From NCBI RefSeq assembly GCF_945956895.1, contig NZ_CAMFJF010000004.1:123927-187926 (forward strand): DNA of 64,000 nt, read 5' to 3'. The position numbers and the translations under genes were made by a program. Source of the DNA: an uncultured Allobosea sp. GTDB taxonomy: Bacteria > Pseudomonadota > Alphaproteobacteria > Rhizobiales > Beijerinckiaceae. The notes beneath the pieces were generated by a model that saw only the letters and a program-made list of their open reading frames with translations, was not told the origin of the DNA and did no database searches. Each line of letters opens with the position of its first letter. The stretch's first letter is position 1. Positions 1-64,000 of the stretch are shown piece after piece.

Positions 1-378
1 CGCCTTGCGCCTGTCCGGCGTGATCGCGCCGCGCTTGGCGAGCTCCATCTGCACGCGCCCGATCGCCGGGGCGAAATCCTTGCCCGGCCCCGCCCAATTG
101 GCCGAGAACAGGCCCGGCGCACCGTCGAGCGCGTCGATGCAGATGCCGGAATCGTCGGAGATCGCCGGCAGCCCGCTGGCGCTCGCGGCGGCGACCGCCT
201 TGATCGCCGCGTTCTCGGAAAACATGTAACCGTCCTCGACCGGTTCGGGCAGACCGAGCTCCCCGGCCGAGACGAGCGCGATGCCATAGGGCGCCAGCAA
301 CTCGCGCATCTCGCGCAGCTTGCCCTGGTTATGGGTCGCGATCACGACCTTGCCGGTGAGGAGGCGATGCTCCGACAT
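1..378 (-). CDS. rdgB: RdgB/HAM1 non-canonical purine NTP pyrophosphatase, partial
   Basis: The gene starts at an ATG at 378 on the minus strand and runs off the left window edge, so only the first 126 codons are present. The N-terminus contains the family signature VIATHNQGKLREM, followed by ISDDSGICIDALDGAPG and SANWAGPGKD, all typical of the RdgB/Ham1/ITPase family. These enzymes hydrolyse dITP, XTP and similar deaminated purine triphosphates to monophosphates and keep them out of DNA. It lies upstream of hrcA in the common alphaproteobacterial order rdgB-rph-hrcA and is transcribed in the same direction as rph. A palindromic repeat separates it from rph. Confidence 0.93.
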   Translation of the reverse strand, partial: MSEHRLLTGKVVIATHNQGKLREMRELLAPYGIALVSAGELGLPEPVEDGYMFSENAAIKAVAAASASGLPAISDDSGICIDALDGAPGLFSANWAGPGKDFAPAIGRVQMELAKRGAITPDRRKA

Positions 379-403
379 CTCTTCGTATCCTCTGGAACCA
401 CGC

Positions 404-493
404 CGTCATCCCGGGCTTGACCCGGGATCCATCGAAGGGCGTCACACTCTACGATGGACCCCGGATCTCCGCTTCGCTGCGTCCGGGATGACG
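404..493. repeat. Palindromic intergenic repeat, family R1
   Basis: This copy begins CGTCATCCCGGGCTTGACCC and ends in GTCCGGGATGACG, so the outer arms pair and an inner GGATCCAT/ATGGACCCC pair follows. It lies between rdgB and rph. About a dozen related copies occur elsewhere in the window, always between genes. Confidence 0.85.
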
Positions 494-512
494 CTGTGTT
501 CTATGACGGGGA

Positions 513-1229
513 CTACGCCACCGCAGCCTTCTGCAGCGTGACGAGCCTGGAGACGCCGCCCTTGGCGAGCTTGAGCAGCGCGAGCAGCTCTTCTTCGGAG
601 AAGGGCGCGCCCTCGGCCGTGCCCTGCACCTCGACGAGGCCGCCTGAGCCGGTGATGACGAAATTCGCGTCGGTCTGCGCGCCGGAATCCTCGACATAGT
701 CGAGATCGATCACCGGGTTGCCGGCGACGATGCCGCAGGAGACGGCGGCGACATGGTCCTTCAGCGGGTTCGTGCCCTTGAGCAGGCCACGGCCTTCCAT
801 CCATTTCAACGCGTCGTGCAGCGCGACCCAGGCGCCGGTGATCGAGGCGGTGCGGGTGCCGCCATCGGCCTGCAGCACGTCGCAATCGACGACGATCTGG
901 CGCTCGCCGATCGCGGTGAGGTCGACGACGGCGCGAAGCGAGCGGCCGACCAGGCGCTGGATCTCCTGCGTGCGGCCGGACGGCTTGCCGGAGGTGACCT
1001 CGCGGCGGGTGCGCTCATGCGTGGCGCGCGGCAGCATCGAATATTCGGCGGTGACCCAGCCCTTGCCGGTGCCGCGCAGCCACGGCGGCCCCTTTTCCTC
1101 GACGGTCGCGGCGCAGAGAACCTTGGTTTCTCCGAACGTCACCATGCAGGAACCCTCGGCATAGCGCACCACGCCGCGTTCGAGCGTGACCTTGCGCATC
1201 TCGTCGGCGGCGCGTTTGGAGGGTCGCAT
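513..1229 (-). CDS. rph: Ribonuclease PH
   Basis: A 238-residue protein from the ATG at 1229 ([19 protein letters not shown]). The longer ORF reaching 1373 adds an unrelated 48-residue leader that would intrude on the hrcA promoter, so the internal start is preferred. The sequence matches RNase PH throughout: [20 protein letters not shown], the [18 protein letters not shown] core, and [20 protein letters not shown]. RNase PH is a phosphorolytic 3'-to-5' exoribonuclease that trims tRNA 3' ends and works as a homohexamer in the cytoplasm. Length is normal for the family. It is divergent from hrcA, with 142 bp between the start codons. Confidence 0.96.
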
Positions 1230-1371
1230 GAAACTGTCCTGTATCTGGGGAAGAGGCGGCTTGTAGGCGTTTGCGCTGCGCGCGGCAAGGTACGGGCTGG
1301 TTCTGCCCCTTGATCCCTGCGCTCTGCATGACGACAATAGGACGAGAACGACGGTTCGCCTGAAAAGGTTC

Positions 1372-2457
1372 ATGAGCGCCCATACGCCCCGCCCTGAGAC
1401 GATGAGCAGCTTGGTCGAGACCGACCAGCGCTCGCGCGAGATTTTTCGCCAGATCGTCGACGGCTACATGGCCACCGGCGAGCCGGTCGGCTCGCGCAAC
1501 ATCGCCCGCCTTCTGCCGATGTCGCTCTCGCCGGCGACGGTGCGCAACGTCATGACCGACCTCGAAATGGCCGGGCTGATCTACGCGCCGCATACCTCTG
1601 CGGGGCGCTTGCCCACGGAAAGAGGCCTGCGCTTCTTCGTCGATGCGATGATGGAGGTCGGCAATCTCACGACCGACGAGCGCTCGCGCATCGAGGCCCA
1701 GATCAGGGTCGCCGCCAGCAATCGCAATCTCGACCAGACCCTGACGGAAGCCTCGGCGCTGCTCTCCGGCCTGTCGCGTGGTGCCGGCGTCGTCGTCACT
1801 ACCAAGGCCGACGTCCGGTTGAAGCATATCGAGTTCGTCCGGCTCGACCCGCTGCGGGCGCTGGTCGTGCTCGTCTCCGAGGACGGCACGGTCGAGAACC
1901 GCCTGCTGGCCTTGCCGCCCGGCCTGCCGGCCTCGGCGCTGAGCGAGGCCGCGAATTTCCTCAACGCCCGTATCCTCGGCAAGACGCTGGCCGACCTGCG
2001 CAGCGAGATCGGCGGGCAGCGCGCCCTGATGGAGCGCGAGCTCGACGCCCTGACCGCTCGGCTCGTCGAGAGCGGTATCGCGACCCAGGCCGGCCCCGGC
2101 AGCGATCGCCATCTCATCGTGCGCGGCCAGGCCAATCTGCTCGACGATCTCCGGGCGCAAGAGGATCTCGAGCGCATCCGCATGCTGTTCGGCGATCTGG
2201 AGACGCAGACCGACGTCATCGACCTGCTGACTCGGGCCGAGGATGGCGACGGCGTGCGCATCTTCATCGGCTCGGAGAACAAGCTGTTCTCGATGTCCGG
2301 CTCCTCGATGGTGGCCGCACCCTTCCGCGATGCCGAGCAGCGCATCGTCGGCGTCGTCGGCATCATCGGCCCGACACGCCTGAACTATGCCCGCATCGTC
2401 CCGATGGTCGATTACACCGCCAAGGTTGTGGGCCGATTGCTCGACGGCAGCCGCTGA
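1372..2457 (+). CDS. hrcA: Heat-inducible transcription repressor HrcA
   Basis: A 361-residue protein with the HrcA N-terminal winged helix ([20 protein letters not shown], then [20 protein letters not shown] and [19 protein letters not shown]) and the GAF-like C-terminal half, including [20 protein letters not shown] and [18 protein letters not shown]. HrcA represses groESL/dnaK-type operons by binding CIRCE elements. The ATG at 1372 follows an AAAAGG; the ATG at 1402 is an alternative that would shorten the N-terminus by 10 residues. I saw no CIRCE inverted repeat upstream. grpE, often next to hrcA, is not here; a palindromic repeat and a DUF3297 gene follow instead. Confidence 0.95.
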
Positions 2458-2494
2458 AGCGCGGTTTCTCCATGGGAAAATTCGCCGACAGGGC

Positions 2495-2593
2495 CGTCAT
2501 TGCGAGCACAGCGAAGCAATCCAGAGGGACCGGGTTGAACCATTTCACCCGGTCCCTCTGGATTGCTTCGTCGCTTCGCTCCTCGCAATGACG
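2495..2593. repeat. Palindromic intergenic repeat, family R2
   Basis: A long near-perfect hairpin: GTCATTGCGAGC near the left end, then AAGCAATCCAGAGGGACCGG and its complement CCGGTCCCTCTGGATTGCTT, ending in GCAATGACG. It sits downstream of hrcA. The second copy of this family lies at 53494-53590. ORF-track lines crossing it (2363..2773, 2387..2794, 2412..2723) are products of the repeat and not genes. Confidence 0.88.
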
Positions 2594-2738
2594 GCGAAGC
2601 AGCGTCGTGCTTATGGACCCCGGCGCGGTACAAGGGCCGTCCGGAATGACGACGTGTTTCCCAGGAAAGTTGGCTTTGCGGGCGGAAGCGGCTATCGAGC
2701 GGGCAAAGCAATCCTTTCCGCAATTCAGGTTACGACCC

Positions 2739-2987
2739 ATGTCCGAGCAGCTTCCCGACCGGCTTTCCGTCAATCCGGACAGCCCTTTCTATAATGAAGA
2801 GGTGCTGGCGCGTGACATCGGCATCCGCTTCAAGGGCGTCGAGAAGACCAATGTCGAGGAGTATTGCGTCTCCGAGGGCTGGGTGAAGGTCTCCGCCGGC
2901 AACGCCAAGGACCGTTTCGGCCGCCCGATGACGATCACGCTCAAGGGCCCGGTCGAGCCTTACATCCGCGGCAAGGTCGAGGGCTGA
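2739..2987 (+). CDS. DUF3297 family protein
   Basis: An 82-residue acidic protein starting at the ATG at 2739 (MSEQLPDRLSVNPDSPFY); the upstream extension in the ORF track runs back into repeat sequence and was dropped. Conserved features seen are the SVNPDSPFYNEEVLARDIGI block, RFKGVEKTNVEEYCVSEGW and the C-terminal GRPMTITLKGPVEPY, which I recognise as the DUF3297 family of small cytosolic proteins in Proteobacteria. No biochemical function is established to my knowledge. No signal peptide or membrane segment is visible. It stands alone between two palindromic repeats. Confidence 0.86.
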   Translation: MSEQLPDRLSVNPDSPFYNEEVLARDIGIRFKGVEKTNVEEYCVSEGWVKVSAGNAKDRFGRPMTITLKGPVEPYIRGKVEG

Positions 2988-2995
2988 GCCTCCAT

Positions 2996-3125
2996 TGTCA
3001 TTCCGGGGCTTCGCGCAGCGAAGAGCCCGGAATCCACGACCGGGCGAGCCGCTAGTCGTGGGATATCAAATGCTCCACCCAGTCGTGGGTTCCGGGTTCA
3101 CGCCGGCGGCGTGCCCCGGAATGAC
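2996..3125. repeat. Palindromic intergenic repeat, family R1 (long form)
   Basis: Starts TGTCATTCCGGGGCTTCGCG and ends GCCCCGGAATGACA, giving complementary arms with an imperfect inner palindrome (CACGACCGGG / CCCAGTCGTGGG). It separates the DUF3297 gene from the convergent GNAT gene and could fold as a bidirectional terminator-like hairpin. Confidence 0.8.
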
Positions 3126-3134
3126 AAGGGTGGT

Positions 3135-3671
3135 TCAAGCCAGGCTCTTGTAGAAAAACGTCGAGCCGCAATCGGCACCATCCGGCATCAGCGCATAGCG
3201 CGGGATGGTGCCGGCCTCGGTCCAGCCCAATCGGTTATAGAGCCGCCGTGCCGCGCCATGCTCGTCCGTGTCGAGCACCAAGAGGTCGCGGCCCTTCTCC
3301 TGCGCGATCGCCTCGGCACGCTGCATCAGCGCCTCGCCGATGCCCTGCCGGCGGGCGCGTGAATGCACCAGCACCTTCGCGATCTCGGCCCGGTGCGGCT
3401 GGTTCGGCTTGGCCGTCAGGTGGATCTGGGCCGTGCCGACGAGGCCGTCACCGTTTCGGGCGGCCAGCAGGATGACCTGCCCGCTCGCGACACCCGCCGC
3501 GACATCACGCCAGAAGCGCTCGTAATCGGCTGATGTGTTCCAGCTCATGAAACCAACGGAGGCGCCGTTGGCGACGCTGTCGCGCAGGATCTCGGCGAGC
3601 GCCGGGATGGCCGCCTCGGCAGCCTTGGCGTCGAGCGTTTCAATGGAGACGGCGAGGCTGGTCGCGTTCAT
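3135..3671 (-). CDS. GNAT family N-acetyltransferase
   Basis: A 178-residue protein with the GNAT fold signature: the acetyl-CoA-binding segment VLVHSRARRQGIGEALMQRA (R/Q-x-x-G-x-G/A motif A) followed by AIAQEKGRDLLVLDTDEHGAARRLYNRLGW, in which the LYNRLGW stretch is motif B. The family transfers acetyl from acetyl-CoA to an amine of a small molecule or protein; the substrate here cannot be read from sequence. Its start overlaps the stop of the upstream XRE-cupin regulator by 4 nt, so the two are probably translationally coupled. The acceptor may be linked to the signal sensed by that regulator, but this is inference. Confidence 0.88.
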   Translation of the reverse strand: MNATSLAVSIETLDAKAAEAAIPALAEILRDSVANGASVGFMSWNTSADYERFWRDVAAGVASGQVILLAARNGDGLVGTAQIHLTAKPNQPHRAEIAKVLVHSRARRQGIGEALMQRAEAIAQEKGRDLLVLDTDEHGAARRLYNRLGWTEAGTIPRYALMPDGADCGSTFFYKSLA

Positions 3672-4267
3672 GCGATATGTCCCGGAAAGGCGCCGCTTCT
3701 GGCGGCGAGGATGACGGCATAGCGGACGGGTGCATCGCCCGGATTGCGGTAGATGATCGGGCCGCGCAGATGCATCTGCAGGCAGTCGCCCTCGGCAAGC
3801 GTGTAGGGGATGCCTTCGACGGTCAGGTCGAGCCGGCCGCGCAGCACCCAGATCTGCTGGTCGAGTGCGGCCGCGCCGGTCGCGTTGTCGAGCCTCACTT
3901 CGGAACCTGCCGGCAATTCCACCTCGACGATCTCGAAGCCCGAGCCTGTCCCGCGCGGCGAGACGTTGCGGCGCAGGTAGCCGCTCGCCGGATCGCGCCA
4001 GACCGGCTGGGCGTCGCTGCGCGTCAGCGGCCCGCTTCCTGCATTCTCCTCCAGCAAGGCCGAGAGCGAGAGGCCGAGCCCGGAGCCGAGCCGGACCAGC
4101 AACGCTGCCGTCGGGCTCGATTCGCCGCGCTCGACGCGGGAGATCATCGCCCGGCTCACCCCGCTGCGCTCGGCAAGCGCATCGAGCGTCAGGCCATGGC
4201 GCTGGCGGGCGGCCTTGAGGCGCTGGCCGAGCAGCCGGTCGATCTCGGTGTCGTGGTCGAATTCCAT
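3668..4267 (-). CDS. XRE family transcriptional regulator with cupin domain
   Basis: About 199 residues from the ATG at 4267. An in-frame TTG at 4303 would add 12 residues but is less likely. Residues ~10-65 form a lambda-repressor-type HTH (LGQRLKAARQRHGLTLDALA and ERSGVSRAMISRVERGESSP). The C-terminal part is a cupin beta-barrel (VELPAGSEVRLDN, DQQIWVLRGRLDLTVEG, YTLAEGDCLQMHLRGP). The architecture is that of SutR/PuuR-like regulators that sense a small ligand in the cupin. It overlaps the GNAT gene by 4 nt. The AT-rich stretch 4268-4300, which includes ATAATTATCAGATATTAG, is the likely promoter/operator. Confidence 0.9.
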   Translation of the reverse strand: MEFDHDTEIDRLLGQRLKAARQRHGLTLDALAERSGVSRAMISRVERGESSPTAALLVRLGSGLGLSLSALLEENAGSGPLTRSDAQPVWRDPASGYLRRNVSPRGTGSGFEIVEVELPAGSEVRLDNATGAAALDQQIWVLRGRLDLTVEGIPYTLAEGDCLQMHLRGPIIYRNPGDAPVRYAVILAARSGAFPGHIA

Positions 4268-4332
4268 GAATGGAGAATAATTATCAGATATTAGAATTTG
4301 CAAGCTTCATTTGCGATCGACGTGAACCTCGC

Positions 4333-4430
4333 CGTCATCCCGGGCTTGACCCGGGATCCATGCCGGAGCGCTTCCGAAAGAAGTTCAGGCATGGATCCCG
4401 GATCTCCGCTTCGCTGCGTCCGGGATGACG
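4333..4430. repeat. Palindromic intergenic repeat, family R1
   Basis: Begins CGTCATCCCGGGCTTGACCC and ends GCGTCCGGGATGACG with an inner GGATCCATGCC / GGCATGGATCC pair. It lies between the XRE-cupin gene and lepA, so lepA is probably transcribed from the short stretch after it. Confidence 0.85.
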
Positions 4431-4516
4431 TGGTGGTTCCGGGAAAAGCAGCACGAAGATGTCTTCGAGCGGGCCAACCGCTTGGCGGAAGGCGGCTTCA
4501 CTGCTATGGCGCGCGC

Positions 4517-6322
4517 ATGAGCACCCGTTCCATCGACAATATCCGCAACTTCTCGATCGTTGCCCATATCGACCACGGCAAGTCGACGCTGGCCGACCGT
4601 CTGATCCAGCAGACCGGCACCGTCGCTGCCCGCGACATGAGCGAGCAGATCCTCGACTCGATGGATATCGAGAAGGAGCGCGGCATTACCATCAAGGCGC
4701 AGACGGTGCGGCTCGACTACAAGGCGAAGGATGGCAAGGATTACATCCTGAACCTGATGGACACCCCCGGCCATGTCGACTTCGCCTATGAGGTCTCGCG
4801 CTCGCTCGCGGCCTGCGAGGGCTCGCTGCTGGTGGTCGACGCTTCGCAGGGCGTCGAGGCCCAGACGCTCGCCAACGTCTATCAGGCGCTCGACGCCAAT
4901 CACGAGATCGTCACCGTCCTCAACAAGATCGACCTGCCGGCGGCCGATCCCGACCGGATCAAGCAGCAGATCGAGGACGTGATCGGCCTCGATGCCTCGG
5001 AGGCGGTGCCGATCTCGGCCAAGACCGGCCTCAATATCGAGGGCGTGCTGGAAGCCATCGTCGAGAAGCTGCCGCCGCCGAAGGGCGACCCGGATGCCTC
5101 GCTCAAGGCGATGCTGGTCGACTCGTGGTACGACGCCTATCTCGGCGTCGTCGTGCTCGTGCGCATCATCGACGGCGTGCTCAAGAAGGGCATGACCATC
5201 CGCATGATGCGCGCCAACGCCTCCTATGGCGTCGACCGCGTCGGCGTGTTCAAGCCCAAGATGGCCGAGGTCAAGCAGCTCGGCCCCGGCGAGGTCGGCT
5301 TCTTCACCGCCTCGATCAAGGAAGTCGCGGATACCGCCGTCGGCGACACCATCACCGACGAGAAGAAGCCGATCGCCGAGCCGCTGCCGGGCTTCAAGCC
5401 GGTGCAGCCGGTCGTGTTCTGCGGCATCTTTCCGGTCGATGCCGCCGATTTCGAATTGCTGCGAGGCGCCATGGCGAAGCTGCGCCTGAACGATGCCTCG
5501 TTCTCCTACGAGATGGAGACGAGCGCCGCGCTCGGCTTCGGCTTCCGTTGCGGCTTCCTCGGCCTGCTGCATCTGGAGATCATCCAGGAGCGGCTGGAGC
5601 GCGAGTTCAACCTCAACCTGATCTCGACCGCGCCCTCGGTGGTCTATCACCTGCGCCTGCGCGACGGCTCGACGCTGGAGCTGCACAACCCGGCCGACAT
5701 GCCGGATGTGATGAAGATCGAGGCGATCGACGAGCCCTGGATCCGCGCCACCATCTTCACGCCGGACGAGTATCTCGGCTCGGTGCTGAAGCTCTGCCAG
5801 GACCGCCGCGGTCTTCAGATCGATCTCGGCTATGTCGGCTCGCGCGCCAAGGTCGTCTACGACCTGCCGCTCAACGAAGTCGTCTTCGACTTCTACGACC
5901 GCCTCAAGTCGATCTCGAAGGGTTATGCCTCCTTCGACTACCAGATCACCGACTATCGCGAGGGCGACCTCGTGCGGATGTCGGTCCTGGTCAATGCCGA
6001 GCCGGTCGACGCACTCTCGATGCTGGTCCACCGGACGCGGGCCGAGTCGCGCGGCCGCGCCATGTGCGAGAAGCTCAAGGAGCTGATCCCGCCGCATATG
6101 TTCCAGATTCCGGTGCAGGCGGCGATCGGCGGCAAGATCATCGCCCGAGAGACCATCCGGGCGCTGCGCAAGGACGTCACCGCCAAGTGCTATGGCGGCG
6201 ACGCGACCCGCAAGCGCAAGCTTCTGGAGAAGCAGAAGGAAGGCAAGAAGAAGATGCGGCAGTTCGGCAAGGTCGAAATCCCGCAGGAAGCCTTCATCGC
6301 CGCCCTAAAGATGGACGATTGA
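4517..6322 (+). CDS. lepA: Elongation factor 4 (LepA)
   Basis: A 601-residue translational GTPase starting at the ATG at 4517 ([20 protein letters not shown]); the ORF-track extension to 4298 is repeat-derived. G1 is [10 protein letters not shown]2 lies in the EKERGITIK region, G3 is DTPGHVDF and G4 is NKIDLP. The LepA-specific C-terminal domain ends [20 protein letters not shown]. LepA/EF4 binds the ribosome and acts on stalled or mistranslocated complexes and in initiation. Length is typical (about 600 residues). It appears monocistronic, with palindromic repeats on both sides. Confidence 0.98.
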
Positions 6323-6352
6323 GCAGGCGCCTCTCGCGCCTTTCCATCACGC

Positions 6353-6448
6353 CGTCATTCCGGGCTTGACCCGGAATCCATCGTAAAGCGCAGAACTCTC
6401 CGATGGATTCCGGATCGGCGCCGCTGTCGCGGCTTGTCCGGAATGACG
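6353..6448. repeat. Palindromic intergenic repeat, family R1
   Basis: Begins CGTCATTCCGGGCTTGACCC and ends CTTGTCCGGAATGACG, with an inner GGAATCCATCG / CGATGGATTCC pair. It lies between convergent lepA and the GIY-YIG gene. Confidence 0.85.
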
Positions 6449-6466
6449 CGGCGGTTTTCGAAGGCG

Positions 6467-6814
6467 TCAGAGCGCCTCGGCGCCGAGCTTCGCCTGCCAA
6501 TGGGCGAGGCGCTCCTTCAGCACGCGATCCAAGACATAGGCGATATTCTCGTCCTCCAGCCTTTCCAGCGCCTCGAAGCGGAAGGCTTCGGGGCCATGTG
6601 CGTTCCAGGCTGCCTGCAAGGAGCGCTGGCGATGGCTGCCATGGCGCAAGGTGAAGCGCAGGCGGTTCTCGATCGTCGCGAGATCGGGCGCGCGCCCCAC
6701 CCAAGTCAGCCCGGCCGCCTCGCAATGGAAGGCAAAGATGCCGGCTATCGTCTTCCGTTCCTTATAGGCGGCCGTTGCCGCCTTCCTGTCAGCTATCTGC
6801 ATCATCAGGCCCAT
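6467..6814 (-). CDS. GIY-YIG nuclease family protein
   Basis: A 115-residue protein. The segment KTIAGIFAFHCEAAGLTWVG fits the GIY...YIG core with divergent residues (GIF in place of GIY, WVG in place of YIG). It is followed by APDLATIENRLRFTLRHGSH and WNAHGPEAFRFEALE, a pattern shared with a small stand-alone GIY-YIG group common in alphaproteobacteria. The canonical second tyrosine is absent, so nuclease activity is uncertain. No operon partner is visible; it is followed on the same strand by a palindromic repeat. Confidence 0.8.
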   Translation of the reverse strand: MGLMMQIADRKAATAAYKERKTIAGIFAFHCEAAGLTWVGRAPDLATIENRLRFTLRHGSHRQRSLQAAWNAHGPEAFRFEALERLEDENIAYVLDRVLKERLAHWQAKLGAEAL

Positions 6815-6866
6815 CCTGTTCGTGATGGGCGATCCAATAATACCCGGATTTTAATAAGGCAAGTTT

Positions 6867-7544
6867 TTATCCGGGTAATTTACTCGAATGGCCGGTCGCC
6901 CGCGCTCGCACCGCCGCCATGATGAAGTCGGTCGTTGCGGCGACATAGGTCTCGATCGAGGTGCCGCGTTTCCGGTATTTGGCGCGCTTCACATACCATT
7001 CCTGCAGCAGCGGCTTGATCAGCGCGGCGGAGAGATCGACGTCTCCGATCGCGAAGACGCCGCCCGCCGCACCGCGCCGCAGCACATCGGCGATGATCGT
7101 CTCGGTCGCGGCCTCGCTGTCGACAGCCTGCCGGCGCTCAGCTGCGGGGAACGACTTCGCTTCCATGAAGGCGAAGACGAACCAGGGCTGCATCGCCTCG
7201 GTCAGGCGGATATGGCTCTCGATCAGCCAGGCGAGATGGCGTCGTGGATCGTCTGTCACCGTGGGCGGCGGGCTCCCCAGGAGGGCCTGCGCCGTTCCGG
7301 CGACTTCGCCCAGAATCATCGCCAGCAGCGTCGTCTTGTTGGGGAAATAGGCATAGAGCCCGCCCATGCTGAGGCCCGAGGCCTCGGCGAGGTCGCGCAG
7401 GCTGGTGGCGTGAAAACCCTGCCGGTTCGAGAGCTTGAGCGTGGCCTCGACGATGCGCGCGAGATTGGCGACGGCGACATGCGGTTTGCGCACGCGGATG
7501 GCGTCGCGATGCCGTTCGAAGATGCGCTGGCACAGCGCCTCCAT
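6867..7544 (-). CDS. TetR/AcrR family transcriptional regulator
   Basis: About 225 residues from the ATG at 7544 (MEALCQRIFERHRDAIRVRK); the longer ORF adds 29 residues of low plausibility. Residues ~20-70 form the TetR HTH (IVEATLKLSNRQGFHATSLR, DLAEASGLSMGGLYAYFPNK, then TTLLAMIL). The C-terminal part is the variable ligand-binding domain. It is divergent from an SDR / acyl-CoA dehydrogenase / kinase operon, and the gap holds a perfect 14-bp palindrome, so it most likely represses that operon and itself until an acyl-CoA-like ligand is bound. The ligand is inferred from the neighbours only. Confidence 0.9.
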   Translation of the reverse strand: MEALCQRIFERHRDAIRVRKPHVAVANLARIVEATLKLSNRQGFHATSLRDLAEASGLSMGGLYAYFPNKTTLLAMILGEVAGTAQALLGSPPPTVTDDPRRHLAWLIESHIRLTEAMQPWFVFAFMEAKSFPAAERRQAVDSEAATETIIADVLRRGAAGGVFAIGDVDLSAALIKPLLQEWYVKRAKYRKRGTSIETYVAATTDFIMAAVRARATGHSSKLPG

Positions 7545-7666
7545 CGAGAAGGCGCCGGCGTCGTCCTTGTGATCGGCCGGCTGCAACCTGTCCTCGCCTC
7601 CGTCTGGCTCAAGCTTCCGCTGTCGAAACAAGCCTATTGCAAGCGCGGATGCATCGCCATAAAAAT

Positions 7667-7680
7667 AGCGAGCGCTCGCT
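7667..7680. promoter_or_regulatory. Perfect 14-bp palindrome, candidate TetR operator
   Basis: AGCGAGCGCTCGCT is exactly self-complementary. It is flanked by an A-tract (AAAAAT) on one side and a T-tract (ATTTTT) on the other, in the 162-bp gap between the divergent tetR-type gene and the SDR gene, 27 bp before the SDR start. Position and symmetry fit a TetR-family operator controlling both directions. Confidence 0.65.
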
Positions 7681-7706
7681 CGATTTTTGGTGGAGGAACC
7701 GCCGCG

Positions 7707-8453
7707 ATGTTCGAGGACCTTTCAGGCCGGACGGCTTTGGTGACGGGCGCGTCCGGCGGGCTGGGGCTGCATTTCGCCAAGCTGCTTGCGCGCCATGGCG
7801 CCGATGTGACGCTCGCTGCGCGAAGGCAGTCTGCGCTGGATCAGGCGGGCGCCGAGATCGCCGCGGCGGGCGGCAGCGCGAAACATCTGGTCCTGGATGT
7901 GGCCGATGCGGCCTCGATTGCGGATGCGCTCGACGGCCGGCATTTCGACATCCTCGTCAACAATGCCGGGGTCAGCGGTGCCGGTCGGGCGGCCGACCTC
8001 TCCGAAGCCGAATGGGACGCGGTGCTCGACACCAATCTGAAGGGCGTCTTCTTCGTTGCCCAGGCCGTGGCGCGCGGCATGCGCGAGAGCGGCCGGGGCG
8101 GAAGCATCGTCAATATCGCCTCGATCCTCGGCCATCGCGTCGCCGGCGGCGTCAGCGCCTATGCCGCTTCGAAGGCGGGCGTGATCCAGTTGACCAAGGC
8201 GCTGGCGCTCGAATGGGCGCGTGATCGCATCCGCGTCAACGCGCTCTGCCCCGGCTATATCGAGACCGACATCAACCGCGATTTCTTCGCGACCGAAGCC
8301 GGCCTGAACCTGATCAAGCGCATCCCGCAGCGCAGGCTGGGCCAACCGGAAGAGCTCGACGGCGCGCTATTGCTGCTCGCTTCCGCCGCCGGCAGTTACA
8401 TCACTGGCGCGACCATCGAAGTCGATGGCGGCCACCTCGTTTCATCCCTGTGA
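7707..8453 (+). CDS. SDR family oxidoreductase
   Basis: A 248-residue classical short-chain dehydrogenase starting at the ATG at 7707, preceded by GGTGGAGGAACC as ribosome binding site. The Rossmann cofactor motif is TGASGGLG, the structural motif is NNAG, and the catalytic Ser-Tyr-Lys set is seen as NIAS and YAASK. The C-terminal LCPGYIETDI and TGATIEVDGG are standard. It probably interconverts a hydroxyl and keto group on an acyl or alcohol intermediate with NAD(P). It heads a three-gene operon (stop 8 bp before the dehydrogenase start). Confidence 0.93.
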   Translation: MFEDLSGRTALVTGASGGLGLHFAKLLARHGADVTLAARRQSALDQAGAEIAAAGGSAKHLVLDVADAASIADALDGRHFDILVNNAGVSGAGRAADLSEAEWDAVLDTNLKGVFFVAQAVARGMRESGRGGSIVNIASILGHRVAGGVSAYAASKAGVIQLTKALALEWARDRIRVNALCPGYIETDINRDFFATEAGLNLIKRIPQRRLGQPEELDGALLLLASAAGSYITGATIEVDGGHLVSSL

Positions 8454-8461
8454 GCACGATC

Positions 8462-9679
8462 ATGGATTTCGAGATTTCTCCCCGGATCGAAGACTACCGC
8501 GCGCGTATCGCCGCCTTCGTCGAGCGCGAGATCCTGCCGCTCGAAGCCGACCGGGCGTCCTATGACGCCCACGGCAACATCGCCCTGCCGCTGCTCGATA
8601 CCATGCGGGCCAAGGCTCGCGCCGAGGGGCTCTGGTGCCTGCAGCTCAAGCCGGAGACCGGAGGGATCGGGCTCGGCAAGATGGGCATGGCCGTTGCTTA
8701 CGAGGAGATGAACCGCTCGATCTTCGGCCCGGCGGTGTTCAACTCGGCGGCGCCCGACGACGGCAACATGATGGTGCTGGAGGCGCTCGGCACGCCCGCG
8801 CAGAAGGAGCGCTGGCTGAAGCCGATCGTCGAGGGCAAGGTGCGCTCCGCCTTCGCCATGACCGAGCCGCATCCGGGCGGCGGCTCCGATCCCTCGATGA
8901 TCCGGACGAAGGCCGAGCGGCACGGCGACAAGTACATTGTCAGCGGCCGCAAATGGTTCATCACCGGCGCGGAGGAAGCCAAGCACTTCATTCTGGTCGC
9001 CCGCACCTCGGACGATCCGCGCAACGGCCTCACCGCCTTCCTCTTCCATGCCGACCAGCCGGGCTGGCGCATCCTGCGCCGCATCGAGATCATGGGGCCG
9101 GAGGAGCATGGCGGCCATTGCGAGCTGGAGTTCGACGGGCTCGAAATCCCCGCGGAGAACGTGCTCGCCGGCGAGGGCAAGGGCATGAAGGTGACGCAGG
9201 TTCGGCTGGGCCCGGCCCGCCTGACCCATTGCATGCGCTGGCTCGGCCTCTCCAAACGCTGCATCGAGATCGCCCAGGCCTATGCCGCCGAGCGCTACGG
9301 CTTCGGCCAGCGCCTTGCCGATCGCGAGAGCATCCAGCTCAAGCTCGGCGACCTCGCCATGCGCATCGAGATCGGCCGCCTCTTGGTGATGAAGGCGGCC
9401 TGGGAGCTCGATCGCGGCGGCTTCGCCCGCAAGGAGGTCTCGATGGCCAAGGTCCAGGTCGCCAATGTCCTGCACGATGCCGCCGATGTCGCGATCCAGG
9501 TCAATGGCGCGCGCGGCTATTCCAAGGACACCGTGCTCGAATGGATCTACCGCTATGCCCGTCAGGCGCGGCTGGTGGACGGCGCCGACGAGGTCCACAA
9601 GATGGTGCTGAACCGCTTCCTCACGCAGGAGGGGCGGGATTTCTGGCATTGGCCCGTGGCCGGTCAGGCCCAGGGCTGA
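8462..9679 (+). CDS. Acyl-CoA dehydrogenase family protein (ACAD10/11-like)
   Basis: A 405-residue flavoprotein. The ATG at 8462 is chosen; a GTG at 8450 overlapping the SDR stop is an alternative. Acyl-CoA dehydrogenase landmarks are FAMTEPHPGGGSDPS, KWFITGAEEAKHF, RIEIMGPEEHGGHCELEFDG and the C-terminal VNGARGYSKDTVLEWIYRYA. The family oxidises acyl-CoA to the 2,3-enoyl form with FAD. It lies between an SDR and an APH-type kinase gene. In animals ACAD10/ACAD11 fuse the same two domains (APH-like kinase plus dehydrogenase), which suggests the pair processes a hydroxyacyl-CoA by phosphorylation and elimination. That role is inferred from the fusion. Confidence 0.93.
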   Translation: MDFEISPRIEDYRARIAAFVEREILPLEADRASYDAHGNIALPLLDTMRAKARAEGLWCLQLKPETGGIGLGKMGMAVAYEEMNRSIFGPAVFNSAAPDDGNMMVLEALGTPAQKERWLKPIVEGKVRSAFAMTEPHPGGGSDPSMIRTKAERHGDKYIVSGRKWFITGAEEAKHFILVARTSDDPRNGLTAFLFHADQPGWRILRRIEIMGPEEHGGHCELEFDGLEIPAENVLAGEGKGMKVTQVRLGPARLTHCMRWLGLSKRCIEIAQAYAAERYGFGQRLADRESIQLKLGDLAMRIEIGRLLVMKAAWELDRGGFARKEVSMAKVQVANVLHDAADVAIQVNGARGYSKDTVLEWIYRYARQARLVDGADEVHKMVLNRFLTQEGRDFWHWPVAGQAQG

Positions 9680-9683
9680 GGCC

Positions 9684-10721
9684 ATGGCCGCGCCGGCACC
9701 GTCCAGCATCGATTTCGACCCGACCGCCCTGGCAAACCTCCTGCGCGCGCAGTTCGGCATCGGCGAGCTCGCGCTCGAACGCATCGGCGGCGGCCAGTCG
9801 AACCCGACCTATTTCGTCGACTGGGGCACGCGCCGCCTCGTGCTGCGCAAGCAGCCGGCCGGGCCGATCCTGCGCGGCGCCCATGCGGTCGACCGCGAGT
9901 TCCGCGTGCTCGAAGCGCTCTCGCACACGAATGTGCCGGTGCCGCGCGCCGTGCTCTTCCATGCCGATCCCGAAGCGCTCGGCACGCCCTTCTACCTGAT
10001 GGAGCGATTGGAGGGCCGCGTCTTCCATGATGCCGCCTTGCCCGGTCTCACTCCCGAAGAGCGTCACGGCCTCTATCTCGGCATGGCCGAGGCACTGGCG
10101 AAGCTGCATGCGGTGAAGCCCGATGAGGTCGGGCTCGACGATTTCGGCCGGCCGGGCAATTATTTCGAGCGTCAGATCGCGCGCTGGACCAGGCAGTTGC
10201 GGGAATCGCCGGGCGAGCCGATCCCCGAATTGGAGGCCGTCGCCGACTGGCTGCCGGCCCATCTGCCCGACGATGACGGTCAAGTCTCCATCGCCCATGG
10301 CGATTTCCGGCTCGGCAATCTGCTCTTCCACCCGGATAAGCCGGAGGTGATCGGCATCCTCGACTGGGAACTCTCGACGCTCGGCCACCCGCTCGCCGAT
10401 CTCGGTTATTGCGCCATGCCCTGGCACACCGCGCCGGACGAATATGGCGGTATCCTCGGCCTCGACCGGGCCGCGCTCGGCATTCCCACGGAAATCGAAT
10501 TCCTCGCGCATTACTATGCCCATGCCGTGCCGACGGCACCGCTGCTGCGGTTCCACCTGGTCTTCGCGCTGTTTCGCTTCGCCGTGATCTTCGTCGGCAT
10601 CGCCGACCGGGTCCGCGCCGGCACGGCCGCGGCAGCCAATGCGGCCGAGGTCGCGCCGCTCGCCCGGCACTTCGCGATGCGCGCGCGCGAGGCGATGGAA
10701 GGGCATGAAAAGCTTGCCTGA
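9684..10721 (+). CDS. Phosphotransferase family protein (APH-like kinase, ACAD10/11 N-terminal type)
   Basis: A 345-residue aminoglycoside-phosphotransferase-like kinase starting 4 bp after the dehydrogenase stop. The ATP-binding lobe contains GGGQSNPTYFVDWG and LVLRKQP (likely catalytic lysine). The catalytic loop is SIAHGDFRLGNLLFH and the metal-binding motif is GILDWELSTLGHPLADLGY. This subtype is the one fused to acyl-CoA dehydrogenase in ACAD10/11 and probably phosphorylates a 4-hydroxyacyl-CoA or similar alcohol, not an antibiotic. The operon ends here, followed by a short R1 repeat. Confidence 0.92.
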   Translation: MAAPAPSSIDFDPTALANLLRAQFGIGELALERIGGGQSNPTYFVDWGTRRLVLRKQPAGPILRGAHAVDREFRVLEALSHTNVPVPRAVLFHADPEALGTPFYLMERLEGRVFHDAALPGLTPEERHGLYLGMAEALAKLHAVKPDEVGLDDFGRPGNYFERQIARWTRQLRESPGEPIPELEAVADWLPAHLPDDDGQVSIAHGDFRLGNLLFHPDKPEVIGILDWELSTLGHPLADLGYCAMPWHTAPDEYGGILGLDRAALGIPTEIEFLAHYYAHAVPTAPLLRFHLVFALFRFAVIFVGIADRVRAGTAAAANAAEVAPLARHFAMRAREAMEGHEKLA

Positions 10722-10767
10722 ACGCCCCTTGCGGCGCTCGGGCTGAGTGCTTGCCGTGGAACTGCGC

Positions 10768-10812
10768 TGTCATCCCGGATCTGCGCTGCTGTGCAGCTTG
10801 TCCGGAATGACA
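10768..10812. repeat. Short palindromic repeat, family R1 (half unit)
   Basis: TGTCATCCCGGATCTGCG at the left and GCTTGTCCGGAATGACA at the right form complementary arms. The inner long stem seen in full copies is missing, so this is a shortened unit. Confidence 0.7.
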
Positions 10813-10874
10813 CCCTGGTCTGGCAGAATTTATCAAGCTCAAGATAAGCTGTTTGCTTTGAAAGCTGGCTCTAT

Positions 10875-10896
10875 TCTAAAGTAATTATAATTTAGA
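10875..10896 (+). promoter_or_regulatory. 22-bp imperfect palindrome overlapping a TATAAT box, candidate iron-responsive promoter/operator
   Basis: The arms TCTAAA and TTTAGA are perfectly complementary, with matched TA pairs further in (16 of 22 positions symmetric). A consensus -10 hexamer TATAAT lies inside at 10886-10891. The site is in an AT-rich island about 90 bp upstream of the binding protein of an iron-siderophore ABC transporter, so a metal-dependent repressor (Fur/Irr/RirA class) could block the promoter by binding here. No clear -35 hexamer at standard spacing was found. Confidence 0.4.
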
Positions 10897-10983
10897 TCCA
10901 CTCAAAACAGCTAGAATTGCTTTGCCGTCCCAAGACGAGCTGTGTTAGCGCGAGGGCATCTTCCTTGGCAGGATGCTCTTCCG

Positions 10984-12120
10984 ATGTCCGCTCCCCTTTG
11001 GCTTGCCCGTCTGTCCTCCGCCGTGCTCATCGGCGCTGCCGTCTTGTTTGCGGGAGCCGCCAGCGCCGAAACGATCGAGGTCACCGATCTCGCTGGCCGC
11101 GTCGTCAACGTCACCCGCGATCCCCAGAAGATCGTGCTCAGCGAGGGCCGCCAGCTCTACACGCTGGCGATGCTGGACCGCGAAGACCCGTTCAAGCGTG
11201 TCGTCGGCTGGGGCAACGACCTGATCGAGAACGATCCGGGCGCCTGGCAGAAATACCTCGCCAAGTTCCCGAAGGCCAAGGGCGTCGCGAACATGGGCAA
11301 TCCCTATGCCGCCGATGTCAGCATGGAGAAGATCGCGGCGCTCGGCACCGAGGTCTACATTCTCGACCTCTCCAACTACTTCAAGGCGCAGGAGACGGGC
11401 CTGCTCGCCAAGCTCGAGAAGGCCGGCATCACCACCGTCTTCGTCGATTTCCGTCAGGACCCGACCCAGAACGTGCTGCCGAGCGTGCAGCTGCTGGGCC
11501 GCATCCTCGGCCGCGAGAAGGAGGCGAACGCCTTCGCCGACTATTATCTGCGCCAGACCCGCAGCATCTATGCCCGCGTCGGCGCGATCCCCGACAAGCA
11601 GAAGCCGGTGGTCTTCGTCGAGCGCGCAGCCGGCCTCCTGCCTTGCTGCGCCACCTTCGGCCCCTTCAATTTCGGTCGCTATATCGAGGAGGCCGGTGGC
11701 CGCAACTGGGGCAGCCAGTTCTTCTCCGCCTTCCAGGCGCAGGCTGCGCAAGAGAAGGTGCTGGCCGATAATCCGGACATCTATTTTCTCACCGGCGCCA
11801 ACTGGTACGCCAGCAACCCCGGCAGCAATGCGGTCGCGCTCGGCTATGATGCGACGCCGGAGCAGGTGCAGAAGCAACTGGTGGCGCTGATGAACCGCCC
11901 GGGCTTCCAGCAGCTCAAGGCGGTGCAGGGCAAGAAGGTCATGGCCTTCTACCACCAGTTCTACGACATGCCCTATTACTTCATCGCCGAGCTCGCCATG
12001 GCGAAGGAGTTCTATCCGGACCGGTTCAAGGACGTCGATCCGGAGGCAGTCTTCAAGGAATTCCACGAGAAATTCCTGCCGATCTCCTATTCCGGCGTGT
12101 TCTGGGCCAGGCTCCAGTGA
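10984..12120 (+). CDS. ABC transporter substrate-binding protein, iron-siderophore/heme type (FecB-like)
   Basis: A 378-residue periplasmic protein from the ATG at 10984. Residues 1-28 are a signal peptide (SAVLIGAAVLFAGAASA then ETIEV), so a mature start near residue 29 is likely. The body is a class III binding protein: EVTDLAGRVVNVTRDPQKIV, GWGNDLIEND, LGTEVYILDL and the C-terminal KVMAFYHQFYDMPYYFIAEL. It would deliver an iron chelate to the permease/ATPase encoded after it. A palindromic repeat separates it from the permease gene. A second binding protein of the same type is encoded on the other strand at 17336-18448. Confidence 0.9.
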   Translation: MSAPLWLARLSSAVLIGAAVLFAGAASAETIEVTDLAGRVVNVTRDPQKIVLSEGRQLYTLAMLDREDPFKRVVGWGNDLIENDPGAWQKYLAKFPKAKGVANMGNPYAADVSMEKIAALGTEVYILDLSNYFKAQETGLLAKLEKAGITTVFVDFRQDPTQNVLPSVQLLGRILGREKEANAFADYYLRQTRSIYARVGAIPDKQKPVVFVERAAGLLPCCATFGPFNFGRYIEEAGGRNWGSQFFSAFQAQAAQEKVLADNPDIYFLTGANWYASNPGSNAVALGYDATPEQVQKQLVALMNRPGFQQLKAVQGKKVMAFYHQFYDMPYYFIAELAMAKEFYPDRFKDVDPEAVFKEFHEKFLPISYSGVFWARLQ

Positions 12121-12140
12121 GAATCCGTTTGGAAACACCA

Positions 12141-12256
12141 GCCCTCATCCTGAGGAGGCCCGCAGGGTCGTCTCGAAGGATGCTCCAGATGCCGGGGCTT
12201 CCTGAAGCATCCTTCGAGACGCCATTCCCAAGGGAATGGCTCCTCAGGATGAGGGC
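12141..12256. repeat. Palindromic intergenic repeat, family R3
   Basis: Begins GCCCTCATCCTGAGGAGGC and ends TCCTCAGGATGAGGGC, with an inner CGTCTCGAAGGATGCTCCAG / GCATCCTTCGAGACG pair. It sits inside an apparent operon between the binding protein and permease genes, where it could tune relative expression. The second copy is at 43573-43683. Confidence 0.88.
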
Positions 12257-12299
12257 TGAGGGTGGTTTCAAACAGCCTCCGAGCGCGGCCTGAGCGAAG

Positions 12300-13361
12300 A
12301 TGGCCGCAACCCTGCCCATGACGGCAACAGCCACCGGGGACTATCGCCGGCGCAACGCGCGCCGGTTGAAGCTCGTCCTGGTCGGGCTCGTCGCGCTCGC
12401 CGTCGCATTGGCGCTCGATGTCTCGATCGGGCCCGGTAATCTGCCGCTCGGCGATGTCCTGCGCACGCTGGTCGATCCGCAATCGGCCACGCCGCGGCTT
12501 GCCGTCATCGTCTGGGACCTGCGCCTGCCGATCGCGCTGATGGCGCTCGCCGTCGGCGCCATGCTCGGCCTGAGTGGCGCGGGCATGCAGACCATCCTCG
12601 CCAATCCGCTGGCCGACCCCTTCACGCTCGGCGTCTCCGCCGCCGCGACGGTCGGTGCCTCCGTCGCGATCGTCTTCGGCTGGAGCGTTGTGCCAGGCGC
12701 CGGTCCCTTCATCGTCACCGCCAATGCCTTCGTCTTCGCGCTGGCGGCCTCGCTTATCCTGTTCTTCATGACCAAGCTGCGCGGCGTCAGCGCCGAGACG
12801 ATGATCCTGGTCGGCATCGCCCTGCTCTTCACCTGCAATGCGATCACCGCGCTGCTGCAATACCGCTCGAACGAGGTGCAACTCACCCAGATCGTGTTCT
12901 GGACGCTGGGCAGCCTCGCCCGTGCGAGCTGGGACAAGGTCGGCGTCGCCGCCGTCCTGATCGCGCTCGCCCTGCCGTTCTTCCTGATGCGCGGCTGGGC
13001 ATTGACGGCTCTGCGCCTCGGCGACGAGCGCGCCGAGAGCCTCGGCGTCCGCGTCGATCGCCTGCGGTTGGAGATCCTGATCGCGACCTCGCTGCTCGCG
13101 GCCGTCTCGGTCTCCTTCGTCGGCGGCATCGGCTTCATCGGCCTCGTCGGCCCGCATATCGCGCGGTTGCTCGTCGGCGAGGACCAGCGCTTCTTCCTGC
13201 CGGCCGCGACGATCGCCAGCGCCGTGCTGCTCTCGCTCGCCTCCACCGTCTCGAAGGTGATCACGCCCGGCGTGATCTATCCGATCGGCATCATCACGGC
13301 GCTGATCGGCGTGCCCTTCTTCATCAGCCTGGTCATGTCGATCCGCGGGCGGGGAGTCTGA
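12300..13361 (+). CDS. FecCD-family ABC transporter permease
   Basis: A 353-residue inner-membrane protein with about nine to ten hydrophobic segments. Family landmarks are RLPIALMALAVGAMLGLSGA and GMQTILANPLADPFTLGVSA near the N-terminus, ITALLQYRSNE with WTLGSLARASW in the middle, and FVGGIGFIGLVGPHIARLLV, the cytoplasmic loop that couples to the ATPase. It would form a homodimeric channel for an iron-siderophore, heme or cobalamin-type substrate. The stop is 3 bp from the ATPase start, so the two are cotranscribed. Confidence 0.95.
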   Translation: MAATLPMTATATGDYRRRNARRLKLVLVGLVALAVALALDVSIGPGNLPLGDVLRTLVDPQSATPRLAVIVWDLRLPIALMALAVGAMLGLSGAGMQTILANPLADPFTLGVSAAATVGASVAIVFGWSVVPGAGPFIVTANAFVFALAASLILFFMTKLRGVSAETMILVGIALLFTCNAITALLQYRSNEVQLTQIVFWTLGSLARASWDKVGVAAVLIALALPFFLMRGWALTALRLGDERAESLGVRVDRLRLEILIATSLLAAVSVSFVGGIGFIGLVGPHIARLLVGEDQRFFLPAATIASAVLLSLASTVSKVITPGVIYPIGIITALIGVPFFISLVMSIRGRGV

Positions 13362-13364
13362 GCG

Positions 13365-14150
<786 letters not shown>

Positions 14151-14151
14151 A

Positions 14152-14195
14152 GCATTTTCGAGCGAAGTGGACACCGGTTCGCGTCAAGAAAATGC
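14152..14195. repeat. Short inverted-repeat element (GCATTTTC...GAAAATGC)
   Basis: GCATTTTC at 14152-14159 is the exact complement of GAAAATGC at 14188-14195, with CGAGCGAAGTGGACACCGGT in the loop. From memory, near-identical short elements are scattered through Rhizobiales genomes. The right arm contains the upstream in-frame ATG (14192) of the next gene, which argues that translation starts at 14210. Confidence 0.7.
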
Positions 14196-14209
14196 GAGAA
14201 AGCAAAGCG

Positions 14210-15001
14210 ATGTCCGCTCCCGCTTCCCACGACAATTTCACCCTGAAGGAAGAGATCCGCGCCTATTGGTCGGCGCGGGCCGAGAGCTTCGATCTCTCCT
14301 TCGGCCACGCGATCAAGTCGGATCGCGAATTGAAGGCCTTCCAGCGCCTGATCGGCGATTCCTTCGGCCTCGAGCCGCTCGACGTGCTCGACCTCGCCTG
14401 CGGCACCGGCGAGATCACCCGCGCCCTGCTCTCGCTGAAGCACCGGGTCACCGCGCTCGACTTCTCCGAAGCGATGCTGGAGCGCGCCCGCGCCAAGCAC
14501 GGCAAGGCGGCTCGCTTCCGCCTCGGCGATGCCGAGCACCTGCTCGACGAGGATGCGAGCTACGACGCGGCGATCACCCGCCACCTCGTCTGGACGCTGA
14601 CCGATCCGGAAGCGGCGCTCAGCGAATGGTTCCGCGTCCTGCGCCCCGGCGGCCGCCTGCTGGTGATCGACGGCGACTGGGTCAACCGCACGCGCTGGCA
14701 GGCGCTGGTCAACCGCTTCGGCACCTGGCTGCGCGAGAAGCGCGGCGCCGCCGTTCACCAGATCGATGCCGACACCCATGCCTCGATCACCAGCCGCTTC
14801 TATTTCAAAAACGGCCTGAGCCGGCAGCGCCTCGAAGCGATGCTCACCGCCGCCGGCTTCACCAACATCGTCCCGGCCGATTACCATCAGGTCGTGCGCG
14901 AGCAGCAGCGTGCGGCGCCGCTGCATGACGCGATCCGGCTGGCCTCCTCGACCCGTTTCGCCCTTCTCGCGCGCAAGCCTGCCGCCGCCGTTTCGCGCTA
15001 G
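14210..15001 (+). CDS. Class I SAM-dependent methyltransferase
   Basis: A 263-residue protein from the ATG at 14210; the ATG at 14192 falls inside a repeat element. The SAM-binding motif I is VLDLACGTGEITRAL, with ALDFSEAMLERARAKHG (motif II region), FRLGDAEHL and WFRVLRPGGRLLVIDGDW. It belongs to the Methyltransf_11/25 group that methylates small molecules. It follows the transporter ATPase by about 60 bp on the same strand and may modify the transported chelator or a product of its breakdown. That link is contextual only. Confidence 0.85.
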   Translation: MSAPASHDNFTLKEEIRAYWSARAESFDLSFGHAIKSDRELKAFQRLIGDSFGLEPLDVLDLACGTGEITRALLSLKHRVTALDFSEAMLERARAKHGKAARFRLGDAEHLLDEDASYDAAITRHLVWTLTDPEAALSEWFRVLRPGGRLLVIDGDWVNRTRWQALVNRFGTWLREKRGAAVHQIDADTHASITSRFYFKNGLSRQRLEAMLTAAGFTNIVPADYHQVVREQQRAAPLHDAIRLASSTRFALLARKPAAAVSR

Positions 15002-15028
15002 GATTGTCGTTTCACGCAGAACCGCTGC

Positions 15029-15175
15029 CGTCATTCCGGGGCTTCGCAAAGCGAAGAGCCCGGAACCCAGAACCGACGCCGCTTCCGGAAGAAGCGCGGT
15101 CGGGTCACCGCTTCGATTCATGACGGCATCGGTTCTGGGTTCCGGGCTCAGGCCGTCGGCCTGCCCCGGAATGAC
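15029..15175. repeat. Palindromic intergenic repeat, family R1 (long form)
   Basis: Begins CGTCATTCCGGGGCTTCGCA and ends GCCTGCCCCGGAATGAC. The inner arms AACCCAGAACCGA and TCGGTTCTGGGTT are complementary. It closely resembles the copy at 39544-39692. Confidence 0.85.
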
Positions 15176-15262
15176 CGGGAGGTTCCGTGTAGAATCGGCA
15201 TGCTCTAAAGGAATTGACAGCGCGCCGCTTCTTCAGGCTGTGTCGCGGGACAGGAGCGAGCG

Positions 15263-16048
15263 ATGAATGCCAAGCCGGATTGGGACGCCGCGCAATATCT
15301 GCGCTTCGAAGACGAGCGGACGCGGCCTTCGATCGACCTTCTCGCCCGCGTGCCGCTGAGCGATCCGAAGCGCTGCATCGATCTCGGCTGCGGCCCCGGC
15401 AACAGCACGGAGCTGGTCGCGGCCCGCTATCCCGATGCGGTCAATGAAGGCCTCGATTCTTCGCCGGACATGCTGGAGAAGGCGCGCAAGCGCCTGCCGA
15501 ACCTCTCCTTCATCCTCGGCGACGTGAACACCTGGTCCGATGCGGCGGGCTACGACCTGATCTTCGCCAATGCCGTGCTGCAATGGCTGCCGGATCACGA
15601 GGGCCTGTTTCCGCGCCTGGCGCGTTCGCTGACGCCCGGTGGTGGCCTGGCCGTGCAGATGCCGAACAACCTGAACGAGCCCTCCCATGTCGCGATGCGC
15701 GAGGTGGCGGCGGAAGGGCCCTGGGCGGAGAAGCTCGCGAACGCCAAGGCCGAGCGCTCGGCGATCGGTTCCTTCGGCGATTACCGGCGCTGGCTGATCG
15801 AGGCCGGCTGCCGTGTCGATATCTGGCAGACGACCTATGTCCATGCGCTCGCCAATCTCGAAGCCATCGCCGAATGGTTCAAGAGCACCGGCCTGAAGCC
15901 CTATCTCGACCGTTTGACGGCCGAGGAGCAGGAGGACTTCCTCGCCCGTTATCTCGAGCGCATCGCGCCGCATTACCCGGTCGAGAGCGACGGCAAGGTG
16001 CTGCTGCGCTTCCCGCGCCTGTTCGTGGTCGCGGTCAGGGAAGGTTAG
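15263..16048 (+). CDS. tam: Trans-aconitate 2-methyltransferase
   Basis: A 261-residue methyltransferase that follows the E. coli Tam sequence closely as I recall it: [90 protein letters not shown] and the C-terminal [12 protein letters not shown]. Tam methyl-esterifies trans-aconitate, a spontaneous inhibitor of the citric acid cycle, using SAM in the cytosol. Start at 15263 follows GGAGCGAGCG. It sits between repeats and is independent of the siderophore genes around it. Confidence 0.95.
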
Positions 16049-16077
16049 AGCCCGCAAGCTCTTAATTTGAAACGCGC

Positions 16078-16174
16078 CGTCATCCCGGCCGCAGCGAAGC
16101 GGAGAGCCGGGATCCATGCCTGAACCTTGATCGGAAGCGCTCCGGCATGGATCCCGGGGCAAGCCCGGGATGAC
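16078..16174. repeat. Palindromic intergenic repeat, family R1
   Basis: Begins CGTCATCCCGGCCGCAGCGA and ends GGCAAGCCCGGGATGAC, with inner GGGATCCATGCC / GGCATGGATCCC arms. It lies between convergent tam and the siderophore-interacting protein gene. Confidence 0.85.
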
Positions 16175-16217
16175 CCGCGTGGTTCCGAGCTAAATCCACA
16201 CGTCCAAGCGGTTGGGT

Positions 16218-17324
16218 TCAGCCCTTCGCGGCCTCCGCCTTCTTCGCGGCGACATGCTCCTCGTCGGAAGCCCCGGCGCGCCAGTAGCTGACGACGAGAT
16301 TCTGGTCGCGCTCCGGTCTGAGCTTGCCGCGCGACGCGGCACGGATCGCCTTGAACGCGGCATGCTCAGCCGCAGCCCAGAGATAGGTGGAAGGGCCGTC
16401 CGCCGGCCAGTCGATCGTCGCGAAGGCATCCTGCAAGAGCGGCAGGCTGCCCGGCGCCGCCGCGCCGCGATGCAGCCAGGTCAGCGACATGCCGGCCGGA
16501 TGGCGCAGGGGCTGCTCCTCGCTGGCGTTGGCGACTTCGATGAAGGCCTGCCCCTTGGCGTCTTCCGGCAGGTTCTCCAGCATGCGCGCCATGGCCGGCA
16601 GCCCGGTCTCGTCGGCAAGGAAGATATAGCGCTCGGCCGGCTTGAGCCCGCGCCCGCCCGGCCCTGCCATGCCGATCCGGTCGCCCGCCTTGGCCCGGAA
16701 GGCGAAGGCCGAGCCGGGGCCGGCATCCTCGTGCAGCACGAAATCGAGCGCGAGCGTGCCCGCGGCGGCGTCGATCTCGCGGATCGTGTATTTGCGCACC
16801 AGCGGACGGGTTTCCGCCGGCGAGGGCAGCAGCAAGCCGTCGTCGCCGACCATCGGCCAGCTCGGCTCGGTGACGCCGACTGGCGGGATGAACAGCCGCA
16901 CATGCAGCGCGTCGATATGGTCGTAGCGGGCGAGATTCTCGGCCGTGAAGCGGATGTGGGCCATATGCGGCGTGATCCGCTCGACGCCGGTCACCGTCAG
17001 GATGCGGAACTCGGGCGGCAAAGCGGGGCCGGTGCCGTCGCCGGTCCAGCGCATCTCCGGCGTGGTGCCCTTCGAGGCGAATTCGATGACATGGCTCGCG
17101 ATCGCGCGCTTCATGCCGAGCAGCGTGGCCAGATCCGGCGCCTCGACGCTGATATCGAGCGCGCTGTCGGTAAGGTCGATGCGCGCGCTGCTGCCATCAA
17201 GGGTGATGACCGTGGTGCCCTCCTGCTCGGCGATGACCGCCTCGTGCTCGACGAGATGTTCGCAGAGCGGCTTCAGGACGCCGGCCGGGTTGGCGAGCGC
17301 GATCCGGGTCGAGGTGGCCAGCAT
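16218..17324 (-). CDS. Siderophore-interacting protein with N-terminal DUF2218 domain
   Basis: A 368-residue protein from the ATG at 17324; the 530-residue ORF-track version runs out of frame through the preceding gene. Residues 1-~95 (LANPAGVLKPLCEHLVEHEA, IDLTDSALDISVEAPD) match the DUF2218 domain. The rest is the SIP fold: FAD-binding region ITPHMAHIRFTAENL and RPLVRKYTIREIDA, then NAD(P)H-binding FLADETGLPAMARMLENLP and C-terminal STYLWAAAEHAAFKAIR and VSYWRAG. SIPs reduce ferric siderophores in the cytosol to release Fe2+. It is last in the minus-strand operon, 11 bp after the binding-protein stop. Confidence 0.93.
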   Translation of the reverse strand: MLATSTRIALANPAGVLKPLCEHLVEHEAVIAEQEGTTVITLDGSSARIDLTDSALDISVEAPDLATLLGMKRAIASHVIEFASKGTTPEMRWTGDGTGPALPPEFRILTVTGVERITPHMAHIRFTAENLARYDHIDALHVRLFIPPVGVTEPSWPMVGDDGLLLPSPAETRPLVRKYTIREIDAAAGTLALDFVLHEDAGPGSAFAFRAKAGDRIGMAGPGGRGLKPAERYIFLADETGLPAMARMLENLPEDAKGQAFIEVANASEEQPLRHPAGMSLTWLHRGAAAPGSLPLLQDAFATIDWPADGPSTYLWAAAEHAAFKAIRAASRGKLRPERDQNLVVSYWRAGASDEEHVAAKKAEAAKG

Positions 17325-17335
17325 GATGGTCTCCG

Positions 17336-18448
17336 TCAAGGCTTGGGCGGCGCTGCGATCCACAGCGTTCCGTCGAGCGGGATCGCCGAGAAGCGGGCGC
17401 CCTCGGCAAGCGTCGCGGCGGGGTCGATATCGGCGAAGCGCTCCGGGTGGAGCCATTTCGCCAGCGCCTCGATCGCGACGACATGCAGTGGGGTATCGTT
17501 GAACAGGTGCCAGAAGCCGAAGGCGCGCCGCTTTCCGATCGCGCTGAGCGTGCCGAGCGAGGGCGTGGCGAGGAGCTTGGCGAAGCTGGCGGCGGCATCC
17601 GTCTCGCTCACCCCGAGGCCGAGCACGAGCCCGCCGAGCTTGGCGAGATGCGTGCCGCCGGTCGCGAGATAGACATCCGGGTCGGCGCCGATGAGCTGTT
17701 CGAGGCCGATCTGTCCGGTCGCGCCCGGCAGCATCGCGGCGGCGATATTGCGCCCGCCGGCGGCCTGGATGAATTCGTTGAACGTGCCCCGCCCGGCCGT
17801 CATGCAGCAATCGTAGCCGCCGGCATGGGCATGGATGAAGACGGAGGGGCGCCTCGCGTCCGCGACCCGGCTCGCGATCCGCTTCATGTGTTCCTCGTAG
17901 AAGGCGATCAATCGATCGGCCTGCTCCTGCTGGCCGATGAGGAAGCCGAGCGTTCTGAGGCTCGGCACGGTGTCGCGCAGCGGCTCCAGGTAGAAATCGA
18001 CGACCGCGACGGCGATGCCCGCCGCTTCCAGCTTCTCGACGAGCTCGCCGGGGCCGCGGCGCGTGCCGGCGAGCGATTTGCTGAGCACGACGAGATCGGG
18101 GCTAAGCGCGATCGCCCGTTCCAGTGAGAAGCCGGCAGCCGTCCCGCCGTCGCCGACGAGGGGAAGTGCATTGATGGCCGGGAAGCGCGTCCGGTAGCGG
18201 GCGAGCCCATCGGGGTTCTGGCGTTCGAGATCGCTGCCCCAGCCGGCCAGGATGCTGACGGGATCGGGATGGATCAGGCCGAGCGCGTTGAGCTGGCGGC
18301 CCTGCGCCAGCACGATGCGCTTTGCCGGCGCCTGAAGCTTGACGGTGCGGCCGAGGATATCGGTCGCGACAACCGGAGAGGAGGCCATGGCCGGCAGCAC
18401 CGGCAGGCTCAAGCCGCCCAGGATCAGCGAGCGTCTATCGATCATCAT
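17336..18448 (-). CDS. ABC transporter substrate-binding protein, iron-siderophore type
   Basis: A 370-residue protein starting at 18448 (a second ATG at 18445). The N-terminus IDRRSLILGGLSLPVLPAMA has a twin-arginine pair and hydrophobic core, so Tat or Sec export is likely. The body is a class III binding protein: TDILGRTVKLQAPAKRIVLA, GWGSDLERQNPDGLARYRT and EQLIGADPDVYLATGG. It is similar in layout to the binding protein at 10984 but clearly divergent. It overlaps the esterase gene by 4 nt and precedes the reductase gene by 11 bp. No permease gene is on this strand, so it may use the FecCD/ATPase pair at 12300-14150. Confidence 0.9.
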   Translation of the reverse strand: MMIDRRSLILGGLSLPVLPAMASSPVVATDILGRTVKLQAPAKRIVLAQGRQLNALGLIHPDPVSILAGWGSDLERQNPDGLARYRTRFPAINALPLVGDGGTAAGFSLERAIALSPDLVVLSKSLAGTRRGPGELVEKLEAAGIAVAVVDFYLEPLRDTVPSLRTLGFLIGQQEQADRLIAFYEEHMKRIASRVADARRPSVFIHAHAGGYDCCMTAGRGTFNEFIQAAGGRNIAAAMLPGATGQIGLEQLIGADPDVYLATGGTHLAKLGGLVLGLGVSETDAAASFAKLLATPSLGTLSAIGKRRAFGFWHLFNDTPLHVVAIEALAKWLHPERFADIDPAATLAEGARFSAIPLDGTLWIAAPPKP

Positions 18449-19284
18449 GCGGCGGCAGCCCTGTCATGGGCCGTGCCGGCGAGCGTGAAGGCCACGGTGC
18501 GCGAAAGCATCGATGGGATCACCGAGACATGGTTCTCGTGAGGGAATTCGGTGAAGCTGCAGGCGACGCGGCCCGAAGCAGCCAGGCGCTCGGCCATCTC
18601 GGCAGCGTTGTCGCACATCCGCGCCCGTACAAGCCGTTCGGCCCGCTGCGGCGTGACGGCGAGGGGCGGGGCCTGCTCGTGGCTGCCGACCGTGATCAGC
18701 AATCGTCCGGCCGAAGCCGAAGCGCCGTGCCGGAACGTTTCCTCGCTCGCGAGAATGGCGCGATCTTGCCACCAGATCGACGGGCTGCCCGCGACATGGG
18801 CCTCGAACAGGCCGGGCCGGGTGAACAGCGTGTGCAGGACGAAGAGCCCGCCATAGGAATGGCCGGCGAGCGCGCGCCTTGCCGGGTCGAGCGGCGCGAT
18901 CTGGGCGACGGTCGGCAGCACCTCCTCCACGATCATGTCGAGGAACCGGTCGGCTCCATCAGGCACGGGCAGGAGGTCGCGCTGGCGTCGCTCGGCATCG
19001 AAGGGGCGTCCGTCGGGATAGCCGATGCCGATCACGACGGCAGGGCCGACGCAGGTCGCTTCGGGGCGTTGCGCCTGCAGGCGGGCGGTAGTGGCAGCCA
19101 CCGGGAACAGGGCGTGGCCATCGACGAGCAGCAGGCTCGGGAAGCCGCGTGCCGGAGCAGGGCCCTCCGGCACGGAGATCAGCAGCCGGTAGCGCGAGCC
19201 GTCCCGCGCCTCGAAGCCGCGCTGTCGGGCCTGCGGCAGGGTAACGGGGGCGAGGTCTGGATCGGGAGGACTGCTCGGCTGCAT
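18445..19284 (-). CDS. Alpha/beta hydrolase, ferric-siderophore esterase type (IroE/Fes-like)
   Basis: A 279-residue hydrolase from the ATG at 19284, 8 bp after the receptor stop; the ORF track starts further upstream inside the receptor gene. The nucleophile elbow is ALAGHSYGGLFVLH, the oxyanion region follows LLLVDGHALFP, and the catalytic histidine is probably in FPHENHVSVIP. AGSPSIWWQD is typical of the esterase D / IroE group. Such enzymes cleave ester bonds in tri-catecholate siderophores to free the iron. No signal peptide is evident, so cytosolic action after uptake is likely. Confidence 0.88.
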   Translation of the reverse strand: MQPSSPPDPDLAPVTLPQARQRGFEARDGSRYRLLISVPEGPAPARGFPSLLLVDGHALFPVAATTARLQAQRPEATCVGPAVVIGIGYPDGRPFDAERRQRDLLPVPDGADRFLDMIVEEVLPTVAQIAPLDPARRALAGHSYGGLFVLHTLFTRPGLFEAHVAGSPSIWWQDRAILASEETFRHGASASAGRLLITVGSHEQAPPLAVTPQRAERLVRARMCDNAAEMAERLAASGRVACSFTEFPHENHVSVIPSMLSRTVAFTLAGTAHDRAAAA

Positions 19285-19292
19285 CGGCGCGC

Positions 19293-20706
19293 TCACCAGC
19301 GATAGGACAGCGTCGCCAGCACGGTGCGGCGCAGGCCGAAGGAGCATTGCGTCGTGCCGTAGCAGCCGGAGATATACTCCTTGTCGAACAGGCTCTGGGC
19401 GTTGACCTGGAGCTTCCAGCCTTTGAGCGCCGGGCTGGCCGCACCGAACTCGTAGCTGATCGCGGCATCGACCAGCGTGTAGTCCGATGTGGAGAAGGTG
19501 TTGCCGGGATCGCCCGCGCCGCCGCCGATATAGCGCACGCCAGCGCCGAGTCCGAGACCGGAGAGCACGCCCGCCCGGAAGGTGTAATGCGCCCAGAGCG
19601 ACGCCGTGTGCCGCGGCACGACTGCCGGGCGCTTGTGGAGGTCGGCGCCGTTGCTCTTGGTCACCTCGGCGTCGGTATAGGCATAGGCCGCGACGAGATC
19701 GAGATTGTCGTAGACACTGGCGCGGGCCTCGACCTCCACGCCGCGGGCGCGGATCTCGCCGGTTTGGATCTGGAAGGTCGGGTTGGCGAGGTCGGTCGTC
19801 GTGACGTTGCTCTGGGTCAGCTGGTAGACCGAGGCCTGCAGGAAGGCATTGGTGCCCGGCAATTCGTATTTGAAGCCGGCCTCGTATTGCTCGCCCTCGG
19901 TCGGCTTGAACGGGGTGCCGCCGAAGGCCGTGCCGGCTACCGGCTCGAACGAGGTCGAGTAGCTGGCATAGGGCGCGAAGCCGTTGTCGAAATTGTACAT
20001 CAGCGCGACGCGGCCGGTGCGGGCCGTGTCGTCCTGCTTGGTCAAGACGCCGGTGGTGAGCGCGCGGGTGCGGGCCTCGGCCTGGTCGAAGCGGCCGCCG
20101 ACGAGCAGCGAGAGCCGGTCGAGCTTGATCTGGTCCTGCAGATAGACGCCGTATTGCGCGGTCGTCTGGGTGGTGCCCGGCACGGCCGGCAGGATGAAGG
20201 GCAGGCGGCCGTAGACCGGATTGGTGAAATCGAGCGACTGCACGGTGCCCCCGGCGCCGGTGAAGGCCTTGGCGTCGGTCCAGTAGCCGTCGATGCCGAA
20301 CAGCACCTTGTGCGTCAGCGGGCCGGTGCGGAAATCGGCCTGCAACTGGTTGTCGATGCCGGCGGTGCGGGCATGCTCGTTCGAGATGGTGGCGCGGCGC
20401 GTCAGCGTCTTCTGGTCGGCCGCGATGCCGGCGACCGCGACGGTGCGGTTGCGCGAATCGAGATCGGAGAGGCGGACGTTCTGGCGGAAGGAGAAGATGT
20501 CGTTGAAGCGATGCTCGAAGCTGTAGCCGACATTGGTCTGGTTGCGGCTATAGCCCTCGAAATTCGGCTCGCCCGGGAAGAAGTTGCTGCGGATGCGGCC
20601 GGCGCGGCTCGGCTGAACGGTGCCGACAGCCGGGATGAAGCCGTAGAAGCCGGTTTCCGGATCGCGCTGGAACGAGGTCAGCAGGGTGAAGCTCGTCGCG
20701 CGGTAT
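19293..20706 (-). pseudogene. TonB-dependent siderophore receptor, N-terminus deleted
   Basis: From about 20706 downward the frame encodes the beta-barrel of a FhuA-type receptor: TSFTLLTSFQRDPETGFYGF, GEPNFEGYSRNQTNVGYSFE, GVYLQDQIKLDRLSLLVGGR, GFKYELPGTNAFLQASVYQL and the terminal LATLSYRW with its expected final aromatic residue. The signal peptide, TonB box and plug domain are absent. Upstream of residue TSF the frame reads out-of-frame AraC-gene sequence, so the N-terminal ~35 residues of the 507-residue ORF are meaningless. Receptors of this class are about 700 residues, so roughly the first third is missing. Without plug and signal the product cannot work. Confidence 0.85.
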
Positions 20707-21250
20707 GGACCTGCTCGCGCAAGCGTGGGCTGAGCCGGGCCGGGCGGACGGGGCGCTCTCCGAGCATCCGGTCCAGCACCAGCGCGCCGAGTTCCAGCGC
20801 CTCGCCGACCGGGCATTCCGCCATCTGCAATGCCAGTGAGCGGATCGGCGCATCGGCGGGCCCCACCCAGAAGCCGGCATCGTCGGAGCAGGCGAGGCGC
20901 GCCGCCTTTGCCACATCCGGCCCGAACTCGCGCGCGACGAAATCGAAATCGAACTGCATCAGCGCGCAGCGCAAGGCGCCGTCGGCAAGTCCGGTGCGCT
21001 GCTGGGTATGTTCGCCGCCATTGGCGGCGACGAGGACAGTGGGGCCGTCCAACAGCACGGCCGGGCGGTCATCGAGCTCCAGCGCCTGCCGGCCTTCGAG
21101 CATGACCGCGACCTTCAAGCCGAGCCGCATCGGGCCGACGATCCGCTCGCCTTCCTGGATCAGGAAGGTGCCGGCCGAGAGCGAGAGATTGCGCGAGAAC
21201 AGCTCCAGGCTCGTGGCCGATTTGGGGGTGGAGCTGGAACCGATCTGCAT
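20678..21250 (-). pseudogene. AraC-family regulator (PchR-like), DNA-binding domain deleted
   Basis: The first ~175 residues match the ligand-binding half of PchR-type AraC regulators of siderophore receptors: LSAGTFLIQEGERIVGPMRL, GLKVAVMLEGRQALELDD and LELGALVLDRMLGERPVRPA, then LSPRLREQVHTARR, the segment that leads into the HTH domain. After HTARR the frame enters receptor sequence and stops after four codons (ASPC, then TGA). The ~100-residue HTH domain is absent. The start at 21250 has a good AGAGG ribosome site. It lies directly upstream of the equally truncated receptor, and both break at the same point. Confidence 0.85.
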
Positions 21251-21315
21251 CTCGACCTCTGGAAAGGAGCGAAGCTCTATCCGAGGCGCTGATAAAAATC
21301 AAATAATATCAATAG

Positions 21316-21332
21316 TTTAAATGGATTCTAAG
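21316..21332. promoter_or_regulatory. ICE-like (Irr box) candidate
   Basis: TTTAAATGGATTCTAAG matches the iron-control-element consensus TTTAGAA-N3-TTCTAAA, as I remember it, at 11 of 14 defined positions with the right 7-3-7 spacing. It lies about 66 bp upstream of the AraC-type gene start in an AT-rich stretch. The flanking genes are for siderophore uptake, so iron control is plausible. Confidence 0.35.
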
Positions 21333-21372
21333 GTTATGAGGCAAGGTGGCGCACACTTGGGGCGCGCCACCT

Positions 21373-21951
21373 TCAGAGATAAGGCGGGGTGCAGGCGCTG
21401 ACGACGATGCAGCGTTCCGTCCCGATATTGCGGTAGCGATGCGGGATGCGGCTGTCGAAGAGATAGGCATCGCCGGGCTTCAGCACCTTGATCTGATCGC
21501 CGACGGTGATCTCGAGCTCGCCGGCCAGCACCACCCCGCCTTCATGGGAGTCATGCTTGAGCATGGCGGCGCCGGTGTCGGCGCCGGGGTCGTAGGATTC
21601 GTGCAGGATCTGCAGGTTGTGGGCCTGCGCGTCCCCGACCTGGCGGAAGGACATCTGGCCCCGGCTCTCGCCGCCATTGACCTGATGCAGGCGCGAGGTC
21701 AGGTCGAGCAGGTCCGAGGCCTCGAAGAACACCTTGTCGCGCGGTGTCCGTTCCTCGTCAAAAAAACTCACCATGGTCATCGGGATGCCGTCGAGGATCT
21801 TGCGCAGCGACGCGACCGACGGGCTGTTGCGATTCTGCTCGATCAGCGAGATCAGGCTATGGGTCACGCCCGAGCGTGCCGCGAGTTCGCGCTGGGAAAG
21901 TCCGGCCGCAAGCCTGATTTCCTTCAGCCTGCCGCCGACGTCAAAGCTCAT
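21373..21951 (-). CDS. XRE family transcriptional regulator with cupin domain (PuuR-like)
   Basis: A 192-residue regulator. Residues ~5-60 are the HTH (VGGRLKEIRLAAGLSQRELA, ARSGVTHSLISLIEQNRNSP). The C-terminal cupin is complete (GADTGAAMLKHDSHEGGVVL, AGELEITVGDQIKVLKPGD, AYLFDSRIPHRYRNIG). The form is that of PuuR-type repressors of polyamine and amino-compound catabolism. It is divergent from the amidohydrolase / ABC transporter operon at 22277-27436, its likely target. The ligand is unknown. Confidence 0.92.
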   Translation of the reverse strand: MSFDVGGRLKEIRLAAGLSQRELAARSGVTHSLISLIEQNRNSPSVASLRKILDGIPMTMVSFFDEERTPRDKVFFEASDLLDLTSRLHQVNGGESRGQMSFRQVGDAQAHNLQILHESYDPGADTGAAMLKHDSHEGGVVLAGELEITVGDQIKVLKPGDAYLFDSRIPHRYRNIGTERCIVVSACTPPYL

Positions 21952-22276
21952 GGTTGTTCCGTTCCCCCATCCTGCGCGCCTTGTCGTTCCTGCGCGTCAT
22001 GCAGGGGCCGCCTGCTCGACGGCCCTTGCCATGTTCAATATTCTGAGCAATGCTGCCAGAAAGCCAATAAGAAAATAGTGTCATGGGGAAACGGTGGAGT
22101 GGAATAGTTTTCGCGTTCAAAGCACACCGTCCAGACTAAAAACCCCATTCGATACGATAGGGCTGCCTGCATGCGCGTTATCGCGTGCCTGGCACGGGAG
22201 ATGCTTGCCGAAGGCTACCGCCTCGCCAATGCCTCGCGGCGAGAATTCAACAGGGAAAGCAGGATAATCCGGGCCG
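21952..22276. other. Divergent intergenic region, likely bidirectional promoter
   Basis: These 325 bp separate the XRE-cupin regulator from the amidohydrolase gene. The middle part (about 22040-22150) is AT-richer than the surroundings and probably carries both promoters and the operator. I saw no convincing long inverted repeat, riboswitch-like structure or small ORF. Confidence 0.4.
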
Positions 22277-23923
22277 ATGACGCAAGCCGAGACTGTTTTG
22301 TTGAATGGCCGCATCTTCTGCGGTTTGGCGGAAGGCTTCGTGGAAGCCCTGGCGATCGGAGATGGCAAGGTGTTGGCCGTCGGTTCGGCGGCCGAGATCG
22401 CCGCCTTGCAGGGGCCTGCGACGAAGGTCGTCGACCTCGCCGGTCGCGTCGCCATTCCCGGTCTCAACGACGCGCATATGCATCTGCTGCCGCTCGGTCT
22501 CGCCATGAGCGAGGTCAATCTGCGCCCGGAGGAGGGCGTCAACAGCATCGACGAAATCCTGCGCCGCATCGCGGCCGCGGTGAAGGGCAAGAAGCCCGGC
22601 GAATGGGTCACCGGCCGCGGCTACGACCATAACGAGCTGGCCGAAGCCCGCCATCCGACGGCTGAGGAACTCGACTGCGTCGCGCCCGACAATCCCGTCT
22701 ATATCAAGCGCACCTGCGGCCATGTCGGCGTCGTCAACAGCCGCGCCATGGCGGCGGCCGGCATCGGCCACAACACGCCGAGCCCCGATGGCGGCCTGAT
22801 CGAGCGTCGCGACAACAAGCTGACCGGCCTGCTGGCCGAGAGCGCCATGCGCCTGATCGTCGAGGCGATGCCGCGCCCGAGCGCTGCCGAACTCAAGGCC
22901 GCGATCGAGAAGGCCGGGCACTATATGCTCGCGCAGGGCTTCACCAGCGTGATGGATGCCGGCGTCGGCATGGGCGCCGGCATGGCCGAGATCGAAGCCT
23001 ATGAGGAGGTCGCGCGCACTGGGTCGCTGCCGGTCCGCACCTGGGTCTGCATCTATGGCAATGCCGATGGCATCGGCGATGAGGCCTATGCGGCTGGCTA
23101 CCGCTTCGGTCGCGAGACCGGCCTGCTGCGCTACGGCGCGATGAAGGTCTTCGGCGACGGTAGTGCCGGTGGTCTGACCGCCGCGATGAGCGAGCCCTAC
23201 CGCGTTGGCGATCCCGATAATCGCGGCATCTTCATCTATTCCGATGCCGACATGCATCGCTATCTCCGGCACTACCACGAACTCGGCTACCAGCTCGCGA
23301 TCCACGCGATCGGCGACGCCGCGATCGAGCAGGTGCTCTCCGGCATGGAAAAGGCCGACAGCCCCGAACATCCGATCAAGGGTCGCCGCCACCGCATCGA
23401 ACATTGCGGCTTCCTGACCGATGGCCAGCTTGTCCGCATGGCCGCCGCCGGCATCGATCCGGTGCCGCAGCCGGCCTTCATCTACGAGTTCGGCGATCTC
23501 TACGTGATCAATCTCGGCGAAGAACGCGCCGGTGCCTCCTACCCGATGCGCAAATGGCTCGATGGCGGCCTCCACGCCGCGGCGAGCTCGGATGCGCCGG
23601 TCTGCGCCACCGACCCGTTCAAGAACCTCTTCACCATGGTCACCCGTCAGACCAAGCGCCATACAGAGATCGGTGGCGCCGAGAAGCTGAGCATGGAAGA
23701 GGCGGTCCACGCCTATACCTTGCTCGGCGCCTATACCCAGTTCGCCGAGGACAAGCTCGGCCGGTTGGTGCCGGGCCAGCTCGCCGATATCGCCGTGCTC
23801 TCGCACGACATCTTCGCGATTCCCGTCGAGAAGGTCGAGAACGAGGTGCGCTGCGATCTGACCCTGCTCGGCGGCGAAGTCGTCTTCGACCGGCACGGCC
23901 AACTCGCGGCCGCCGCGCAATAG
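22277..23923 (+). CDS. Amidohydrolase family protein (YtcJ-like, Amidohydro_3)
   Basis: A 548-residue metal-dependent hydrolase starting at the ATG at 22277. The metal-binding HxH appears in PGLNDAHMHLLPLG; later residues include MDAGVGMGAG, YQLAIHAIGDAAIEQVL, RHRIEHCGFLTDGQLVRM and AASSDAPVCATDPFKN (C-terminal aspartate ligand). The end EDKLGRLVPGQLADIAVLSH is typical of the YtcJ group. It probably hydrolyses an amide or cyclic imide; the substrate is not predictable. It is first in an operon with a dipeptide-type ABC importer, so the transporter likely supplies its substrate. Confidence 0.92.
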   Translation: MTQAETVLLNGRIFCGLAEGFVEALAIGDGKVLAVGSAAEIAALQGPATKVVDLAGRVAIPGLNDAHMHLLPLGLAMSEVNLRPEEGVNSIDEILRRIAAAVKGKKPGEWVTGRGYDHNELAEARHPTAEELDCVAPDNPVYIKRTCGHVGVVNSRAMAAAGIGHNTPSPDGGLIERRDNKLTGLLAESAMRLIVEAMPRPSAAELKAAIEKAGHYMLAQGFTSVMDAGVGMGAGMAEIEAYEEVARTGSLPVRTWVCIYGNADGIGDEAYAAGYRFGRETGLLRYGAMKVFGDGSAGGLTAAMSEPYRVGDPDNRGIFIYSDADMHRYLRHYHELGYQLAIHAIGDAAIEQVLSGMEKADSPEHPIKGRRHRIEHCGFLTDGQLVRMAAAGIDPVPQPAFIYEFGDLYVINLGEERAGASYPMRKWLDGGLHAAASSDAPVCATDPFKNLFTMVTRQTKRHTEIGGAEKLSMEEAVHAYTLLGAYTQFAEDKLGRLVPGQLADIAVLSHDIFAIPVEKVENEVRCDLTLLGGEVVFDRHGQLAAAAQ

Positions 23924-23938
23924 GCCGGGACCTCCGCG

Positions 23939-24880
23939 ATGCTCAAACATACGCTGCAAAGGCTGCTGCTGGTTCTGCCGGTGATGCTCGGCGTGTTGCT
24001 GATCGGCTTCCTGCTCATGCAGGTCGTGCCGACCGACCCCGCCCAGGTCCGCGCCGGCCCGACCGCGACGCAGGACGTGGTCGAGGCGATCCGCCAGGAA
24101 CTCGGGTTGAACCAACCCCTCTGGAAGCAGTTCGCGATCTATATCGGGCGCCTTGCGCAGGGCGATCTCGGCGTCTCCATCATCAACAACGTCCCGGTGA
24201 CGCAGGAACTCGGCAACACCATCGGCCCGACGCTGGAATTGATGCTGGCTTCGCTGGTCTGGGCGATCCCGCTCGGCATGTTCCTCGGCACCGTCGGCGC
24301 CTATTACCGGGGCTCGCTGATCGACCGCGCGATCATGGCGGTTTCGGTTGCCGGCGTTTCGCTGCCGGTCTTCTTCCTCGGCCTCGGGCTGATCTGGCTC
24401 TTCGGCTTCTATTATCCGATCCTGCCCTTCACCGGCCGCACCGGCCCGCTCTGGACCTGGGAGGGCATCCAGGGGATCATCCTGCCGGCGATCACGCTGG
24501 GCGGCGTCTTCGTCGGCCCGGTCGCGCGCATGACCCGCACCTCGGTGCTCGACGAGCTCGGCGCCGACCATGTCCGCACCGCCCGCGCCAAGGGGCTCGG
24601 CGAGGCCACGGTCGTGCTGCGCCACACCCTGCGCAATGCGCTGGTCCCGGTCGTGACGCTGATCGGCCTGCAGATCGGCTTCCTGCTCGGCGGCGCCGTC
24701 GTCACCGAGACCGTGTTCTCGTGGCCGGGCATCGGTCGGCTCGCGGTCGGTGCCATCCTGTCGAGCGACCTGCCGATGGCGCAGGGCACGATCATCATGC
24801 TCTCGCTCGGCTTCATCCTGGTCAATCTCGCGGTGGACGTCCTCTATGCCGTGCTCGATCCACGCGTGAGGGGCACCTGA
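23939..24880 (+). CDS. ABC transporter permease, DppB type
   Basis: A 313-residue inner-membrane permease with six predicted hydrophobic segments. It has the DppB N-terminus (LKHTLQRLLLVLPVMLGVLL), the periplasmic loop QVVPTDPAQVRAGP and the EAA-type coupling loop RTARAKGLGEATVVLRHTLR. It would form the peptide/opine-type import channel with the next gene. The start is 16 bp after the amidohydrolase and its TGA overlaps the next ATG by one base. Confidence 0.94.
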   Translation: MLKHTLQRLLLVLPVMLGVLLIGFLLMQVVPTDPAQVRAGPTATQDVVEAIRQELGLNQPLWKQFAIYIGRLAQGDLGVSIINNVPVTQELGNTIGPTLELMLASLVWAIPLGMFLGTVGAYYRGSLIDRAIMAVSVAGVSLPVFFLGLGLIWLFGFYYPILPFTGRTGPLWTWEGIQGIILPAITLGGVFVGPVARMTRTSVLDELGADHVRTARAKGLGEATVVLRHTLRNALVPVVTLIGLQIGFLLGGAVVTETVFSWPGIGRLAVGAILSSDLPMAQGTIIMLSLGFILVNLAVDVLYAVLDPRVRGT

Positions 24881-25803
24881 TGAGCTCCCCCATGAAGCTC
24901 GAACGCAACGCGTTCCAGTCCGGCGCCAAGACGGTCGAAGCGGCCGTGAGTGTCGCCGCCGCCACGCCCGTGCGCCGCAAGACCGTGCTCCGGATGCTGA
25001 TCTCCGATGTCGGTTCCTGCATCGCGCTGGCGCTCGTCGTCCTCGCCGTGCTCGGCGCGGTCTTCGCGCCCTGGCTCGCTCCGACCGATCCTTTCGGCAA
25101 CGACCTCGCCAACACGCTGAAGCCGCCGGGTGAGGGGAGTTTGCTCGGCACGGACGGGCAGGGCCGCGATATGATCACGCGCCTGCTCTACGGCCTGCGC
25201 ACGACCTTGTTGATGGGGTCTGCCTCGGTCGTTTTCGGTTGTGCGATCGGCGGCGTCATCGGCTTCGCCGCCGCCTATTATCCGAAATTGTCCGGCGTGC
25301 TGATGCGCTTCATGGACATCCTCCTGTCCTTCCCCGCGATCCTGTTCGGCCTCGCCATCGCCGCGATCTTCGGACCCGGATTGCCGGCGGTGATCATCGC
25401 GCTCTCGATTGCGACCGTGCCGCTGATGGCGCGCGTCGTGCGCGGCTCGGCGCTGGTCGTTCTGCAGCAGGGCTATATCGAGGCGGCACGCTCGCTGGGC
25501 TTGAGCGACCTGCGCATCATCCTGCGCTATGTCCTGCCGAACTGCCTCTCGGCAATCTTCGTCTTCGTCACCTTGCGCTTCGGCCAGGTCATCCTGCTCG
25601 GCGCGGCCCTGTCCTTCCTGGGGCTGGGCGCCCAGCCGCCGACGGCCGAACTCGGGGCGATGGCGGCGGACGGCCGCAACTTCCTGTTCTTCGCCCCGCA
25701 TGTCTCGGTCCTGCCGAGCCTGGTGATCTTCGCGGTGGTGCTCGCCTTCAACGTGCTTGGCGACTCCCTGCGGGACGCCCTCGATCCCAAGCTGCGCAAA
25801 TAG
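24880..25803 (+). CDS. ABC transporter permease, DppC type
   Basis: A 307-residue permease from the ATG at 24880 (TGATG overlap with the previous stop). The ORF-track version starting at 23404 is a run-through of another frame. DppC landmarks are APWLAPTDPFGNDLANTLKP, SLLGTDGQGRDMITRLLYGL and the coupling loop IEAARSLGLSDLRIILRYVL. Together with the DppB-type protein it makes the channel. No ATP-binding subunit (DppD/DppF) is encoded next to it. Confidence 0.94.
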   Translation: MSSPMKLERNAFQSGAKTVEAAVSVAAATPVRRKTVLRMLISDVGSCIALALVVLAVLGAVFAPWLAPTDPFGNDLANTLKPPGEGSLLGTDGQGRDMITRLLYGLRTTLLMGSASVVFGCAIGGVIGFAAAYYPKLSGVLMRFMDILLSFPAILFGLAIAAIFGPGLPAVIIALSIATVPLMARVVRGSALVVLQQGYIEAARSLGLSDLRIILRYVLPNCLSAIFVFVTLRFGQVILLGAALSFLGLGAQPPTAELGAMAADGRNFLFFAPHVSVLPSLVIFAVVLAFNVLGDSLRDALDPKLRK

Positions 25804-25846
25804 CGCTGATATCAACCAAGAAGCGTCAAAAAAGGGGACTTGCTCG

Positions 25847-27436
25847 ATGTTCAGATTGTCAACTCTGCTTCTCGCCGGCGCCGCGGCCGCGACCTTCGCG
25901 GCCGCGCCCGCTATCGCCCAGCAGAAGGCGCCACTCTCGATCCTGCGCGTCATCGATGCCGACAACTACGACCCGATCCGGACCACCGCGACCGCGGCCG
26001 CCGAGGTCATGTACATGCTGGCCGACACGCTGGTGACGGTCGATTTCGACATGAAGACGATCAAGCCCGGCCTCGCCGAGAGCTGGACGATCTCGCCGGA
26101 TGGGACGACCTACAGCTTCAAGATCCGCAAGGATGTGAAGTTCTGCGACGGCCGTCCGATGACGATCGACGACGTCGTCTACTCGCTGAAGCGCTGGACC
26201 GACCCGGCCAACAAGTCGCCGGTCTCCTTCCGCGGCGGCCCGGTCAAGGACATCCGCGCCGACGGCGATTCCACGCTGATCTACGAGCTGAAGGAACCCT
26301 ATAGCGACCTGATGTTCCAGCTCGCTCTGTCCTTCGCCTCGGTGGTCGACAAGGCGACCGTCGAGAAGCTCGGGCCGAATTTCGGCGTTCAGGGCTTCAA
26401 CGGCACCGGCCCGTATTGCTGGTCGAAATGGACCCCGCGCCAGGAGCTCGTGCTCAAGAAGAACCCGCATTACAGCTGGGGTCCGCCGATCTACAAGGAC
26501 CCGAAGCCGCAGATCGACGAGATCGTCTGGAAGATCATTCCAGAGACGAACACGCTGATGGCGGCGATCCAGGCCAAGCAGGCCGACGTGACCTATTACA
26601 TGCCCTATATCGCGCTCGACACCATGCAGCGCATCCCCGGCATGACGGTGCAGCGGCAAGAGAACTACATCTACGACGTCTTCATGGGCTTCAAGGTCGA
26701 CAAGCCTGTGTCGAATGACAAGGCGATCCGGCAGGCCGCGAACATGGCGACCAACAAGGAGGCGATCGCCAAGGCAATCTTCTTCGGCAAGGGGCAGACC
26801 CTGCCCTCGCTGCTCAATCCGGCAGTGGTCGATTACGACAAGTCCTCGGCCGACAAGATGCCGAAATATGACCCGGCCGGTGCTGCCAAGCTGCTCGATG
26901 AAGCCGGCTGGAAGCCGGGCGCCGACGGCATCCGCGAGAAGGATGGCCAGAAGGCGAGCTTCACCGTCTACGGCATCCGCAACAGCGACAACCCGCGCAT
27001 CTCGGAGGCCATGCAGGCGGATCTGCGCAAGGTCGGCATCGACATGAAGATCCAGCTCTGGGACGCGACCGTCGCCTGGGGCAAGCTGGCGACGCAGGAA
27101 TTCGACGCCTTCCTGATGTCCTATCCTTACGTGACCGCGACGGAGGCAATGAGCCTCTACTTCCGCAGCCAGCAGGCTCCGACCCCGAACCGGATGAACT
27201 GGAAGAACCCCAAGACGGACGAGTTGCTCAAGGCCGCATCGATGGCCACAGATGCAGACAAGCGCAAGCAAGTGCTGGCCGAGGTCCAGACCCAGCTCAC
27301 CGAGGCGAATGTCTGGGTGCCGCTGGTCTCGCAACCGCTTTGGGTTGTCGCGACCGACCGGGTCGAAGGCGCGCGCGCTCACGGTCTGTACGGAGCGGGC
27401 CTCTACAAGGGGCTCGACCTCAAGCTGAAGCGCTGA
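25847..27436 (+). CDS. ABC transporter substrate-binding protein (SBP_bac_5 family)
   Basis: A 529-residue periplasmic protein from the ATG at 25847, preceded by AAAGGGGACT. Residues 1-24 are a signal peptide (RLSTLLLAGAAAATFAAAPAIAQ). The mature part is a class II (cluster C) binding protein: LAESWTISPDGTTYSFKIRK, DVKFCDGRPMTIDDVVYSLK, GTGPYCWSKWTPRQELVLKK and DEAGWKPGADGI. It captures peptide-like or other organic ligands for the DppBC-type permease. It is last in the operon; a strong terminator follows 8 bp after the stop. Confidence 0.94.
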   Translation: MFRLSTLLLAGAAAATFAAAPAIAQQKAPLSILRVIDADNYDPIRTTATAAAEVMYMLADTLVTVDFDMKTIKPGLAESWTISPDGTTYSFKIRKDVKFCDGRPMTIDDVVYSLKRWTDPANKSPVSFRGGPVKDIRADGDSTLIYELKEPYSDLMFQLALSFASVVDKATVEKLGPNFGVQGFNGTGPYCWSKWTPRQELVLKKNPHYSWGPPIYKDPKPQIDEIVWKIIPETNTLMAAIQAKQADVTYYMPYIALDTMQRIPGMTVQRQENYIYDVFMGFKVDKPVSNDKAIRQAANMATNKEAIAKAIFFGKGQTLPSLLNPAVVDYDKSSADKMPKYDPAGAAKLLDEAGWKPGADGIREKDGQKASFTVYGIRNSDNPRISEAMQADLRKVGIDMKIQLWDATVAWGKLATQEFDAFLMSYPYVTATEAMSLYFRSQQAPTPNRMNWKNPKTDELLKAASMATDADKRKQVLAEVQTQLTEANVWVPLVSQPLWVVATDRVEGARAHGLYGAGLYKGLDLKLKR

Positions 27437-27444
27437 GCTTCTCC

Positions 27445-27479
27445 AGTGCCGCGTGGCCTCAAGCCACGCGGCACTTTTT
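27445..27479 (+). terminator. Rho-independent terminator of the amidohydrolase-dpp operon
   Basis: AGTGCCGCGTGGC and GCCACGCGGCACT form a perfect 13-bp stem around a CTCAA loop, followed directly by TTTTTCT. It lies 8 bp after the binding-protein stop codon. Confidence 0.93.
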
Positions 27480-27524
27480 CTATGTCTGATTGCTCCAGCC
27501 TGGTGACTTTTCTCGGAACCACGG

Positions 27525-27620
27525 CGTCATCCCGGACAAGCTGCGAAGCGGCGTCGATCCGGGATCCATCGTAGAGCCCCGGAGCCCTCCGATGGATCCC
27601 GGGACAGGCCCGGGATGACG
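27525..27620. repeat. Palindromic intergenic repeat, family R1
   Basis: Begins CGTCATCCCGGACAAGCTGC and ends CAGGCCCGGGATGACG, with inner GGGATCCATCG / CGATGGATCCC arms. It lies between the operon terminator and the next amidohydrolase gene. Confidence 0.85.
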
Positions 27621-27664
27621 CCGTGGTTCCGAGAAAGACCACCAAGAAGGAGGAAACAAAGATC

Positions 27665-29098
27665 ATGACGATCACGGTCATCAAGAATGCCGAAGTCGTT
27701 GTCGCCTGGGATGCGGAAGCCTCCCGGCATGTCTATCTGCACGGAGCCGATGTCGCCTTCGAGGACGGCACGCTGCGCCATGTCGGGCCGCGCTACGAAG
27801 GCCAGGCCGACGAGACCGTCGACGGCAGCGGGCGCATGGTCATGCCGGGCCTCGTCAACATCCATTCGCATCCCTCGAGCGAGCCGCTGAACAAGGGCTT
27901 CCTCGACGAGCTGGGCTCGCCCGCGCTCTACAATTCCTCGCTTTACGAGTTCATGCCGATCCTGCGCGCCGATGCCGAGGCGGTGCCGGATTGCGTGCAG
28001 GTCGCCTATTCCGAGCTGCTGCTCTCCGGCGTCACCACGTTGGCCGATCTCTCGGTCGCCCATCCCGGCTGGATCGATCTCGCCGCCAATAGCGGCCTGC
28101 GCGTCTGCGTCTCGCCGATGTTCCGTTCGGCCCGCTGGTACACGAAGAACGGCCATGTCGTTGAATACGAGTGGGACGAGAAGGCCGGCGCCGCTGCCAT
28201 GGAGACCGCCTTCGACGTCATCGAGCAGGCGCAGAAACACCCGTCCGGCCGGCTCTTCGGCATGGTCTGCCCGGCCCAGATCGATACCTGCAGCGAGGGC
28301 CTGATCAAGGACAGCCATGCCGAAGCGAAGCGTCGCGGCCTGCCCTGGCAGATCCATGCCGCCCAGTCGACGGTCGAGTTCCACGAGATCACCCGCCGCC
28401 ATGGCGTGACGCCGATCCAGTGGCTGGAGAAGCTCGGCGTGCTCGGCTCGACCAGCATCGTCGGCCACGGCATCTTCCTCGACGACTACCCGCGCGTCGG
28501 CTGGCACAGCCGCCGCGATCTCGCGCTGCTGGCCGAGACCGACACGATGGTCGCCCATTGCCCGACGGTCTTCATGCGCCGCGGCATCGCGCTCGACGAT
28601 TTCGGCCGCTATCGCCGCGCCGGTGTCCGCATCGGCATGGGCACCGACACCTATCCGCACAACATGCTCGAGGAGATGCGCCATGTCGGCTATGTCGCCC
28701 GCATGATGGCGGAGAACCCGCGCACGCTGACCACGACCGATATCTTCGAGGCCGCGACCACGGCGGGCGCCGCTGCGCTCGGCCGCAACGACATCGGCCG
28801 GCTGGAAGCGGGCTGCAAGGCCGACCTCGTGATGGTCGACCTCACGCATCCGATGATGCAGCCGCGCCGCGATCCCGTACGCAGCATGGTCTATGCCGCG
28901 GCCGAGCGCGCCGTCGACCGCGTCTATGTCGACGGCAGGCTCGTCGTCCGCGACGGCACCGTCCTGACCATGGACTATCCGGCTGCCGCGCTGCGCCTCC
29001 ATGAGGGCCAGAAGCGGACGGAAGCCGCCGCGCCCGGCAATGACTGGGTCAAGCGTCCGGTGACGGATTACTCCCCGCTGACCTTCCCGGTGAAGTAA
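27665..29098 (+). CDS. Amidohydrolase family protein (cytosine deaminase / TRZ-ATZ-like)
   Basis: A 477-residue hydrolase from the ATG at 27665, with a near-consensus AAGGAGG ribosome site 11 bp upstream. Metal ligands are visible as NIHSHPSS (HxH), WQIHAAQSTVEFHE, GHGIFLDD and the C-terminal GMGTDTYPHNMLEE. The C-terminal RNDIGRLEAGCKADLVMVDL is typical of the ATZ/TRZ-type deaminase and chlorohydrolase group. The reaction is hydrolytic deamination or dechlorination of an unknown substrate. It sits just after the dpp-type operon but is cut off by its terminator, so it is probably a separate unit with a related job. Confidence 0.9.
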   Translation: MTITVIKNAEVVVAWDAEASRHVYLHGADVAFEDGTLRHVGPRYEGQADETVDGSGRMVMPGLVNIHSHPSSEPLNKGFLDELGSPALYNSSLYEFMPILRADAEAVPDCVQVAYSELLLSGVTTLADLSVAHPGWIDLAANSGLRVCVSPMFRSARWYTKNGHVVEYEWDEKAGAAAMETAFDVIEQAQKHPSGRLFGMVCPAQIDTCSEGLIKDSHAEAKRRGLPWQIHAAQSTVEFHEITRRHGVTPIQWLEKLGVLGSTSIVGHGIFLDDYPRVGWHSRRDLALLAETDTMVAHCPTVFMRRGIALDDFGRYRRAGVRIGMGTDTYPHNMLEEMRHVGYVARMMAENPRTLTTTDIFEAATTAGAAALGRNDIGRLEAGCKADLVMVDLTHPMMQPRRDPVRSMVYAAAERAVDRVYVDGRLVVRDGTVLTMDYPAAALRLHEGQKRTEAAAPGNDWVKRPVTDYSPLTFPVK

Positions 29099-29111
29099 GC
29101 GGAGCCTCCGC

Positions 29112-29257
29112 CGTCATGCTCGGGCTTGACCCGAGCATCTCATCAAGGAGAAGCTGCTCCAGTTCGTCATGCTCGCCCTTGTGGCGAGCATCCACGTCTT
29201 GAACACCGCATGGCGTTGCTGAAGACGTGGATGGTCGGGACAAGCCCGACCATGACG
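29112..29257. repeat. Composite palindromic repeat, family R1
   Basis: Two palindromic units in tandem: CGTCATGCTCGGGCTTGACC...GAGCATCTC, then a stem with GAGCATCCACGTCTT / AAGACGTGGATGGTC, ending GACCATGACG. It fills most of the 318-bp gap 29099-29416, where I see no gene; the rest has short repeat-like fragments only. Confidence 0.75.
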
Positions 29258-29416
29258 GCATATGTCGTGTTCATGGATTTCTCGCCGCTTCGCGAAGGCC
29301 CGGAATGACGCCGAGATTCGAGAACGATCCGCGCCCAGAGCCCATTGCTGCATCGTGAGCCCCCTGCGTCACGCCGCCCGCTTTCGGACGGCGCGATCCG
29401 GCGCTAGGTTGTGCCC

Positions 29417-29593
29417 ATGTCGCAGGCAGATGAGACAACGCAGACGGAGGCCGGCTCTTCGAGTCGGCTGGGCCTCATGCTGATCGGCGGAGGCTTCTTC
29501 GCCCTGTTCCTCACCGGCCTGCTGCTCTGGTGGCGCGAAGGCGACCGGCTCTTCACCGACGGTCTGATCGCCGCCATCGTCGCATGCTTCTAG
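29417..29593 (+). CDS. Small membrane protein upstream of sco
   Basis: A 58-residue protein from the ATG at 29417 (GTG at 29411 is possible). After a polar N-terminus (MSQADETTQTEAG) it has one strong membrane span (LGLMLIGGGFFALFLTGLLL) and a second shorter hydrophobic end (DGLIAAIVACF). I do not recognise a named family. It is 31 bp upstream of the SCO gene on the same strand, so it may belong to the same respiratory-chain assembly unit, but this is contextual. Confidence 0.6.
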   Translation: MSQADETTQTEAGSSSRLGLMLIGGGFFALFLTGLLLWWREGDRLFTDGLIAAIVACF

Positions 29594-29624
29594 CGGCTGC
29601 TGCCGCCTGCCCGGGAATGCCTCC

Positions 29625-30221
29625 GTGAACCGCCGTCTCATCCTGCCCCTCGTCGTCTTCCTGGCCGGCGCGCTCGCGCTCGCTGCGGCTGCGATCCTGA
29701 CCTTCTCGCCCGGCCGCCAGAGCGGCGGCAGCGGCACGGCGAGCGTCGGCGGCCCCTTCACGCTGACGACGCAGGAGGGCAAGCCGCTCTCCGACACCGA
29801 TCTGAAGGGCTCGCCCTTCCTGGTCTTCTTCGGCTTCACCCATTGTCCGGACATCTGCCCGACCAAGCTCTTCGAGATCTCGGAGGCGTTGCGCGCGGCT
29901 GGCGACGGCGCCAAGGCGAAGAGCCTCAAGGCTCTGTTCATCACGGTCGATCCCGAGCGCGATACGCCGGACGCGATGAAGAGCTATCTCGGCTCCTTCG
30001 ATCCGCGCATCGTCGGCCTGAGCGGCGACCGGCCCGCCATCGACGCCGTCATCAAGGCCTATCGCGCCTATGCCAAGAAGGTGCCGTTGAAGGACGGCGA
30101 CTACACCATGGACCATACGGCCCTGGTCTATCTGATGGGCAAGGACGGGAATTTCGTCGGCGCCTTCAATATCGAGCAGTCTCCGGCGCAGGCGGCAGCG
30201 GAATGGCTGCGTCACTCGTAA
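29625..30221 (+). CDS. SCO family protein (SCO1/SenC/PrrC)
   Basis: A 198-residue protein starting at a GTG at 29625. Residues ~4-27 form a signal anchor (LILPLVVFLAGALALAAAAI). The thioredoxin-like domain keeps the copper/redox ligands: CPDIC within FGFTHCPDICPTKLFE, and the distal histidine in YTMDHTALVYLM. SCO proteins deliver copper to, or reduce, the CuA site of cytochrome c oxidase on the periplasmic face. Its last 56 bp overlap the end of the convergent glycosyltransferase gene. Confidence 0.93.
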   Translation: MNRRLILPLVVFLAGALALAAAAILTFSPGRQSGGSGTASVGGPFTLTTQEGKPLSDTDLKGSPFLVFFGFTHCPDICPTKLFEISEALRAAGDGAKAKSLKALFITVDPERDTPDAMKSYLGSFDPRIVGLSGDRPAIDAVIKAYRAYAKKVPLKDGDYTMDHTALVYLMGKDGNFVGAFNIEQSPAQAAAEWLRHS

Positions 30222-32136
30222 CCGGCTGAACAGGCGCGCGCCGGCGCGCCAGTCCATGCTCGGTCTTGTTCCAGACGAAGCGGCGGTTGAAGTAGTCGTA
30301 GAGCGCCATCCAGGCGGCCACCGAGACCAGCGCGTAATAGAGCGGCAACAGCGGCACGAGCAGCAGCAGGCCCGGCGAGCCCCGGCGCAGCGCGCCGACG
30401 ATCGGCGGCACGAACAGCGCGACGCTGCCGAGCATCCAGACCCCGAGCGCGATGATCGAGGTCAGGGTTGCGGCGGTGCCGACCGGCGCGAAGAGCGAGC
30501 CGTCCCAACAGGCGATCAGGGCGGCGATGGCGAAGGCGGGATAGCCGAGCGCCGTCGCGACAGTGCCGAAAACCAGCGAGAGGAAGGCGAGGGTCGCGGC
30601 AAGGCCGGCCTCGCGCAGCAGCCGCAGGGGCGCGCGCGAATGCGTTACCAGCGTCTGGATATAGCCCTTGATCCAGCGCGAGCGCTGCTTCAGCCAGGCT
30701 GGGACGGTAACCGGCGCTTCTTCGTGGGTGTTCGAGGGCAGGTCGCCGATGCGATAGCCGGCACGTACCAGCCTGAAGCCGAGATCGGCATCCTCCGTCA
30801 CGTTCCAGGCGTCCCAACCGCCCACAGTGCGTAGCGCCTCGGTCCGGAAATGGTTCGAGGTCCCGCCCAGCATGATCGGCAGCTGGAATTGCAGCAGGCC
30901 GGGATTCAGCACTTCGAACAGCCCGGCATATTCGAGTGCGAACAGGCCGGGCAGCACACCCTCCTCGGCATGGTCGATCATGAGCCGCGCCTGCAGGCAG
31001 CCGAGATCCTTCGGGCCGCCGAGGAAGCGCGCCGCCGCCATCCGCAATTGCTGCGGGTCGGGAATGTCTTCAGCATCGAAGATGGTGAAGAGCGAGCCGC
31101 GCGCTTCGAGCAGCGCGAGGTTGAGTGCGCGTGGCTTGGTGCGCGGAACGCCGGGTGGGACGACGGTCACGGAGAAATGCGGCGGCAGCGCCATTTGCGC
31201 CAACGCGTTGCGCATGCCGGTGTCGTCGGCCTCGATCAGCAGGCGAATATCGAGCTTGGCTGCGGGATAGTCGAGCGCGCCGAGCGCATCCGTCAATTGC
31301 CGGAGCACGGCAAGCTCCCGATAGAGCGGCACCGCGACGGTGTAGACGGGCAGGCGGGCATCGTCGATCCGCCAGCGATGGCTGCGCCAGAGATCGGGAG
31401 CCGAACGCTCGATCGACGCCGCCAGCCGCAGCAGGATCAGGCCGAGGAAGAGCGGGCCGAGCAGGAGTGAAAGCCCGAAGAAGGTCTCAAACGGTGCGAA
31501 GACGCCGCCGAGTGCGGCGGCAGTTGCCCCGCCCCCTGCAGCGATGATCTGGCCACGACTGGCGCCGGTGCGGGCGCTGTCGCGTGCGAGCCCGACAGGG
31601 TCGAGCCCGGCTGCCTGCTCCGCCAGGGTTTCGGCATTGCTCTGGCGCAAGGCGGCGGCGAAGCGGCGCGGGGTCGTCACCGCGATATCGTCGCGGTTGC
31701 GCGGCCCGGCTTCCAGCATCCGCCGCAGCGCCGGTCCCTCGGGCGCGAGGATGAAGCGGAAGCGCCTGTCGTCGACGGTCGGCGCGATGCCCTGGCGCAG
31801 GATCGCATCATGGCCGCCGCCCGGCCGCAGAGGCGGTGGCTGCGGCACGAAGGCGAGCCCCATCTCGGCGGCAAGCGCGCGGCAGAAGCCGGCCTCGTCG
31901 ATCAGGCCGAGCGCGATCGCCTCGCGGACCGGCTCGGTACGGTTGCGCCGGGATCTCTCGGCCGCGCGGGCGAGAAGGGAGGGCGCCAGGCCGTGCCGCG
32001 TCAGGAAGGCGAGTTCGATCGGCAGGCCTGCCGAGGCAGGCCCGGACACATCCGGACTGTCGTCGTTACCGCTGCCCCCCACTGGCCCCGGTCCCGCCCC
32101 ACGCAACGATGCCCGGTGCGGAGGCACCGGCAACAA
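30166..32136 (-). CDS. Membrane glycosyltransferase family 2 with N-terminal GspE/MshE-like domain
   Basis: Up to 656 residues; the first start in frame is a TTG at 32136, with GTGs at 32127, 32082 and 32049 as alternatives, so the N-terminus is uncertain. Residues ~40-190 resemble the MshEN/T2SSE N-terminal domain (AIALGLIDEAGFCRALAAEM). A pair of membrane segments follows near 220-245. The GT-A domain has VYTVAVPLYRE, FDAEDIPDP (D-x-D type), VTEDADLGFRLV and the QRSRWIKGYIQT (QxxRW) processivity motif, then several C-terminal membrane spans. It likely polymerises an exported polysaccharide. Same strand as trpB, 70 bp downstream. Confidence 0.85.
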   Translation of the reverse strand: MLPVPPHRASLRGAGPGPVGGSGNDDSPDVSGPASAGLPIELAFLTRHGLAPSLLARAAERSRRNRTEPVREAIALGLIDEAGFCRALAAEMGLAFVPQPPPLRPGGGHDAILRQGIAPTVDDRRFRFILAPEGPALRRMLEAGPRNRDDIAVTTPRRFAAALRQSNAETLAEQAAGLDPVGLARDSARTGASRGQIIAAGGGATAAALGGVFAPFETFFGLSLLLGPLFLGLILLRLAASIERSAPDLWRSHRWRIDDARLPVYTVAVPLYRELAVLRQLTDALGALDYPAAKLDIRLLIEADDTGMRNALAQMALPPHFSVTVVPPGVPRTKPRALNLALLEARGSLFTIFDAEDIPDPQQLRMAAARFLGGPKDLGCLQARLMIDHAEEGVLPGLFALEYAGLFEVLNPGLLQFQLPIMLGGTSNHFRTEALRTVGGWDAWNVTEDADLGFRLVRAGYRIGDLPSNTHEEAPVTVPAWLKQRSRWIKGYIQTLVTHSRAPLRLLREAGLAATLAFLSLVFGTVATALGYPAFAIAALIACWDGSLFAPVGTAATLTSIIALGVWMLGSVALFVPPIVGALRRGSPGLLLLVPLLPLYYALVSVAAWMALYDYFNRRFVWNKTEHGLARRRAPVQPVTSDAAIPLPPAPETARY

Positions 32137-32205
32137 CCCATGGTTGCTGTTGACGCTACGGAAGTCGAGGGGCCGCGCCTAGAACTTTGGACGAGGCCGG
32201 CGGCG

Positions 32206-33423
32206 TCAGCGCGCCGCCAGGATCTCCGCGACCTGCGGGATGTCCTTGTCGCCGCGGCCGGAGAGATTGACCACCATCAGATGGTCCTTCGGCTTCTGCG
32301 GGGCGAGCTCGGCGACGCGGGCGAGCGCATGCGCGGACTCCAGCGCTGGAATAATACCTTCCAACCTTGAGATGAGCTGGAACGCCTCCAGCGCCTCCTC
32401 GTCCGTGGCGGAGAGATAGGTCGCCCGGCCGACATCGTGCAGCCAGGAATGCTCCGGGCCGATGCCGGGATAGTCGAGCCCGGCCGAGATCGAATGGGCA
32501 TCCTTGATCTGCCCGTCATCGTCCATCAGCAGGAAGGTGCGGTTGCCGTGCAGCACGCCGGGGCGCCCGCCCGTGAGCGATGCCGCATGCAGCCCGCTCG
32601 GAATGCCGTGGCCGGCCGCCTCTACGCCGTAAATCTCGACGGACGGATCGTCGAGGAAGGGGTGGAACAGGCCCATGGCGTTCGAGCCGCCGCCGATGCA
32701 GGCGATCAGCGAATCCGGCAGGCGGCCCTCGGCCTCCTGCATCTGCTCGCGCGTCTCCTTGCCGATGATCGACTGGAAATCGCGCACCATCGCCGGATAG
32801 GGATGCGGGCCCGCAACCGTGCCGATGCAGTAGAAGGTCGTCGCGACATTGGTCACCCAGTCGCGCAGCGCCTCGTTCATCGCGTCCTTCAGCGTCTTGG
32901 TGCCGGATTCGACCGGCACGACCTTGGCGCCGAGCATCTGCATGCGGAAGACGTTCGGGGCCTGCCGGGCGACGTCGACCGCGCCCATATAGACGATGCA
33001 TTCCAGGCCGTAGCGGGCGCAGAGCGTCGCGGTCGCGACACCGTGCTGACCGGCGCCGGTCTCGGCGATGATGCGCCTCTTGCCCATGCGCCGCGCCAGC
33101 AGAATCTGGCCGAGCACATTGTTCACCTTGTGGGAGCCGGTGTGGTTCAGCTCCTCGCGCTTCAGATAGATCTTGGCGCCGTTGAAATGCTCGGTCAGAC
33201 GCTCGGCGAGATAGAGCGGCGAGGGCCGGCCGACATAGTGCTTCAGCCCGCTGGTCATTTCGGCGTGATAGGCCGGGTCGGCCTTGGCGGCTTTGTAGGC
33301 CTCTTCCAGCTCGAGGATCAGCGGCATCAGCGTCTCGGCGACGAAGCGGCCGCCGAACAGGCCGAAGCGGCCGTTCTCGTCGGGGCCGTTGCGATAGCTG
33401 TTCGGGGTCGAGGGGGCGTTCAT
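32206..33423 (-). CDS. trpB: Tryptophan synthase beta subunit
   Basis: A 405-residue PLP enzyme. The PLP lysine lies in [12 protein letters not shown], and other landmarks are [20 protein letters not shown], the phosphate-binding [10 protein letters not shown] and [15 protein letters not shown]. TrpB joins indole and serine to form tryptophan. It overlaps trpF by 4 nt (ATGA), indicating translational coupling. trpA, normally next in alphaproteobacterial trpFBA operons, is not downstream; a glycosyltransferase gene is found there. Confidence 0.98.
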
Positions 33424-34103
33424 GCCGTCAAACCTTCTTGCAGTGCCGCCCCGGCCTTGCGGGCCGATGCGATGAATTTCGCGATCCGCGCGGGATCCTT
33501 GATCCCCGGCGCGCTTTCGACGCCCGAGGAGACATCGACGCCCGCCGGCCGCGTGATGCCGATGGCCTCGGCAACATTCGCCGGATCGAGCCCGCCCGAT
33601 AGCATGAAGCGCTGCGAAGGGTCGAGACTGGCGAGCAGGCCCCAGTCGAAGGGTCTGCCATGCCCGCCGGGGAAGGCCGCATCCTTCGGCGGCTTGGCAT
33701 CGAGCAGGATGAGATCGGCGGCATCGCGATAGCCCGCGACGGCTCTGAGGTCTTCCGCCGTCGCGATACCGAGCGCCTTCATCACCGGCCGGGCGACGGC
33801 GCGGCGCAGCGCTGCGGTCTGTTCCGGTGTCTCGCGGCCATGGAACTGGAACCAGTCGGGGTTCAGCGCTTCCGCGAGCTCCGCCGCCTCCGGCTCGCTC
33901 CAGTCGACGACGAGCGCGACGATCTCCGTCTTGCCGCGCGCGATCGCCGCCAATTCCCTGGCGCGCTCCAGCGTCACGTAGCGCGGGCTCTTCGGGTGGA
34001 AATTGAGTCCGATCATGTCGGCCCCGGCCGCAAGCGCGGCCTCCAGCGTCTCAGGCGTCGAGAGACCGCAGATCTTGATCAGGAAGGGCGAACCGATGGA
34101 CAT
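33420..34103 (-). CDS. trpF: Phosphoribosylanthranilate isomerase
   Basis: About 227 residues from the ATG at 34103 ([20 protein letters not shown]); the ORF-track extension of 12 residues is not needed. TrpF landmarks are [11 protein letters not shown] (catalytic Cys), [38 protein letters not shown] (catalytic Asp) and [14 protein letters not shown]. It isomerises N-(5'-phosphoribosyl)anthranilate to the ribulose form. It is first in the trpF-trpB pair. The divergent TAXI-like gene starts 50 bp away. Confidence 0.97.
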
Positions 34104-34153
34104 GGCCCGGCGTTTAGCACGGTCCGTTCGCGGGCGCATGCCGTACTTGCGAC

Positions 34154-35503
34154 ATGATGACGAAGGAAGCCATGTTCGGACAAGGCGAAGAGGGGGACGG
34201 GTTGATCCGGCTGGGCATGGGCAGACGCGGGCTGACGATGATGGCGGGCCTGCTCGCCATCTCCGGCCTCGTTGCGGCCACGTTCTACTATATCAACCAG
34301 CCCCGAACCTTGCGCCTCGCCGTCGGGCCGCTCGGCTCCGAGGATGCCCGCATGGCGGCAGCCTTCGTGCAGGGTCTCAACCGCGACAAGGCTTCCGTGC
34401 GCCTGCGCCTCGTCCTGACCGAAGGTTCCGAAGACAGCGCCAAGAAGATCGATGCAGGCCAGGCCGATCTCGCCATGTTGCGCGCCGACATCGCCATGCC
34501 CTCGACGGCGGACACGGTCCTGATCACGCGGCGGACCTTTCCGTTCTTCATCACCACGGCGGAGACCGCGATCGGACGCATCGCCGACCTGCGTGGCCGG
34601 AAGATCGGTGTCGGCCGCAATCCGGCCGGCAATGCCGCGCTGCTGAAGCGCGTGCTGGCGCAGTACGAGGTCCGGCCCGAGGAGGTCGAGATCGTCGGCC
34701 TGAGCCAGGAAGAGATCGTGCCGGCGGCAAAGGAGAAGCGCATCGATGTCTTCTTCTCGATCAATGCGGTCGGCTCCCACGCCAATAATGACAGTCTGCG
34801 CCGTCTGCGCGAAGCCTGGGGCAACGATCCTGTCCTGATCCCGGTTCGCGAGGCCGACGCGCTCGCCGCGCATTACCGCGCGATCGAATCCGGCGAGATC
34901 GTGCGCGGCGCGCTCGGCGGCGATCCACCCCGCCCGGCCGAGAGCCAGCCGACCATCTCGATCACCTCGCGTCTCGTCGCGGCGCAGAGCCTCGACGACA
35001 ATCTTGTCGGTGAACTGACCAAGGACATCCTCGGCCTGCGCCTGACGCTGGCCTCGGAACTGCCGGCGGTGCAGGCGCTCGAGACGCCCTCGACCGACAA
35101 GGATGCTCCCTTGCCGGTCCATTCCGGCGCGGCCGCCTATATCGACGGTGAGCAGGAGAGCTTCTTCGACCGCTACGGCGACTGGTTCTATATCGGCGCC
35201 ATGGCGCTCTCGGCCGTGGGCACGGGCGGCGCCGCGCTGCTCGGCCGCGAAAGCGCCAACCGGCGCCGGCGCGCCATGTCGGGCCTCGACGAGTTGCTGG
35301 AGCTGCTCGCCGTCATCCGCTCCTGCGAGGACGAGACGGAATTGATGCGTCTCGGCCAGGAAGCCGACCAGATCCTGACGCGCGTGCTGGCGGACTATGC
35401 CAAGGGCGATCTCGACGTGGCCGCGCTCGCCGCCTACCGCCTCGCCATCGATCAGGTCGGCCGGGCCGTCGCCGAAAGGCAGCGGGCGCTGGCGGAAGCC
35501 TGA
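34154..35503 (+). CDS. TAXI-family (TRAP-type) solute-binding-like membrane protein
   Basis: A 449-residue protein with an N-terminal membrane anchor (LTMMAGLLAISGLVAATFYY). The TAXI/NMT1-like binding domain covers ~50-320 (LRLAVGPLGSEDARMAAAF, RTFPFFITTAETAIGRIADL, RGRKIGVGRNPAGNAALLKR). A second membrane span follows near 345-362 (WFYIGAMALSAVGTGGAALL), then a helical cytoplasmic tail of about 85 residues. Plain TAXI receptors lack this tail, so it may act as a sensor or stand-alone membrane receptor. No TRAP permease gene is adjacent. Confidence 0.85.
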   Translation: MMTKEAMFGQGEEGDGLIRLGMGRRGLTMMAGLLAISGLVAATFYYINQPRTLRLAVGPLGSEDARMAAAFVQGLNRDKASVRLRLVLTEGSEDSAKKIDAGQADLAMLRADIAMPSTADTVLITRRTFPFFITTAETAIGRIADLRGRKIGVGRNPAGNAALLKRVLAQYEVRPEEVEIVGLSQEEIVPAAKEKRIDVFFSINAVGSHANNDSLRRLREAWGNDPVLIPVREADALAAHYRAIESGEIVRGALGGDPPRPAESQPTISITSRLVAAQSLDDNLVGELTKDILGLRLTLASELPAVQALETPSTDKDAPLPVHSGAAAYIDGEQESFFDRYGDWFYIGAMALSAVGTGGAALLGRESANRRRRAMSGLDELLELLAVIRSCEDETELMRLGQEADQILTRVLADYAKGDLDVAALAAYRLAIDQVGRAVAERQRALAEA

Positions 35504-35657
35504 GCCTATTTACTTTTCGGCAGCCTCGGCGGTTGCCGAAAAGCCCGCCAGCGTTTATGTGCAGCGCAACGAATTCCAGATTCACGTGAAACAGGCTGCG
35601 CCGGCGGGGCATCGCTCCAGACCGGCTCGTGGCCTTGAAAGCAAGGCCCAGACCCGC

Positions 35658-37481
35658 ATGTCCATGCGCAACATCGCCATCATCGCGCACGTCGACCATG
35701 GCAAGACGACCCTCGTCGACAAGCTCCTGCAGCAGTCCGGCGCCTTCCGCGAGAACCAGCGCGTCGCCGAGCGCGTGATGGATTCGAACGATCTCGAGAA
35801 GGAGCGCGGCATCACCATCCTGGCCAAGGCGACCTCGGTCGTCTGGAAGGACACGCGCATCAACATCGTCGACACCCCCGGCCACGCCGATTTCGGCGGC
35901 GAGGTCGAGCGCATCCTGAACATGGTCGACTCCGCCATCGTGCTGGTCGACGCCGCCGAAGGCCCGATGCCGCAGACCAAGTTCGTGGTCTCGAAGGCGC
36001 TGAAGCTCGGCCTTCGTCCGATCGTCGCGATCAACAAGGTCGACAAGCCCGACGCCCGCACCACCGAGGTCATCAACGAGGTCTTCGACCTCTTCGCCGC
36101 GCTCGATGCCACCGATGAGCAGCTCGACTTCCCGATCCTCTACGGCTCGGGCAAGCAGGGCTGGATGGCGCACTCGCCGGAAGGTCCGCAGGACCAGGGC
36201 CTCGCGCCCATGTACGACCTCATCCTCAAGCACGTCCCGGCCCCGGCGGTCGAGGACGGCCCGTTCCGCATGATCGGCACGCTGCTGGAGGCCAATCCCT
36301 ATCTCGGCCGCATCATCACCGGCCGCGTCACTTCCGGTACGGCGAAGCCGAACCAGACCATCAAGGTGCTCTCGGGCGACGGCACGACGGTCGAGACCGG
36401 CCGCATCTCGAAGATTCTCGCCTTCCGCGGCATCGAGCGCCAGCCGATCGAGGAGGCCGTCGCCGGCGATATCGTCTCGATCGCCGGCCTGGTGAAGGGC
36501 ACCGTCGCCGACACCTTCTGCGACCCGGCCGTCACCGACCCGATCAAGGCCCAGCCGATCGATCCGCCGACGGTGTCGATGACCTTCTCGGTCAACGATT
36601 CCCCGCTCGCCGGCACCGAAGGCGACAAGGTCACGACCCGCGTCATCCGCGACCGCCTGTTCAAGGAGGCCGAGGGCAATGTCGCGCTGAAGATCGAGGA
36701 AGCCACCGATAAGGACAGCTACATCGTCTCCGGCCGTGGCGAATTGCAGCTCGCGATCCTGATCGAGACGATGCGCCGCGAGGGCTTTGAGCTCGGCGTC
36801 TCGCGTCCGCGCGTCGTGCTGAAGCGCGATGAGGCCGGCCAGCTCCTGGAGCCGATCGAGGAAGTCGTGATCGACGTCGACGAGGAGCATTCCGGCGTCG
36901 TCGTGCAGAAGATGGCCGAGCGCAAGGCCGACATGCTGGAGATGCGCCCGTCCGGCGGCAATCGCCTGCGCCTCGTCTTCCATGCGCCGACCCGTGGCCT
37001 CATCGGCTATCAGGGCGAGCTGCTGACCGATACGCGCGGTACCGCGATCATGAACCGGCTCTTCCACGCCTATCTGCCCTATAAGGGCGAGATCGCCGGC
37101 CGCCGCAACGGCGTGCTGATCGCGATGGAGACCGGCGAGGCTGTCGCCTACGCGCTGTGGAACCTCGAAGATCGCGGCCCGATGATGATCGAGCCGGGCT
37201 GGAAGGTCTATCAGGGCATGATCGTCGGCGAGCACACCCGCGAGAACGATCTCGAGGTGAACGTGCTCAAGGGCAAGAAGCTCACCAACATCCGCACGAC
37301 GTCGAAGGACGAGGCGGTGCGCCTGACTCCGCCGATCCGGATGACGCTGGAGCGTTCGCTGGCCTGGATCGACGATGACGAGCTCGTCGAGGTCACCCCG
37401 AAGTCGATCCGCCTGCGCAAGGGCATCCTCGACCCGAACGAGCGCAAGCGCTCGCAGAAGCAGAAGGCCGAAGTGGCCTGA
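35658..37481 (+). CDS. typA: Translational GTPase TypA/BipA
   Basis: A 607-residue GTPase from the ATG at 35658 (a second ATG two codons on); the longer ORF is an artefact. Motifs are AHVDHGKTT (G1), EKERGITI (G2 region), [11 protein letters not shown] (G3) and [10 protein letters not shown] (G4). The BipA-specific C-terminal region includes [20 protein letters not shown]. BipA binds the ribosome and supports 50S assembly and stress or cold growth. Length is exactly typical. A hairpin follows 7 bp after the stop. Confidence 0.98.
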
Positions 37482-37487
37482 GGAATT

Positions 37488-37514
37488 GGGCCGCCATATT
37501 TGGCGGCCCTCTTC
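37488..37514 (+). terminator. Hairpin downstream of typA, possibly bidirectional
   Basis: GGGCCGCCA and TGGCGGCCC form a perfect 9-bp GC-rich stem around TATT. The following TCTTCATTT is only moderately T-rich. It lies between the convergent typA and universal-stress genes. Confidence 0.7.
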
Positions 37515-37527
37515 ATTTCGGCCTGGC

Positions 37528-38367
37528 TCAGCGGCTCATCAGCAGCGGCAGCGGCGTCGATTTCAGCAGCGATTGCGTGACGCCGCCGAGCAGCCATTCG
37601 CGCAGCCGCGAGTGCTTGTAAGCGCCGCAGACGATCAGATCGGCACCGAAATCCGTTGCGGCCTGCCGGATCGTCTCGGCTACGTCATTCTTTCCGCTCA
37701 GCGCGACGTTTCGAACGGTTACGGAAGCGCCGTGCCGGGCCAGATGCGGCGCCAGTTCCGCCCCGGCGACGAAGCGCGACAGATCCTTCTCGCCGGTGAC
37801 GGAGAGAATCTCGACCTCGGCGCCTTTCAGGAACGGCCGGACTTCCGCCACCGTGCGGGCCGCCCCCGCGCTCCCGTCCCAGGCGATCAGGATGCGCCCG
37901 GCCGCGAAGGTCTCGCAGCCCGGCGGCACGATGATCACCGGCCGGCCGCTGTCGAACAGCGCGGCTTCGATCAGGCCGCGGTCGCGCTCGGCGGCATCCT
38001 TCTCCAGATCGAGCACGCTGAGGTCGTGGACGCGGGCTTGGGCGACGAGCCGGTCGCTGAGCTCGGCATAGACCAGTTGCGGCGTCTCGATCGTGCTGGT
38101 CACGCCGGCCAGGCCGGCGCTGGTCTTGGCGAGTTCGGCGAAACGTTCGGCCAGAACGCCGATGCGTCGGTTCTCGGCGTGGACGAAGGCGACGCCGAAG
38201 TCTCCGATCAGCGAGGCCGGGATCGCGTAGCGCATCGCCGCGGCCTGGATTGTCAGATGCGCGCCCGCTTGCTGCGCGAGCGACAGGGCATAGCCGAGCG
38301 CGGATTCGCGCTCGCCCTGGCCTTCTTCGGTATAGGCGGTGAAGATGCTCTTGATTGACGGGGCCAT
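37528..38367 (-). CDS. Universal stress protein (UspA family)
   Basis: A 279-residue protein with two Usp-like halves. The first (residues 1-~150) is degenerate. The second has the ATP-binding-type motif: ILIAWDGSAGAARTVAEVRP at its start and LIVCGAYKHSRLREWLLGGV at its end, close to the G-x2-G-x9-G(S/T) pattern. Tandem-domain Usps bind nucleotides and help survival under starvation and oxidative stress. Start at 38367 has a GGAG ribosome site. No EcfG-type promoter was seen upstream. Confidence 0.9.
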   Translation of the reverse strand: MAPSIKSIFTAYTEEGQGERESALGYALSLAQQAGAHLTIQAAAMRYAIPASLIGDFGVAFVHAENRRIGVLAERFAELAKTSAGLAGVTSTIETPQLVYAELSDRLVAQARVHDLSVLDLEKDAAERDRGLIEAALFDSGRPVIIVPPGCETFAAGRILIAWDGSAGAARTVAEVRPFLKGAEVEILSVTGEKDLSRFVAGAELAPHLARHGASVTVRNVALSGKNDVAETIRQAATDFGADLIVCGAYKHSRLREWLLGGVTQSLLKSTPLPLLMSR

Positions 38368-38561
38368 CGAGATCTCCGGTGGTTCGCAATGTCCAGGACA
38401 TAGGCTGTCCGCATCATGGTGCCCGCGCCTTGCGCTGGGTCAAATACGGTTGCTGCGGCCGAGGGCTCTGCCCTGCGCCCGGTGCAGTGCGTGGATGACG
38501 GCGGCTGCACTTGTCGGCTTGTTCCGGCTCTGATTCTGTGTGCGGACGGAGGATCACCACC

Positions 38562-39500
38562 ATGCAATTCCGCAATCTCGGCCGCTCGGGCCTGCGTGTC
38601 TCGCTCGTCGGGCTCGGCTGCAACAATTTCGGCGGCCGCATTGATCTCGATGCCACGCGCAAGGTCGTCGATGCCGCGATCGAGCATGGCATCACCCTGT
38701 TCGACACGGCCGACATCTATGGCGAGCGCGGCGGCTCCGAGACGGCGCTCGGCGAAGTGCTGGGTGCGCGCCGCAAGCAGATCGTGCTCGCCAGCAAGTT
38801 CGGCATGGATATGGATGCCGAGGGCGTGAAGAAGGGCGGCTCGCGTCGCTACATCATGAATGCCGTCGAGGATTCCCTGCGGCGTCTCAAGACCGACTGG
38901 CTCGATCTCTACCAGCTCCATCGCCCCGATCCGCTGACCCCGATCGAGGAAACCCTGCGCGCCATGGACGATCTCGTCCGCCAGGGCAAGGTCCGCTATA
39001 TCGGCTGCTCGAACGTCGTCGCCTGGCAGGTCGCCGATGCCCAGTGGACGGCGCGCGATCTCGGCCTTCCCGGCTTCGCCTCGGCGCAGGACGAATACAG
39101 CCTGCTGAAGCGCGGCGCCGAGAAGGACCTGATCCCGGCGCTCGGTCATTACGGCATGGGGTTGCTGCCCTATTTCCCGCTCGCCAACGGCGCTCTGACC
39201 GGCAAGTACAAGCGCGGCGCGGCAATGCCCGAGGGCGCGCGCCTGACCAAGCTGCCGCAGCGCGCCGATGAGATCTTCAGCGCCGATAACTGGCGGCGGA
39301 TTGAGGGCCTGACCGCCTTCGCCGAGCAGCGTGGCCATACGCTGGTCGAGCTCGCCTTCTCCTGGCTTGCGGCGCAGCCCGTCGTTTCCAGCGTCATCGC
39401 CGGCGCGACCAGGCCGGAGCAGGTCGCGGCCAACGTCAAGGCGGCCGACTGGGCGCTGAGCGCGGAAGACCTCGCCGAGATCGACAAGATCACCGCATAG
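38562..39500 (+). CDS. Aldo/keto reductase
   Basis: A 312-residue NADPH-dependent reductase from the ATG at 38562, preceded by GGAGGATCACC. Landmarks are MQFRNLGRSGLRVSLVGLGC, the catalytic Asp/Tyr in LFDTADIYGERGGSE, the catalytic Lys in VLASKFGMDM, the His in YQLHRPDPLTP and the C-terminal cofactor segment VSSVIAGATRPEQVAANV. It belongs to the YajO/tas-like group that reduces aldehydes and ketones. Single gene, followed by a long palindromic repeat. Confidence 0.94.
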   Translation: MQFRNLGRSGLRVSLVGLGCNNFGGRIDLDATRKVVDAAIEHGITLFDTADIYGERGGSETALGEVLGARRKQIVLASKFGMDMDAEGVKKGGSRRYIMNAVEDSLRRLKTDWLDLYQLHRPDPLTPIEETLRAMDDLVRQGKVRYIGCSNVVAWQVADAQWTARDLGLPGFASAQDEYSLLKRGAEKDLIPALGHYGMGLLPYFPLANGALTGKYKRGAAMPEGARLTKLPQRADEIFSADNWRRIEGLTAFAEQRGHTLVELAFSWLAAQPVVSSVIAGATRPEQVAANVKAADWALSAEDLAEIDKITA

Positions 39501-39543
39501 GCTCTGCGGGCAGTTAGCCGCCTCGGCTTCATGGTGGCTACGC

Positions 39544-39692
39544 CGTCATTCCGGGGCTTCGCGCCAGCGAAGAGCCCGGAACCCAGAACCGATACGGTCT
39601 CCACGAAAGGTGTGGTCGGGTCATCGACCAAATCGGTAATGGCATCGGTTCTGGATTCCAGGTTCAGGCCTGCGGCCTGCCCCGGAATGACG
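39544..39692. repeat. Palindromic intergenic repeat, family R1 (long form)
   Basis: Begins CGTCATTCCGGGGCTTCGCG and ends GCCCCGGAATGACG, with inner AGAACCGAT / ATCGGTTCT arms. Closely similar to the copy at 15029-15175. Confidence 0.85.
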
Positions 39693-39741
39693 GTTGAGGT
39701 TCGAGTAACGCGTCTCCGAAAACCACCGCCTCAGGCTACGC

Positions 39742-40407
39742 TCACAGGAACGTCGCGATCTCCTCCAGCGGTTTCTTGCCGATGGCGGGGACGGCGCAGC
39801 CCTCCTCTGGATAGCCGACGACGAGCAGGATCAGCGCCTTCTCGTTGTCGGGCCGTCCGCAGATCGCGTTGAGGAAGTTCATCGGCGCCGGCGTATGCGT
39901 CAGCGTCGCAAGGCCTGCATCATGCAATGCCGCGATCAGGAAGCCGGTGGCGATGCCGACCGATTCCGGCACGTAATAGTGCTTGATCCTGTTGCCCTCG
40001 GCATCGACGCCCCAGCGCTGGGCGAAGATCGCGATCAGCCAGGGCGCGGTCTCCAGGAACGGCTTGTTCTCATCGGTGCCGAGATGGGAGAGTGCGTCCA
40101 GCCATTCCTCGCCGGCCCGGCCGGCATAGAAGGCGCGCTCCTCCTCCTCGGCGCCCACACGGATCAGCGCCTTGCGCTGCGGGTCGGAGATGCAGACGAA
40201 GCTCCAGGGCTGCTGGTTGGCGCCTGACGGAGCCGTGCCGGCGACGCGCACCGCCGTCTCGATCAGCTTCCGCGGCACCGGCTTGTCCGAGAAGTCGCGC
40301 ACCGTGCGTCGCTTGCGCATCCGGGCGAGGAAGGCATCGGCCCGGCCCTGCATCTCGGCTTCCGGAACGCCCTCGAAGACGAGCGGCATGGTGACATAGA
40401 GGCTCAC
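39742..40407 (-). CDS. Nitroreductase family protein, iodotyrosine deiodinase (IYD)-like
   Basis: A 221-residue FMN protein. The GTG at 40407 is chosen because AGGAGAG lies 8 bp upstream; ATGs at 40428 and 40389 are alternatives. It has [59 protein letters not shown] and [19 protein letters not shown]. These follow the IYD subgroup and not BluB or NfsB. The three residues that hold the halotyrosine zwitterion in human IYD (E157, Y161, K182, numbering from memory) are matched by Glu, Tyr and Lys at identical spacing (Tyr-4, Tyr, Tyr+21). It may reductively dehalogenate halotyrosine-like substrates. Divergent from polA. Confidence 0.88.
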
Positions 40408-40501
40408 GGCGTTTCTCTCCTGACGCATTTTGGCCAGCTTGCTGCGAATCGCAGGCTGGATGCAATGGACCGGTTGCGTCGGCCCGCTTATGGTCCGCGC
40501 C

Positions 40502-43500
40502 ATGAGCGAGAAAGCCACCACTGCACCCGCCCTGAAGCCCGGCGACCACCTCTTCCTGGTCGATGGCTCGAACTTCATTTTCCGGGCCTATTTCCAGTCG
40601 ATCAATCAGGACCGGAAATATAATGCCCGCTCGGACGGGCTGCCCTCCGGCGCCGTCCGGCTCTTCGCGACGAAGCTGTTCCAGTTCGTGCGCGAGGGCG
40701 TGCTCGGCGTCCGCCCGACCCACCTCGCCATCGTCTTCGACAAGTCGGAGAACTCGTTCCGCAAGGCGATCTACCCGGCCTACAAGGGCAATCGCTCCGA
40801 TCCGCCGCCCGATCTCATTCCGCAATTCCCGCTGATGCGCGAGGCGGTGCGCGCCTTCGGCCTCATCCCGGTCGAGCAGGATGTCTACGAGGCGGACGAC
40901 CTGATCGCGACCTATGCGAAACAGGCCCGCGAGGCCGGCGCCGATGTCCTGATCGTCTCCGCCGACAAGGACCTGATGCAGTTGGTGAAGCCGGGCGTCG
41001 CGATGTACGACCCCGCCTCCGGCGACCAGAAGAAGGGCGCGGGCTTCCGCGCCGAGCGCCGCATCGGCGAGCCCGAGGTCGTCGAGTATTTCGGCGTCAT
41101 GCCCGACAAGGTCACCGATGTGCAGGCGCTCGCCGGCGACGCCACCGACAACGTGCCGGGCGCACCCGGCATCGGCATCAAGACGGCGGCCCAGCTCATC
41201 GGCGAGTATGGCGATCTCGAAACCCTGCTGGCGCGTGCCGGCGAGATCAAGCAGCCGAAGCGCAGGGAGACGCTGACCAATCCCGAAGTGATCGAGAAGG
41301 TCCGCATCTCCCACAAGCTCGTCAGCCTCGTCGACGACGTGAAGGTCGAGACGCCGCTGGAAAACCTGACGCTGGAGCAGCCCGACCCGGCCAAGCTCAT
41401 CGCCTTCCTCAAGGCGATGGAGTTCACCACCATCACCAAGCGCGTCGCCGAAGCCTATGAGGCGGATATCGGTGCCGTCGACGCCGATCCGGCCCTGGCG
41501 CCGGGCGGCGCCCGCGCGGCCGAGCTCAAGGCGCTCTATGCCGGCGCCGATGCCGCTGAGGATGGCGCTTCCGCCACGTCTCCGGCCGCCTCTCCTGTGA
41601 CTGCCGCTGCGGCCTCAGGCGTGCCCGCTGGCGAAGATGGCTGGCTGAAGCCGGGCGATCTCGTTGCTGCCCGCAAGAACGAGGCGATCGCCGGCAAGAT
41701 CGACCGCTCCACCTATGAATGCGTGCGCACGCTCGCCGATCTCGAACGCTGGATCGGCTGGGCCTACGAGGTTGGGCACGTCGCGCTCGATACGGAGACC
41801 AACTCGCTCGATGCGATGCAGGCCGATCTCGTCGGCATCTCGCTCGCGGTCGCGCCGGGCCGCGCCTGCTACATCCCGCTCCAGCATCGCGCCGGCGATG
41901 GCGGGCTCTTCGACGAGGGCTTGCTCGAAGGCCAGATCCCGCTGGCGCAGGCCGTCGCGGCGCTGAAGCCGCTACTCGCCGATGCCGGTGTGCTCAAGAT
42001 CGGCCAGAACCTGAAATACGACCTGCTCATCCTGGAGCGTCATGGGCTCAGCGTGTCCCCGATCGAGGACACCATGCTGATCTCCTATGCGCTCGATGCC
42101 GGCATCAACAGCCACGGCATGGACAAGCTCTCGGAACTGCATCTCGGCCACGAGACAATTCCGTATGCGCAGGTCGCGGGCACGGGCAAAAACCAGGTCA
42201 CCTTCGACAAGGTGCCGCTCGACCGCGCGACCGACTATGCCGCCGAGGATGCGGACGTCACGCTCCGGCTCTGGCGCGCGCTGAAGCCGCGGCTCGTCGC
42301 CGAGAAGAAGACGGCGGTCTACGAGGTGCTGGAACGGCCGATGGTCGAGGTCCTCGCCAAGATGGAGCGCCGCGGCATCGCCATCGACCGGCAGATCCTC
42401 TCCCGCCTCTCCGGCGATTTCGCGCAAGGGCTCGCCCGGTTGGAGGACGAGATCTATGAGCTCGCCGGCGAGAAATTCACCATCGGCAGCCCGAAGCAGC
42501 TCGGTGACATCCTGTTCGGCAAGATGGGGCTGGAGGGTGCCAAGAAGACCGCGACCGGCCAATGGGCGACGGGCGCCGGCGTGCTGGAAGACCTTGCCGA
42601 GCAGGGCCACGCGCTGCCCGCGAAGATTCTGGAATGGCGTCAGCTCGCGAAGCTGAAATCGACCTATACCGATTCACTGCCGGGTTATGTGAACCCTGAG
42701 ACCAACCGGGTCCACACCTCCTATGCGCTGGCGGCGACGACGACGGGCCGGCTCTCCTCTTCCGAGCCCAATCTCCAGAACATCCCGATCCGCACCGAGG
42801 CCGGCCGCAAGATCCGCACTGCCTTCGTGCCGGAAAAGGGCTTCAAGCTGGTCTCGGCCGATTACAGCCAGATCGAACTGCGCCTGCTCGCCCATATCGC
42901 CGAGATCCCGCAGCTCCGGCAGGCCTTCGCCGATGGCATCGACATCCACGCGATGACGGCTTCCGAGATGTTCGGCGTGCCCGTGCAGGGCATGCCGAGT
43001 GAGGTGCGCCGCCGCGCCAAGGCGATCAATTTCGGCATCATCTACGGCATCTCGGCCTTCGGCCTCGCCAACCAGCTCGGCATCGGCCGCGAGGAGGCGA
43101 GCGCCTATATCCGCAAGTATTTCGAGCGCTTCCCCGGCATCCGCGACTACATGGACCAGACCAAGACGCATGTGCGCGCCCACGCCCAGGTCACCACGAT
43201 CTTCGGCCGCGTCTGCCATTTCCCGGCGGTCGCCTCGAAGAACCCGTCGGAACGCGCCTTCGTCGAGCGCCAGGCGATCAACGCCCCGATCCAGGGCTCG
43301 GCCGCCGACATCATCCGCCGGGCGATGACCCGCATGGACAATGCGCTCGCCGCCAACCGGCTGGGCGCCCGCATGCTGCTGCAGGTCCATGACGAGCTCG
43401 TCTTCGAGGTGCCGGAGGCGGAGGTCGAGAAGACCCTGCCGATCATCGAGACGGTGATGGTCGAGGCGCCGCATCCGGCCGTGCAATTGCGCGTGCCGCT

Positions 43501-43546
43501 CGCCGTCGAGGCCCGCGCCGCCGGCAATTGGGACGAGGCGCACTGA
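40502..43546 (+). CDS. polA: DNA polymerase I
   Basis: A 1014-residue three-domain enzyme from the ATG at 40502. The 5'-3' exonuclease domain ([33 protein letters not shown]) covers ~1-300. The 3'-5' exonuclease follows at ~430-620 with an intact D-x-E ([14 protein letters not shown]), so proofreading should be active. The polymerase domain has [17 protein letters not shown] (motif A), [20 protein letters not shown] (O-helix) and [11 protein letters not shown] (motif C). It fills gaps in repair and removes Okazaki primers. An Ala/Pro-rich linker near 370-410 is longer than in E. coli. Confidence 0.98.
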
Positions 43547-43572
43547 GAGCTGGATTGCACGCCGCCTTCGAA

Positions 43573-43683
43573 CCCTCATCCTGAGGAGCGCCACAGGCGC
43601 GTCTCGAAGGATGCTCCAGTTATCACCGGAGCCTCCTGGAGCATCCTTCGAGACGCCGCTGACGCGGCTCCTCAGGATGAGGG
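43573..43683. repeat. Palindromic intergenic repeat, family R3
   Basis: Begins CCCTCATCCTGAGGAGCG and ends GCTCCTCAGGATGAGGG, with inner CGTCTCGAAGGATGCTCCAG / GAGCATCCTTCGAGACG arms. The sister copy is at 12141-12256; the internal arms are nearly identical between them. Confidence 0.88.
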
Positions 43684-43716
43684 CTGTGATGGTTTCATCG
43701 GGGTCATGGGCCAACC

Positions 43717-43742
43717 GGAACCCGGCCGATCCTTCCAGCGTT
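43717..43742 (+). promoter_or_regulatory. EcfG-type promoter (GGAAC-N17-CGTT) of the AI-2E family permease gene
   Basis: GGAAC at 43717-43721 and CGTT at 43739-43742 are separated by 17 bp (GGAACC-N16-CGTT). The -10 ends 41 bp before the ATG at 43784. The pattern is that recognised by the general stress sigma factor EcfG, which is encoded at 51162-51776. Confidence 0.75.
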
Positions 43743-43783
43743 GATCCCTCCGACGCGCCAGGGGGGCGCGGTTCGCGCGTTGG

Positions 43784-44926
43784 ATGCATCTCATGCTCAG
43801 CTCATCGGCCTGGAGGCCGTTTCCGCGCTATAGGGCGGAACCGGAACCGGTGGAGGACAGCGCAGAGGTCACGGCCTCTGAGCATGATCTCATCGTCCGC
43901 TACGCCATCGTCGGCATCTTCGTCATCCTGGCCACGGCCTCGCTGGCCCTGACCAAGGTCATCGCCATGCCGGTCACGGCGGGCGTCATCTTCGGGCTCG
44001 TGCTCGGGCCGCTCGTCGACCTGCTGGCGCGCCATCGCGTGCCGCAGCATGCCGCCGCGGCGCTGGTCGTGCTGCTCTTCATCGGCCTGCTCTTCGGCGC
44101 GATCGCGATCCTCGCCGTGCCGGTCGCCGGCTGGAGCGATCAGGCCCCGGCGATGATGGCGGCGCTTCAGAGCAAGCTCGCCGGCGTCTGTGCCTTCATG
44201 GACGAGTTCAAGCGCGGCATCGCTTCGATCACCGGCAAGGGCGCCGAGCTCAGCGTCTCCCAGGGCAATCCGCTTTTCGACATCGCGCTGACCTCGTCCG
44301 CGGCGGCGGGCGGCCTGCTGATCTTCGTCGCGACGATCTATTTCTGGCTGGCGACGCGCCGCCATCTCAAGGCGCGGGTGCTCAGGCTTTGCCTCGGCCG
44401 GGGTGCGCGCCGCTCGGCCGGTTCCTTCTTCGAGGAGATCGAGGCACGCGTCGCCCGCTATTTCGCGCTGGTGACCGCGATCAATTTCGGCATGGGCGTC
44501 CTGACCATGGCGATCGCCTGGCTCGCCGGCCTGCCCTTCCCGGTCTTCTGGGGGGCGCTGGCCTTCCTGCTCAACTATCTCGCCTTCATCGGCCCGATCT
44601 TCGTCGCGATCCTGCTTCTGGCTGGCGCCTTGCTCGATGCGCCTTCGATCCTCGCCGCGCTCTGGCCGGCGGCGGCCTATTACGTCCTGCACCTGATCGA
44701 GGGCAACGCGGTCACGCCTGTCTTCGTCGGCAACCGGTTGACGATCTCGCCCTTCCTCGTCTTCATCGCCTTCATCTTCTGGCTCTGGCTCTGGGGGCCG
44801 GTCGGGGCCGTGCTCTCGACGCCGATCGTCATCGTCGCCATGGTGGCGCAGGAGGAATTCGCGCGCTATCGCCGCGAAAAGGCCAGGACTGAGGCCGAAG
44901 AGGCCGGTGAAGCCCAGAGCGCCTGA
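43784..44926 (+). CDS. AI-2E family transporter (PerM/TqsA-like)
   Basis: A 380-residue inner-membrane protein; the start is the ATG at 43784 or 43793. It has about eight hydrophobic segments in the family arrangement: an N-terminal pair (YAIVGIFVILATASLALTKV), a long soluble loop with AALQSKLAGVCAFMDEF, and a C-terminal bundle ending FIAFIFWLWLWGPVGAVLST. The family includes TqsA and PerM and also Na+/H+ antiporters, so the transported species is open. An exact EcfG promoter lies upstream, which makes it a likely member of the general stress regulon. Confidence 0.9.
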   Translation: MHLMLSSSAWRPFPRYRAEPEPVEDSAEVTASEHDLIVRYAIVGIFVILATASLALTKVIAMPVTAGVIFGLVLGPLVDLLARHRVPQHAAAALVVLLFIGLLFGAIAILAVPVAGWSDQAPAMMAALQSKLAGVCAFMDEFKRGIASITGKGAELSVSQGNPLFDIALTSSAAAGGLLIFVATIYFWLATRRHLKARVLRLCLGRGARRSAGSFFEEIEARVARYFALVTAINFGMGVLTMAIAWLAGLPFPVFWGALAFLLNYLAFIGPIFVAILLLAGALLDAPSILAALWPAAAYYVLHLIEGNAVTPVFVGNRLTISPFLVFIAFIFWLWLWGPVGAVLSTPIVIVAMVAQEEFARYRREKARTEAEEAGEAQSA

Positions 44927-44935
44927 GGCCTTTCC

Positions 44936-44960
44936 GGAACAGACGGCATGCCGATGCGTT
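44936..44960 (+). promoter_or_regulatory. EcfG-type promoter (GGAAC-N16-CGTT) of the DUF883/holin-like operon
   Basis: GGAAC at 44936-44940 and CGTT at 44957-44960 with exactly 16 bp between. The -10 ends 82 bp before the ATG at 45043. It begins 9 bp after the stop of the AI-2E family gene. Confidence 0.78.
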
Positions 44961-45042
44961 GCCGTGGCAAGGCGGAAGCCCTTGCGGCAACCGCTTCTCC
45001 TCGCCACCATCTCACTTCCATCAGCGACAGGACGAAACCGCC

Positions 45043-45402
45043 ATGGCCACCACGACATCCGCGAAACGTCAGGCTGCCGCCGCCGCCAAACGTGCGAAGG
45101 CTGAGGTCGAGGCCGGCGCCGAGGAGGTCGCAGCCGAGGCGCGCCAGGCCGGAGCCCGCGCCAAGCGTCAGGCGAGCGCGCTCGAGGACACCTTGACCCG
45201 CAGCGCCGAGGACATCGCCGCCACCGTCAGCGAGCGCCTGCGCGCCGTCGGCGTCGACACCGACAAGATGGTCGATGTCGCCAAGGAACAGGCGACCGAG
45301 TTGCAGCGCTTGATCGAGGACGAGATCCGCGAGCGGCCGCTGCGTGCGCTCGGCCTGGCGGCGGCTGTCGGCCTCTTCGTCGGCTTCCTGTCGGCGCGCT
45401 GA
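45043..45402 (+). CDS. DUF883 / ElaB-YqjD-like membrane-anchored protein
   Basis: A 119-residue protein from the ATG at 45043. Residues 1-~90 are a charged, Ala-rich helix with coiled-coil character (KRQAAAAAKRAKAEVEAGAE, LQRLIEDEIRERPLRALG), and the last ~20 form one membrane span (LGLAAAVGLFVGFLSAR). This is the architecture of E. coli ElaB/YqjD, stationary-phase proteins that tether ribosomes to the inner membrane. It is followed 2 bp later by a YqjE/holin-like gene, so the pair mirrors yqjD-yqjE. The EcfG promoter upstream replaces the RpoS control known in E. coli. Confidence 0.85.
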   Translation: MATTTSAKRQAAAAAKRAKAEVEAGAEEVAAEARQAGARAKRQASALEDTLTRSAEDIAATVSERLRAVGVDTDKMVDVAKEQATELQRLIEDEIRERPLRALGLAAAVGLFVGFLSAR

Positions 45403-45404
45403 CC

Positions 45405-45830
45405 ATGTTCGGGGGGATCGGATCCTTCATCGCCTCGGAGGTGTCCGGGGTGGTGAAGCGCAATGTCATCGTCTACGGGCTGTTCGGCCTCGCCGTCCTG
45501 CTCATGCTCTGCGCCGGCGGCTACGCGCTGAACGCCCTGCATACCGTGCTGGAACTGCGCCATGGCGCAGTGGCCGCGAGCCTCTGGATTGCCGGCGGCC
45601 TCTTCGCAGCGGGGCTCCTGGCGATCTGCATCGCGCTTCTCGTCAAGAGCCGCCGCAGGCCGCCGCGCCCGGTCGCGACCGCGGCTCTGGCGGCTGCGCC
45701 GCTGGCGGCCAAGCTCATCGGCTCGCGCCTGAGCTGGCGCATGGCGCTCGCCGGCGGCATCGTCGTTCTCGGCGCGATTCTGGGTCGCCAGATCGTCGCG
45801 GGCGGCGAAGATGATGATGCGGCAGCCTGA
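45405..45830 (+). CDS. Phage holin superfamily III / YqjE-like membrane protein
   Basis: A 141-residue protein with two strong membrane spans (VYGLFGLAVLLMLCAGGYAL and LWIAGGLFAAGLLAICIALL), a basic loop (KSRRRPPRP) and a third hydrophobic stretch (WRMALAGGIVVLGAILG), ending in acidic EDDDAAA. It resembles the putative actinobacterial-type holin/YqjE group found next to DUF883 genes. It starts 2 bp after the DUF883 stop, so they are cotranscribed. A role in membrane organisation under stress is inferred from the E. coli yqjDE parallel. Confidence 0.82.
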   Translation: MFGGIGSFIASEVSGVVKRNVIVYGLFGLAVLLMLCAGGYALNALHTVLELRHGAVAASLWIAGGLFAAGLLAICIALLVKSRRRPPRPVATAALAAAPLAAKLIGSRLSWRMALAGGIVVLGAILGRQIVAGGEDDDAAA

Positions 45831-45909
45831 TTCCGCATCCATTCGCGGCATGGACGAAGCATGTCTTTTTACATAGGGATGTCGGCATGCGTCCCTTAAC
45901 AAGACCTGC

Positions 45910-47301
45910 ATGTCCGCTCAGGTGAGGCCTCGCAACCGCTTTCCGATCCCGGCTTTCCCGGTCATCGGCGCGCGCCTTCGTTCGGCGACATCCACGATCA
46001 TCGCGATCGGGGTCGTGGCGGTCTCAGTGGTTCTGGCGGCCTGGATCAACCAGCAGGCCCGGCAGACGGCGGATCGCGTCTCTCACGCAATCGAGATCCG
46101 CGAGCGGGCCGAACGCTTCCTCGGCCGGATGCGCGACGCCGAAACCGGACAGCGCGGCTTCCTGCTGACCGGAGAGGCCGATTATCTCGATCCCTTCACC
46201 GAGGGCCGGGCCGCCGCGGGCCCCGAGCTCGACATCCTCGCCGCCCTGGTCGATGCGGACCCCGCCCAGAAGGAGCGGGTCGCGGAGTTGCGTCGGGGTA
46301 TGGGCGTGAAATTCGCCGAGCTCGACCGGACGATCTCGCTCGAGCGGGCGGGCCGCCGGCCGGAGGCACTTGCTCTCGTCAAGAGCCAGAACGGCATCGC
46401 CGCCATGGACCGGCTGCGCGATACGGTGCAGGCGATCCAGCAGAGCGAAAACATCCGCCTGATGTCGCTCTATCGCCTCGAAGAGCGCCGCCGCCTCTGG
46501 GGCAGCACCGGCATCGTCGTGGCGCTGGCCGGCCTTGCCTTTGCCGCCTGGCAGCAATTGCGCCGCCGCCAGCGCCGCAGCAATGCGCTCGCGATCAGCA
46601 ATGCGGAGCTCGAGCAGATCGTCGGCGAGCGTACCCGCGAGCTCGAAGGCGAGCGCCTGCGCATCGAGGCGCTGCTGCGCGACGTCAATCACAGGGTCGG
46701 CAACAATCTCGCGATGGTCTCGGCATTGCTGAACGTGCAGAGCCGCCAGACGCGCGAGCCGGCAGTCAAGGCCGCGCTCGCTCAGGCGCAGTCGCGCATC
46801 CAGGCGATCGCGGCCGGGCAGCGGCGGCTGCGCCTGGACATCGAGACCGACGAGATCGATGCCCGGCCCTATATGGAAGACCTCCTCGCCGAGATCGGCA
46901 AGACAGCGGAAGGCCGGCCGATCCGGATCGAGCTCGACATGGAATCGATCCGCCTGCCCGGCCGCGATGCCGTTTCCTTCGTCGTCATCGTCAACGAGCT
47001 GGTGACCAATGCCATCAAGCATGCCTTTCCCGACGGCATGTCGGGGCAGATCATCATCCGCTTCGCGCCAACCGACTTCGAGGGTGAGCCGGCCCTTGCG
47101 ATGTCGATCGAGGATGATGGTGTCGGTATGCCAGCCGAAGCGGGGAGCAAAGGGCTGGGCCAGACCGTGATCGCGAGCCTGCTGCGCAGCATGCGGGCGA
47201 CGATGACCTCCGAGCCGCTCCACCCCGAACAGGCGGAACGTCCGGGCACGCGGGTGGCGATCGTCTTTCCGAAGCGGGAAGCACCGCCCGCTCACGCCTG
47301 A
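45910..47301 (+). CDS. Sensor histidine kinase with CHASE3 domain (HisKA_2/HWE type)
   Basis: A 463-residue kinase. Two membrane spans (near 28-46, ATSTIIAIGVVAVSVVLAAW, and near 195-213) flank a CHASE3 sensor (RAERFLGRMRDAETGQRGFL, LTGEADYLDPFTEG). A short coiled coil leads to the phosphoacceptor DVNHRVGNNLAMVSALLNVQ, which is HisKA_2-like with Gly replacing the usual Lys. The ATPase domain is intact: N box VIVNELVTNAIKHAF, G1 IEDDGVGMP, G2 KGLGQTVI. It probably signals to PhyR-type or single-domain regulators; the response regulator 10 bp downstream, convergent, is a candidate partner. Confidence 0.9.
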   Translation: MSAQVRPRNRFPIPAFPVIGARLRSATSTIIAIGVVAVSVVLAAWINQQARQTADRVSHAIEIRERAERFLGRMRDAETGQRGFLLTGEADYLDPFTEGRAAAGPELDILAALVDADPAQKERVAELRRGMGVKFAELDRTISLERAGRRPEALALVKSQNGIAAMDRLRDTVQAIQQSENIRLMSLYRLEERRRLWGSTGIVVALAGLAFAAWQQLRRRQRRSNALAISNAELEQIVGERTRELEGERLRIEALLRDVNHRVGNNLAMVSALLNVQSRQTREPAVKAALAQAQSRIQAIAAGQRRLRLDIETDEIDARPYMEDLLAEIGKTAEGRPIRIELDMESIRLPGRDAVSFVVIVNELVTNAIKHAFPDGMSGQIIIRFAPTDFEGEPALAMSIEDDGVGMPAEAGSKGLGQTVIASLLRSMRATMTSEPLHPEQAERPGTRVAIVFPKREAPPAHA

Positions 47302-47311
47302 AATCGCGGCG

Positions 47312-47692
47312 TCAGCCCTGCATCGCCTTGAGGCCGGGCAGGCCGATGGCACCTTTCACGAAGGCCGCGACCTCGCGCGTGGAAAAGGGCTTGCGCAGGA
47401 AGCGGATGTCGCGCAGGGCCGCCGGCACCTCGTGAGGCGCGGCGCCCGAGACGAAGACGATGGGCGTGCCGCGCTCCTGAAGGGCGCTGGCGACGTCGAA
47501 GGTCTTGCCGCCGACGACGTCGATGTCGAGCAGGGCGCAGGCGAGCTGCTTGGCGGTCATCCGCCGCGCTTCCGCCACGGATCCGACAACGATCAGCTCG
47601 ACCTCGTCGCCGAATTGCTCGGCCACGGCGCTTTCGATGTCCATCGCGATGAACGGGTCGTCCTCGACGATGAGTACGCGGAAATCAGCCAT
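47312..47692 (-). CDS. Single-domain response regulator
   Basis: A 126-residue receiver with no output domain. The acidic pocket is VEDD, the phosphoacceptor Asp is in CALLDIDVVGG, the Thr/Ser position is FVSG and the Lys is FLRKPF. The layout around GTPIVFVSGAAPHEVP resembles the FAT-GUY receivers of alphaproteobacterial general stress signalling, although the FATG letters are not exact. An exact EcfG promoter lies 44 bp upstream. Convergent with the CHASE3 kinase (10 bp between stops). A phosphate-sink or feedback role toward PhyR signalling is inferred. Confidence 0.9.
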   Translation of the reverse strand: MADFRVLIVEDDPFIAMDIESAVAEQFGDEVELIVVGSVAEARRMTAKQLACALLDIDVVGGKTFDVASALQERGTPIVFVSGAAPHEVPAALRDIRFLRKPFSTREVAAFVKGAIGLPGLKAMQG

Positions 47693-47736
47693 CGACCGGC
47701 CTTCTCACTCACACTGCAATTCCGTCACGCGATCTC

Positions 47737-47761
47737 AACGTGACAGACTTGGCGATGTTCC
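47737..47761 (-). promoter_or_regulatory. EcfG-type promoter (GGAAC-N16-CGTT) of the single-domain response regulator
   Basis: On the minus strand GGAAC (47761-47757) and CGTT (47740-47737) are separated by exactly 16 bp. The -10 is 44 bp before the ATG at 47692. Confidence 0.78.
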
Positions 47762-47859
47762 TGCCTCGGCAGCGTCATCTGGCCGAAAGCGCAGGATTTG
47801 AGTCAATTTTGACCGGTCAAGGTTAGCAAAAGGTAATCCCGTCCCCGCTTTTGGGGGGG

Positions 47860-48354
47860 TCAGCGTCGGCGGCTTCCCGAACGTGTCAAAGTCAGCTCGA
47901 ACTGCGTAACGCCGATGGCGGCATTGAAGCCGCGTAACGTTTGCGCCACCCGCGGCTGGAGCGTGACCTTATTGTCCTCGCCGCCGACAAGCGGCGATCC
48001 GCCAGCGGCCCCGGCCTGAGCGGATGCCGCATAGCTTCCGTTCAACGCTCCCAAGGGCGCCCGTGCGTAAGGCCCGTAGACATGCCACGCCATCCGCGTT
48101 CCGCGGATCGAGCCAAGGTCAAGGCCATATTGGCGAACGATCCCAATATAGTGCTGTGCCGGGCCTCGGCGCGGCCTGAAGCGGCAATCGAGAGGCTTCT
48201 GCGATTTGGCGATGGCGGCGAAGCCGGCGCCCACGGTGCAGGAGAGGCGCCCGGTCGGCGGGCCGGGAGTTTGTGCGGCGGCGGGCTCATGCATTCCTAT
48301 GAAGCCAGCGAGGGCAAGGACAGTTAGGCAGGATCGGGAATGCCCAAGGCTCAT
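47860..48354 (-). CDS. DUF992 domain exported protein
   Basis: A 164-residue protein from the ATG at 48354, which has AGGAG 8 bp upstream (a GTG one codon earlier is possible). Residues 1-~27 are a signal peptide (CLTVLALAGFIGMHEPAAAQ). The mature domain shows the DUF992 pattern: GRLSCTVGAGFAAIAKSQKP, DCRFRPRRGPAQHYIGIVRQ, YGLDLGSIRGTRMAWHVYGP, then SPLVGGEDNKVTLQPRVAQ. Two cysteines may form a disulfide in the periplasm. Function unknown. An EcfG promoter lies 30 bp upstream, arranged back-to-back with another for the divergent small gene. Confidence 0.85.
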   Translation of the reverse strand: MSLGHSRSCLTVLALAGFIGMHEPAAAQTPGPPTGRLSCTVGAGFAAIAKSQKPLDCRFRPRRGPAQHYIGIVRQYGLDLGSIRGTRMAWHVYGPYARAPLGALNGSYAASAQAGAAGGSPLVGGEDNKVTLQPRVAQTLRGFNAAIGVTQFELTLTRSGSRRR

Positions 48355-48384
48355 CACGAATGCTCCTGGTGAACTGGCGGTACG

Positions 48385-48409
48385 AACGCCCCAAGAAACC
48401 CACAGTTCC
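48385..48409 (-). promoter_or_regulatory. EcfG-type promoter (GGAAC-N16-CGTT) of the DUF992 gene
   Basis: On the minus strand GGAAC (48409-48405) and CGTT (48388-48385) with a 16-bp spacer, 30 bp before the ATG at 48354. Its -35 lies only 7 bp from the -35 of the divergent promoter at 48417. Confidence 0.77.
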
Positions 48410-48416
48410 TAAGTAG

Positions 48417-48442
48417 GGAACCAAGGGAGAGTTTGTAGCGTT
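48417..48442 (+). promoter_or_regulatory. EcfG-type promoter (GGAAC-N17-CGTT) of the small gene at 48459
   Basis: GGAAC at 48417-48421 and CGTT at 48439-48442 with a 17-bp spacer (GGAACC-N16). The -10 lies just before the cluster of ATGs at 48459-48473. The TTG start at 48441 in the ORF track would fall inside the -10 box, so it is excluded. Confidence 0.7.
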
Positions 48443-48458
48443 GGCGTTTCATCTTGGC

Positions 48459-48710
48459 ATGGGAATGTCGATGGCCGTGAGTCGTCCTCTTGGGGAAACC
48501 CCAACAATAATCGATCCGGAGTTCCTGCCGGCGTTGCCGCCGTTCTGGGAACTGGAGGATCTGATCGCCACGGGCCTCGCATGCGAGACCGCGCTTGCGG
48601 TCATGGCTGCGCGGCGTAGCGGCCTACGGCTTGTCGGCGGCATCGCGTCGCCGGACGACGACAACGAGTTGCTCCTGCTGCGCTTCCGTCCCGCCGACAT
48701 CGCCCACTGA
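48459..48710 (+). CDS. Hypothetical small protein, likely general stress regulon member
   Basis: Up to 83 residues; ATGs at 48459, 48465 and 48471 are all possible. The sequence has TIIDPEFLPALPPFWELEDL followed by an Ala-rich helix (IATGLACETALAVMAARRSG) and ends DDDNELLLLRFRPADIAH. No signal peptide, membrane span or known domain was recognised. The EcfG promoter directly upstream and the tight convergent placement (6 bp) against the extensin-like gene support it as a real gene. Confidence 0.6.
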   Translation: MGMSMAVSRPLGETPTIIDPEFLPALPPFWELEDLIATGLACETALAVMAARRSGLRLVGGIASPDDDNELLLLRFRPADIAH

Positions 48711-48716
48711 GTTCCG

Positions 48717-49820
48717 TTACTGGCAGAACCGGGACGCCGGCGAGCGGCGCTCCTGGATGTCGACATGCAGATGGTCGGCATGGGCAGCATCCGAGCCCGG
48801 CCCCAGCGTGGTCATGAAGGCGCCGCAGGCCGATTGCCTGATCGCATCGAGAAAGCGGTTCTGCGCCAGCCCCTGCGGCTTCTCGACCGCGACCTGGACC
48901 GCTTCCGCACCACTGCCCAGCTTGAAGGCGAAGATATCCAGCGCCTGGCCGGTGGCATGCTCGCTGACCGGGCCGGCCGAGGCCCGGTTGCGCCGCCGGC
49001 ATTCAAGACCGCCGCCGACACGCAATGCGACGAGGTCGCGCTCGAAATGGCCACGCGCCAAGGGCTGGACGCTGCGGTCGAGCCAGTCGGCGAGCGTCCG
49101 GGCCATGGCACAGCTCAACAAGGGTGGAGGCTCGAAGAAGACGGTCGCCGAGCCCGCCTGTCCCCTGATGGCGAGCGCCTCGACGCGGACCGGCTCGCTG
49201 ACCCGACAGGCAGGGTCGCTATCCTGTGGTGCGGGAGTGGCCGCCGTCACCCGATTGCCGGGGATGGTTGCCAGCGAGGTCAGGCATGAGGCCTGAATGG
49301 GCGGCGTCGCGGTGTCGTCGGAGCGCGATGGTGTCGGGGCGGCAGGCCGCGCGGTCGTCTTTCCCGTCTCCTCTGGAATGGACGGTCGCCATTCGGGTGG
49401 CCGGGATGGCGGCTGCTGTCCGGAGATCGGAGTAGCGGCTGGGGCCGCAGTGCCGCCGGTCGGGGCGAGCCAGAGGCTGATGGCGATCGCCAGGGGCGCC
49501 AGAACCCGCTTTCCCGGACGATGGCGGGCCGTCCCGCGACGAAGCCTCGCTCGCCCGATCCGGCTCCGCGCATGCAGGATCGATGAATGCGCCTGGGCGG
49601 ACTCGAGGGGAGGATCGCTTAGCTGTCCAGGGCCGAGGCGCTGGCGATCGTGATCCCGGTCAGGCCTGCCAGCGCGAGCGACAGGATCTCTGCGCTCGGC
49701 GCCCCCGGTTGCACCATCCCGGAGAAGAGAGCTGCTCCGATCGATAGCGCCGCAATCGCGGCCGAGAAGCAGGTCGTCGCCATGGTCCACGCCCTCCCCA
49801 ACTGCAAACGAAACTGTCAT
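48717..49820 (-). CDS. Extensin-like C-terminal domain protein, start uncertain
   Basis: The C-terminal ~170 residues match the extensin-like domain of alphaproteobacteria: ACRVSEPVRVEALAIRGQAG, LLSCAMARTLADWLDRSVQP, GPVSEHATGQALDIFAFKLG and HADHLHVDIQERRSPASRFC. An N-terminal signal anchor is visible in the same frame (RVLAPLAIAISLWLAPTGG, about 49450-49510), followed by a Pro-rich linker. There is no ATG, GTG or TTG in frame between 49790 and that anchor. The ORF-track start at 49820 overlaps a well-supported small gene in another frame and would be almost leaderless from the EcfG promoter. A rare start codon or a base error near 49573 is possible. Confidence 0.72.
   Translation of the reverse strand: MTVSFAVGEGVDHGDDLLLGRDCGAIDRSSSLLRDGATGGAERRDPVARAGRPDRDHDRQRLGPGQLSDPPLESAQAHSSILHARSRIGRARLRRGTARHRPGKRVLAPLAIAISLWLAPTGGTAAPAATPISGQQPPSRPPEWRPSIPEETGKTTARPAAPTPSRSDDTATPPIQASCLTSLATIPGNRVTAATPAPQDSDPACRVSEPVRVEALAIRGQAGSATVFFEPPPLLSCAMARTLADWLDRSVQPLARGHFERDLVALRVGGGLECRRRNRASAGPVSEHATGQALDIFAFKLGSGAEAVQVAVEKPQGLAQNRFLDAIRQSACGAFMTTLGPGSDAAHADHLHVDIQERRSPASRFCQ
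49619..49783 (-). CDS. Small hydrophobic protein (54 aa)
   Basis: From the ATG at 49783, with GGAGG 9 bp upstream, the best ribosome site in this stretch. The 54 residues hold two hydrophobic segments (TTCFSAAIAALSIGAALFSG and ILSLALAGLTGITIASASA) separated by MVQPGAPSAE, so a small double-span membrane protein is likely. It is the first gene after an EcfG promoter, with the extensin-like gene following. No family recognised. Confidence 0.6.
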   Translation of the reverse strand: MATTCFSAAIAALSIGAALFSGMVQPGAPSAEILSLALAGLTGITIASASALDS

Positions 49821-49829
49821 TCAACGCGG

Positions 49830-49854
49830 AACGCATCATTTCCGCACAGGTTCC
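49830..49854 (-). promoter_or_regulatory. EcfG-type promoter (GGAAC-N16-CGTT) of the 54-aa gene and extensin-like gene
   Basis: On the minus strand GGAAC (49854-49850) and CGTT (49833-49830) are 16 bp apart. The -10 is 46 bp before the ATG at 49783. It lies just beyond the phyR terminator, in the same direction as phyR. Confidence 0.78.
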
Positions 49855-49865
49855 CGGAGACAAGC

Positions 49866-49894
49866 AAAAAGGCCCGCAGGCTGGCCGCGAGCCT
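49866..49894 (-). terminator. Rho-independent terminator of phyR
   Basis: Read on the minus strand, AGGCTCGCGG and CTGCGGGCCT pair over ten positions with two G-U wobbles, followed by TTTTT. It lies 27 bp after the phyR stop codon. Confidence 0.8.
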
Positions 49895-49921
49895 TGAACA
49901 TCTTCGAACGGCGTCGAAGCG

Positions 49922-50716
49922 TCAGGCGGCCTTGCGGCCGGCGCGGCGGTCGAAGAACAAGGCCTGGCTGATCGCCGCCTTCACGGCCTCCGGCTGGAAC
50001 GGCTTGGTGATCAGGAAGGCCGGCTCCGGCCGGTCGCCGGTCAGGAGCCGTTCGGGATAGGCGGTGATGAAGATCACCGGCACGTCGATCGAGGACAGGA
50101 TTTCGTTGACCGCGTCGAGTCCCGAGCTGCCATCGGCGAGCTGGATGTCGGCGAGGACGAGACCGGGGCGCTTCTTGGCGACGAGCGCGATCGCCTCGCG
50201 CTGCGTGCGGGCAACGCCGGTGACGCTGTGGCCGAGCTCCTCGACCATCGTCTCGATGTCGAGTGCGATGATCGGCTCGTCCTCGATGATGAGGACTTCG
50301 GTCGCGACCTGCTCGGCGATTTCCTGGCCGGCGGTCTGGATCAGCGCGGACGCTTCGGCGGCCGTGATGTCCATGACCTCGGCGACATCGTCGAGCGGGA
50401 AGCCCTCGACCGTCCGCAGCAGGAAGGCCTGGCGCGGGCGCGGCGTCAGCGCTTCCAGATTGCGCTCGGCCGGCGGGCGCGAGAGCTCGACGACCGGCGC
50501 GGCGGCATCGACGCTGGCCGAGGACCACAGCTTCAGGAAGGTCTTGTAGAGGCCGACGCGGGGATCGATGTCGCGTGGGAAGCCGCTGGGATCGGCGACG
50601 AGCGCTTCGAGCATGGCGACGACATAGGCGTCGCCGCTCGGCTGGCTTCCGCAGAGCGCCCGCGCGAAGCGGCGCAGATACGGAAGATGAGGCGCAATTT
50701 CTTTTGCAATCGACAT
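49922..50716 (-). CDS. phyR: General stress response regulator PhyR
   Basis: A 264-residue protein from the ATG at 50716 (MSIAKEIAPHLPYLRRFARA); the 496-residue ORF-track version is a run-through. Residues 1-~130 are the sigma-like (EcfG-mimicking) domain: ARALCGSQPSGDAYVVAMLE, TPRPRQAFLLRTVEGFPLDD and VAEVMDITAAEASALIQTAG. Residues ~140-255 are the receiver: VLIIEDEPIIALDIETMV, phosphoacceptor in VLADIQLADGSSG, VIFITAYPE, FLITKPF. Phosphorylated PhyR binds NepR and frees EcfG. Divergent from nepR. I saw no EcfG-type promoter in front of it. Confidence 0.97.
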   Translation of the reverse strand: MSIAKEIAPHLPYLRRFARALCGSQPSGDAYVVAMLEALVADPSGFPRDIDPRVGLYKTFLKLWSSASVDAAAPVVELSRPPAERNLEALTPRPRQAFLLRTVEGFPLDDVAEVMDITAAEASALIQTAGQEIAEQVATEVLIIEDEPIIALDIETMVEELGHSVTGVARTQREAIALVAKKRPGLVLADIQLADGSSGLDAVNEILSSIDVPVIFITAYPERLLTGDRPEPAFLITKPFQPEAVKAAISQALFFDRRAGRKAA

Positions 50717-50793
50717 GAACGCGTCCCTTTTAGCGTGCCGAAATAATGGCTTAGGCTGCGCGAGAGACAAGAAATTTATTTTTTCTGGGTCGT

Positions 50794-50818
50794 GGAACCT
50801 TGTCCAGTAAAGCCGGTT
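50794..50818 (+). promoter_or_regulatory. EcfG-type promoter (GGAAC-N16-GGTT) of nepR-ecfG
   Basis: GGAAC at 50794-50798 and GGTT at 50815-50818 with a 16-bp spacer; the -10 differs from CGTT at one base. It lies 135 bp before nepR in the phyR-nepR gap, giving the usual positive autoregulation of the sigma factor operon. The 5' leader would be unusually long among the sites found here. Confidence 0.6.
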
Positions 50819-50953
50819 ATTAAGGCGCATTGGTGTCGCCATCGCGACGTGGCTTCGGCGTCGCCGGCAGGACGTGGCAAGACCTGAGATGGTGGAATTC
50901 GAGAATGCGGGATCGGCTGGAAAAGCCGGCCCGGTGGTGGTGCGAGGGCTGAC

Positions 50954-51175
50954 ATGAATAGGTTGGATGCAGCGATGACGGAACCGGACGATCCCGATGA
51001 AGGCTTCGATCTGGTTCTGGACCCGAAGGTGCAGGAATCCATTGGCCGCTCCCTCAAGGCCCATTACGACGACATCGTGAACGCACCCGTGCCCGACAAG
51101 TTTCTCGTGCTGCTCGCGCAGCTTGAGGCGACCGAGCAGCGTGCAGCTGGAGCGTCGCGCGATGAGTCCCAGTGA
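50954..51175 (+). CDS. nepR: Anti-sigma factor NepR
   Basis: A 73-residue protein with the NepR core QESIGRSLKAHYDDIVNAPV and PDKFLVLLAQLEA, the two helices that grip EcfG or PhyR. Start at the ATG at 50954 follows GAGGG. NepR holds EcfG inactive until phospho-PhyR takes it away. Its end overlaps the ecfG start by 14 nt, coupling anti-sigma and sigma synthesis. Confidence 0.95.
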   Translation: MNRLDAAMTEPDDPDEGFDLVLDPKVQESIGRSLKAHYDDIVNAPVPDKFLVLLAQLEATEQRAAGASRDESQ

Positions 51176-51776
51176 TACCGTCCCTGCGAACGGGGTCGAG
51201 TCTCTGGCGCAGGAACGCAGGACCGAAGATTTCAAGGACGGGCTGATCCGCGAGATTCCCAACCTGCGCGCCTTCGCCGCCTCGCTCTCCGGCTCCATGC
51301 AATTGGCTGACGACCTCGTGCAGGACACGCTGCTGAAGGCCTGGGGCAATTCCGACAAGTTCGAACCGGGCACCAGCCTGCGCGCCTGGCTCTTCACCAT
51401 CCTGCGCAACACCTATTACTCGCTCTATCGCAAGCGCGGCCGCGAGGTGCAGGACAGCGAGGGGACCTATGCCGAGCGCATGGCGACCCATGGCAACCAG
51501 GAAAGCCATCTCGATCTCGCCGATTTCCGCAAGGCGCTGGCCAAGCTCCCCGAGGAACAGCGCGAGGTGCTGATCATGGTCGGCGCAACCGGGCTGTCCT
51601 ATGAGGAAGCGGCGGAGATCTGCGGCGTCGCGATCGGCACGATCAAGAGCCGCGTCAATCGCGCCCGCACCAAGCTGGCCGAATTGCTGTCCATCGGCAG
51701 CGTCGACGATCTCGGGCCGGGCCGTACCAATGCGGCTGCGATGCAGAGGGTTGGTACGGAACCCGTTGGCTCCTGA
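51162..51776 (+). CDS. ecfG: General stress ECF sigma factor EcfG
   Basis: A 204-residue ECF sigma factor from the ATG at 51162. Region 2 is visible as SMQLADDLVQDTLLKAWGNS and LRAWLFTILRNTYYSLYRKR, and region 4 as ALAKLPEEQREVLIMVGATG and YEEAAEICGVAIGTIKSRVN with ARTKLAELL. It lacks extra C-terminal domains, as usual for this group. It directs RNA polymerase to GGAAC-N16/17-CGTT promoters, nine of which I find within 8 kb. It overlaps nepR by 14 nt and the downstream kinase gene by 1 nt. Confidence 0.96.
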   Translation: MSPSDTVPANGVESLAQERRTEDFKDGLIREIPNLRAFAASLSGSMQLADDLVQDTLLKAWGNSDKFEPGTSLRAWLFTILRNTYYSLYRKRGREVQDSEGTYAERMATHGNQESHLDLADFRKALAKLPEEQREVLIMVGATGLSYEEAAEICGVAIGTIKSRVNRARTKLAELLSIGSVDDLGPGRTNAAAMQRVGTEPVGS

Positions 51777-53431
51777 TGCGTTTGCGGCGTTTCAGCACTG
51801 TCAGGGCGCGCCTGCTGGCTCTGCTGGTCGTGATCGCCATACCAATCGCCTGCGCCTCGGCCTTCACGGCTTACGCGACCTATCGGGCCGCGATCGTCGC
51901 GATCGAGGCGGCGCAGGCGCGTGCCGTCGATGATTTCGCGGTGCGCACCCGCGTCTGGTATCGCGGCATGTCGCGTGCCCTGCTCGCCTTCGGCACCACG
52001 GCGGGCGAACTCGGCCTCGACACGGCCGGCTGTCGCGATGCCGGCATCAAGGCGATGGAGCGGGCCGGCGGCTTCCGTGCCTTTCTGCTGCGCGGCGTGG
52101 ACGGCCATGTCTGCGCCGGGGCGCTCGATCCGGATCTGTCCGCCGAGAGGCTGGACGGCTTCGCAAGGCAGCTGGCGAGCCGGCCCGTCGTTGGGATGTG
52201 GAACGGCGCCGATCTCGGCCGGATGCGCTACGATCAGGTCACCGCGGGCGGGCGGCGCTACCTCGCCATCCTGGCATCGGATTTTCCCAACGCGGGTGGT
52301 CGCGGCTTGCAGCAGGCGTTGCTGCTCACGGCTCCCGATTTGCTCGAGAGTGTCTTCGATCTCGGCGAGGACGGCCAGGGCCTGAACGTCGCCCTGGTCG
52401 GGCGCGATACCGGCGTCATCGCCAGCCGCGGAGACGATCGCGACATGTCGTGGCTGCCGCGCACGGACCGGATTCCCGAGAAACACGCGCGCTGGACCGC
52501 ACCGAGCCGGGCCGGAGAGGATAACACCTACGCCGCCCGGATGGTCGCCGAGCCGGATTTCTACATCGTTGCGAGTTTCGACGATCGGCCGGCGGAGGCC
52601 GCACGGCTGCAATTCATCGCGCTGCTGCTTGCGCCGCTCCTCACCTTGGCCCTGCTCTGCCTCGTCTGCATGAGGGCGATCGAGAAGCACTGCCTGCGCT
52701 GGCTGCGTGGCATCGAGATGGCTGCGCGGTCGCGGACCTCCAGCAACCGGGTCAGGGCCTCGGTCGCCGACGGCATGCCCAGCGATATGCGCAGCGTCGC
52801 GGAGGCGTTCAACGGCATGGTCGAGGAGCAGGAGGTGCGCCAGCGCCGCCTCCAGACAGCGCTCGACGACAACCGTTTCCTCGTTCGCGAGCTGCATCAC
52901 CGGGTCAAGAACAGCCTCCAGGTCGTGCAAAGCTATATCGGGCTGAGCAAGCGCGACCATCGCGACGAGGCGCGGCTGGCGCTCGCCGATGCCGAATGCC
53001 GGGTGCATGTGCTCTCCGCTGCCTATCGTTTCACCCTTGCCGATGGCGAGATGCAGCCGGTCCGTGTCGACCTCTTCCTCGATGATGTCGTCACCATGAT
53101 CGCGAACCTGATCCGCAGCCGCGACCAATGGGTGACGAGCCGGATCGAGACCGCCGCGACGCTCTCGGTCGACAGGATCATCCCGCTCGGCTTTCTCGTC
53201 GCGGATGTCGCCTCGCGGGCCCTGCGCGGTACGCCGGGTGTCCGGATCGCGGTGGAGGTCGTGGATGTCGATGATTCAGCGATCGAGGTTGGCCTCGAAG
53301 CCGATCGTGAAATCCAGCACAGCGCCCCGCCACGGCTCTTCGCGGGTTTGCTCACCCAGGTCGAGGCGGTGCAGACGCAGGAGCCGCATGATCGCAGCCT
53401 TGGGCGCTGGCGGATCGCTCATGGCTCCTGA
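51776..53431 (+). CDS. PhyK-like sensor histidine kinase with degenerate ATPase domain
   Basis: A 551-residue membrane protein overlapping the ecfG stop by one base. Two spans (near 10-35, LLALLVVIAIPIACASAF, and near 280-303) enclose a periplasmic sensor, followed by a HAMP-like linker. The phosphoacceptor segment VRELHHRVKNSLQVVQSYIG is intact HisKA_2. In the next domain the N-box position reads IPLGFLVADVASRALRGTP where a working kinase has a NELVTNA-KHA pattern, and no DDGxG G1 box is present. The protein therefore probably cannot bind ATP in the normal way. It may act as a phosphotransfer hub or phosphatase for PhyR. Confidence 0.88.
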   Translation: MRLRRFSTVRARLLALLVVIAIPIACASAFTAYATYRAAIVAIEAAQARAVDDFAVRTRVWYRGMSRALLAFGTTAGELGLDTAGCRDAGIKAMERAGGFRAFLLRGVDGHVCAGALDPDLSAERLDGFARQLASRPVVGMWNGADLGRMRYDQVTAGGRRYLAILASDFPNAGGRGLQQALLLTAPDLLESVFDLGEDGQGLNVALVGRDTGVIASRGDDRDMSWLPRTDRIPEKHARWTAPSRAGEDNTYAARMVAEPDFYIVASFDDRPAEAARLQFIALLLAPLLTLALLCLVCMRAIEKHCLRWLRGIEMAARSRTSSNRVRASVADGMPSDMRSVAEAFNGMVEEQEVRQRRLQTALDDNRFLVRELHHRVKNSLQVVQSYIGLSKRDHRDEARLALADAECRVHVLSAAYRFTLADGEMQPVRVDLFLDDVVTMIANLIRSRDQWVTSRIETAATLSVDRIIPLGFLVADVASRALRGTPGVRIAVEVVDVDDSAIEVGLEADREIQHSAPPRLFAGLLTQVEAVQTQEPHDRSLGRWRIAHGS

Positions 53432-53493
53432 GGCCCGCGGGCTTCCCGAGAACGCTGTCGTGCCGGATCACGCGGAGGAATCCGATGCACAGC

Positions 53494-53590
53494 CGTCATT
53501 GCGAGCGTAGCGAAGCAATCCAGGGGACTGGGCCGAACCGCTCAGCCCAGTCCCCTGGATTGCTTCGTCGCTTCGCTCCTCGCAATGACG
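53494..53590. repeat. Palindromic intergenic repeat, family R2
   Basis: Same design as 2495-2593: GTCATTGCGAGC, then AAGCAATCCAGGGGACTGGG paired with CCCAGTCCCCTGGATTGCTT, ending GCAATGACG. The outer parts are near-identical between copies, while the inner stem varies with compensating changes on both sides. Confidence 0.88.
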
Positions 53591-53620
53591 GCCTTACGCC
53601 TCAGTCCGGTCGAGCATCGT

Positions 53621-53902
53621 TCAGCGAACGATATGCGTGACCGGCCCCTCGGCCATCGCCTGCTGCGAGGGCGAAGCGATGGCGCGCTTGGCGGCGCTGC
53701 GCGAGCGGTCGGAGCGGTCGACGGAGGCCAGATGCAGGCTGTCTGCATAGCCGGTCTCGCCCTTGGCGAGAGCAACGGATGTCGAGCTCTGGTCGGCCGG
53801 CATCTGGAGCCCGGCGCCGAGCGTCAGGCCCGTGACGGCCGCGCCCATGAGGCCGAAGAAGACGATGGCGCGCATAGCCGGCGCGAGGCTGGACTTGAGC
53901 AT
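53621..53902 (-). CDS. Small membrane-anchored or secreted protein (93 aa), general stress regulon candidate
   Basis: From the ATG at 53902 with GGAG 6 bp upstream. Residues 1-~30 form a signal peptide or anchor (MRAIVFFGLMGAAVTGLTLG); the rest is hydrophilic (LAKGETGYADSLHLASVDRS, AIASPSQQAMAEGPVTHIVR). No domain recognised; similar short proteins may be restricted to close relatives. The upstream EcfG promoter is exact, with its -10 50 bp before the start. The ORF-track lines 53601..54854 and 53621..54247 are read-throughs of the promoter region. Confidence 0.68.
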   Translation of the reverse strand: MLKSSLAPAMRAIVFFGLMGAAVTGLTLGAGLQMPADQSSTSVALAKGETGYADSLHLASVDRSDRSRSAAKRAIASPSQQAMAEGPVTHIVR

Positions 53903-53952
53903 GGATGTCTCCGCGGGCTGGCCGGCCGATTTGGCCGGCTGTCGCAATGGAA

Positions 53953-53978
53953 AACGCTCGAAAGCCCGTTTCGGTTCC
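53953..53978 (-). promoter_or_regulatory. EcfG-type promoter (GGAAC-N17-CGTT) of the 93-aa gene
   Basis: On the minus strand GGAAC (53978-53974) and CGTT (53956-53953) with a 17-bp spacer (GGAACC-N16-CGTTTT). The -10 is 50 bp before the ATG at 53902. Confidence 0.8.
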
Positions 53979-54014
53979 CCTCCCGGCACGCGGGCCGAGT
54001 CTCTCCTGTCGCTC

Positions 54015-54040
54015 CGGAACGCGGAGCGCCTCGACCGCGT
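54015..54040 (+). promoter_or_regulatory. EcfG-type promoter (GGAAC-N17-CGTT) of the Crp/Fnr gene
   Basis: GGAAC at 54015-54019 and CGTT at 54037-54040 with a 17-bp spacer. The -10 ends 49 bp before the ATG at 54090. It is back-to-back with the promoter of the divergent 93-aa gene. Confidence 0.72.
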
Positions 54041-54089
54041 TGTCCCCCGAGCCGGGTCTCGGCCGGCGCCAGGGGGATTGAATTCGATC

Positions 54090-54845
54090 ATGAACATCGC
54101 CAGTCGGCCGGGACGTCTCGGCACGCCATGCCTCGCCTGTCCCTTGCGGCTGAAACCTGCCTTCCGGGACAAGAGCGATGATGAAATCCGTTTCATCCAG
54201 ACGATGAAGGCCGACCATCGGTTCGTGCGGGCCGGCATGGACATCATCCATCCCGGGCAGGAGGATGCGGAGCTCTACACGCTCTTCTCGGGCTGGGCCT
54301 TCCGCTACAAATCCTTGCCGGACGGGCGGCGCCAGATCCTCAACTTCCTCTTGCCGGGTGATCTCGTCGGCCTGCAGGCGTCGCTGCTCAGTGCCGCCGA
54401 GCACGGGATCGAGGCGCTGACCGATGTCGAGCTCTGCGTCTTCCCGCGCAAGCGCCTCTGGGACCTCTTCGTGGGGATGCCGACGCTGGCCTACGAAGTC
54501 TCCTGGCTGGGCTCGCGCGAGGAATGCATGGTCGACGACAATCTCACCTCGGTCGGGCAGCGCAATGCCGGCGAGCGCATCGCCGCGCTGATCATCGCGC
54601 TCTATCACCGGGCCGATGCGCTCGGGCTCGTCACCAATGGCAGCTTCGCCTTCCCGCTTTCGCAGCAGCAGATCGCCGATGCGCTCGGCCTCTCGCTCGT
54701 CCACACCAGCAAGACCTGGTCGCGATTGCGCCGGGAAGGACTGTTCTCGCTCGCGGCAGGCAGGCTCACCCTGCTGAATCCGCGCCTGACGGCACGGATG
54801 GCCGCTGCCTACGAGCAGATCACGGCGCCGCGGCCGCTGATCTGA
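54090..54845 (+). CDS. Crp/Fnr family transcriptional regulator
   Basis: A 251-residue regulator from the ATG at 54090. The N-terminus has two cysteines (GTPCLACPLR). The cyclic-nucleotide-binding-like barrel covers ~35-150 (HPGQEDAELYTLFSGWAFRY, LLPGDLVGLQASLL). The winged-helix domain includes FAFPLSQQQIADALGLSLVH and TSKTWSRLRREGLF. The two Cys are too few for an FNR [4Fe-4S] site. It belongs to the FixK-neighbour Crp group common in Rhizobiales. An exact EcfG promoter upstream suggests it relays the stress signal to a second tier of genes. Confidence 0.9.
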   Translation: MNIASRPGRLGTPCLACPLRLKPAFRDKSDDEIRFIQTMKADHRFVRAGMDIIHPGQEDAELYTLFSGWAFRYKSLPDGRRQILNFLLPGDLVGLQASLLSAAEHGIEALTDVELCVFPRKRLWDLFVGMPTLAYEVSWLGSREECMVDDNLTSVGQRNAGERIAALIIALYHRADALGLVTNGSFAFPLSQQQIADALGLSLVHTSKTWSRLRREGLFSLAAGRLTLLNPRLTARMAAAYEQITAPRPLI

Positions 54846-54967
54846 TGGCTCCATTTGCGTCGGAGTTGATTAAAGGCTTGGCGACAGCCTGCTCTTGACC
54901 CCATATGCCGCGCAGGTAACGTTGATTTGCGTCAGACGCGTCGTCTCTGCGGCGTTCAAGGGGTGTC

Positions 54968-55762
54968 ATGTCTTCGACGATTCGCCATCGCCCACCGCGT
55001 ACCGCTTCGCTGGCGGCCCGTCTCGGGCAGTCCCGCGTCGCGACGCGGATCGAGGGCGAGATGCGCGTCACCGCCGCCGATCTCGTCGATCGCGTGGCCG
55101 AGGCGAAGCTGAAGGTCGCAGCCGTCCGCTACAAGGTCGAGGGCGAGGTCCGCAGCACGGCGGAGAAGCTCAAGAGCCGCGTCAGCGAGGCCAAGGCGAA
55201 GCTGGGCGACGAGGCGCGCTTCATCAAGTCCTGGATCGACGATCCCCGCCGCACCGGCTCGGTCACGCCGTCGAGCCCCGCGCTCGCGCGGCGCATGGCG
55301 TCTTTCGTCGATCCCGAACAGCCCGGTCCGGTGATCGAGATCGGTCCCGGCACCGGCCCGGTCACCGAAGCGCTGATCGAGCGCGGCATCGACGAGAGCC
55401 GGTTGATTCTCGTCGAGTACAGTCCCGAGTTCTGCGAATTGCTGCGCAAGCGCTTCCCGCAGGCGACGGTGGTGCAGGGCGATGCCTACGCCCTGTCGCA
55501 GACGCTTTCCGGCCACCTCCGGGAAAAGGCGATCGCGCTGGTCTCGAGCCTGCCCTTGTTCAACCGTCCGCCGGCAACCCGCTCGGCGCTGGCGCGCGAG
55601 GCTTTTCCGTTGCTGGTCGACGGCGCGCCCTTCATCCAGTTCACCTATTCGGTGATCTCGCCGATCCCCCGGAAGGGCTCCGGCCTCAAGGCCTTCGTGT
55701 CCGACTGGGTGCTGCGCAACATCCCACCGGCGCGAGTCTGGGTTTACCGTCAAATTCGTTGA
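54968..55762 (+). CDS. SAM-dependent methyltransferase, PmtA-like (phospholipid N-methyltransferase / rRNA adenine dimethylase-related)
   Basis: A 264-residue protein. The first ~85 residues are a charged helix (DLVDRVAEAKLKVAAVRYKV, EKLKSRVSEAKAKLGDE). Then comes the PmtA-type domain: FIKSWIDDPRRTGSVTPSSP, SAM motif VIEIGPGTGPVTEALIERG, LILVEYSPEFCELLRKRFP and LVSSLPLFNRPPATRSALA. Rhizobial PmtA converts phosphatidylethanolamine toward phosphatidylcholine but is about 200 residues and lacks the helical leader. Substrate is therefore unsure; membrane association by the leader is possible. No EcfG motif upstream. Confidence 0.82.
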   Translation: MSSTIRHRPPRTASLAARLGQSRVATRIEGEMRVTAADLVDRVAEAKLKVAAVRYKVEGEVRSTAEKLKSRVSEAKAKLGDEARFIKSWIDDPRRTGSVTPSSPALARRMASFVDPEQPGPVIEIGPGTGPVTEALIERGIDESRLILVEYSPEFCELLRKRFPQATVVQGDAYALSQTLSGHLREKAIALVSSLPLFNRPPATRSALAREAFPLLVDGAPFIQFTYSVISPIPRKGSGLKAFVSDWVLRNIPPARVWVYRQIR

Positions 55763-55906
55763 TTTTCGGCAGGTTGACGTATCGGCGCCGTCGATGCCCG
55801 GCGAATTATCCGGCTTTCCACACGGAATCGTAAGACCTCGTTGTTAGGCAGCGCTCGCGACCGGGTGCCCGCTGGCCTGTTCGCCAGCGAGGAGCCGGAA
55901 CAGCCG

Positions 55907-57100
55907 ATGAGTGCCGCAACCCTCCGTTACAGTTTGCCGCGTCGGCGTCTGACGCGTTGGCTGGCGGATGCCGGGCTGGACGTGCCGCCGGAAATCCGGG
56001 TCGCGCTGATCGGCAGCCTCTACGGCACGCTGCCGATCTTTGCCGGCGGCGTGATCAACTCGCTCGCGGTCTCCTTCCTGATCGCCTGGCGCATCCCGAC
56101 CCTGCCTTTCATGCTGTGGTGCGCCTTCGAACTGCTCTGCTGCAGCATCCGCCTCGTCGTGCTGATCCACGCCCGCCGCCGGGCCGCGCGCGGCAGCTCC
56201 ACCCCGACCGACCTCTACCTGCTGCTTGGCGTCGCCTGGGCGGCCGGCATCGGGGCCGGCACCTTCCTCAGCCTGACCAGCGGCGATTGGGTCGCGGCGG
56301 CACTGGCTTGCCTCTCGGCGGCCGCGATGGTCGGCGGCATCTGCTTTCGCAATTTCGCGGCGCCGCGCATGGCCGGCGTGATGATCGGGCTGACGCTCGG
56401 GCCTTGCGTGCTCGCGGCACCTTTCTTGTCCGAGCCGATCATGATGATCACCTTCATGCAGATTCCATTCTACCTCTTCAGCATGACGGCCGCCGCCTAC
56501 AAGCTGAACGCCATGCTGATCTCGACCATGCGGGCCGAGCGCGAGAACGCCTTCCATGCGCGGCACGACATGCTCACCGGCCTCTCGAACCGGACCGGCC
56601 TGGCGAAGGCCTTCGCCGCCCGCTTCGAGAGCGAAGCCGCGCCCCGCGGGCTCGCGCTGGTCTATCTCGACCTCGACGGCTTCAAGGCGGTCAACGACAA
56701 TTACGGACATATGGCAGGCGATGCCTTGCTCCAGCTCGTCGCCGAGCGCTTGCGCGGTCTCGTCCGCAGCTCCGACATCGCTGCACGCATCGGCGGAGAC
56801 GAGTTCGTCGTGCTCTCCGAGCAGACCGAGCGGACGCAGCTCCAGCGCTTCGGCGAGCGCATCGTGCGCGAGATCTCGGAACCCTATGAGCTCGACAGCG
56901 GGCACCAGCTCAACATCGGCGCCTCCGTCGGCATCGCGTTGGCCCCCGAGCATGGTCGCGACATGAACAGCCTGATGACGGCGGCCGATGCCGCGCTCTA
57001 CCAGGCGAAATCGCGCGGCAAATCACTCTGTGTCATCGCCGGCCAGCGCTCGGTTCTGGATGCGCGTGCTTCAGCCGGGCGCCATCCACGCTTGCAGTAA
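55907..57100 (+). CDS. Diguanylate cyclase (GGDEF domain) with N-terminal membrane sensor
   Basis: A 397-residue protein from the ATG at 55907. The N-terminal ~200 residues contain about five to six membrane spans (GVINSLAVSFLIAWRIPTLP, LYLLLGVAWAAGIGAGTFL, MAGVMIGLTLGPCVLAAPFL). The GGDEF domain follows at ~220-380 with HDMLTGLSNRTGLAKAF, LVYLDLDGFKAVNDNYGHMA and the active site ARIGGDEFVVLSEQTE. It should make c-di-GMP from two GTP. No EAL domain is present. An RxxD inhibitory site is not evident upstream of GGDEF. Confidence 0.93.
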   Translation: MSAATLRYSLPRRRLTRWLADAGLDVPPEIRVALIGSLYGTLPIFAGGVINSLAVSFLIAWRIPTLPFMLWCAFELLCCSIRLVVLIHARRRAARGSSTPTDLYLLLGVAWAAGIGAGTFLSLTSGDWVAAALACLSAAAMVGGICFRNFAAPRMAGVMIGLTLGPCVLAAPFLSEPIMMITFMQIPFYLFSMTAAAYKLNAMLISTMRAERENAFHARHDMLTGLSNRTGLAKAFAARFESEAAPRGLALVYLDLDGFKAVNDNYGHMAGDALLQLVAERLRGLVRSSDIAARIGGDEFVVLSEQTERTQLQRFGERIVREISEPYELDSGHQLNIGASVGIALAPEHGRDMNSLMTAADAALYQAKSRGKSLCVIAGQRSVLDARASAGRHPRLQ

Positions 57101-57183
57101 GGCGATGATTCCCGCAGCGGCTTGACCGGGGACGGCCGCTCGGGCTTGGTTTGCGCCTCTTCGAGAGCAGCCGGGGCGCGAGC

Positions 57184-58113
57184 GTGACGGATATCGGGCG
57201 GCTGGTCCGCGACATCGCCGACGAGATGCGCGGCGCCGAGGAGCGCGGCGAGGTCGCGACCTATATCCCGCCGCTTGCCCGCATCGATCCCCGCCAGTTC
57301 GGACTCTGCGTCGTGATGGCCGATGGCGAGGTTCACGCGTCTGGCGACAGCGAGGAGCCCTTCTCGATCCAGAGCGTCTCGAAGGTTTTCGCGCTGACGC
57401 AGGCGCTCGGCAAGGTCGGCGACACGCTCTGGCGCCGGGTCGGGCGCGAGCCCTCGGGCACGCCGTTCAACTCGATCGTCCAGCTCGAGCGCGAGCAGGG
57501 CGTGCCGCGCAATCCCTTCATCAATGCCGGCGCCCTGGTCGTTGCCGATATCAACCTCGCCGGCCATGAGCCGCGCGTCGCCATCGGCGAGTTGCTCCGC
57601 TTCATGCGCTATCTCGCCGATGACGACACCATCATCATCGACGACGCCGTGGCGCGCGCCGAGCAGGCGACCGGTTTCCGCAATATCGCGCTGGCCAATT
57701 ATATGAAGGCCTTCGGCAACATTACCCATCCGCCGGAACTGACGCTCGGCGTCTATTTCCACCAATGCGCCATCGCGATGACGTGCCGCCAGCTCGCGAT
57801 GGCCGGGCGCTTCCTGATGCATGGCGGCTTCTACGAGCCCGGCGGGCCGCGCGTCGTCTCAGGGCAACGGGCGCGCCGCATCAACGCGCTGATGCTGACC
57901 TGCGGCCATTACGACGCCTCGGGCGATTTCGCCTTCCGCGTCGGCCTGCCCGGCAAGTCCGGCGTCGGCGGCGGCATCCTCGCGATCGCGCCGGGCAAGG
58001 CCGCGATCGCGGTCTGGTCGCCCGGCCTCAACGCCAACGGCAATTCCCTGCTCGGCACGTTGGCGCTGGAGCGCCTGACCGAGGCGACGGGCTGGTCGGT
58101 CTTCGCGCGGTAG
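57184..58113 (+). CDS. glsA: Glutaminase
   Basis: About 309 residues from the GTG at 57184; a TTG at 57151 would give 320. The family average (about 308) favours the GTG. Serine-dependent beta-lactamase-like glutaminase motifs are [16 protein letters not shown] (catalytic S-x-x-K), [35 protein letters not shown] and [20 protein letters not shown]. It hydrolyses glutamine to glutamate and ammonia, and in bacteria aids acid resistance. It follows the diguanylate cyclase gene by 83 bp on the same strand but appears independent. Confidence 0.95.
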
Positions 58114-58123
58114 AGAGAAGGCG

Positions 58124-58227
58124 CGTCATGCTCGGGCTTGACCCGAGCATCTCAGGACGCGGAGGTCCTGGGGCCTCTTCCTGATGGAGCTTCTCGGGTC
58201 TGCGCTTCGCTTCGCCCGAGAATGACG
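58124..58227. repeat. Palindromic intergenic repeat, family R1
   Basis: Begins CGTCATGCTCGGGCTTGACC and ends CGCCCGAGAATGACG. The inner stem (CAGGACGCGGAGGTCCTG) is short. It lies between the convergent glutaminase and ABC-F genes. Confidence 0.8.
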
Positions 58228-58240
58228 GCCTGGTTTCAGC

Positions 58241-59863
58241 TCAGCTCCGCAATCCCGGCGCTTCCTGCCCGGTGCGGGCGACGTATTCGGTGTAGCCGCC
58301 GCCATAGGCATGGACGCCGTCCGGCGTCAGCTCCAGCAGGCGGTTGGAGAGCGCGGCAAGGAAATGCCGGTCGTGGCTGACGAAGAGCATCGTGCCCTCG
58401 TAGTTCGAGAGCGCGGTGATCAGCATCTCCTTGGTGGCGATGTCCAGGTGGTTGGTCGGCTCGTCCAGAACCAGGAAATTCGGCGGATCGTAGAGCATCA
58501 TCGCCATGACGAGACGCGCCTTCTCGCCGCCCGAGAGCACGCGGCAGCGCTTCTCGACATCGTCGCCGGAGAAGCCGAAGCAGCCGGCGAGCGAGCGCAG
58601 CGAACCCTGTCCGGCCTGCGGGAAACGGTCCTCCAGCGCCTCGAACACGGTGCGCTCGCCGTCGAGCACTTCCATGGCATGCTGGGCGAAATAGCCGAGC
58701 TTGACGCTGGCGCCGATATTGACCGTGCCGGTATCGGCCTCGGTCGTTCCAGTGACGAGCTTCAGCAGCGTCGACTTGCCGGCGCCGTTGACGCCGAGCA
58801 CGCACCAGCGCTCCTTGCGCTGGATCTGGAAGTTCAGCCCGTCATAGATGCTGCGGCTGCCATAGGCCTTGCCGACATTCTTGAGGCTGACGACGTCGTC
58901 GCCCGAGCGCGGCGCCGGCTGGAACTCGAAGGCGACGCTCTGGCGCCGGCGCGGCGGCTCGACACGGTCGATCTTCTCCAGCTTCTTGACCCGGCTCTGC
59001 ACCTGCGCGGCATGCGAAGCGCGCGCCTTGAAGCGCTCGATGAAGGCGATTTCCTTGGCGAGCATCGCCTGCTGGCGCTCGAACTGCGCCTGCATCTGCT
59101 TCTCAGCCAGCGCGCGCTGCTGCTGGTAGAACTCATAGTCGCCGGAATAGCTGGTCAGTGCGCCGCCATCGATCTCGATGATCTTGCCGACGATGCGGTT
59201 CATGAACTCGCGATCATGCGAGGTCATCAGCACGGCGCCGTCATAGTTCTTGAGGAAGGATTCCAGCCAGATCAGGCTTTCGAGGTCGAGATGGTTCGAC
59301 GGTTCGTCGAGCAGCATCGCGTCGGGGCGCATCAAGAGGATGCGAGCGAGCGCGACGCGCATCTTCCAGCCGCCGGAGAGGCCGCCGACATCGCCCTCCA
59401 TCATCTCCTCGCTGAAGCCCAGCCCCGCAAGCACCTCCCGCGCGCGACCGTCGAGCGCATAGCCGTCGAGCTCCTCGAACCGGCCCTGCACCTCGCCATA
59501 GCGGGCGATGATCTCCTCCATCTCGTCGGCCCGGTCGGGATCGACCATGGCGGCTTCGAGCGCGGCGAGCTCGGCTGCGACCGTGCTGACCGGGCCTGCA
59601 CCATCCATCACCTCGGCGACGGCGCTGCGTCCGGCCATCTCGCCGACATCCTGGCTGAAATAGCCGATGGTGATGCCGCGATCGGTCGAGACCACGCCTT
59701 CGTCGGGCGCTTCCTCGCCGGTGATCATCCGGAACAGCGTGGTCTTGCCGGCGCCGTTCGGCCCGACCAGCCCGACCTTCTCGCCCTTCAGCAGCCCTGC
59801 CGAGGCCTCGATGAAGACGATCTGCTTTCCGTTCTGCTTGCTGATGTTCTCGAGGCGGATCAT
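58241..59863 (-). CDS. ABC-F family ATP-binding protein
   Basis: A 540-residue protein from the ATG at 59863 (MIRLENISKQNGKQIVFIEA). It has two ABC domains without membrane spans: Walker A VGLVGPNGAGKTT and VLGVNGAGKSTLLKLV, signatures GLSGGWKMRVALARILLMRP and LSGGEKARLVMAMMLYDPPN, and Walker B LLDEPSNHLDLESLIW and VLDEPTNHLDIATKEM. The interdomain linker (QQQRALAEKQMQAQFERQQA) is the P-site interaction motif region of ABC-F proteins. These act on the ribosome to relieve stalls and are not transporters. Single gene. Confidence 0.95.
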   Translation of the reverse strand: MIRLENISKQNGKQIVFIEASAGLLKGEKVGLVGPNGAGKTTLFRMITGEEAPDEGVVSTDRGITIGYFSQDVGEMAGRSAVAEVMDGAGPVSTVAAELAALEAAMVDPDRADEMEEIIARYGEVQGRFEELDGYALDGRAREVLAGLGFSEEMMEGDVGGLSGGWKMRVALARILLMRPDAMLLDEPSNHLDLESLIWLESFLKNYDGAVLMTSHDREFMNRIVGKIIEIDGGALTSYSGDYEFYQQQRALAEKQMQAQFERQQAMLAKEIAFIERFKARASHAAQVQSRVKKLEKIDRVEPPRRRQSVAFEFQPAPRSGDDVVSLKNVGKAYGSRSIYDGLNFQIQRKERWCVLGVNGAGKSTLLKLVTGTTEADTGTVNIGASVKLGYFAQHAMEVLDGERTVFEALEDRFPQAGQGSLRSLAGCFGFSGDDVEKRCRVLSGGEKARLVMAMMLYDPPNFLVLDEPTNHLDIATKEMLITALSNYEGTMLFVSHDRHFLAALSNRLLELTPDGVHAYGGGYTEYVARTGQEAPGLRS

Positions 59864-59930
59864 GGAAATGGGGAACCTTGGCAGGGGATCGTCCATCACC
59901 GGCATCGACCGGTGATGGACGGAACCGCGC

Positions 59931-60026
59931 CGTCATCCCGGGCTTGACCCGGGATCCATCGAAGGGCGCTGGAGCTCGACGATGGATCCCGGATCTCCGC
60001 GGCTTCGCCGCTCGTCCGGGATGACG
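59931..60026. repeat. Palindromic intergenic repeat, family R1
   Basis: Begins CGTCATCCCGGGCTTGACCC and ends CTCGTCCGGGATGACG, with inner GGGATCCATCG / CGATGGATCCC arms. Very close to the copy at 404-493. Confidence 0.85.
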
Positions 60027-60098
60027 GGGTGATGGATGAAGTGACTGCAGAGCGCTCTAAGCGATGAACGCGGCGGGGGGAAGGCCAGGGGCTGGCTG

Positions 60099-60254
60099 TC
60101 AGGCTGAAATCGCGGCGCTGCGGGCATTGGCGGCGCTGAGGAGATCGGCAGCTGCCAGCGCAATCTGCAACCCGCGCTGCCCGCCATTGACATAGACCAG
60201 CGCCTCGGAAGAGGCCGGCTCGTCCACGATCGCCGGCAGTTTGCGCTTCTGGCC
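60099..60254 (-). pseudogene. YbaK/EbsC-type aminoacyl-tRNA deacylase, C-terminal remnant
   Basis: The 51 residues before the stop at 60099 read GQKRKLPAIVDEPASSEALV and YVNGGQRGLQIALAAADLLS, the end of the YbaK/EbsC family (GQKxxLP...VDE...GGxRGLxIxLxxxDL). The reading frame has no start of its own: at 60254/60255 it meets the end of an IS3-family element, and beyond that there is no YbaK sequence in the window. The ~110 N-terminal residues are lost. The working enzyme would have hydrolysed mischarged Cys- or Ala-tRNA(Pro). Confidence 0.78.
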
Positions 60255-61148
60255 TGGAGTTGCCCCGGCTTTGTGGGCAGCCTTGAAGTCATTTTCTGGA
60301 ATGTCCGATGCCGCGTTTTCGAAGCGCCTATCCGCGGGAGTTTCGGCGGCAGATGGTGGAGTTGGTCCGATCCGGACGAACGCCTGAGGAGCTTGCCCGG
60401 GAGTTTGAACCGACTGCGCAGTCGATCGCCAACTGGGTTCGCCAAGCCGGGCGCGACGCCGGCAGGCGTAATGACGGCCCGACCAGCGCCGAACGCGAGG
60501 AACTGATCCGTCTTCGCCGTGAGAACCGGCGCCTGCGCCAGGAGCGCGATATCCTGTCAAAGGCGGCGGCCTGGTTCGCGCGGGGGGAGCAAGGCAAACT
60601 CGAGCGGGTTTTCCGGTTCATGAGCGCGCAGCCGGCCGTATTTCCGATCAAGACCATGGCCCGCATCTTCAAGGTTTCCGCGTCAGGCTATTACGCTTGG
60701 CGCGGCAGACCTGCTTCGGCGCGAGCGACTGCCGACGTCGATCTCACCCGGCAGATCCGCACCATCGATGCAGCCTCGCGCAAAACCTACGGCGCACCGC
60801 GCGTCCATGCCGAGTTCAAGGCAGAAGGTATCGCCATCGGCAAGAAGCGCGTGGCTCGTCTGATGAGCGCCGCCGGGCTCGTCGGCGCCAGCCGGCGCAG
60901 GAGCATCACGACGACGCGACCCCGATCATCGTCCGGCCAATGATCTCGTGCGCGGGAACTTCTTCGTCGAGAAGCCGAACGAGCTATGGGTCGCGGACAT
61001 CCCCTTCGTGCCCCCGCTCGCCGTCTTCCTTTTCCTGGCGGTCGTGCTGGACGCATGGTCCAGGCGCATCGTCGGCTGAGCTTTCTCAGCCGATCTCAAG
61101 ACCCGTGTCGTTCTCGACGCCCTCGACAAGGTCGCGGCGTGGCGGTGA
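60255..61148. mobile_element. Decayed IS3-family insertion sequence, right end missing
   Basis: The left end begins TGGAGTTGCCCCGGCTTTGT exactly where the YbaK frame is broken, which resembles the terminal inverted repeats of IS3-family elements. A fused orfA-orfB transposase with inactivating changes follows. The transposase breaks off before the third catalytic residue, so the 3' part and right inverted repeat are lost and the target duplication cannot be identified. The metal-efflux genes begin about 50 bp later. Confidence 0.75.
60308..61148 (+). pseudogene. IS3-family transposase, inactivated
   Basis: The N-terminal part is an IS3 OrfA: MPRFRSAYPREFRRQMVELV and EELAREFEPTAQSIANWVRQ with the leucine-zipper-like LIRLRRENRRLRQERDILSK. 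OrfB (FPIKTMARIFKVSASGYYAW) continues in the same frame without the usual frameshift. After ASRRRSITTTR a one-base loss shifts the frame; the true frame resumes as NDLVRGNFFVEKPNELWVAD. A TGA at 61077 then replaces the tryptophan expected after SRRIVG, and a second stop follows at 61146. Only the first two DDE aspartates (WVAD, VVLDAWS) remain. Confidence 0.85.
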
Positions 61149-61193
61149 AATATGGATCTGCATGTTCGTTTTCCTTCAATCTCGACAGCGCCT

Positions 61194-61313
61194 TCACCTG
61201 AAGAAGACGTATTTGACCAAGGCGGCGATCAGCAACAGCAGCACGGCGACGCCGAGCCAGTGCAACGCCCCCATGCCCATGCTCCAGCCCATGCCATTCA
61301 CCATGTCGTGCAT
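61194..61313 (-). CDS. Small membrane protein of heavy-metal efflux locus (39 aa)
   Basis: Too short for the ORF track. It starts at the ATG at 61313 with GGAG 8 bp upstream, 15 bp after the efflux-pump stop, and reads MHDMVNGMGWSMGMGALHW followed by one membrane span (LGVAVLLLLIAALVKYVFF). The N-terminus is rich in Met and His, fitting for Cu/Ag contact. Short Met-rich single-span proteins of this shape are often found beside CusA/CzcA pumps. Function not established; cotranscription with the pump is very likely. Confidence 0.72.
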   Translation of the reverse strand: MHDMVNGMGWSMGMGALHWLGVAVLLLLIAALVKYVFFR

Positions 61314-61328
61314 GTCGATCACTCCACC

Positions 61329-64000
61329 TTATTTAACGACCGCAGCTTGCCGCTGCACCGGCACAGGCGGAACTACCAAGCCGCCGGTTTCCTCGGCCGG
61401 CGAGAGCCGCCAACCCTTGATTAGGCCGTAGATCGCCGGGATCACCAGCAGCGTCAGCACGGTCGAGGAAACCATGCCGCCGATCATTGGCACCGCGATG
61501 CGTTGCATCACCTCCGAGCCCGTGCCGGTGTTCCAGAGAATCGGCAGCAGGCCCGCCATGATCGCGACGACGGTCATGATCTTCGGCCGCACGCGCTCGA
61601 CCGCACCCAGCATGATCGCTTCGTGCAGATCGGCACGGGTAAACACCCGGCCTTGCTGCTCACGGAGCTGCCGAATCTCGACCAGCGCATGATCGAGATA
61701 AATCAGCATGATCACGCCGGTCTCGGCCGCGACGCCGGCGAGTGCGATGAAGCCGACCGCGACGGCCACGGACATGTTGAAGCCAAGCCACCAGAGAAGC
61801 CAGACGCCGCCAACCAGCGCGAAGGGCAGCGAGAGCATCACAATGATGGTTTCGGTGAGTTTGCGGAAATTCAGGTAGAGCAGCAGAAAGATGATCGCGA
61901 GCGTCACCGGCACGACCAGCTTGAGGCGCGCCTCGGCCCGTTCAAGATACTCGAACTGACCGCTCCAGGCGATGCGATAGCCCGGGGGCAGTTCGACGCT
62001 CTTGGCGATTGCGTCCCGGGCATCTCGGACATAGCCGCCGAGGTCGCGACCGGTGCTGTCGACGAAGATGTAGACTGCGAGCTCGCCGTTCTCGGTCCGG
62101 ATTGAGGTCGCGCCGCGCTTGCGCTCTACGCTTGCGACCTCGCCGAGCGGCACGCTGGCGCCGGACGGCGTCGCGACCTGGACCTCGCGCGCGATCGCCT
62201 GCGGATCGGAGCGTAGGTCACGGGGATAGCGGATGATGACGCCGTAGCGCTCGCGCCCTTCGACCGTCGTCGTCACGGTCTCGCCGCCCATCGCCATCAC
62301 GATCGCATTCTGGACGTCGCCGACCGAAAGGCCGTAGCGGCCAAGCGCCACCCGGTCCGGCACGATGTCGAGGAAATAGCCGCCGATGACACGCTCAGCA
62401 TAGGCGCTGCTCGTGCCCGGCACCGCCTTGAGCACGGTCTCGATCTGGCGCGAGATCGCCTCCATCTGCGCGAGATCGGTGCCGAAGACCTTGACCCCGA
62501 TCGGCGTGCGGATACCGGTTGCCAGCATGTCGATGCGAGCTCGGATCGGCTGCGTCCAGGCGTTGGAGACGCCGGGGAACTGGAGCGCCTTGTCCATCTC
62601 TGCCTTGAGGCCGTCGAGCGTGACGCCGTCGCGCCATTCCGCCTTGGGCTTCAGGTTGATGATGGTTTCGAACATCTCGGTCGGCGCCGGGTCGGTTGCA
62701 GTCTGGGCGCGTCCCGCCTTGCCGTAGACGGAGGCGACCTCCGGGAACGAGCGGATGATCCGGTTCTGAGTTTGCAGAAGCTCAGCCGCCTTTGTGACCG
62801 ACAGCCCCGGCAGCGTCGTCGGCATGTACATGAGTGTGCCCTCATCAAGCGTCGGCATGAACTCCGAGCCGAGCTGACGCATGGGCCAGAGACTGACACC
62901 CAGCACTAGAACCGCCAGGAGGATCGTCACGGTTTTGGCTTTGAGGGCGCCGCGAATGAAAGGGCGATAGAACGCGATCAAGAACCTGTTGATCGGGTTC
63001 TTGGCTTCCGGAATGATCCGGCCTCTGACGAATATCACCATCAGCGCCGGCACGAGCGTCACCGACAGGAAGGCTGCGGCCGCCATGGCGAAGGTCTTGG
63101 TGTAGGCCAGCGGACCGAACAGCCGCCCCTCCTCCGCTTCCAGCGTGAAGATCGGCAGGAAGGAAACGGTGATCACGAGCAGGCTGAAGAACAATGCTGG
63201 GCCGACCTCGCTCGCCGCTTCGATCAGGATCTCGACGCGCGGCTTGTAAGGCGCCGCCCGTTCGAGATGCTTGTGGGCATTCTCGATCATGACGACGGCG
63301 GCGTCGATCATGGCGCCGACCGCGATCGCGATGCCGCCCAGGCTCATGATGTTGGAGCCAAGTCCGAGCGCCTTCATCGCAGCAAAGGCCATCAGGATGC
63401 CAACCGGCAGCATGATGATCGCCACCAGGGCGCTGCGCAGATGCAGCAGGAAGACAATGCAGACCAGGGCGACGATGATGCTCTCTTCGATCAGCGTGCC
63501 CTTCAGCGTCTCGATTGCCCGCTCGATTAGCCCGGAACGGTCGTAGACCGGTACGATCTCGGCCCCGCCCGGCAGGCTCGGTGCAATCTCGGCAAGCCGC
63601 GCCTTGACGCGCTCGATCACGGCGAGTGCATTGGCGCCGAAACGCTGCAACACGATGCCGCTTGCGACCTCACCCTCGCCATTGAGTTCGGTGATGCCGC
63701 GTCGCTCGTCCGGACCCAGTTCGACCCGGGCAACATCGGAAAGGCGCAAGGCTGCACCTCGCTCGCTCTTCAGGACAATGCTCTCGATGTCGGCGATGGA
63801 CTTCAGATAGCCGCGGCCGCGCACCATGAACTCGAATTCGCTGAGTTCGACCGTGCGTCCGCCGACATCCAGATTGCTGCTGCGGACCGCCTCGCGCAGC
63901 GCCGCCAGCGAGATGCCTTGGGCCCGTAACCGCACGGGATCGACTACGATCGCGTATTGCTTGACGAAGCCGCCGACGCTGGCGACCTCGGCCACGCCCT
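61329..64000 (-). CDS. CusA/CzcA-family heavy-metal efflux RND permease, partial
   Basis: The final ~889 residues are present; the N-terminus lies beyond the right edge (family length about 1040). HME-RND landmarks are VAEVASVGGFVKQYAIVVDP (porter domain), MSLGGIAIAVGAMIDAAVVM with IENAHKHLERAAP in TM4, QLGSEFMPTLDEGTLMYMPT, ERVIGGYFLDIVPDR, and MSVAVAVGFIALAGVAAETG. It is the inner-membrane proton-driven pump of a tripartite metal exporter; Cu/Ag versus Zn/Co/Cd cannot be settled without the membrane-fusion and outer-membrane partners, which should lie upstream. The DEGTLMYMPT form favours the CusA side. Confidence 0.95.
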   Translation of the reverse strand, partial: GVAEVASVGGFVKQYAIVVDPVRLRAQGISLAALREAVRSSNLDVGGRTVELSEFEFMVRGRGYLKSIADIESIVLKSERGAALRLSDVARVELGPDERRGITELNGEGEVASGIVLQRFGANALAVIERVKARLAEIAPSLPGGAEIVPVYDRSGLIERAIETLKGTLIEESIIVALVCIVFLLHLRSALVAIIMLPVGILMAFAAMKALGLGSNIMSLGGIAIAVGAMIDAAVVMIENAHKHLERAAPYKPRVEILIEAASEVGPALFFSLLVITVSFLPIFTLEAEEGRLFGPLAYTKTFAMAAAAFLSVTLVPALMVIFVRGRIIPEAKNPINRFLIAFYRPFIRGALKAKTVTILLAVLVLGVSLWPMRQLGSEFMPTLDEGTLMYMPTTLPGLSVTKAAELLQTQNRIIRSFPEVASVYGKAGRAQTATDPAPTEMFETIINLKPKAEWRDGVTLDGLKAEMDKALQFPGVSNAWTQPIRARIDMLATGIRTPIGVKVFGTDLAQMEAISRQIETVLKAVPGTSSAYAERVIGGYFLDIVPDRVALGRYGLSVGDVQNAIVMAMGGETVTTTVEGRERYGVIIRYPRDLRSDPQAIAREVQVATPSGASVPLGEVASVERKRGATSIRTENGELAVYIFVDSTGRDLGGYVRDARDAIAKSVELPPGYRIAWSGQFEYLERAEARLKLVVPVTLAIIFLLLYLNFRKLTETIIVMLSLPFALVGGVWLLWWLGFNMSVAVAVGFIALAGVAAETGVIMLIYLDHALVEIRQLREQQGRVFTRADLHEAIMLGAVERVRPKIMTVVAIMAGLLPILWNTGTGSEVMQRIAVPMIGGMVSSTVLTLLVIPAIYGLIKGWRLSPAEETGGLVVPPVPVQRQAAVVK

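Follow-up and report, generated by a model that had tools for sequence, protein, structure and literature searches.

A cluster of EcfG-type promoters marks a probable general stress response control locus in Bosea

The window (the whole 64-kb stretch of DNA analyzed) very probably contains the general stress response (GSR) control locus of Bosea, built as a local regulon with the phosphorelay and feedback proposed below. Nine exact matches to the EcfG-type promoter motif GGAAC-N16/17-CGTT were detected in the window, all within an island of 10.3 kb (43.7–54.04 kb). The sequence-only reading had listed nine sites, each of which is present, eight as exact CGTT motifs and one (50794) as a GGTT variant; eight of its coordinates are accurate, the site placed at 54015 begins at 54016, and a ninth exact match, 51758(+), had been overlooked. 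As it had described, its nine sites are oriented toward their genes, with approximately 16 to 135 bp separating the −10 box from the start codon, and domain searches agree with the gene identities it had named. The island is a real, recognizable stress-response locus, with an arrangement that is conserved in Bosea and recurs in related genera, and does not constitute a new system.

The core switch comprises phyR (49922..50716, − strand; response regulator and anti-anti-sigma factor; PF22029, PF22233, and PF00072), nepR (50954..51175, +; anti-sigma factor; PF18557, E 4.4e-14), and ecfG (51162..51776, +; ECF sigma factor with sigma r2 and r4 regions, PF04542 and PF08281). These identities were obtained from both Pfam and solved structures, with PhyR matching known PhyR structures over its full length (4g97 among them; E 1.2e-93). 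ecfG overlaps nepR and is directly followed by a kinase-like gene, and the locus exhibits the features of ECF15/EcfG, namely a sigma r2/r4 gene right after nepR and a PhyR with sigma-like and receiver domains nearby. The GGAAC-N16-GGTT site with its variant −10 (50794..50818, +) precedes nepR-ecfG and is predicted to confer autoregulation; among 11 aligned Bosea sequences, GGAAC and GTT are invariant in all 11, and the first base of the −10 is C, G, or T.

The missing EcfG promoter on Bosea phyR was unexpected. No candidate within one mismatch was found for phyR in the window, and an exact EcfG site lies ahead of phyR in 0 of 9 Bosea loci, as compared to 49 of 71 other loci; such a promoter has been reported as usual, if not strictly defining (PMC4814048). 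One-mismatch matches in two relatives were considered as a hidden phyR promoter and rejected, being non-conserved, and a generic sigma-70 scan supported no specific phyR promoter. A conserved AT-rich tract with CTTGTC in the phyR-nepR gap is suggested as a possible phyR promoter element, and phyR is probably made constitutively in Bosea, by analogy with other systems.

The left part of the island begins with an exact N17 promoter (43717..43742, +) ahead of an AI-2E family transporter gene (43784..44926, +; PF01594, E 1.9e-36), a site found upstream of the orthologue in all four Bosea loci that carry the gene. An exact N16 promoter (44936..44960, +), present in 5/5 gene-carrying Bosea loci, precedes a DUF883 (ElaB/YqjD-like) gene (45043..45402, +; PF19029, E 1.3e-7), which probably shares an operon with the gene for a small, holin-like membrane protein of 141 aa, a YqjE-like partner (45405..45830, +), for which searches of Pfam and NCBIfam returned no match. 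Membrane proteins of 145 aa, forming a family of similar appearance, are encoded at 49 of 80 EcfG loci, never with a motif of their own, and the clustered DUF883 family is near ecfG at 46 of the 80, with an EcfG motif in 37 of those 46. Further along, a divergent promoter pair retained in 10/10 Bosea loci serves a DUF992 gene (47860..48357, −; PF06186, E 9.1e-29; promoter 48385..48409, −, exact N16, itself kept in 10/10) and an 83-aa protein gene (48459..48710, +; promoter 48417..48442, +, exact N17). The 83-aa protein has no family match in Pfam or NCBIfam, and a homologue is found in 9 of 10 Bosea loci. The exact N16 promoter at 49830..49854 (−), kept in all 10 Bosea loci with a spacer identity of 0.42, is followed by a conserved ORF for a hydrophobic protein of 54 aa (49619..49783, −) and behind it by a gene with an extensin-like C-terminal domain (48717..49573, −; PF06904, E 6.9e-43), the start of which is uncertain, with the ORF reaching 49820. 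At one locus (L031), the 54-aa protein is 87% identical, as compared to 56% for the extensin ORF. At the right end, an exact N17 promoter (53953..53978, −) conserved in 9/9 Bosea loci covering the region precedes the gene for a 93-aa protein (53621..53902, −) with no family match in Pfam or NCBIfam, the clustered homologues of which bear the motif in seven of seven cases; a further exact N17 promoter (54016..54041, +), which only about one Bosea locus in two retains, precedes a Crp/Fnr-family regulator gene (54090..54845, +; PF00027 and PF13545).

The island potentially encodes a whole kinase-SdrG-PhyT-PhyR phosphorelay together with its output. A CHASE3-HisKA_2/HWE histidine kinase gene (45910..47301, +; PF05227, PF07568, and PF02518) specifies an HRVGN motif and an intact ATPase domain; no EcfG motif was detected in its upstream region, and a search reaching 10 kb from ecfG yielded no counterpart in several Bosea relatives. 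The adjacent single-domain response regulator gene (47312..47692, −), of SdrG/MrrA-like type, has an exact N16 promoter (47737..47761, −) kept in 9/10 Bosea loci. Its nearest solved structure is SdrG (5ieb, E 8.4e-11), and in a search of the whole genome with SdrG it was the top match (39% identity, E 1.3e-10), PhyR being the only other. The PFxFATG[G/Y] motif of SdrG/MrrA (FATGUY) is absent from the island regulator, which has PIVFVSGA (PF[AV]FVSGS in most Bosea), and the protein is described as SdrG-like and not assigned to FATGUY. Behind ecfG, a membrane HisKA_2/HWE protein (51776..53431, +; PF07568 without HATPase_c) retains the HRxxN motif as HHRVKN, has a degenerate ATPase domain with no HATPase match, and lacks the N- and G-box regions when aligned with the intact kinase of the island. 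PhyP and PhyT likewise retain HRxxN with a degenerate ATPase domain (PMC5898713), and this membrane protein of the phyR locus matches the PhyT/PhyP type in its predicted features. The exact match at 51758..51782 (+), which shares bases with both the stop codon of ecfG and this gene's ATG (51776), was rejected as its promoter, given that the −10 falls inside the gene, downstream of the ATG, and that the site is absent in the Bosea relatives examined; it is probably a nonfunctional chance match.

EcfG dependence, relay order, feedback, and the mode of phyR expression are proposed here by extension from other species. HWE-family kinases, among them probably that at 45910, would respond to stress by phosphorylating the SdrG-like regulator, from which the phosphoryl group would pass to the PhyT-like protein and then to PhyR. 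PhyR phosphorylated through the relay would capture NepR and free EcfG, and RNA polymerase with EcfG would fire nine promoters in 10 kb, turning on envelope, small-protein, and Crp/Fnr targets along with a few dozen more elsewhere in the genome. Renewal of nepR-ecfG-phyT and of the SdrG-like regulator from EcfG promoters would provide feedback, which would act on the sigma/anti-sigma pair and the relay rather than on PhyR, because Bosea phyR has no EcfG promoter and is probably constitutive. Counting against this explanation are the VSG-type motif of the regulator, the retention of the Crp/Fnr promoter in about half of Bosea, the motif-less kinase at 45910, which was not detected near ecfG in several relatives, and two further sigma factors of the genome that could share the promoters.

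The organization is reminiscent of the PhyR-NepR-EcfG (ECF15) locus of Alphaproteobacteria, with its nepR-ecfG operon under an EcfG-type promoter, divergent phyR, and adjacent HRxxN histidine kinase protein (PMC8103513, PMC4814048), but differs in packing nine transcription units that bear EcfG motifs into 10 kb and in having a phyR without the EcfG promoter described as usual there. The Pak-SdrG-PhyT-PhyR relay of Sphingomonas melonis Fr1 similarly combines an SdrG-like single-domain regulator and an HWE kinase with a PhyT-like membrane protein that has a degenerate ATPase and lies at the phyR locus (PMC5898713); the island differs in placing the SdrG-like and HWE kinase genes within approximately 6 kb of ecfG and in the VSG variant of the FATG motif. 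In the MrrA-PhyK-PhyR system of Caulobacter, a single-domain regulator is likewise a phosphorylation hub upstream of PhyR (PMC5964349), whereas the island regulator has a different motif and the transfer protein resembles PhyT, its gene probably sharing an operon with ecfG. The R. etli ecfG1-phyR-tcrY-ReC64 region also has EcfG-dependent transcripts beside the core switch, with one mapped start matching the motif (PMC3892343), but the neighbor there is a small RNA, in contrast to protein genes on both sides here. For genera that have received little study, the ecfG neighborhood supplies a ready catalogue of genes likely to belong directly to the stress regulon, among them candidates without a known family (the 54-, 83-, and 93-aa proteins and the 141-aa membrane protein). 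The proposed SdrG-PhyT-PhyR relay falls in one cloneable segment, and the feedback question is testable, the Bosea sigma factor pair and relay proteins appearing to be induced and PhyR not.

Orthologous Bosea promoters have fixed boxes and drifting spacers (spacer identity only 0.39–0.61), gene order is largely kept within the genus, and the synteny check that had been proposed found the eight listed exact sites and the GGTT variant retained in Bosea, that of Crp/Fnr in roughly half. Across Hyphomicrobiales, EcfG loci contain 420 motifs as compared to 29 controls in 1.58 Mb. At 80 such loci, motif density is highest within approximately 4 kb of ecfG and declines by 9–10 kb, and motif-bearing families are cleanly distinct from non-bearing neighbors; Mesorhizobium loci reach 8–10 motifs, like Bosea. 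With one locus counted per genus label, three or more motifs (C/GGTT) lie no farther than 7 kb from ecfG in 32 of 34, so that motif clustering around ecfG is common to Hyphomicrobiales and not peculiar to this genome, contrary to the suggestion that a compact stress island is unusual. Literature searches, the scope of which did not extend to older subscription reviews, found no account of a local regulon with multiple promoters near ecfG. Clustering might reflect passive ancestry, with old neighbors of ecfG staying in place at no present advantage; this is rather unlikely, is compatible with the main mechanism, and is consistent with the conserved Bosea order and the general proximity of nepR, phyR, and ecfG in alphaproteobacteria (PMC8103513). 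Against it, the DUF883, AI-2E, CsbD, and DUF992 families vary by genus in distance, side, and orientation relative to ecfG yet retain the motif, as if order were reshuffled and membership kept or regained. It is quite possible, if tentative, that the Hyphomicrobiales EcfG locus is a selectively maintained regulon island, in which DUF883 pairs, DUF1328-like, CsbD, AI-2E, and PRC-barrel genes are kept or repeatedly recruited within approximately 7 kb, in varying order and orientation and with their own EcfG promoters, the Bosea island holding the whole phosphorelay with phyR outside the feedback loop.

Two sigma factors approximately 35% identical to EcfG are encoded on other contigs and could share the island promoters. 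That such a paralogue, or another sigma factor, rather than the local EcfG mainly reads these promoters is improbable: R. etli and M. extorquens do use several EcfG proteins (PMC3892343, PMC4814048), but the motifs center on the ecfG locus across Hyphomicrobiales, nepR-ecfG is itself motif-bearing, the genome's only NepR is encoded in the island, and paralogues at 35% identity may not be ECF15.

Motif density in the genome was determined from pattern searches and the stretches around matches. The whole 4.9-Mb genome has 77 exact matches, and at the rate of the 68 lying outside the island, 0.14 would be expected per 10.3 kb, as compared to the nine found (63-fold, Poisson P ∼6e-14); equal density elsewhere, which the sequence-only reading had named as evidence against the island, was thus not observed, and among the matches listed no other 10-kb stretch has more than three exact sites. 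Chance matching of a short motif in GC-rich intergenic DNA, to which a genome-wide count no higher than that of a backwards control pattern (77 versus 88) might point, is effectively refuted, because the promoters are conserved in relatives, with boxes kept while spacers drift, and is further opposed by the local density, by dinucleotide shuffles of the window (mean 0.45 exact motif, maximum 3, versus 9), and by the clean split of families at the 80 loci. The backwards pattern is an inadequate null for GC-rich coding sequence, and gene position was used in its place: of the 68 distant matches, 32 fall between genes and have a start in the proper orientation no more than 250 bp away, as compared to 8.2% of random positions (∼5.6 expected), an excess of ∼26 promoter-like sites. 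The regulon is also scattered through the genome outside the island.

The clustering of EcfG-type promoter motifs is real and conserved, and the island, a ∼10.3-kb PhyR-NepR-EcfG general stress locus at 43.7–54.04 kb, is a larger form of the known locus rather than a new system; on sequence evidence, the features that appear worth keeping are the breadth of the local regulon, a compact relay, an absent EcfG promoter for phyR, and a handful of uncharacterized candidate stress genes. Nine exact matches to GGAAC-N16/17-CGTT were found in the window, every one within 43717–54041, as compared to a mean of 0.45 and a maximum of three in shuffled sequence. Allowing GGTT adds a site before nepR (50794) and a mirror match (49828) overlapping the site at 49830. 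The sites listed by the sequence-only reading were recovered by the window scan, with one base corrected (54016, not 54015), while the list proved incomplete in leaving out the exact match at 51758(+). This match was rejected as a promoter and taken as background because it overlaps the end of ecfG, places its −10 element downstream of the next gene's ATG, and is missing from the Bosea relatives examined. From left to right, the island encodes an AI-2E permease, a DUF883 protein with a small membrane protein, a CHASE3-HWE kinase, a single-domain regulator (minus strand), a DUF992 protein (minus), an 83-aa protein, an extensin-type protein behind a 54-aa protein in transcription order (minus), PhyR (minus), NepR, EcfG and a kinase-like protein, a 93-aa protein (minus), and a Crp/Fnr regulator. 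Repeats were observed at 43575–43685 (paired and palindromic, ATCCTTCGAGACGC...CCTCAGGATGA; 152 genome matches) and 53490–53595 (inverted, CGTCATTGCGAGCGNAGCGAAGCAATCCAG; 98 exact genome matches).

Genome-wide (4.9 Mb, 161 contigs), 77 exact matches were detected, and the density comparison favors a local cluster: the 68 outside matches predict 0.14 per island-length stretch, where nine were seen. No second stretch of island size with more than three exact matches was present among the listed sites. Noise does not account for all of the distant matches: 32/68 lie between genes and no more than 250 bp from a start in the right orientation (starts from a simple codon-usage gene caller), a placement shared by 8.2% of random positions (∼5.6 expected). 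Downstream genes include those for a LysM-BON protein, DUF3309, a pyridoxamine-oxidase-like protein, a transglycosylase-associated protein, a uracil-DNA glycosylase family protein, and a cyclopropane fatty-acid synthase-like enzyme. These counts suggest that roughly one quarter of strong-consensus predicted promoters lie in the island, 0.2% of the genome, and that the remaining regulon would be scattered, as expected.

Comparison covered the EcfG loci of nine relatives (seven labeled Bosea, two Bosea-looking Rhizobiales isolates) and a complete same-genus genome, where the same predicted promoters recur. Sites before the DUF992, 83-aa, and 54-aa/extensin genes were each present in 10/10 loci, with 9/10 for the single-domain regulator, 9/9 for the 93-aa gene, 5/5 for DUF883, 4/4 for AI-2E, and approximately half for Crp/Fnr. 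Spacer identity between orthologous promoters is just 0.39–0.61, the boxes being identical by selection of sites; in the phyR-nepR gap, where the alignment involved no such choice, all 11 sequences keep GGAAC and GTT unchanged. The extensin ORF, where it extends upstream, overlaps a conserved hydrophobic 54-aa ORF (49619–49783). This small ORF is better conserved than the extensin ORF (87% versus 56% identity in the Bosea locus L031) and is probably the true first gene of the unit, nearest its predicted promoter.

The motif was counted 420 times across 80 EcfG loci, versus 29 for the same pattern reversed, with density peaking within ∼4 kb of ecfG and dropping by 9–10 kb. When each genus label is represented by a single locus (34 in all), 32 loci have at least three sites (CGTT or GGTT) within 7 kb of ecfG. 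The effect is weaker in 18 NepR loci of more distant alphaproteobacteria (68 versus 10; few loci exceed six). Motif-bearing neighbor families, named by reading of sequences except for clusters scanned against Pfam, include DUF883 (37/46), DUF1328-like (41/57), CsbD-like (10/12), DUF992 (8/9), and PRC-barrel (15/22), cleanly split from transport and metabolic neighbors with zero or near-zero motif; how far from ecfG these families lie, and in which orientation, varies between genera.

EcfG usually drives both phyR and nepR-ecfG (PMC8103513, PMC4814048). Bosea phyR departs from this arrangement: a minus-strand EcfG site precedes phyR in 0/9 Bosea loci, versus 49/71 other Hyphomicrobiales loci in the corresponding interval. 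A conserved AT-rich tract adjoining CTTGTC in the phyR-nepR gap (50717–50800) may be a housekeeping promoter; a generic promoter scan of the gap did not confirm this candidate.

PhyR and solved PhyR structures align over their full length, and the genome's only NepR has its match in 3t0y, in the NepR chain. The gene behind ecfG (51776–53431) encodes a protein, conserved in Bosea, that retains the HRxxN phosphorylation motif and has lost its ATPase boxes, the pattern of a PhyT/PhyP-type protein with a degenerate ATPase domain. The ATPase domain of the CHASE3-HWE kinase is intact. SdrG is nearest to the single-domain regulator among solved structures and finds it as its best match across the whole genome, although the regulator has VSG in place of the family ATG. 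These identities point to a relay whose members (the kinase, the SdrG-like and PhyT-like proteins, and PhyR) are all encoded within ∼8 kb, the order of transfer being our inference. In contrast, the kinases and SdrG of S. melonis are scattered (PMC5898713). Two sigma factors ∼35% identical to EcfG, on other contigs of this genome (C15:92779–93234 and C24:15512–15970), may be EcfG paralogues that lack their own NepR. A second divergent EcfG motif pair (C12:8654–8716; 1501–1563 of stretch L113) precedes genes for a pyridoxamine-oxidase-like protein and a small membrane protein, and a divergent pair resembling it occurs in another genome (G012 C1:2179373–2179433).
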